Shown here in pieces: positions 1-24,337 of a stretch of DNA of 24,337 bases (position 1 is its first letter; every line of letters begins with the position of its first letter). The DNA lies in IMG/VR virus record IMGVR_UViG_3300025632_000074, positions 1 through 24,337 of that record. The stretch is one strand, 5' to 3'. The notes beneath the pieces were generated by a model, which was given only the letters and a program-made list of their open reading frames with translations, was not told the DNA's origin and made no database searches. Position numbers and translations under genes: made by a program. The DNA is from a virus.

Positions 1-881
1 TATTTTCCACCATCGTCAATGGCAAAAGTGCTTATGGCTCTTTGATAAGAATTACCAGTTGCAGTAGCGACCAGATTGCCATCTGACAGTCCTGCCCCTG
101 CCCATAATGGGTTAAGGGTTGATGCGTTTAGAGTCGGCGTATCCGACATCTGGTCTGTGGTGGTTAGTCCGCTGCTGGTGAAATCATTGTTGTTTCCTGA
201 GAAGTCTTCACCCAGATCACTGGCTGTTTCACCTTTAAGGTAATACCCGTTGCTACCGAAGGTCAGGCTTGATGGATTTGTCGGTATCCAAACTCCATCG
301 TCGTTAGTTTCGCCAAAACTTGCCGGTGTCAGAGCTTGCCCGTCAATGAAAACAAGCTCGGCCATGTACCCGTCCCAGAACACACTTCCATTCGGGTTAC
401 GCCCTATCTCGACATTGTCGGCACTGTTGATCAGCCCTTCAGAGTTCTGAGCCATATAGGTTTCTGTGCTGAAAGACGTTATCTGCGAACCGTTTAAATA
501 AAGCTTAGCACGGTTTGACGCTGTTGATTGAGTTGTGTCAACCGAGGCAACTAGGTGAAACCACGCACCGGGATCACGAAATACTTGATCGGTGATTAAG
601 TTGAGGCTGTTGCCTTGGTCGCGAAAACGTAGAACTTCTCCAGACTCGATATGAATGTCGGCATTGTTGCCGCCCGCTGCGACCGCAAGCGCCAGCGTGG
701 TATTTGCGCCTAAAATGTTTCCACGCTTAAACCAGCCGCTGAACGTGTAGGTTTTGCGATTGCCTGCGCTGCCGAATGTTCGATTGAGGTACGCACTATC
801 ATTATCATTAAACCGGATCGACTGATCAATCTCGTAGCTTGCCCCAGCGTTAGCCAGCCACTGTGAGTTAGATAATACCAT
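1..881 (-). CDS. Putative tail fibre with LamG/concanavalin A-like domain (3' end outside window)
   Basis: The reading frame opens at an ATG (881-879) that shares its A with the TAA of the upstream fibre gene, and stays open for 293 codons to the window edge, so the C-terminus is missing. The translation has the pattern of a LamG/concanavalin A-like jelly roll: SIRFNDNDSAYLNRTF near residues 21-36, then YTFSGWFKRG (45-54), WFHLVASVD, LYLNGSQI and a later MAELVFIDGQAL strand. Such domains bind glycans or proteins and are common at the ends of phage fibres. As the last tail gene after another fibre, a role in host recognition is likely. Codons are visibly richer in G/C than in the preceding fibre gene, which suggests exchange of this receptor-binding segment. 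Confidence is high that the gene is real and moderate for the fibre role. Confidence 0.82.
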   Translation of the reverse strand, partial: MVLSNSQWLANAGASYEIDQSIRFNDNDSAYLNRTFGSAGNRKTYTFSGWFKRGNILGANTTLALAVAAGGNNADIHIESGEVLRFRDQGNSLNLITDQVFRDPGAWFHLVASVDTTQSTASNRAKLYLNGSQITSFSTETYMAQNSEGLINSADNVEIGRNPNGSVFWDGYMAELVFIDGQALTPASFGETNDDGVWIPTNPSSLTFGSNGYYLKGETASDLGEDFSGNNNDFTSSGLTTTDQMSDTPTLNASTLNPLWAGAGLSDGNLVATATGNSYQRAISTFAIDDGGK

Positions 882-2710
882 TATGAGAAAGCCAGTTGTG
901 GTGCGCCAAGTTGAATTGAGCCGCTAGCTTTTACCACATACGGTAAAACATCAACAGCATTAGCGGCTGTACTTAAAGTAATACCTGCTCCACCAGCAGT
1001 TTCGTAATCTGTGCCTAGACTGAGAGTTCTAGAACCTGTTCCGTCTTGAATACAGATTATAACGCCTGTTTGACCTACCGATTCTGTGCTAGGATTAGCC
1101 AGCGTTACATTGCCTGTAAATGTAAGAACAAAGTTTTGATTAGTATTAAAGTCTAGGGTAACGCTTCCTGTGTTACTTGTGTCAGTATCCGTGCTGCCAA
1201 CCACTGCTTTAGAAAAGGTAGTTACACCTGTTGAAGCTATGGTGATAACGTCAGCATCAGAAGCTACACCAATGGTGCCGCCGTCTTTAATTAGGATATC
1301 ATCTTTAAATGTAACAATACCTGCAGAAGAAATCTGTATGGCATCTGTAGCACTTGCAGAACCTATATCTCCGTCATCAGGAACAACAAAGCTGCCGCCA
1401 GAAACTGCACCTGTAGTTGAAATAGCGGATGATCCTGTATCAATTGTTCCAAATCCACTAGTAATAGAACCGGAGTTAAGAGCGCCAGTAGTTGTAATGC
1501 TAGAAGTACCTGCTGCAGCAATAGCAGTGCCACCAATAGTGATAGCATCCGCTTCAAGTGTGCCATGTATAAAAGCATCTTTAAATTGTAAGCCGCTTGA
1601 TCCAAGGTCTACATCATTGTCGCTTACAGGAGCTAACACACCATCAATTATCTTAACCTGATCTGCACCCGCAGCCCTAAATATAATGTTGTTATCTGTT
1701 GCAAAGTCTATGTCGTTGTCAGCATCCCTGCCAACAGTCAAGGCAGCATTTGTAACAGAAGTAATACCTGTCTGTGCAGCAACTATAGTAAAGGTTAGAT
1801 CGTAGGGATCAGCGTCTGTGCCATTGTCGGTATCGGTCCAATCGATATCGATACCACCGCCTTCAACAAACTTAACTTCTTTATTTTCTGTAATAGTTAC
1901 TTCAGTACCGTCACCATCTTCAAGAACAAACCCGTCACCCATAGTCTGTGCAGAACCATCTACATAAGCTTTCACAGATTGCTGCGTAGGAATTAGGGTA
2001 TTAGAGTTAGAAGACATATCATCTTCATCAACAAACGCTGTTGCAGTTATAGTCCCATCTGACAAACTTCCAAACTGCACAGTGCCATTTGAAGTGATAT
2101 TTCTAACAGTGGCTATATCTTTATCCGCGCTAAGAACAACTGCTTTACTAGCTGCTGCAGTACCTGCAGTAATGCCGTCTAGCATTTCTAACTCTGCTTC
2201 TGTTAGTACCGCGCTGCCTATGCCAATTGAAGTTGTTGCAGTTAAAGTGCCGCCAGAAACAATAGTTCCTGAAACATCAAGATTACCGTTTAAATCCACA
2301 GTAGTGGCGGCTAATTGTATTTCTGTATCCGCAACAAGGTCTAACTGACCATCTGCAGAGGAGTGGATGTATATAGCAGTATCTCTAAACTGAATTTTTT
2401 CAGTACTGTCGATAAGCAAATCATCAGAGAACTTAAAGTAATCCTCATCCTCCATCCACGTTAATACGCCATCTGCAGTATTAGCATTAAAGGTTACAGC
2501 AATATCAGTATCGGCCCCTGTGCCAAAAGTAATAGTGTTGCTTAAGAGCTTTTCAATAGCTCCTCCCTCTCCATCTGTACCATCATGCTGATGACCCCCC
2601 GTTTCAAAAGCGGCATCAATAGCATCAAACTCTGTAGTAAAGTCAGACGCTTGAATAGTTTCCCCATCTACAAAATTTGTTGGGCTTGTTTTTGTATAAG
2701 CTGTACCCAT
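881..2710 (-). CDS. Phage tail fibre protein
   Basis: A 609-residue protein that starts with the short conserved head seen in many marine phage fibres (an AYTKTSPTNF start, then DAIDAAFETGGHQHDGTDGEGG near residues 29-50). The middle is a long run of Ser/Thr/Gly/Asp-rich beta-strand repeats with phrases such as ITTTGALNSGS, STTGAVSGGS and ITSGFGTID, as expected for a trimeric fibrous shaft. The last 90-100 residues (VTLDFNTNQNFVLTFTGNVTL ... GTGSRTLSLGTDYETAGG ... ANAVDVLPYVV) match a C-terminal domain common to phage tail fibres. It follows the tail tubular B-like gene with a TAATG overlap and precedes a second fibre gene the same way. It probably attaches through its N-terminus to the tail tube or nozzle and projects toward the host. 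Confidence 0.88.
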   Translation of the reverse strand: MGTAYTKTSPTNFVDGETIQASDFTTEFDAIDAAFETGGHQHDGTDGEGGAIEKLLSNTITFGTGADTDIAVTFNANTADGVLTWMEDEDYFKFSDDLLIDSTEKIQFRDTAIYIHSSADGQLDLVADTEIQLAATTVDLNGNLDVSGTIVSGGTLTATTSIGIGSAVLTEAELEMLDGITAGTAAASKAVVLSADKDIATVRNITSNGTVQFGSLSDGTITATAFVDEDDMSSNSNTLIPTQQSVKAYVDGSAQTMGDGFVLEDGDGTEVTITENKEVKFVEGGGIDIDWTDTDNGTDADPYDLTFTIVAAQTGITSVTNAALTVGRDADNDIDFATDNNIIFRAAGADQVKIIDGVLAPVSDNDVDLGSSGLQFKDAFIHGTLEADAITIGGTAIAAAGTSSITTTGALNSGSITSGFGTIDTGSSAISTTGAVSGGSFVVPDDGDIGSASATDAIQISSAGIVTFKDDILIKDGGTIGVASDADVITIASTGVTTFSKAVVGSTDTDTSNTGSVTLDFNTNQNFVLTFTGNVTLANPSTESVGQTGVIICIQDGTGSRTLSLGTDYETAGGAGITLSTAANAVDVLPYVVKASGSIQLGAPQLAFS

Positions 2711-4239
2711 TACATTCTAGCTCCCGGTGTAAATTCTAATGAAAATCCTTTTAAAGTATAAGTAGGATTTGTACTTGTATCTGTAAACTTTAGTGCCAAT
2801 GCAAAGCCTGAACCTTCTACAGATTGGCGGTACAGGGGTGTGTATATTGCTGCGCCATACTCGGCTGTACCCATTGTAGCACTGCCATAAAAAGCAGACC
2901 CTGCAGGATCAAGAAGATCATACAGTGCAGGGCTAGGCAAAAGAATATCTCCGTAGTCATACTCAAGGTTCATATCTACATCAGCTACAGTGCCTGTTCC
3001 AAGATAGTTTATAACTATCCTTTGCATATTTTTTCTTATTCCTACATCACCCATATTGTAATCAATTGTTCTGTAAGTACAGGCCATCGTTACGCTATCA
3101 AAGGTGCTTCCATTTTCTTGTTGATATACGTAGCCATTATCAAAATCTCCGTGAAGAACAGTATCTTGATTAGATATGTTTCCATGAGCAGCACTCATAG
3201 GTTTAATGCCCTTTAGATCAGCATACTCCCAACCAATTTGGCCTGTGTCCGCACTTCTCTTTAGAACAGCCATAAGACCTGTAGAGTTAGCATCTGTAGC
3301 TGCACCGCTAGGATAGTATATTCTGTATTGGCTTTTTCCGCGTATGACATGCGAGGAGATATTATCTATTTGACCCGCATTTAAACTAATTAACCTTGCC
3401 TGAACTTGCTTAGAAATCGTCCCTAGCTCTGTATCGCCAATCTTTTCTGTACCTGCGATAGTTCTTAAGCCGTCAGGAGCAAGGTAGATAAGATCACCTC
3501 CTATTTCTTGAATGCTAAAACGAGAAGAACAGCCTATGTTTCTTGTAACCGGCTGCAGCACAAAATCTGCTACACTAGAACCGGCTAACCTGTATATGCT
3601 GTCTTTACAAAAAATAACCAAAGTTTCACGAAATTTTGCTAATCCTACAATTTCATCTCCCACAGATATCTGCCCTGCGCCAGAAGCAACACTGAAATCA
3701 TTTTCACTGTACGGTGCGCTAAACTGGACTAAGTGTCTATTACTAGTCATACCCGAAAAGAATAAGTGGTTTTTATGCTCCACAACAACTTCAGGCGCTG
3801 CAGGTTTAGTTCCTGCTCCAGAACCTGCACCTCCTGTTAAAGGTAGGTAAGTGTTTCCATCATACGTGGCGGCATCGTTAGCTCCGTCAGCCATTGCAAT
3901 TTTTTCTGTACCCGTCCAGTTATAAACGGAGAAAGAATAACGTTCTGCATCAGAACGATTGCTAGCAATAGAAGTCCATCCAGAGCCTGAACTAAACATC
4001 ACATTAGCGCCCCGTGCAGCAACTACTTTATCATTCCATATTGCTATACCAAGTATTCCGCCTGAGCCAGTGACCTGATTATCATCAAACTTAGTAAACC
4101 CAAGAATTTTAGAGTAGCCTCCAGTTACAGAAGGTTCATAGTTTTCAAGAGTTACTGCTTCTCCGGGCTTTGCAACAAAAACACTTTTGTCAAGAACAAG
4201 ACCGCCATCGCAGTTTACAGGAAAGGCTTGTATGGGCAT
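2710..4239 (-). CDS. Tail tubular protein B-like / tail nozzle protein
   Basis: A 509-residue protein whose N-terminus (MPIQAFPVNCDGGLVLDKS, then ENYEPSVTGGYSKILGF) resembles the nozzle or tail tubular B family of short-tailed phages, in which a toroid of beta-rich subunits closes the tail tip. The body is beta-rich with propeller-like segments: AIWNDKVVAARGANVMF, YSFSVYNWTGTEKIAMADG and FRETLVIFCKDSIYRLAG. It ends in YTLKGFSLEFTPGARM, a C-terminal style typical of this family. It follows the tail tubular A-like gene with a one-base TAATG overlap and is followed by the fibre gene in the same way, which is the T7 order (gp11, gp12, fibre). The assignment rests on pattern and position, not on a computed alignment. 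Confidence 0.78.
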   Translation of the reverse strand: MPIQAFPVNCDGGLVLDKSVFVAKPGEAVTLENYEPSVTGGYSKILGFTKFDDNQVTGSGGILGIAIWNDKVVAARGANVMFSSGSGWTSIASNRSDAERYSFSVYNWTGTEKIAMADGANDAATYDGNTYLPLTGGAGSGAGTKPAAPEVVVEHKNHLFFSGMTSNRHLVQFSAPYSENDFSVASGAGQISVGDEIVGLAKFRETLVIFCKDSIYRLAGSSVADFVLQPVTRNIGCSSRFSIQEIGGDLIYLAPDGLRTIAGTEKIGDTELGTISKQVQARLISLNAGQIDNISSHVIRGKSQYRIYYPSGAATDANSTGLMAVLKRSADTGQIGWEYADLKGIKPMSAAHGNISNQDTVLHGDFDNGYVYQQENGSTFDSVTMACTYRTIDYNMGDVGIRKNMQRIVINYLGTGTVADVDMNLEYDYGDILLPSPALYDLLDPAGSAFYGSATMGTAEYGAAIYTPLYRQSVEGSGFALALKFTDTSTNPTYTLKGFSLEFTPGARM

Positions 4240-5612
4240 TAAACGGCTCTCATATAGTCTTTTTGATTAAGAAGCTCTGTTTTCATTCTGCGGATACCAT
4301 TCTCATAGTCTCTAAATGCAAACTGTGCGGCTTGATCGTTACCTCTAAGAATATGTACGTAGTATTTTACACGGGCTACAATTACATCTTGATACCTTAG
4401 AGGGATTTTTGGAGTGTCATTAAATAGAGACAATTCTGCAGAAGAGTCATAAAAATCAAACTCAACTTCATACTGAGTGTTTTCAGGTATGGGAGTAACT
4501 CCAAATGCAACATCACTCCTGATGCGGTATACGCAATCAGGCGCACCAAACCCACTATCAGGGGATGAAAGGGATAAGAACTCACTTTGCCTGTAGGAAG
4601 AATGATACCTACCCGACCCTTCATGGTACTCCTCATAGGATTTATACTTTAGAGGTTTTGCTGAAGCGTCCTCTTCAAATACTTCTATAAAATCTATATC
4701 AAGATTTTGGGATGCAGTATTGCTAAGACTTATAAAAGTTTGCTGAGTTGATGCAGTAAATCTAGCTGTTTTTATTTCTCCAGCGCCAACATTTGAAATA
4801 GTAAATGCCGTAGACAAATCAGAATCTTTATCGCTGCTAGAACCGGCAAAAACATTAAGAGTTTCAGAGGTAGCTGAAGAACTGCCCGAAGATATTCTTG
4901 CAGTAACTCTATATGATCTATTTTCTACTGTAGGTATGGCCTGATCAACGCAACCAGCGTTTAGCCGAAGAACACCCGCTGCGTATCCGCCATTGCCGCT
5001 AATGTCATTACTAACCGCTGGAGTGCCTCCTGTGCTAGTACCTGCAGGGTCAGAACTACGGCTAGACCAATAAGAGCCAAGAGTAATTGTCTTGTCAAAC
5101 TCTCCTTCTTTAATGAGGTTCTGTGGGCGTAGAAAAAAACCATCATAGTCTACATCAGTGCAGAAAGTAACAACTCCAGAGGTAGCCGTTCGGGTAGAAG
5201 ATACGCCTGTTATAGTTTCTGCTGCTTGAAACTCTCCTTCAATAGGCTCTACAAGCATGTACTGCTCATCTGCATGGCCCCCGTGGGGAGGTACTCTTCG
5301 TAGAATACCCTTTGCAGAGGACGTTCCTCCTGTAACAACCTCGTTGAGGGTGAAGGCTCCGCTAACACTAGAAACTACTACCTTTACAGGGTATTTATAC
5401 TGACCTGTACCGCCAAAGAGAGTGTACCTCGCACTGTGGAAATGCCAAGGCCACTGAATGTACTCGGCATCTATATCGCGTATGGCTTTATTAATGCCTA
5501 CTTTAACTGTGGTCTGTACACCTCTTGTGCCGGACAAACCTGCAGCAGTTTCTGCAACAGTTGTTTCGTTTATATCGAACAGAACAGAGTTTATTAATTC
5601 TACATAATTCAT
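4239..5612 (-). CDS. Tail tubular protein A-like adaptor with two inserted beta domains
   Basis: The first 75 residues (MNYVELINSVLFDINE, then INKAIRDIDAEYIQWPWHFH) and the last 100 (EVEFDFYDSSAEL, PLRYQDVIVARVKYYVHIL, FAFRDYENGIRRMKTELL) look like a head-to-tail adaptor of the tail tubular A type, which docks below the portal. Between them, residues about 77-150 carry a doubled motif of the kind G-x-F-x-x-x-E-x-[VI]-T-G-x-[ST]-S (GAFTLNEVVTGGTSSA and GEFQAAETITGVSSTR). Residues about 165-315 look like a carbohydrate-binding-module-like sandwich (LIKEGEFD, SYWSSRSS, SYRVTARISSGS, VGAGEIKTARF, DIDFIEVFEED). These insertions explain why it is far longer than the roughly 200 residues usual for such adaptors. 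Spacing to the upstream gene is 7 bases. Confidence 0.78.
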   Translation of the reverse strand: MNYVELINSVLFDINETTVAETAAGLSGTRGVQTTVKVGINKAIRDIDAEYIQWPWHFHSARYTLFGGTGQYKYPVKVVVSSVSGAFTLNEVVTGGTSSAKGILRRVPPHGGHADEQYMLVEPIEGEFQAAETITGVSSTRTATSGVVTFCTDVDYDGFFLRPQNLIKEGEFDKTITLGSYWSSRSSDPAGTSTGGTPAVSNDISGNGGYAAGVLRLNAGCVDQAIPTVENRSYRVTARISSGSSSATSETLNVFAGSSSDKDSDLSTAFTISNVGAGEIKTARFTASTQQTFISLSNTASQNLDIDFIEVFEEDASAKPLKYKSYEEYHEGSGRYHSSYRQSEFLSLSSPDSGFGAPDCVYRIRSDVAFGVTPIPENTQYEVEFDFYDSSAELSLFNDTPKIPLRYQDVIVARVKYYVHILRGNDQAAQFAFRDYENGIRRMKTELLNQKDYMRAV

Positions 5613-5619
5613 GGTTTGC

Positions 5620-5973
5620 CTAACTGTTAGCTAAAAATAATTCATCTATAGATAGCACCGCTTCTAGCCTATTAGCAGTTTCTGCTGTAAGTTTAATAGC
5701 GTCTCCCTCATTCAAATTTAAATCTAAATCTAGAATAAGGTAGCTATGTGAAGCTATTGCAAATTCATTTACAATAGAGTATGTAGCACTCGCACTAGCA
5801 TCGGTTATCTGTACGGTAATGTCCGTTTGATGTCCTGATGTTTGGGCTATAACAATTTTTTTTAATACAGCATCGTGACCAGCAGGAACGGTGTAGACTG
5901 TTGTTTGATCTGTGCTGCTAAGAGCAACCCCTGCATTTCTTAGTCGAACTGGACGGGCTAGTGCGTTTGTCAA
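5620..5973 (-). CDS. Small beta-rich virion protein, TTG start
   Basis: A 117-residue protein with alternating beta strands: TTVYTVPAGHDAVLKKIVIAQ, DITVQITDASASATYSIV, SYLILDLDLNLNEGDAIKL and NRLEAVLSIDELFL. The phrase YTVPAG followed by a strand ending in a small jelly-roll-like sandwich is frequent in minor structural proteins of marine phages. The start is TTG (5973-5971), overlapping the TGA of the upstream secreted-protein gene as TTGA, and an AGGGG sequence sits about 8 bases upstream. No ATG lies near the N-terminus, so the TTG is the best choice. Lying just before the tail tubular A-like gene, it is likely a neck, tail or decoration component. The exact role is not known. Confidence 0.72.
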   Translation of the reverse strand: MTNALARPVRLRNAGVALSSTDQTTVYTVPAGHDAVLKKIVIAQTSGHQTDITVQITDASASATYSIVNEFAIASHSYLILDLDLNLNEGDAIKLTAETANRLEAVLSIDELFLANS

Positions 5974-6287
5974 GAGTCTATCCCCTTAGTTTTTTTTATA
6001 GCGGGTGCAAAATTAGTCCCAATAGAGGACACGCATTCAATATCAGGGTTAATGTCGGCTACGCCCGTTAACGTGTAGTTTCTAGTTTCAGGGTTTATAT
6101 ACATTGTAAAAGTTATGCTGTATTGAAAATCTCTAAAAGAAAATGCAGGATACTCCCCAAAACTTTCAGCTTGAGCTTTAATAGTACCTATAGAAAAACA
6201 AAGGTTAGAAGCCTCTTGCGATTGGCTTGGTTTTACCGCTATAAAAAACATTGCAAAAAAAAGCAACGCCGCCGAAATCCGCTTCAT
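5970..6287 (-). CDS. Small Sec-exported protein of unknown function
   Basis: A 105-residue protein with a clear signal peptide: positive MKR start, hydrophobic core ISAALLFFAMFFIAV (4-18), then KPSQSQ before a probable signal peptidase I site near residue 24. There is no lipobox cysteine. The mature part is about 80 residues with two cysteines (in NLCFSIG and IECVSSIG) that could form a disulfide, and beta-like strands (FQYSITFTMYINP, YTLTGVADI). It starts one base after the TGA of the oxygenase gene with GGGG upstream, and runs into the next virion gene by a TTGA overlap. A periplasmic protein inside a tail operon could modify the envelope, block superinfection or assist lysis. None of these is shown by the sequence. 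I do not recognise the family. Confidence 0.7.
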   Translation of the reverse strand: MKRISAALLFFAMFFIAVKPSQSQEASNLCFSIGTIKAQAESFGEYPAFSFRDFQYSITFTMYINPETRNYTLTGVADINPDIECVSSIGTNFAPAIKKTKGIDS

Positions 6288-6288
6288 A

Positions 6289-6954
6289 TCACATACCCCA
6301 AGCTTTCTTTAAATACATCTGAACAAGCGTTGATTTTGTAAACATGTCCTTCACTTGCGTTGACCTTGTAAACATATCTTTATTCTGTTTCATAAAATAT
6401 GTGTTTACCTCATACATATTTTGCAAAATAAAAGACTGTTCGTAAGATACATTAGAGGACATCCATCCAATTATGTTCTGTCTAAAACCTTCAGTGACCC
6501 TCTCTACTCCATGAGGGTATATGATAGGAAATATTACAGCTTCACCTGCCCCTAGCTTTTTACCTATCCTGCCTACGGAAGTATCTAAAATAAATTCTCC
6601 ACCTTCGTAATCGTCTGATAAATTTATGCTCCACCCATAGTCAAAGAATACATTTTTTGATTTAGGGTTAGCCTTAAAAGAATCTACGTGTAAATCGTAA
6701 TAGTCGTCTTTAAAATATTTGTTATAAAAGTTTACTGATACTCTAGTAGGGCAATACACGCTATCTATATAGTGAGTATCGTAAAGCCTGTCTGTAATGA
6801 GCTTTCTAACTTCGTCTGGAACGCTGTTAGACTCTTGATTGCTTTTTATGCTTTCTAAGTCAGCGGCAGTCTCTTTTCCGCTTTTGTACGTGTTACTATC
6901 TATTTTGTCCAAACAAAAATTTACTTCATCTTTAGTAAGTAGCTTGATAAACAT
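6289..6954 (-). CDS. 2-oxoglutarate/Fe(II)-dependent oxygenase
   Basis: A 221-residue protein with the metal and cosubstrate motif of the 2OG-Fe(II) oxygenase superfamily (prolyl 4-hydroxylase-like). Iron ligands are H89 and D91 in YDLHVDSF and H148 in YPHGVERV, and R158 in EGFRQNIIGW is the 2-oxoglutarate-binding arginine. The YEGGEFIL and GAGEAVIFP strands lie between them in the expected order. Such enzymes hydroxylate proteins, nucleic acid bases or small molecules, using 2-oxoglutarate, O2 and Fe(II) and releasing succinate and CO2. They are frequent in marine phages, with unknown substrates. The gene starts 35 bases beyond a hairpin behind the decoration gene and has a strong GGAGGT ribosome site. 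Its C-terminal tail carries a duplicated 10-residue unit (KDMFTRSTQV, KDMFTKSTLV). Confidence 0.88.
   Translation of the reverse strand: MFIKLLTKDEVNFCLDKIDSNTYKSGKETAADLESIKSNQESNSVPDEVRKLITDRLYDTHYIDSVYCPTRVSVNFYNKYFKDDYYDLHVDSFKANPKSKNVFFDYGWSINLSDDYEGGEFILDTSVGRIGKKLGAGEAVIFPIIYPHGVERVTEGFRQNIIGWMSSNVSYEQSFILQNMYEVNTYFMKQNKDMFTRSTQVKDMFTKSTLVQMYLKKAWGM
6327..6386 (-). repeat. 30-bp tandem duplication in the oxygenase C-terminus
   Basis: Two adjacent 30-base units (6327-6356 and 6357-6386) begin gcgttga and share tttgtaaacat or cttgtaaacat, with a few substitutions. In the encoded protein they give KDMFTRSTQV and KDMFTKSTLV. The duplication keeps the frame and lies after the catalytic core. 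Confidence 0.85.
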
Positions 6955-6989
6955 ATGACCTCCATCAATTCAATATCATAGCAAGAAGG

Positions 6990-7014
6990 GTGGGGTTTTT
7001 AAAAGGAACCCCAC
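6990..7014 (-). terminator. Probable terminator or attenuator behind the capsid/decoration genes
   Basis: On the minus strand GTGGGGTT pairs perfectly with AACCCCAC around a 9-base loop, followed by CCTTCTTGC. It lies 18 bases past the stop of the decoration gene and 35 bases before the oxygenase start. The stem is strong but the trailing U-run is poor, so termination may be partial or the hairpin may protect the 3' end of the capsid message. T7 has its main late terminator in the same place, behind the major capsid gene. Confidence 0.62.
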
Positions 7015-7031
7015 AGAAACCTTTAGTACAT

Positions 7032-7511
7032 TTACGTACCCGACGAAACCGTAGCCGCTTCCGTAAGCGGGTTGCGAGAAATGTCAACCAAGCAAACGTG
7101 AACGCGGAAACGAGCAGCACTTTCACCAGACGAACCAGCATCAATGAGGAGGGCGTCAATCGTGTCAGCACTTGTTAGGATACGAGCGTTAGCCCCGGAA
7201 GCCCCAACAGCGGCTTCAAGGAACGGTGTAAAGCCAGCAGCAAGCACAGAACCGTCAACAAAACAGTCTACGTCACCACCAGTAATACCGATATCCAGAG
7301 TAATCTGAGCATTACCACGCGCTTCAAGAACTTCAAGCGCACCGGCAATAATCATGCTATCCGCAGGAATATCGACCAACTGGACGACATCTCCACCTGC
7401 ACCACCATCGACAGTATCGTGGACCTGCGAAGTGATTACATAAGGAGTAGGCATACGCGAAGGATGACCAACGGTCCCACCTCCGGTAATAGTACGATCA
7501 AAAGTAGCCAT
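7032..7511 (-). CDS. Probable capsid decoration / head protein
   Basis: A 159-residue, Gly/Ala/Val/Asp-rich, beta-strand protein (PTPYVITSQVHDTVDG, DVVQLVDIPADSMIIAGALEVLE, AQITLDIGITGGDVDCFVDG, SAARFRVHVCLVDI). It follows the major capsid gene after 16 bases and has a strong GGGAGG ribosome site. This is the usual place for a head decoration, fibre or completion protein in marine podovirus-like phages. Codon use is GC-rich like that of the capsid gene and unlike the flanking genes, which suggests that it is also made in large amounts. There is no clear enzyme motif. The decoration role is inferred from position, size, likely abundance and fold type. Confidence 0.68.
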   Translation of the reverse strand: MATFDRTITGGGTVGHPSRMPTPYVITSQVHDTVDGGAGGDVVQLVDIPADSMIIAGALEVLEARGNAQITLDIGITGGDVDCFVDGSVLAAGFTPFLEAAVGASGANARILTSADTIDALLIDAGSSGESAARFRVHVCLVDISRNPLTEAATVSSGT

Positions 7512-7527
7512 GAGTTATGTCCTCCCT

Positions 7528-8502
7528 TTAGCTGTAATCTACAATGCCGAGGCAGAGAGCCTCTGGACGAATGACCTTACGGCCATAAACGTGCAGACCG
7601 CGAACCACATCCGAGAACGAATCGGGATCGCGAATAACTTCTGTCTTAGCAATTGAGTTGGCAGTCGCCATGCCGGAGATGTGACCAGCAAGAACAATGT
7701 TCTCACCAGAAGCAACACCGGAAAGCGATACCATGTCGGTCGTAGTCGTAGCATCCGCCGACTGACGGAGTGCATTTGACTTGTAGAGGTTGAAGCCCAT
7801 AATCTTCTGGTTCGTGACCAGACCATTACGGAGCGGGGAACTAGCGTCACCCGTTACCTGAACTTCAACAATCTTAGCGCCAGCGGCATACAAGTTCTGA
7901 TACACGCGGGGCGGTGCTACAAACCAACGGTTCTCTTCAGGAACGTCCTGCTCATCGAGCTTACGTGCCATAAGGGCCATTAGGTTAACAACATCGTCAC
8001 CAGCATCGGAACCAGCAACCGTAACTGGAGTACCTGAAGTACCAAGATTGGAATCGGTTTCAACCGTGCCAGAAGCACCCTTGATACCCGCATTGTCAAT
8101 CATGGACTGAAGTACGTTCTTGTCGTAGTTACGTTTCAGCGAAAACGCACCTGAAGAGGTGGCAAGCGCCTCAAAGTTCACATGCGACTGACGCTCTTCG
8201 ATGTCATCCACCTTAAACGCAAACGCCTGTGCCTGATCTACCGTCAACTGGATTTCGTCATCTGCCAAGTCCTGCGGCGTAACCACAGAGCCTCGCGAGT
8301 ATGCGGAAATCGTAACGGTAGGTTCTTTCATAATCCGAACCGTGTCACCAAAGTTCTCAATTTCTCCTGCGTAGTCAGTATTGGTAATGTCTTCGACTAC
8401 CGACGCACGGCGGAAAAACTTAAGAACCTTTTGGCTATAGATTTCGGCCTGAAAATTACCGGTAGGTAGATTACCATAACCGGCTGATACGGAAACAGCC
8501 AT
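7528..8502 (-). CDS. Major capsid protein
   Basis: A 324-residue protein directly after the scaffold gene. Its N-terminal part (GNFQAEIYSQKVLKFFRRAS, then GDTVRIMKEPTVTISAYSRG) and the following LTVDQAQAFAFKVDDIEERQS segment match the pattern of HK97-fold major capsid proteins of short-tailed marine phages. In that pattern an N-arm and long helix precede the E-loop and P-domain. RWFVAPPRVYQNL and GFNLYKSNALRQ are typical of the A-domain part, and the end (YGRKVIRPEALCLGIVDYS) also fits. There is an AAGGA ribosome site about 9 bases upstream. The codons are noticeably richer in C and G than in most genes of the window, as expected for the most abundant protein. No internal cleavage site is evident. 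Confidence 0.9.
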   Translation of the reverse strand: MAVSVSAGYGNLPTGNFQAEIYSQKVLKFFRRASVVEDITNTDYAGEIENFGDTVRIMKEPTVTISAYSRGSVVTPQDLADDEIQLTVDQAQAFAFKVDDIEERQSHVNFEALATSSGAFSLKRNYDKNVLQSMIDNAGIKGASGTVETDSNLGTSGTPVTVAGSDAGDDVVNLMALMARKLDEQDVPEENRWFVAPPRVYQNLYAAGAKIVEVQVTGDASSPLRNGLVTNQKIMGFNLYKSNALRQSADATTTTDMVSLSGVASGENIVLAGHISGMATANSIAKTEVIRDPDSFSDVVRGLHVYGRKVIRPEALCLGIVDYS

Positions 8503-8525
8503 ATCTCAAGTCCTTTCTTTATAGT

Positions 8526-9386
8526 CTATCTATTAACGATACGTCCCTCCGCTTGAGCCTGATCCAGTTCTGATTCAACTTTTTCAAATTCATGCGGTTT
8601 GAGTCTACGTATCTCTGAAGTAGTCCACACCTTTTTGTTTGCATTTGAGTCTGTAGCAACATTAATGCCTTTAGTTCTTGTTACGGCTTCTGCTGCTGCA
8701 GCCTGTTGTTTGCGAGGTCTGCCTACTTTTTTGTTTGAGCCAGTATCGGCCTTGTACAAGTCAAGAACGCGGGAAGCCCATTTAACATCTTCCTTGTTCT
8801 TCGTGATACCATCTGAAAGGCTAGGTGGCTGCTCCTGAAGCCAAGAGGCAAACTTTTCAGACTTTTTAATTTCTGAGAAGTCAGGATGCAGGGCCAGCAA
8901 TTGCTGATAAGCACTTTTAGCTTTTAGCTGCTCTTCCTTCTGAGAAAGATGCGAAACTTGTTCACGAAGTTCAGCAAGTTCTTTTTCAGCATTCTTAGCA
9001 GTAATTGCTTCAACTACATTATATACGTCAGGATAGTTTTCTTTAAAGTTCTCAATATTGGCGTCATATTCTGGCGCTTCTTGTTCTACGGGTTGAGAAA
9101 CAAGCTGTTCCTTCTCCTCTCTCCACTCATGGAGTTTGGAGTCGTAGTGCTTCTTTAAATCATCATAACGTTTTTTGTAATCATGCTCCTCCGTCTGCAC
9201 TTCAGAACTATTCTGAGAGGACTGAACGGAAATGGTTTCATCGTCAAACTGGTTAGTGTCTTCGGCGTCTTCCTCTAGGGTAGCTTCCGGGTCAACTACT
9301 TCATCCTCCTTGTACACATCAGATTTGTAGCTGCCTTTATAAGGGCCTAGTTTCTCATCTTCTTTAGCTTGTACTTCTTTAGTCAT
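8526..9386 (-). CDS. Capsid assembly scaffold protein
   Basis: A 286-residue, very acidic protein immediately upstream of the major capsid gene. It has a low-complexity acidic start (residues 30-60) and two predicted coiled-coil stretches (about 68-97, and 131-160 with KELAELREQVSHLSQKEEQL). A conserved-looking LLALHPDFSEIKKSEKFASWL follows at 163-183. Near residues 219-226 a KKVGRPRK segment resembles an AT-hook core. The C-terminal piece (WTTSEIRRLKPHEFEKVESEL, then AEGRIVNR) is typical of scaffold proteins of marine short-tailed phages, where the C-terminus binds the coat. The ATG has the strongest ribosome site in the window, AAGGAGG spaced 4 bases. It probably guides procapsid assembly and then leaves. 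Confidence 0.85.
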   Translation of the reverse strand: MTKEVQAKEDEKLGPYKGSYKSDVYKEDEVVDPEATLEEDAEDTNQFDDETISVQSSQNSSEVQTEEHDYKKRYDDLKKHYDSKLHEWREEKEQLVSQPVEQEAPEYDANIENFKENYPDVYNVVEAITAKNAEKELAELREQVSHLSQKEEQLKAKSAYQQLLALHPDFSEIKKSEKFASWLQEQPPSLSDGITKNKEDVKWASRVLDLYKADTGSNKKVGRPRKQQAAAAEAVTRTKGINVATDSNANKKVWTTSEIRRLKPHEFEKVESELDQAQAEGRIVNR

Positions 9387-9471
9387 TTTTCCTCCTTACG
9401 GGGCCTATAAAAGGGTAGCCGCAGTTGGGTTTGGTACTACGCAGGGCCGTTAATTAACGGGTAGCTGCATC
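9387..9471 (-). promoter_or_regulatory. Intergenic control segment before the scaffold/capsid genes
   Basis: One of the two longest gaps between genes here. It holds a perfect 14-bp palindrome (9447-9460, ccgttaattaacgg) and two direct copies of gggtagcygca (9413-9423 and 9459-9469, one mismatch). Next to the scaffold ATG is an AAGGAGG ribosome site (9391-9397). The position just before the most highly expressed genes suits a promoter, an operator or an RNA hairpin, but I cannot identify a specific promoter consensus. Confidence 0.5.
9447..9460. repeat. 14-bp perfect palindrome
   Basis: The sequence ccgttaattaacgg reads the same on both strands. It lies 12 bases past the stop codon of the lysozyme-domain gene and inside the segment flanked by the gggtagcygca direct repeats. 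It could be a protein-binding site or a short RNA stem. Confidence 0.7.
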
Positions 9472-11028
9472 TTATTTTGCAATGTACGTTACCGTACTTG
9501 CGTCTTTTTCCAATCCCTGTAGCTCTTTATCAGAGATTGGAGAAACTTCTTTCCCATTACTTTGAGACATAAAACTTTGTTGTTCCTCTAGCGCGAGAGG
9601 CGTTCTCCCTTCCGGGGAACTGTTGTTGGGGCTAGGAATAGAAAATAACGTTTTTGCAGAATTATAAATTCTATTTGCAAACGATACTCTTTTCTTACGT
9701 GTCTTCTCCGGTTCTTTGGGTCGCTCAAAAAGGTCTAAAAATTTGTTAGCAACTTCTTCTGCACTTCCTGTAGCAAAAGCCTTACGTAAGTCCTGTCTGT
9801 TGCCGTATCCCAAATCGTATGTTTCCCAACTTGGAAAATTAGCTTTATCGCTTTTATCAACCGCTGTTATATTTATAGTGTCTAATGCATACTCTACTTG
9901 AGAATCTAAAGAGTCTGTCTTACCCATAGCACTTAAATAGTTATCGTATGCTTTTTTTCTACCGCCAGTAAATTGAAAAATACCATAGCCTTTATTCTTA
10001 GTTTTATCCTCTTCTACGCGCTGATACTCAAAAGTATCATTTTCTGCGTGTATATTTCCCATTATACCAGCAACAGCTTCTTCTCTTAGCCCTTCATCCT
10101 TTAGTTTATCATAAACTCTTTTTTGGTTTTGTAGAACTTCTTGATTAGTTAGCTTAACTTTTTTTTTAACCCCATCAATACCTTTAGCACCACGCACAGG
10201 AATCTGCCTCTGACCCGGACGGGCTGCTTGTTCCTGCTGCTGGGGCTGCTGTTCTTGCTGTTCCTTTAACTTTTTCTCTGTCTCTGCTTCGCCACGCTTG
10301 TTGATCTTTTCAAGCAAGTCCGTGCCAATCATTTCAGCTAACTCAGGGGGGATGTAATATTCTTTGTTAGACACAGCAATATCAACAGCACCATCAACCT
10401 GCTTAGAAGGAGATTTTAGTGAGGCTAGTTCTATGTTAACACCTTCCCTTTTAAGCTCTTCAATTGCGGGAGCAAGTATGCGCTTTTCAAAATCAAGCCG
10501 CCCTACTTTTGCTATTGCAGAGGCATTTATAATAAACGCCCCTTCAGGTGCATCCATAGGAACATCATCAGCTACACCCGTTTCATTTTCCGCTCCCGGC
10601 TGTTCAATCATACCAGCCACCTGATCGCCAAGGGCTAATTGCTGCATCTGATTTTGTACGGGAGTAGCTTGCACTTCTCTTGCCCCCGGAGCAATGCCCT
10701 TGCGATACTCTTCTGAAACCTGACCCGGAAAGGCTGCAGGATCGGAAACGTCAGGATCAGGATCAGGATCAGGGTCCATGCGATTGTCAAACTGCTGCAT
10801 CTCCTGAAGGTTTCTCTCTCTCGGCAGTAGCGGAGGCTCCCCACCAACTTCCTCAGAAGGGGCTAACGGCGCTTGTTCTTCACCCATAGTAAGAGTAACA
10901 CCCAAGCTAGCAGCAAAAGCTCTAAGCACAGGCGGCTCATTCTGTTCTATTAACTGCATAACCTGAGCTTGCTGTGCTTCAGCCATTTGCCCTACGTTAC
11001 TTGTAAATTGATCTTGTGTTACGTCCAT
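9472..11028 (-). CDS. Internal virion protein with C-terminal phage tail lysozyme-like domain
   Basis: A 518-residue protein. Residues 300-460 fit the phage tail lysozyme family: VAGIMGNIHAEN (catalytic-type E329), GYGIFQFTGGRKKAYDNYL (347-365) and SLDSQVEYALDTI. This activity would cut peptidoglycan during DNA entry. Ahead of it are a helical start, a DPDPDPD run (85-93), and two related segments of a kind common in marine phage internal proteins, DDVPMDAPEGAFIINASAIA (154-173) and VDIAVSNKEYYIPPELAEM (215-233). A Gln/Glu-rich linker (about 250-272) follows. The gene starts 2 bases after the desaturase stop and lies next to the 971-residue protein, so it probably belongs to the ejectosome or tail rather than acting as the free endolysin. 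An endolysin role is possible but less likely given the length. Confidence 0.78.
   Translation of the reverse strand: MDVTQDQFTSNVGQMAEAQQAQVMQLIEQNEPPVLRAFAASLGVTLTMGEEQAPLAPSEEVGGEPPLLPRERNLQEMQQFDNRMDPDPDPDPDVSDPAAFPGQVSEEYRKGIAPGAREVQATPVQNQMQQLALGDQVAGMIEQPGAENETGVADDVPMDAPEGAFIINASAIAKVGRLDFEKRILAPAIEELKREGVNIELASLKSPSKQVDGAVDIAVSNKEYYIPPELAEMIGTDLLEKINKRGEAETEKKLKEQQEQQPQQQEQAARPGQRQIPVRGAKGIDGVKKKVKLTNQEVLQNQKRVYDKLKDEGLREEAVAGIMGNIHAENDTFEYQRVEEDKTKNKGYGIFQFTGGRKKAYDNYLSAMGKTDSLDSQVEYALDTINITAVDKSDKANFPSWETYDLGYGNRQDLRKAFATGSAEEVANKFLDLFERPKEPEKTRKKRVSFANRIYNSAKTLFSIPSPNNSSPEGRTPLALEEQQSFMSQSNGKEVSPISDKELQGLEKDASTVTYIAK
10751..10776 (-). repeat. Hexanucleotide tandem repeat (tcagga, about four copies)
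   Basis: About four successive 6-base units code for the Asp-Pro run of the lysozyme-domain protein (residues about 85-93). The repeat keeps the frame and could change length by slippage without disrupting the gene. Confidence 0.75.
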
Positions 11029-11030
11029 AA

Positions 11031-11789
11031 TTATTTAGCCTTAATAACGTTTATAATCATTCCTGAGATGTCCACTTCCCACCACTTTTCACGGAGATTG
11101 CTTTTTGCTGGATTAGCGTGGTGATTGTTATGCCACCCCTCTCCCCAATTAATTAGAGACAACCATACGCAATTACATGAGTTATCTTTAATAGTGTGAT
11201 TTTTATAGCCCACATCAAGATGGTTTACGTAGTTTGTAAGCGCCTGTACTAACATTACTAAAATAGAGGGTATAATAAACATAAAATATAAGAGTTGAAA
11301 CCCCCCTAACAATAAAAGCAATCCAACATACGTTGTAATAATTAAAACCCAATATCTATTAGTGTATTTAATATAAGGATCGCGGGATAGTGGTAGTGCT
11401 TGTCTAACCATCTTCATTTCATTTAGCGAGTACCTTAAAAATAGCATCTTGATAAAACCCCGCGAAGGGTCGTGTGGATCGTCATCTTTGCTATCAGAAT
11501 GTTTGTGATGGATTCTATGTATTCCTGCCCAGCCTAATGAGCTTCCGGTGCCTGATAATAATGCAAGAGTAGAAAATAAGTATTTTATACTTCTGCTCTT
11601 AAATTTAAAACTGCTATGCGCCCAATACCTATGGTTAGTTACTACAATTCCAAGACAGTCATACAAAAAATACATAAGCAAACTTAAAAGTATGGCGGAA
11701 AATGTAAAATTAACAAAACTAAAAAGTAAAACTAGTGAAATTAAATTTATTATAAAAAGGTATCGTACTTTATTTAAAGATGCGCTCAT
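11031..11789 (-). CDS. Fatty-acid (acyl-lipid delta-9-type) desaturase
   Basis: A complete 252-residue membrane desaturase with all histidine boxes. H53 and H58 lie in HRYWAH, H91/H94/H95 in HRIHHKH, H220/H223/H224 in GEGWHNNHH, and H190 lies in YVNHLDVG. The spacing and the GWAGIHRIHHKHSD and GEGWHNNHHA phrases are those of the di-iron delta-9 acyl-CoA/acyl-lipid desaturases. Hydrophobic segments occur at 10-50, 68-85 and 145-185. The enzyme would insert a double bond into membrane acyl chains using O2 and an electron donor that is not encoded here. Length agrees with short bacterial and phage forms. The start overlaps the preceding gene by 20 bases and the stop is 2 bases before the next ATG. 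Base composition is AT-rich compared with its neighbours. Lipid desaturases are known auxiliary genes of cyanophages, but the host here is not established. Confidence 0.93.
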   Translation of the reverse strand: MSASLNKVRYLFIINLISLVLLFSFVNFTFSAILLSLLMYFLYDCLGIVVTNHRYWAHSSFKFKSRSIKYLFSTLALLSGTGSSLGWAGIHRIHHKHSDSKDDDPHDPSRGFIKMLFLRYSLNEMKMVRQALPLSRDPYIKYTNRYWVLIITTYVGLLLLLGGFQLLYFMFIIPSILVMLVQALTNYVNHLDVGYKNHTIKDNSCNCVWLSLINWGEGWHNNHHANPAKSNLREKWWEVDISGMIINVIKAK

Positions 11790-14685
11790 CTAAATAACCT
11801 ATAGTTCTGACCACTGGCCTCATTATGCCTTTTAAAAAAATTTGCAAGAGCTTATAGCGAAAAGAAAGAACTTTTTTATCCAAATCCATTTTGTAATAGT
11901 TTGTTAAGACCCTTGCAATTTTAGTTCTGCCAAACATTTTAGCTAGCCTTGGCCCTACAAGGTCGTAGCCCTTCATAAGATACGGATCGTTTCTACGTAG
12001 ATTTATTCCATACTTGCGATTAGCACTAAATGTTTTGTAGTCTGTTACTCCGTTAGCGTAGGCTGCAGTGCAGATGTATGTGCCAGCATCACCGCCAGCA
12101 TCACCCGCATCGCCGGTATCGCCCCAATCACCGAAGTCACCCCAGTCGCTGTAGCCAGAAGTTGTGCCGCCTGCTGTTCCGCCTGCTGTTCCGCCTGTGG
12201 CGCCAGAGTTATAGCCGCCGACTTCGCCCGAATCCCCTTTGCCGCCTTGGCCTTCACCCGTATCCTCATCAACACCGTCCTCAAGGCTATCCATTACATC
12301 CGCATAGTTTGCGCCGTAGGCAGCTTCCTGAGCGGCTTCAACCGCTGCCGCTGCCTGTGCTGCTAAAGTAGCTCCTTCAAGGTCTGCTGCGCTTACACCA
12401 CCCATTCCCGGTTCCGCGCCACCTTTAGAAGCATAGTCCGAAGAAAAAGAATTGTGCATATCTGCCAAAGAGTTAAGAGTGGCGGTTATTTCTTCGTCAC
12501 TTCTGCCTTGCATGGCCGTTGCCATGTCCTGTATAGATGTAGCCTCTTTACCTAAATTAGCAAAAGAAGCCTGTGCCGCATTGGCGAGGGCAGCACCTAA
12601 TGCAGCATCTCTGTCATTAAAGTTAGGCTGAAAAGTTATATCCTTTGTAATACTCTGTACAGCAAGTGCTAAGTCAAGACCGTTATAGCCCCTACCTGTT
12701 GTATCGAAGGAAACACCTGCGGCGCTATTATATTGCGCCCCCAAAGATAGAGATACACTATTATAACTTGCTTTCCGCCCATCAGATATGGCTTTTTGTT
12801 TATTATCTTTATAGCTAGCTGCGTATGCTTCTATAGATTCTTTAGATATAGCGGCTGCAGCAGCTAAATCCATTCCTAAAGCTTGCAAATCCTCTATGCC
12901 TGTTATCTCTGCTACATTTTGTGCATAAGAAGCAAAACCTAAAGCTTCTTCAAAACCATATGTATTTTGAAGTTGTGATAGGTTTGTAGCAAAAGCACCT
13001 TTAAGGCCCACGGGGTCCGTTGAAAGGTCAGTTTGAGCTATTCCTTCAAAACCGGGAACGGCTGCGTCATGCATTCCTACAAGGTCTGTAAAACCCATTA
13101 CCTCCGCTACCGTATCAAAAGTAGATGTAAAGCTTGCATGTGCCGCTGCATTTTGTTCTGATATAGCATCGGCTATTTCTGACGTTGTAGCATTAACATC
13201 AAGTCCAAGATCAAGTGCAGTGCTTTGTGCAAGGTCTTGAAAAGCCTCAGTAAGGGCCTCTTCCTCTTCAATAGAGTTTGGATATGCTTGAGTAACAGCA
13301 GCTTCATTATAGGCTGTAAGACCTAAAGATGAATAAGCTACGTCAGGATTTGCCTGTGCCATAGCAGCAATGTCAAAAGAAAAAGTGTCTTCAAAAGCAC
13401 CGGGAACGTTAGATAAATTTGCTACCCCATAAGCACTACTAGGATTAGAGAAATCACTATATGCAGAAAAAGTAGCCCCTAAGTTGCCTGTAGCTGAAAA
13501 AGAAGAGGGCATGGAGAGGGCATTAGATATACCTACCGCTCTATCAGATATACTTGCAGTATATCCTGTAAAATCCATAAGCCCTTGTGCAAGGCTAAAA
13601 GCCCTAGATATAGGAGTTAAACCCATCATAACACTTATAAAACCCGGTGTAGCTATTTGACCTTTTTCATTAAAATTAAAATTAACAGTGCCTTGAGGAG
13701 TTTCAAATGACATTTGGGTTGTATTTAGACCCCCGTACATTGAATATTCGGTAAAGGCTTCTACAGCCGCTGCAGGGTCTGTTATCGCGGACCATGCTCC
13801 TTGAGCAAATCCTAAAGCACTATCAAAAGCCTCTTCAGCTATGCTGCTAAAGTCTTTACCTGATGAAATAGCACCGGCTACATCAGATATAGCCCCTATA
13901 GCCCCTATAGCTCCACTTACTCCCGCTAGCCCCTGAGATATGCCAAAATCTCCTCTGCCAAAGCTAGCAGCAAGATCAGAATAAGTGCTATACGCTCCGT
14001 AAGCCTGACCAATAGTTCCACCAGCAAGACCAGCGGCTGAAGCGGCTAAGTCTACATCTGAGTAATCTCTTCCTGAAGCTAGACCTATACCTACTCCAAG
14101 GGCGCTTGAAACTGCACCAGCCATTCCTGCTTTTTCTGCACTGGTATAGTCAGAGGTGGCAGTATCAAACCCGCTAGAGCTAACCCCGGAGGAATCCCCA
14201 CTAAAACCAACAGAGTCAAAAGACCCAAAGCTATCACTATCTAAACCGTCGCCACCCCCTTGACCAAAAAGAGTATCAAAACCGCTCACTGAGCTTGTTG
14301 CAGGAGAAGGAGAAAAAGAGGAAGAAGAAGGAGGAGGAGTAGCAGTATCCGGTTGCGTTAGAGAGGAAAGAATAGCAGGGTCAGTTTCTACAATTCTTTG
14401 AATTGCATTATTTCTAAAAGAGAAGACACTTTGAGGGTCTTTAAAGTTAGTATCAGCTATTAGATCAGCAAAAAAGTCTTCCGTTGAAAGCGCAGCAGTA
14501 GAAGAAGTAGTACCTGCAGAAAGGCTATCTTTTGTCTTCTTAACGCCTAACCCTTCAATCTGAAGCTCTGAAGCACCACCTGTAACATCAATGGTAGCCT
14601 CTGGAAGAGACTCCATAGTGATAGGCTTCGCACCCGTTACCGTGGGTGTGCCAGAAGACAGTACTTCTTGTAGGTTAGTTGCCAA
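11770..14685 (-). CDS. Large internal/ejection-type virion protein, TTG start
   Basis: A 971-residue protein between portal and lysozyme-domain genes, the place of internal core or ejection proteins in podovirus-like phages. Residues about 180-290 are rich in Gly/Ala (GMAGAVSSALGVGIGLASG, GAIGAIGAISDVAGAISSG), like membrane-active glycine-zipper segments. The middle is Ala-rich helical. A Gly/Asp/Trp low-complexity linker (GGTAGGTAGG, DWGDFGDWGDTGDAGDAGG) leads to a compact C-terminal part beginning YICTAAYANGV and including LMKGYDLVGPRLAKMFG, a pattern seen at the ends of several phage virion proteins. It ends in a basic, hydrophobic helix region. The start is TTG (14685-14683) and overlaps the end of the small overprinted gene by 11 bases. 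The next in-frame ATG is 23 codons on and has no ribosome site. The ejection role is inferred from position and composition. Confidence 0.7.
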   Translation of the reverse strand: MATNLQEVLSSGTPTVTGAKPITMESLPEATIDVTGGASELQIEGLGVKKTKDSLSAGTTSSTAALSTEDFFADLIADTNFKDPQSVFSFRNNAIQRIVETDPAILSSLTQPDTATPPPSSSSFSPSPATSSVSGFDTLFGQGGGDGLDSDSFGSFDSVGFSGDSSGVSSSGFDTATSDYTSAEKAGMAGAVSSALGVGIGLASGRDYSDVDLAASAAGLAGGTIGQAYGAYSTYSDLAASFGRGDFGISQGLAGVSGAIGAIGAISDVAGAISSGKDFSSIAEEAFDSALGFAQGAWSAITDPAAAVEAFTEYSMYGGLNTTQMSFETPQGTVNFNFNEKGQIATPGFISVMMGLTPISRAFSLAQGLMDFTGYTASISDRAVGISNALSMPSSFSATGNLGATFSAYSDFSNPSSAYGVANLSNVPGAFEDTFSFDIAAMAQANPDVAYSSLGLTAYNEAAVTQAYPNSIEEEEALTEAFQDLAQSTALDLGLDVNATTSEIADAISEQNAAAHASFTSTFDTVAEVMGFTDLVGMHDAAVPGFEGIAQTDLSTDPVGLKGAFATNLSQLQNTYGFEEALGFASYAQNVAEITGIEDLQALGMDLAAAAAISKESIEAYAASYKDNKQKAISDGRKASYNSVSLSLGAQYNSAAGVSFDTTGRGYNGLDLALAVQSITKDITFQPNFNDRDAALGAALANAAQASFANLGKEATSIQDMATAMQGRSDEEITATLNSLADMHNSFSSDYASKGGAEPGMGGVSAADLEGATLAAQAAAAVEAAQEAAYGANYADVMDSLEDGVDEDTGEGQGGKGDSGEVGGYNSGATGGTAGGTAGGTTSGYSDWGDFGDWGDTGDAGDAGGDAGTYICTAAYANGVTDYKTFSANRKYGINLRRNDPYLMKGYDLVGPRLAKMFGRTKIARVLTNYYKMDLDKKVLSFRYKLLQIFLKGIMRPVVRTIGYLDERIFK

Positions 14686-14914
14686 TCTTTGTGTATTCTT
14701 TTTGTTGCGTGTTAACTTGCTGCTTCAGGGATAGGAGGTGATCCACCACCTGTGCCTTGCCCTGCAGCTTCCGTATCTCTAAGTCCAATGGTTCCACCAC
14801 CAGCAGGGCCTGATACCTCGCCTTCAGGGCCAGAAGGTAGTCCTCCAGACTGTTCCATTGCTCCTTGCTGTTGACCAGCGGCAGCAGGGTTTTGCATGTT
14901 TCCTTGTCCAGCAT
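14675..14914 (-). CDS. Small coiled-coil protein overprinted on the portal C-terminus
   Basis: A 79-residue reading frame that lies in a different frame over the last 68 codons of the portal gene and continues 37 bases past the portal stop into the next gene. It looks like a real protein: TLLPLVNSKEQWNSLEDYL, a helical middle LALKARYQALL, then LEIRKLQGKAQVVDHLLSL, with leucines spaced as in a coiled coil. Small helical proteins of this kind occur as separate genes beside the portal in other marine phages, as I recall. The ATG has an AGAGG ribosome site 5 bases upstream (14920-14924) inside the portal coding sequence. The portal residues underneath are low-complexity Gly/Pro/Gln, which would tolerate overprinting. 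Function is unknown; a portal-associated factor is possible. Confidence 0.68.
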   Translation of the reverse strand: MLDKETCKTLLPLVNSKEQWNSLEDYLLALKARYQALLVVEPLDLEIRKLQGKAQVVDHLLSLKQQVNTQQKEYTKIGN

Positions 14915-16802
14915 TTAGACCTCTTAATACCTCCGCAAAAATTTGTGCGTCATTAATGTCATTTACTAACAGATCAGGATCAATATCCTGTGCAATAGCT
15001 AGCTCTCTTACAAGGTTTGGAATCTTGATAAAGGGAGCAAGCATCGGATTAGCAACTGTTTGAAGCAGCGCAGTAAGTCTCTGACTACGTACTTCTTTCT
15101 GCATAACCGCTGAAGTGCCTTGAGGTTTAATCTCAAGATCGCCAACGATCTCTGGCCTCTCCTCATTGAACTGCATATTCCAGAAGAACATGCACTCTCC
15201 AAGAGGCTTAAGCAAAAAGTCATCAATGTTTTTAATAACAGTTTTAACACTAAGGTTAGCACCGCCCATCAACATACTAAGCCCTGCAGCAGTACGCCCC
15301 GTGCCTGAAACACCTGTCTGCCCATGCATAATACTAGGCAGACCTGTTTCTTCATCGGCTAACTGACGCGCAGCCTGATACATCTGGATGTTTTCACCAG
15401 CAGTGTTAGGAAATTTAACAGCGTTGATAGCCGTACCTGTAACACCAGACTGACGCCTAAATACTTTACCCGGATAGATATCATAGTTCTGACCGGGAAC
15501 CAAAGACGCTTCATCCACATCAAAGACTACATTACCTGCAAGTGCTAAGTTATCAATAGCCATACGAATATGACCATTCATAAGAAGCTGTGCATCTTCC
15601 ATGTTTTCTGGAATACCCACACCAAACAACTGGTAAGGATTAATCTCGTAGGGAGTAGCAAAGTATGGAATGCGATAAGGTACAAAAGGATTCATAACAA
15701 GGCGAAGTACGCGATTGCCACAAACCCAAACATTTACAGGAACTTCTGTAAGGTCATCCATTTCCATAGGAAGACCCATCTCCTGCACTAGGGCGTAATC
15801 TAAGTTACCCCAATATTCTAAAACTTCAAAACGCTCTGTGTCACTAATAGACTCAAGATTTTCGCTACGGATGGTATCTTCAAAATACTTTTCATCGTAG
15901 TTTGGACCCATATCCAAACAACCAGCAACAGCTTCAGGATCAAAGAAAGGCTTGTCCATAAGGTCACGCATCTGTGACCTGTTCAGCCTATGACGCTGTA
16001 TTACGTATGAGCAGTCTTCAATGCTAGTACCAGAAGGGTCTGGGTAAAAATTCCAACATGATACAGATTCAAGTCGAGGGACAAGCTTCTTAGAAGGGTT
16101 GTAGTTTTTGTCCGCATCCCACCTATGCAAAGTCTTAGTCTCATTTAACGGTCCCTTTATAATACCTGTACCAAGCAGAGCGCACTCAAACAAAGAATGC
16201 CGCAAAATATTAGGGGCATTGTTCTCATGCAACTGGTCATGGATTTCTTTTTCCATGAGTCGAGCAGCTTCTCTAGCAGGACTAATCTGAGGTTCACCCA
16301 TTCTGCTAGGCCCTTCCTGCAGATTAGCACCTTCGTACTTATCAGCAAGCCCTCCTAGCGGAGAGGCTTCCGTAGCTCCGGGTGGCAAATCTCTACCATC
16401 ACCGGGAAAGCCATAAGGGTTTTCCACAGGGGGAGGAGTTTCACCCTGACCAGATACATCTAAATGAGCGAACTCAGCAACGCCTTCTGGAACAGGGCTG
16501 GACTCTACTACTATGGGAAACTTCTTATTAGCAAATAGGACATCAATCATCTGCCCGTAAGAGGCAAGAACTTTAGTCTTGGTAATCTTAATAAAAACTT
16601 TACTATTCTCAGAATCTCTAAACTGAGTAGTAGAGTCGTAGATACCACGAAAGTTCTTATATGCTCTTAGCCAACGCTGTTCGTGTTGATAACGACCAGT
16701 TTCAGCCTCTTGAAATTTAGAATTTACAGTGCCAACTACACTAGTTGCTGCTTCATCTACAAGAGCTACCGCTGGAATGTCACCTAAAGGTGTATCGGGC
16801 AT
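14712..16802 (-). CDS. Portal protein
   Basis: A 696-residue portal of the short-tailed phage type. An N-terminal helical part (RYQHEQRWLRAYKNFRG, residues 37-53) leads to KVLASYGQMIDVLFANKKFPI. A disordered Pro/Gly loop follows (about 110-165). The core includes EKEIHDQLHENN, CALLGTGIIKGPL, FYPDPSGTSIEDCSYVIQRH and VCGNRVLRLVMNPF. Later segments are GVGIPENMEDAQLLMNGHIRM, HGQTGVSGTGRTAAGLSMLM and NIDDFLLKPLGECMF, which are strongly characteristic of this portal class. Twelve copies would form the vertex through which TerL drives DNA. The C-terminal 60-70 residues are low-complexity and are overlapped by another gene in a second frame. It lies 16 bases after the 72-residue gene. Confidence 0.92.
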   Translation of the reverse strand: MPDTPLGDIPAVALVDEAATSVVGTVNSKFQEAETGRYQHEQRWLRAYKNFRGIYDSTTQFRDSENSKVFIKITKTKVLASYGQMIDVLFANKKFPIVVESSPVPEGVAEFAHLDVSGQGETPPPVENPYGFPGDGRDLPPGATEASPLGGLADKYEGANLQEGPSRMGEPQISPAREAARLMEKEIHDQLHENNAPNILRHSLFECALLGTGIIKGPLNETKTLHRWDADKNYNPSKKLVPRLESVSCWNFYPDPSGTSIEDCSYVIQRHRLNRSQMRDLMDKPFFDPEAVAGCLDMGPNYDEKYFEDTIRSENLESISDTERFEVLEYWGNLDYALVQEMGLPMEMDDLTEVPVNVWVCGNRVLRLVMNPFVPYRIPYFATPYEINPYQLFGVGIPENMEDAQLLMNGHIRMAIDNLALAGNVVFDVDEASLVPGQNYDIYPGKVFRRQSGVTGTAINAVKFPNTAGENIQMYQAARQLADEETGLPSIMHGQTGVSGTGRTAAGLSMLMGGANLSVKTVIKNIDDFLLKPLGECMFFWNMQFNEERPEIVGDLEIKPQGTSAVMQKEVRSQRLTALLQTVANPMLAPFIKIPNLVRELAIAQDIDPDLLVNDINDAQIFAEVLRGLNAGQGNMQNPAAAGQQQGAMEQSGGLPSGPEGEVSGPAGGGTIGLRDTEAAGQGTGGGSPPIPEAAS
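14920..14925 (-). promoter_or_regulatory. Ribosome binding site (AAGAGG) inside the portal gene
   Basis: AAGAGG is followed by TCTAA and the ATG of the overprinted 79-residue gene. The portal itself needs no ribosome site here, so this is the main local evidence that the internal ATG is used. Confidence 0.6.
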
Positions 16803-16818
16803 AGCCTATTCCTAAGTT

Positions 16819-17037
16819 CTAGTAGTCTTTTTCGTCAGCCATACGAAAAACTGCCGGATCAACGCCATTGTCTGCCTTAGCTTTACGCGGCATATCTACC
16901 TGCAGAGCTTCGCGGTCAGTGGGACCAGCAATCATTGAGTCGTGAGCTTCCCGATACAGGGCCGCTTCAGGCGCATCACTAAGCTCGCCCTGTTTCTTCA
17001 TCATTCCCATGATGTATTCTTTACCGTATGTATACAT
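16819..17037 (-). CDS. Small hypothetical protein upstream of the portal
   Basis: A 72-residue protein starting MYTYGKEYIMGMMKKQ, with a middle LSDAPEAALYREAHDSMIAG and a charged end (MPRKAKADNGVDPAVFRMADEKDY). The ATG at 17037 has an AAGGAAA ribosome site at good spacing, so it is preferred over the internal ATG at codon 10. It lies 17 bases after the 508-residue gene and 16 bases before the portal gene, in line with a late gene of the same operon. There are no membrane segments or recognisable motifs. It may be a head-assembly or portal-associated protein; I do not recognise it. Confidence 0.72.
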   Translation of the reverse strand: MYTYGKEYIMGMMKKQGELSDAPEAALYREAHDSMIAGPTDREALQVDMPRKAKADNGVDPAVFRMADEKDY

Positions 17038-17054
17038 AGTTTTTTCCTTTTTTG

Positions 17055-18581
17055 TTAATCCATGCTTAAAAAGCCGCGTGAGCCTTTTAAGACTTTGGTC
17101 GCTTCTTCCTTTTCCATAGCACTAAAAGTTTCTTCATCCGCGCTATAAAAATTCTGTAGTTCTGCTTTTTTTCTATCTTCTTCTATCTCAGAGAAAGCTG
17201 ATCTAGCCGTAGGAGTAGAGCCTGTTGCTGCGGCTACTGGGTCAGGGCTACTAAGGATATCTGCTGCTGCAACAAGGGGCATAGCTTTTAATGCTTTTTT
17301 ACCGCCTCTTTTAAGCAAGTCTGCAAATCGCCTTTTAGGGGCTTCCTCTTGTTTTGCTTCTTTTGAAAACTCTCCAGAACTTATCTGCTCTTCTATAGTC
17401 TTAGGCTTTTGTACATCTACAAAAGGGCTAGGCTCTGCGCTTAATTTTCCTACCACTAAAGGTTCGTTAGCACCACCTACATCTAAAGACTTAAGACCCT
17501 CTTTATAAAATTTATCGCTTGGCTTTACATACTCAGGAACATCTGTATCTGATAGTCTAGACGGTCCAAGTTTTTCTGATATGCTAGTGTCCGCCTCTAG
17601 AACGCCATTAAAGTAAAGATAGTCTTTAACGTTCTGCATAGAGTCCATAGAGACTATAGGGTCTACTTTTCTAGCCTCTTCCATAACGCCTTTAAACAGG
17701 TTGGTCTTTTCTTCTCTAGGCTTAATGATATAGGCACTCATAGCCTGTTTAAAAGTATTTACATCTCGTCGGCTAATTACAGCGCCGGATGCTCTGCTAG
17801 AAGCTCCTTGTCTGTTAGGCTCTACAGTCTCTCCACCGGATAAAGTTTCCTGCATGGTTGCAGGTAGATTAGCTCGTCTCTGTTCTATCCTTTGAGGAGC
17901 TTTTTGCCTTCTTTCTTGAGCTTCTAACTCTTTTGTTAGAGGCTGAGAAACAAAGGAAGGAAGTTTAACAGTTTCTAATGTGTCTAATGCTGTAGGGCTT
18001 AGTCTATAAGTATACGGCCTAACCCGCTCTTTGTCAAGTACTAAATTACCATCTCTGTCTCTACCTACGACTGTTGGTAAACCACCACTCTCTTTTATGC
18101 CAAGTATCTTTTTTCCTTGGCTAGACCTTTTATTTCTTGCAGACTTAGGAAGCTTTTCAAATTCAACGTCCAAAGCTTTAAAACCGGGATCAGCATCCTC
18201 TAGGAAACCTGCATCGTACAGAGCCTGTTCATAAACCTTTGCTTCGTTTAAACCCTTCTCTATGCCCTCTATCCCATCAGGAAAATATCTACGAACTAAC
18301 GAGTCTACATCTCTCCTAGCAACATCATCAGTAGCACTGATTTGAGAGGCTTTAATACGCTGTTGAAGCTCAACAAAAGCACCTTGGGCGCCCTTACCCG
18401 TATCCTTCATCAGGCGCAGTATAAGACCGGCACCTTCTGATGTAATTGTTACTGGCTTTGTTACGCCTAACTGCTTTAACCTTGCTTCTGGTAAGCCTGT
18501 AGTATTACTACGAAGCTGAGTACCCGGCTCTACACCCGCTTTAGCTTCACCAAAAGTGTTTCTTCCTGCACTATCAACCAT
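17055..18581 (-). CDS. Hypothetical protein between large terminase and portal (508 aa)
   Basis: I do not recognise a family. It is mostly helical and charged, with several Lys/Arg-rich patches (KSARNKRSSQGKKILG, QERRQKAPQRIEQRR). Part of the middle is disordered (SGGETVEPNRQGASSRASG). The C-terminal region carries KRRFADLLKRGGKKALKAMP followed by a short hydrophobic stretch (LVAAADIL) and an acidic helix (SEIEEDRKKAELQNF). The KRGG patch recalls the Gly-Gly motif of the small basic proteins further right. The ATG is 2 bases after the large terminase stop, so translation is probably coupled. A gene placed between terminase and portal may code for a head or internal protein, but nothing in the sequence fixes the role. 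Confidence 0.75.
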   Translation of the reverse strand: MVDSAGRNTFGEAKAGVEPGTQLRSNTTGLPEARLKQLGVTKPVTITSEGAGLILRLMKDTGKGAQGAFVELQQRIKASQISATDDVARRDVDSLVRRYFPDGIEGIEKGLNEAKVYEQALYDAGFLEDADPGFKALDVEFEKLPKSARNKRSSQGKKILGIKESGGLPTVVGRDRDGNLVLDKERVRPYTYRLSPTALDTLETVKLPSFVSQPLTKELEAQERRQKAPQRIEQRRANLPATMQETLSGGETVEPNRQGASSRASGAVISRRDVNTFKQAMSAYIIKPREEKTNLFKGVMEEARKVDPIVSMDSMQNVKDYLYFNGVLEADTSISEKLGPSRLSDTDVPEYVKPSDKFYKEGLKSLDVGGANEPLVVGKLSAEPSPFVDVQKPKTIEEQISSGEFSKEAKQEEAPKRRFADLLKRGGKKALKAMPLVAAADILSSPDPVAAATGSTPTARSAFSEIEEDRKKAELQNFYSADEETFSAMEKEEATKVLKGSRGFLSMD

Positions 18582-18583
18582 GA

Positions 18584-20293
18584 TTAATAACCAAAGGTAG
18601 AATCAAAAGGCTTAGGCTTTGCAGTTTTCATCTTGTTCATCATATTGTTAATTGTTAGATGACCCCGTGCGCGAGTCATGCACATGTACCGCAGAGCATC
18701 ATAGGCATGATCATCCGCTTTTGTATCTACATCTTCAGGATTAGTCTTAGATAGAGGAAGACCTGATAGAGTCCTGATAAGATGCGTACAGGTAGATAGT
18801 ATTTTTATTCTAGGCTGGTTTGAAACAGGGTCTATCTGTAACCTGCGGTGCATTTCCATCTTACCAGCTAATCTGTTCCTGTCAGAAGGTGTGAACCTTG
18901 CCCCACATCGTATAAGAGTTTCTGCAATTGATGGGCCGGTTCCTGTCCTATTCCAACAGGAAGCATCCAGCACTGAGTAATACATGCCGGGATCGTTTCC
19001 CTCTAATGAGGTAATAGTATGGGCTAGCGTCTCAGCAGTTTGACCACTGCCATAAAATTCACGGTATATCCAAAGGGTATCATCCCAATCAACAGCACCC
19101 CACAATACACAAGAGGGGGCTGCATAACCGTAGTCTGCTGCCCTAACACGTAGCCAGTTAGTAGGTAGTTGCACCTGAGATGCATCTACAACATGGACAT
19201 TACGTGAAAACTCTGGGAACGCCGCTCCCTCTGCGACATCCCAATCCCCTTCTAAAAGCCGTCTTCTTTCAACTTCTGGGAGCGACCTCAACATGGCTTC
19301 ATATTCACCAGTTTCTGCGAGGTAGGGGTTATCAGTCAGCCGCGCTGGAATAAACTTGCGAAGAAAGAGCGGTTGACCTGCCTTGCCGTTCGTTGCTGTA
19401 TCAGGCCACAAAAGAGCGTTGCCTGTATCCACATCAGTTGCTGCAAAGGGCGCATTAGCCGGTGCGGGGTCGATATACATCTTCTTGACCCACCAACCGC
19501 CTACCCCTCCGGGGTTTCCTGTGCAGCGCATATACGCATTGATCTCAGGGTCAGTTGTACGAAGTCTGGAACGCAAGTACTCCCACACGTAAGGTGTTGG
19601 GTAGTGCGTGATCTCATCAATACCAATCCAAGTAAAAGCTTGTCCTTGGTAGCGCGTTACGTCTTTGTCCTTGTCGAGGTAGGAGAACCATGCCGTAGCC
19701 CCAGAAGGGAACTGCCACATAGCTTTGGATTCTCTGAAAGTTGCACCCGGAAAAGCTTTTGGATATAGCTGCTTACTCTTGTCAACAAGTTCGGTAAGCT
19801 CGTCAAGTGTGCGCCTAATAATAAGAGCGCGATGATTGGGCCTATCACAGTAACGGAGCAAATCAGCAAGAAGAGCATAAGACTTGCCCCCGCCAGCAGC
19901 ACCGCCATAAAAGACATCCCTTTCAGGGCTTGCCAAAAAGTCAGTCTGTGGCCCTGAATTGGGCTTGAAGATAATGTCCGCTTCATCCTCAACTAGCTCC
20001 CTTACTTTTTTTGGTACGCTATCAAGTACGTTATCTTCAATTACTTTAGACCCTTTATCACTAAACAGGGCCTTTTCTACCTTCTTTATATTATTCTTTT
20101 TATTCTTAGCGTTTACCGCTTTCCTCTGGGCGTTCTTCTTTGCCTTTTCAGCCTTGCGTATAGCAGCCTGAGAGGCTCTCCTAGCCTTCTCACGGGCGGA
20201 TAGGTTGTAGCTACCCTTCTCACCCTCTGCTAGCCTTGGACGACCTCTAGAGCGTTTTACAGGCTCTTCTTTGACATTGGCCTTATCTGTCAT
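18584..20293 (-). CDS. terL: Large terminase subunit (TerL)
   Basis: A 569-residue packaging motor. The ATPase has a Walker A motif GGAAGGGKS (130-138), a Walker B motif FTWIGIDE (220-227) and a TGNPGG coupling motif (258-263). The RNase H-like nuclease has acidic residues D387 (RAADYGY), D443 (SVLDASC) and D527/D528 (KADDHAYDALRY). It cuts concatemeric DNA and pumps it through the portal. The first 100 residues are an unusual Lys/Arg-rich, probably helical or disordered extension. It carries an AT-hook-like SRGRPRL (15-21) and a run of Lys/Ala/Asn (about 45-72) that may bind DNA. The start ATG shares one base with the stop of the upstream gene (TAATG). The C-terminus is a short tail KPKPFDSTFGY. 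Confidence 0.96.
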   Translation of the reverse strand: MTDKANVKEEPVKRSRGRPRLAEGEKGSYNLSAREKARRASQAAIRKAEKAKKNAQRKAVNAKNKKNNIKKVEKALFSDKGSKVIEDNVLDSVPKKVRELVEDEADIIFKPNSGPQTDFLASPERDVFYGGAAGGGKSYALLADLLRYCDRPNHRALIIRRTLDELTELVDKSKQLYPKAFPGATFRESKAMWQFPSGATAWFSYLDKDKDVTRYQGQAFTWIGIDEITHYPTPYVWEYLRSRLRTTDPEINAYMRCTGNPGGVGGWWVKKMYIDPAPANAPFAATDVDTGNALLWPDTATNGKAGQPLFLRKFIPARLTDNPYLAETGEYEAMLRSLPEVERRRLLEGDWDVAEGAAFPEFSRNVHVVDASQVQLPTNWLRVRAADYGYAAPSCVLWGAVDWDDTLWIYREFYGSGQTAETLAHTITSLEGNDPGMYYSVLDASCWNRTGTGPSIAETLIRCGARFTPSDRNRLAGKMEMHRRLQIDPVSNQPRIKILSTCTHLIRTLSGLPLSKTNPEDVDTKADDHAYDALRYMCMTRARGHLTINNMMNKMKTAKPKPFDSTFGY

Positions 20294-20928
20294 TATTTTA
20301 GTCGAGGTTTCCTTGAAGCATTGGTGTATTTTTTAACGTGACCACCCTTTGCAAACTTTGCACTACCACGTACTCCTGCGTAGGCATTACCTGACCTGTC
20401 AACTCTACCTGAAGCGGACATATCAAAAGGCCCTGCCTTACCCAAGTTGCGCTGGGCTGAGATACTTCTAGAGTTCACATCAACTCTCGTATCAGGGTCT
20501 TCATAAAAAGCACTGGCAGTTTCTGGATTTTTAAAGTTAGGCATTTTAAAACCTGCCCTACCTCTTCCAACGGGGGCTGATACACTTCCTCCGGGGGTGC
20601 TAAAGCTACCCATAGCCCTAGCCTTTACTCCTGAAGGAAGAAGGTCAACATACTTTACAAGAGCATTAGCCATCTCGGAAGTAACTTCACTGTCCTTACC
20701 CTTAGCATACAGGTCGTAAGCTTTAGCTGCTACTGCTGCAGTAGCTGCAGCATCCTTAACCTTAATTTCTTTACGGCCCCGGCTTGAAGACATAGCAAGG
20801 TCTTCAGGACGAAAACTAAACAAAGTCTCATCTAAAAGCTGCTTACCTTGAGGAGATTTAGCAATGGCCGCTGCGGACTGCAGGGCAAACTCGGCTAATT
20901 GTTTTTTTGTAGGTCTATTATCCGCCAT
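20293..20928 (-). CDS. Hypothetical basic protein with Gly-Gly motif, between TerS and TerL
   Basis: I chose the ATG at 20928 (211 residues). A TTG three codons earlier is also open but has no better ribosome site. The N-terminal half is helical (KKQLAEFALQSAAAIAKSPQG, ATAAVAAKAYDLYAKG). The C-terminal half is Gly/Ser/Arg-rich with strand-like repeats (VDVNSRSISAQRNLG, DMSASGRVDRSGNAYAGVRG) and ends FAKGGHVKK...RKPRLK. The AKGG motif and the RKPR-x-K ending match those of other small proteins at the right of the window. It overlaps the terminase start by one base (TAATG). The family is unknown; a DNA-binding or virion protein is plausible. Confidence 0.72.
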   Translation of the reverse strand: MADNRPTKKQLAEFALQSAAAIAKSPQGKQLLDETLFSFRPEDLAMSSSRGRKEIKVKDAAATAAVAAKAYDLYAKGKDSEVTSEMANALVKYVDLLPSGVKARAMGSFSTPGGSVSAPVGRGRAGFKMPNFKNPETASAFYEDPDTRVDVNSRSISAQRNLGKAGPFDMSASGRVDRSGNAYAGVRGSAKFAKGGHVKKYTNASRKPRLK

Positions 20929-21026
20929 AAATTTCAATCCGTTTGTAATAAGTACCTATACCGCGTCTGTAGCAGAGGACACTACCCGGCATTTTAATTC
21001 TAGAAAGATAAACCCCTACACGTATC
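20929..21026 (-). other. Intergenic segment between TerS and the 211-residue gene
   Basis: About 98 bases without a supported gene, the longest gap in the window. I see no perfect hairpin, no long repeat and no convincing promoter boxes. It may hold a phage promoter that I cannot recognise. Confidence 0.4.
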
Positions 21027-21452
21027 TTAGTCATTGTTGATGATGATAGGCTCTTCCTGACCCGCTTTGGAAGGAAGAAGGACTACACCATGAATCGCAG
21101 TTACATTATGCTCAACAACATCATGTTTACCTACGCCTACTCTGTTTAGAATGGACTCCGCAGCCTTTATCTTAAGTTCAGCGCGAGGAGTAGTCCCGTC
21201 ATCATCCAGAGCATTTACAAGACCTGCCGCTGCTTTTACAGAGTTAGCGGCTAGCATGTTCTTAGCCCGTTCAATAATCTCATCTGCAAGAGAGTTCATA
21301 ACTGCCTTGCCAGTAGTCTCACAGTAACCAGCCACACGCAAAGCGGCAGCATTATTGCCACCGTTGTCCATAAGAGCATCCAAGTATGCAGACTGCATAT
21401 CGGTTAGCTCTCGTTTCTTCTTCTTAGGCTGGGCTAGTAAATTATTTACCAT
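21027..21452 (-). CDS. terS: Small terminase subunit (TerS)
   Basis: A 141-residue protein with an N-terminal helix-turn-helix-like part, LTDMQSAYLDALMDNGGNNAAALRVAGY, followed by a helical middle (AVMNSLADEIIERAKNMLAA, AELKIKAAESILNRVGVGKH) and a beta/acidic C-terminus (VTAIHGVVLLPSKAGQEEPI). The helix-turn-helix plus oligomerisation-helix layout and the length are those of small terminases. These recognise viral DNA and regulate TerL. It lies just upstream of TerL with one gene between them. Its ATG overlaps the previous gene's stop by one base (TAATG). Confidence 0.82.
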   Translation of the reverse strand: MVNNLLAQPKKKKRELTDMQSAYLDALMDNGGNNAAALRVAGYCETTGKAVMNSLADEIIERAKNMLAANSVKAAAGLVNALDDDGTTPRAELKIKAAESILNRVGVGKHDVVEHNVTAIHGVVLLPSKAGQEEPIIINND

Positions 21453-21907
21453 TAGTAGTTAACTTTACGAACTCCACCACCGCGAGAATACATCTTTGCC
21501 ACTTTGCTACCTGTAGCCATAGAGGGAGCTACCATGTTATCAGACCTATTCATGTCCATGAGACTTTTCTGAGGATTCTGCTGCATGGAGTTCTGGGATG
21601 TCATGCCCCCGTAGGCCATCTTTTTCTTGTCTTTACCGTACATCTTTTTTCCTTTTGCTATCGTTGCAACATTTGTGGGCTTGCCGCCTACTCCTTGAGG
21701 CTTTGCTCTCTTACGGGAGACTGCACTCTTCTTCTGTTCCGAGGTCATGGATTTAGCTTTAGCCCTTGGCACACACTTAGGGTAGCCCCTCTTGGAGTCT
21801 GAGGTAGAAGAGCGGCCACAGGCTTGAAATTTTCCACCCTTCTTCGGCGCTCCAATGTCTACCCAATCTCCTTTAGGGCCTTTGCCAAACCATTCCTTGA
21901 GGCTCAT
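21452..21907 (-). CDS. Small basic protein, second part of a split conserved domain
   Basis: I place the start at the ATG 21907-21905, which overlaps the upstream TGA as ATGA, giving MSLKEWFGKG and 151 residues. A longer reading from 21949 would run through the upstream gene and lacks support. The part EWFGKGPKGDWVDIGAPKKG, then QACGR, then RGYPKCVPRAKAKSMT and RAKPQGVGGKPTNVAT is a pattern I know from small proteins of marine phages and some algal viruses (probably Pfam DUF5872; to be checked). It has two cysteines that may bind metal. The rest is basic with a MAYGG and ends YSRGGGVRKVNY, carrying the Gly-Gly motif of this region. It may bind nucleic acid or sit in the virion; the function is not known. 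Confidence 0.78.
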   Translation of the reverse strand: MSLKEWFGKGPKGDWVDIGAPKKGGKFQACGRSSTSDSKRGYPKCVPRAKAKSMTSEQKKSAVSRKRAKPQGVGGKPTNVATIAKGKKMYGKDKKKMAYGGMTSQNSMQQNPQKSLMDMNRSDNMVAPSMATGSKVAKMYSRGGGVRKVNY

Positions 21908-22083
21908 TTGTAACCGCCACCACGCTTCTTGTATTCGCGGACTAACCAAGCGTTAGCATACGCAGAAGGGTAAACGTCAAACTTCTTCTTAGCTGCAGAC
22001 TTTACTCTTGAGTACAGGGCAGGGTTAGAGGGAGTAGGAGACTTGCTACTCTTCTTCTTTGCCTTTGCTTTTTTTGCTGCCAT
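21904..22083 (-). CDS. Small basic protein, first part of a split conserved domain
   Basis: Start chosen at ATG 22083, 4 bases after the upstream stop (59 residues, MAAKKAKAKKKSSK). A longer form begins with TTG at 22119 inside the previous gene and is less likely. The body NPALYSRVKSAAKKKFDVYPSAYANAWLVREYKKRGGGYK is a recognisable conserved unit. In related proteins I recall, it is followed directly by the EWF...DWVDIGAPK segment that here starts the next gene. The two genes join by ATGA, so they look like one domain split in two or translationally coupled. The Lys-rich head suggests nucleic-acid binding. Confidence 0.75.
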   Translation of the reverse strand: MAAKKAKAKKKSSKSPTPSNPALYSRVKSAAKKKFDVYPSAYANAWLVREYKKRGGGYK

Positions 22084-22087
22084 TGCG

Positions 22088-22390
22088 TCAGGCCTTCTTA
22101 TTGCCGCTTTTTTCTTCAAGAATTTTTACAAGCTTGGGAGGCAAACTTTTCCTCTGCGCTGCAGTCACAGGACCGCCCTTTGCCATCATCCTCATGCCCC
22201 GCGCCATCATGTCCGTATCACGGGCATTCATGCCACTCATTCCGCTCATTCCGCCACGGGCCATGCCCTTTGTGGTTTTACCACCTTTAGCCATGCCCTT
22301 GGTAGTTTTCTTTGCTGCGCCACCTTTAGCCATGTACTTGGTAGTCTTGCCACCTTTAGCCATGTATTTAGTTTTTTTCTTACCAGCCAT
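22088..22390 (-). CDS. Repetitive basic MAKGG-repeat protein
   Basis: A 100-residue protein whose first half is built from repeated units such as KTTKYMAKGG, AKKTTKGMAKGG and KTTKGMARGG. A Met/Gly/Ser run (MSGMSGMNARDTDMMARGMRMMAKGG) follows, then a short non-repetitive tail (AAQRKSLPPKLVKILEEKSG). There are five KGG/RGG blocks. It is strongly basic and probably unstructured. The repeat core resembles single Gly-Gly motifs in the neighbouring proteins, as if this gene were an expanded version. Its ATG is 5 bases after the stop of the 220-residue gene. The function is unknown; DNA condensation or capsid binding is conceivable. Confidence 0.75.
   Translation of the reverse strand: MAGKKKTKYMAKGGKTTKYMAKGGAAKKTTKGMAKGGKTTKGMARGGMSGMSGMNARDTDMMARGMRMMAKGGPVTAAQRKSLPPKLVKILEEKSGNKKA
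22251..22376 (-). repeat. Imperfect tandem repeats coding for MAKGG units
   Basis: The block ccacctttagccatg occurs at 22281, 22320 and 22350, that is, spaced 39 and 30 bases, with a diverged copy at about 22251 (ccacgggccatg). All copies keep the reading frame. They code for the MAKGG/MARGG units of the overlapping gene. Confidence 0.8.
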
Positions 22391-22395
22391 TGGTT

Positions 22396-23058
22396 CTAAT
22401 CCTTTGCGTATAAATTATCAAATGTAACACTAGGGTCCATGTAGCTATCATTAATCTCTGCGCTGTGTGTATGTTGACTAGGCACAAAGTCCGGTGGACC
22501 TTCTCCTGTAACCCACAAAGCAGGGTTAGTGACCCGTACCCTGTTATTAGGGAGAGCAACTATGTTACCTGTAAACTCTCCTGCATCTATTAGTTCCAGC
22601 ACATGAGATTGTTTGTGTTGTGCTGGATCGTCTGAAATGTGACTGTCGGTATAGTCCACAGTGAACATGTACCGACCTGTATAAAACTCTCCACCTATCT
22701 TACACATCCAAGGGCTAGAGGATACCCGGTCCATACTAAAGACTGCATGGTTTCTGGAGGAGCAATCCCAAGGTTGGGCAAAGTGAGTGGGCATCTTCTG
22801 AGGCCACTCTTCAAGAATAGTATCACCGATTAATGCTGTGATGGGCATTCTGGCCCACATAGCCCCGCCGTGAATGTTTTCTTCTTCTTCTTCTTCACAG
22901 CCAGTAAACACTACGTTAAAGCTAAGACATCTATCCGGTATTGTATTTACGGCTATGGCTAACGCATGTAGGTACTCACCTTCGTATTCTACATGGTTAT
23001 GTGTAAATTTACGCACCCAGCATTTAAAATGCGGGATGTTAGACGCTAAATAAGGCAT
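22396..23058 (-). CDS. Conserved-looking hypothetical protein (220 aa)
   Basis: A soluble 220-residue protein that resembles a hypothetical family I associate with marine phages, with phrases such as FAQPWDCSSRNHAVFSMDRVS, GEFYTGRYMFTVDYTD, DDPAQHKQSHVLELIDAG and IVALPNNRVRVTNPALW. It has several aromatic and His residues, and a Glu run (six GAA codons, 22879-22896) after a cysteine in FTGCEEEEEE. It ends in DPSVTFDNLYAKD. No signal peptide or membrane segment is seen. It lies among the small basic genes upstream of TerS, unlike them in size and composition. A role in head assembly or DNA packaging is possible from position only. Confidence 0.75.
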   Translation of the reverse strand: MPYLASNIPHFKCWVRKFTHNHVEYEGEYLHALAIAVNTIPDRCLSFNVVFTGCEEEEEENIHGGAMWARMPITALIGDTILEEWPQKMPTHFAQPWDCSSRNHAVFSMDRVSSSPWMCKIGGEFYTGRYMFTVDYTDSHISDDPAQHKQSHVLELIDAGEFTGNIVALPNNRVRVTNPALWVTGEGPPDFVPSQHTHSAEINDSYMDPSVTFDNLYAKD

Positions 23059-23091
23059 TATACTCTACTACTCTACTAAGGGGGGGTTAGG

Positions 23092-23493
23092 CTAGCACTT
23101 CCATCTTTTTCTAGCCTGACGCAGCCGGGAGTTAGGGTCTTTAGCCGCTTCTGGAAACTTCTTCATTTGTCCCGCAGAACGCGCACAATAAGACTTACGC
23201 CTCTTCGCTGCTTTACTTCCCTTTTTAACATCGCCAGTAACCGCACCCTTTAGCTTAGAGCCGGGGTTAGCCGCACGATAGGCCTTAATACCCTTCTCGG
23301 TCATTCCAGCGCCCTGTTTAGTAGGTCGCTTCATTCCTTTGCCTTTGGGCATTACATCCGGTTTACGAACTCCACCGCCCTTTGCATACTCCTTACGGCT
23401 AATCGCTGCCACCTTTTCAGATTGCCGCTTGTGCATCTGGGAGGCTTTGTTTAGCTCTTTGGAGATTTGCTGGAGTTGTTCTTTGGCTGGCAC
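23092..23493 (-). CDS. Small basic conserved protein, GTG start
   Basis: A 133-residue, Lys/Arg-rich protein. The start is GTG (23493-23491), one base after the previous stop, because no ATG lies near. After a helical head (QLQQISKELNKASQMHK) it has EYAKGGGVRKPDV, one of the Gly-Gly motifs. The C-terminal part MTEKGIKAYRAANPGSKLKGAVTG, KKGSKAAKRRKSYCARSAGQM and DPNSRLRQARKRWKC matches a pattern I know from small phage proteins (probably Pfam DUF6321; to be checked). The CAR and the terminal WKC cysteines could bind metal. It is probably a nucleic-acid-binding or structural protein, function unknown. Confidence 0.78.
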   Translation of the reverse strand: MPAKEQLQQISKELNKASQMHKRQSEKVAAISRKEYAKGGGVRKPDVMPKGKGMKRPTKQGAGMTEKGIKAYRAANPGSKLKGAVTGDVKKGSKAAKRRKSYCARSAGQMKKFPEAAKDPNSRLRQARKRWKC

Positions 23494-23494
23494 T

Positions 23495-23794
23495 TTATTC
23501 TACTGCTTCGGGTTTTTTGGCGGGAGCGGTTTTGGTGCGAGACACTGAATACTGTTTCATCTCACGCTGCCTTCTCTCACGGGGGCTTTCTCTTTTTGGC
23601 CCTTTGTATTCCGTAGCACCCGCCCCCGGCTGTAGACCCACTGTGTTGCGAATCTGCCCCATTTCAGATTGAAACTTTCTTTCCGCTGCTAAGTCTTTTC
23701 TAAATTTTTTTATTCCTGCGCTAGGCTTGGGTTGTTCAGGTTTGTTTGCTCTTTGCCTGTTATATTCAGCTATAGACATTCTTTTATTAGCCAT
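23495..23794 (-). CDS. Small basic hypothetical protein
   Basis: A 99-residue, charged protein with a polar start (MANKRMSIAEYNRQR), helical segments (GIKKFRKDLAAERKFQSEMGQI), an Arg/Glu patch (RESPRERRQREMKQY) and a Lys/Pro-rich tail (TKTAPAKKPEAVE). It has no cysteines or hydrophobic segment. The ATG (23794) follows an AAGGA ribosome site 8 bases upstream. It lies 15 bases after the upstream gene and one base before the next. It is likely partly disordered. I do not recognise it. Confidence 0.68.
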   Translation of the reverse strand: MANKRMSIAEYNRQRANKPEQPKPSAGIKKFRKDLAAERKFQSEMGQIRNTVGLQPGAGATEYKGPKRESPRERRQREMKQYSVSRTKTAPAKKPEAVE

Positions 23795-23809
23795 CCGGTT
23801 ATTCCTTCA

Positions 23810-24187
23810 TTACTTCATCCGGGGTTTGCGGATAGGTCCACCCATGTTGCGGTTCATGGCATAGATTTTACCGCCACGGGCTTTCTTTTGCATTTTTTGC
23901 ATCTCTCCCTCCTGTGATAAAGGAGTTTTTGCTTCGGGTAAACCCAGTGCATCTTCAACGAAATTTAATTCGTCTAGCAAACTATCTTTAGCTCTCAGAA
24001 CAGCTTTAGTATCACCTGAAGGCGGATTAACTAGATTACCATCTTTTTTAATAATTTTGTTTAATTTTGTAATTTCATTAAGAAGAAGACTTTTCTTAGC
24101 CGTATAGGAATCCTTTTTAGATTTAAAATCTTTTGCAGAAAGCTTGTCGTTTGCTTTATTAAAGCTGTCTAAAAATGTATTAGCCAT
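23810..24187 (-). CDS. Small helical protein with C-terminal Gly-Gly motif
   Basis: A 125-residue protein. The first 80 residues are helical and charged (FLDSFNKANDKLSAKDFKSKK, LLLNEITKLNKIIKKDG, VLRAKDSLLDELNFVEDALG). The end is KKARGGKIY...MGGPIRKPRMK, with the Gly-Gly motif twice and an RKPRMK C-terminus almost the same as that of the 211-residue protein next to TerL. The ATG overlaps the upstream TAA by one base and has a GGAG ribosome site about 8 bases ahead. It is possibly a coiled-coil adaptor with a short binding tail. The family is unknown. Confidence 0.72.
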   Translation of the reverse strand: MANTFLDSFNKANDKLSAKDFKSKKDSYTAKKSLLLNEITKLNKIIKKDGNLVNPPSGDTKAVLRAKDSLLDELNFVEDALGLPEAKTPLSQEGEMQKMQKKARGGKIYAMNRNMGGPIRKPRMK

Positions 24188-24337
24188 TATTCCATCTCCA
24201 CTGTTGGTTCCGCCCAGCCACTCGTTGCAAAACCAGTGGTTCTTTTATACTGTTTCTTACAGCAGCAGTCTCCACAGTCACATTGGGGGCAAGGGGCTGA
24301 CTCATGCTCAGAAGTAGATGTAGCTTCTGCACAGTGA
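24187..24337 (-). CDS. C-terminal end of a cysteine-rich protein (start outside window)
   Basis: An open frame enters from the right edge and ends at a TAA (24189-24187) that shares one base with the next ATG. The 50 visible residues contain CPQCDCGDCCCKKQYKR, six cysteines within 11 residues, followed by TTGFATSGWAEPTVEME. This suggests metal binding or a redox-active tail. The spacing of the stop with the downstream gene agrees with the operon style of the window. There is no start, so neither length nor family can be given. Confidence 0.62.
   Translation of the reverse strand, partial: HCAEATSTSEHESAPCPQCDCGDCCCKKQYKRTTGFATSGWAEPTVEME

Follow-up and report, generated by a model that had tools for sequence, protein, structure and literature searches.

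Late proteins of an HMO-2011-type podovirus that are otherwise unrelated carry the same short, glycine-rich basic sequence at their C-termini, and its behavior in related phages strongly supports the view that it is a short linear motif common to unrelated phage proteins, presumably engaging one partner. This conclusion draws on the same terminal position, the lack of relationship between the protein bodies, the restriction to late genes, and endings that change in concert within a phage. In our proposal the motif acts as a docking tag at the protein terminus, sending late, accessory, mostly basic proteins to one destination, most likely the interior of the assembling virion head, and we put the chances that this reading is right at roughly even. 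The original prediction had offered a motif that binds one partner or, alternatively, a processing site behind GG; the former is well supported as a shared motif with a presumed partner, and the latter fares poorly.

The tag and the proteins that carry it

The window analyzed here, the 24,337-base IMG/VR virus record IMGVR_UViG_3300025632_000074, displays the late strand of the phage, with genes for terS, terL, portal, a probable scaffold, coat and tail proteins (Table 1). Its TerL, portal and coat proteins place it in the HMO-2011 type. TerL is 53.7% identical to that of HMO-2011 across 83% of the query, and the best matches in isolates (approximately 48-55% identity, 82-95% query coverage) include Puniceispirillum phage HMO-2011, Roseobacter CRP phages and the pelagiphages HTVC103P, HTVC104P and HTVC115P. 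Homologues of the backbone genes of the window, and of the HMO-2011 RNR and polymerase, occur in the same tag-bearing records; the polymerase gene lies outside the window and has a homologue in sister records. The N-terminus of TerL (near 20293) is a basic extension with an AT-hook-like RSRGRPR. Elsewhere in the window, a 252-aa protein (11031-11789) with several His-rich motifs resembles, by eye, a membrane fatty-acid desaturase, its sole family match being phrog_35201, and a 221-aa protein (6289-6954) matches the PHROG for 2OG-Fe(II) oxygenases.

The motif-bearing proteins lie where they had been placed, all on the minus strand, and the motif exceeds what composition would give: [YFMK][AS][KR]GG occurs 9 times in the 28 called window proteins against 0.23 expected from 2000 within-protein shuffles (maximum 3), 4 times against 0.18 when the repeat protein is left out, and [KR]GGx[VI][KR] occurs 3 times against 0.07. 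Plain [KR]GG, with the repeat protein set aside, is not enriched (8 versus 5.6, p=0.2). Since these patterns were chosen after inspection of the window, the independent test is provided by relatives.

Membership is narrower than first proposed. The 125-, 151- and 211-residue proteins carry the tag at the C-terminus and the 133-residue protein carries it internally, so that "mostly C-terminal" applies to three of these four proteins. The 100-residue protein, in which the motif has indeed been expanded into repeats, is related; arrays of the same kind in sister phages (KGGKNTKYMA...) end in AYAMGGG[VI]RKxKM. Two further proteins were dropped from the set. The KRGGGYK ending of the 59-residue protein, which matches DUF5872 (PF19197) above the Pfam cut-off, is the end of its DUF5872-type block, where isolates show YKAAGGGYK, and LKRGGKK in the 508-residue protein is a single internal match. 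The 59- and 151-residue genes (21452-22083) overlap by 4 bases and resemble two halves of a DUF5872-type protein, and phage HTVC023P has an identical split. The 133-residue protein scores 42.9 bits against DUF6321 (PF19846; cut-off 28.5). The tag is an element separate from both domains, being present also on proteins that lack them.

Table 1. Positions of tagged genes, their neighbors and other proteins discussed in the text
Feature	Record	Positions	Strand	Remarks
Major coat protein	window	7528..8502	-	context; alternative candidate docking partner
Probable scaffold, phrog_13678	window	8526..9386	-	placed before coat gene; net charge -17; candidate docking partner
Terminase large subunit, HMO-2011 type	window	18584..20293	-	context
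211-aa protein	window	20293..20928	-	between terS and terL; FAKGGHVKK 18 residues from end
C-terminal tag of 211-aa protein	window	20296..20355	-	last 20 residues, FAKGGHVKKYTNASRKPRLK
Terminase small subunit	window	21027..21452	-	homologue in 64 tag-bearing contigs
151-aa protein	window	21452..21907	-	DUF5872-type C-half (SLKEWFGKG...); end KMYSRGGGVRKVNY
C-terminal tag of 151-aa protein	window	21455..21490	-	YSRGGGVRKVNY, 10 residues from end
59-aa DUF5872 N-half protein	window	21904..22083	-	end KRGGGYK; cassette part, not counted as tag
100-aa protein	window	22088..22390	-	five KGG/RGG repeats; related, without final RK block
220-aa phrog_3704 protein ("ferredoxin")	window	22396..23058	-	cassette neighbor
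133-aa protein	window	23092..23493	-	internal tag copy YAKGGGVRKP at 23359-23388, then DUF6321 (residues 62-131)
125-aa protein	window	23810..24187	-	ending KARGGKIYAMNRNMGGPIRKPRMK; ARGGKIY 22 residues from end
C-terminal tag of 125-aa protein	window	23813..23884	-	longer-linker form
WNY-ended and HExxH protein	G006 (L210)	5798-6619
WNY-ended and HExxH protein	G016 (L229)	15067-16251
WNY-ended protein	G016 (L229)	16251-16904
WNY-ended protein	L190	550-1269
WNY-ended protein	L196	1620-1850
HExxH protein	L045	1185-2618
HExxH protein	G005 (L208)	32922-33638
HExxH protein	G005 (L208)	33631-34449

Conservation among relatives

Relatives were surveyed at 80 TerL-related loci, with 17 fuller records used for strand and position; gene calls came from a simple ORF caller, and the contigs are fragments and partly redundant. 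At these loci the 211-, 151-, 133- and 100-aa families carry the motif, members of the 151-aa family share the same terminal tag, and further unrelated proteins have the ending Y-A-[KR]-GGG-[VI]-R-K. The consensus is GG-x-[VI]-K-[KTN]-Y-A-[KR]-GGG-[VI]-R-K-[PAV], and the full HMO-2011-type tag, of about 20 residues, can be written GGx[VI]K(K)YA[KR]GGG[VI]RK-[PAV]x(2-6)-COOH. Searched as a DNA pattern in 2.9 million viral contigs of IMG/VR, the nine-residue core matched at least 119 stretches, compared with one for a codon-shuffled control. At the loci examined, 163 of 198 core matches lie 3-7 residues before the stop and 33 belong to the DUF6321 family, 88-90 residues from it. Among bacterial and archaeal genomes (257 billion bases) the same pattern gave 27 stretches, few of them near a stop and mostly in short frames, none of which we judge to be a tagged gene.

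After removal of near-duplicates there are 161 distinct tagged proteins, with as many as four on one contig, and they form 73 body clusters, an approximate figure as clustering was by single-linkage BLAST. Conservation extends beyond the residues that defined the search: of 58 clusters, 55 have K at -5, 41 have G at -9 and 34 have G at -8. Shuffling the C-termini gave a mean of 0.01 matches against 104 seen, in proteins preselected by their tail pattern, so chance composition does not account for the motif. Of 104 contigs with a C-terminal tag, 101 carry named HMO-2011-type backbone genes.

Nor is the motif missing from orthologues; no other part of the 211-aa family is as well conserved. In an alignment of 25 sequences encoded between terS and terL, every invariant column is a tag residue (K194, G195, G196, Y201, R206 and K207), and the bodies diverge to about 20% identity while the tag is conserved. 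A longer-linker form, GGxV-x-Y...RK[PV][KR], substitutes in some orthologues of this protein (FAKGGHVKQYSNAPRKPRLK beside FAKGGKVKQYAKGGGVRKPKLK). An AlphaFold2 model of the 211-aa protein, of low confidence (mean pLDDT 50.6), predicts a beta-meander at approximately residues 100-192 and a disordered tag and tail; compared with the folds in PDB and BFVD, this model had no hit at E<=0.001.

We found no mention of the tag strings as a phage motif, or of DUF6321, in the open-access literature searched. Tblastn searches of isolated phages with tag peptides produced a single weak match, low-complexity filtering probably masking the tags, and isolate searches limited by the same masking turned up no cultured member of the tagged clade.

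Other lineages have tags of their own. A sister clade uses GGM[VI]HRGR[KQ]A-x(n)-COOH, at the C-terminus in every read examined. A third tag, KGGxVRGxGxA... (searched as K-GG-x-V-[RK]-G-x-G-x-A), was found in at least 120 stretches against 6 for a reversed-order control, was C-terminal in 96 of 96 matches, and marks up to three proteins per contig. The one third-tag contig that was scanned has a terminase (phrog_38) and a capsid protein (phrog_371) both unlike those of the window, and the group shares with the window only a tail-fibre homologue, at 9 of 89 loci. In this unrelated lineage the tagged genes lie near capsid genes, not terminase, together with homologues of the DUF6321, phrog_3704 and DUF5872 proteins of the window, the phrog_3704 homologue adjoining DUF6321 and tagged genes; some of its DUF6321 and DUF5872 proteins carry an N-terminal copy, MRxYYK[KS]GGxV.

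Sister phages show a second shared C-terminal ending, WNY-COOH, on a number of distinct late proteins, and two of these proteins also have WNYGN near the N-terminus. HExxH metallopeptidase-like motifs (HELTH, HELRH, HELEH, HELQH) occur in tagged or WNY-ended proteins and have no significant Pfam match; when ten tagged or WNY-ended proteins were scanned against Pfam and PHROG, none could be assigned convincingly to a family.

Proposed virion loading and the alternatives

In the 17 fuller records (594 late and 249 early genes called), all 34 tags are on the late strand, and tagged genes occupy two sites, one around terS/terL and one at the end of the late operon. Turnover of the bodies is high: 56% have no homologue in other records, compared with 32% of similar-size late genes, a comparison set that includes uncertain ORFs. 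Many fast-changing bodies under one tag, late genes near head or packaging genes, and the likeness to T4 internal proteins lead us to favor virion loading. A component of head assembly, with scaffold, coat and portal as candidates, would bind the tag, and many different bodies would thereby be co-packaged and perhaps ejected with the DNA. We infer all three elements of this reading, namely loading into the virion, a docking partner and delivery into the host. The probable scaffold may be that partner and the coat protein is an alternative candidate; scaffold N-termini are acidic, which is weak evidence because many late proteins are.

The T4 capsid-targeting sequence is N-terminal and is removed by the gp21 prohead protease. 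T4 internal proteins are diverse and are encapsidated into the scaffolding core by a short conserved signal (PMC3012670). As in T4, one short signal sits on diverse, hyperplastic bodies, of which only the tag is kept across 73 clusters. Unlike the T4 signal, the tag described here is C-terminal and basic; we claim no sequence relation between the two, and encapsidation is in our case a presumption. A scan of ten tag-bearing records for Peptidase_S78 gave no hit. An N-terminal position of the T4 kind was not found in HMO-2011-type phages, and the N-terminal variant belongs to another lineage. Encapsulin shells have the HK97 phage capsid fold. Short C-terminal peptides direct the encapsulation of encapsulin cargo (PMC7925596). 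The C-terminal position is thus shared and the bodies would correspond to cargo; encapsulins, in contrast, are cellular compartments and use a different peptide.

A relative of one cassette protein has been detected in particles: ORF137 of Synechococcus phage S-CREM2 was found in CsCl-purified virions by 4 unique peptides at 4.1% coverage (PMC10665884). Its gene lies between terS and terL, and its C-terminal DUF6321 is 54% identical to the 133-aa protein of the window across 72 residues. We looked for the KGG tag in the ORF137 sequence and it is absent; given this and the low coverage, the observation supports virion association of the DUF6321 family and not of the tag, and ORF137 could be a co-purified minor protein.

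The strongest competing explanation, which we nevertheless consider unlikely, is that the tag is a nucleic-acid-binding tail, with basic, glycine-hinged ends tethering late proteins to phage DNA, so that heads are entered on the DNA and not by protein docking; in this scheme the KGG-repeat protein would be a small condensing protein. A tag as basic as this could do no more than bind DNA. It is rich in Lys/Arg and Gly, as are AT-hooks and basic DNA-binding tails, bodies are net positive in 82% of body clusters, the window cassette proteins are strongly basic, and in T4 the lysines of internal proteins contact DNA (PMC3012670). Several observations speak against it. The uncharged Y, A, GG and V/I are no less fixed than the basic residues, whereas the residue before GGG varies (K, R, Y, M, N); GGG[VI]RK[PAV] lacks the [KR]GRP core of AT-hooks; and some bodies are acidic. 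In addition, endings after RK on unrelated bodies are more alike within a contig than between contigs (identity 0.44 versus 0.20; 0/2000 permutations), and such clade-specific endings are better explained by a co-varying partner than by DNA.

It is also conceivable, with a probability we regard as small, that the tag serves not for encapsidation proper but for docking accessory proteins to some other late machine, with terminase, portal and the ejection apparatus as examples. Tagged genes do cluster around terS and terL, and a 323-aa tagged protein directly follows terL in one record (G011). Against this, G006 and G008-G010 have tagged genes at a second location, the distal end of the late operon, and the third-tag cassette adjoins capsid genes.

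Codon comparisons bear on the view that the tag is a mobile DNA module, a 3′-end fragment copied between genes by recombination without protein function. Within contigs, tag codons are identical at 64% of positions compared with 43% expected from codon usage (203 versus 136 of 318), and some pairs are identical throughout; tails in one genome thus partly share DNA, and some of the likeness within a phage reflects copying and not a co-evolving partner. Nonetheless, many pairs have identical peptides with synonymous differences, which amount to 36% of comparable codons, showing that what is preserved is the protein sequence. Among orthologues, too, invariant tag residues are encoded by varying codons, and the tag persists through the body divergence noted above, making a module of this kind very improbable.

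A translational or RNA signal at gene ends, such as a ribosome-binding site for the next gene or an arrest peptide, would suit the stop-proximal position and the median gap of 7 nt to the next called ORF; it is rendered highly implausible by the 56 of 161 tagged genes whose next same-strand ORF is >50 nt off (and 4 with none), by an SD-like core within the last ten codons in only 41/161, by the convergent early genes that follow the last tagged late-operon gene in G008-G010, and by related motifs at internal and N-terminal positions. Cleavage behind GG has the presence of GG in its favor and is hardly credible, as conservation is equally high after the GG ([VI]-R-K-x) and before it, the GG is C-terminal and not N-terminal as in double-glycine leader peptides, which end in GG and are cut by a C39 peptidase, and ten tag-bearing records gave no match to the two protease families searched, Peptidase_C39 and Peptidase_S78.

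Returning to virion loading, the tags of other lineages raise a broader and more tentative idea, to which we give somewhat less than an even chance: that they form an undescribed general class of phage terminal addressing tags with the core [YF]x[KRS]GGx[VI], present in several unrelated lineages in clade versions that would each be read by the phage's own head component, and letting phages swap freely among many packaged effectors. If the tag does load heads, a simple sequence rule would serve to recognize the proteins that an abundant group of marine phages packages and possibly injects. It would also suggest more than one origin for the strategy of T4, in which a single address serves many interchangeable internal proteins.
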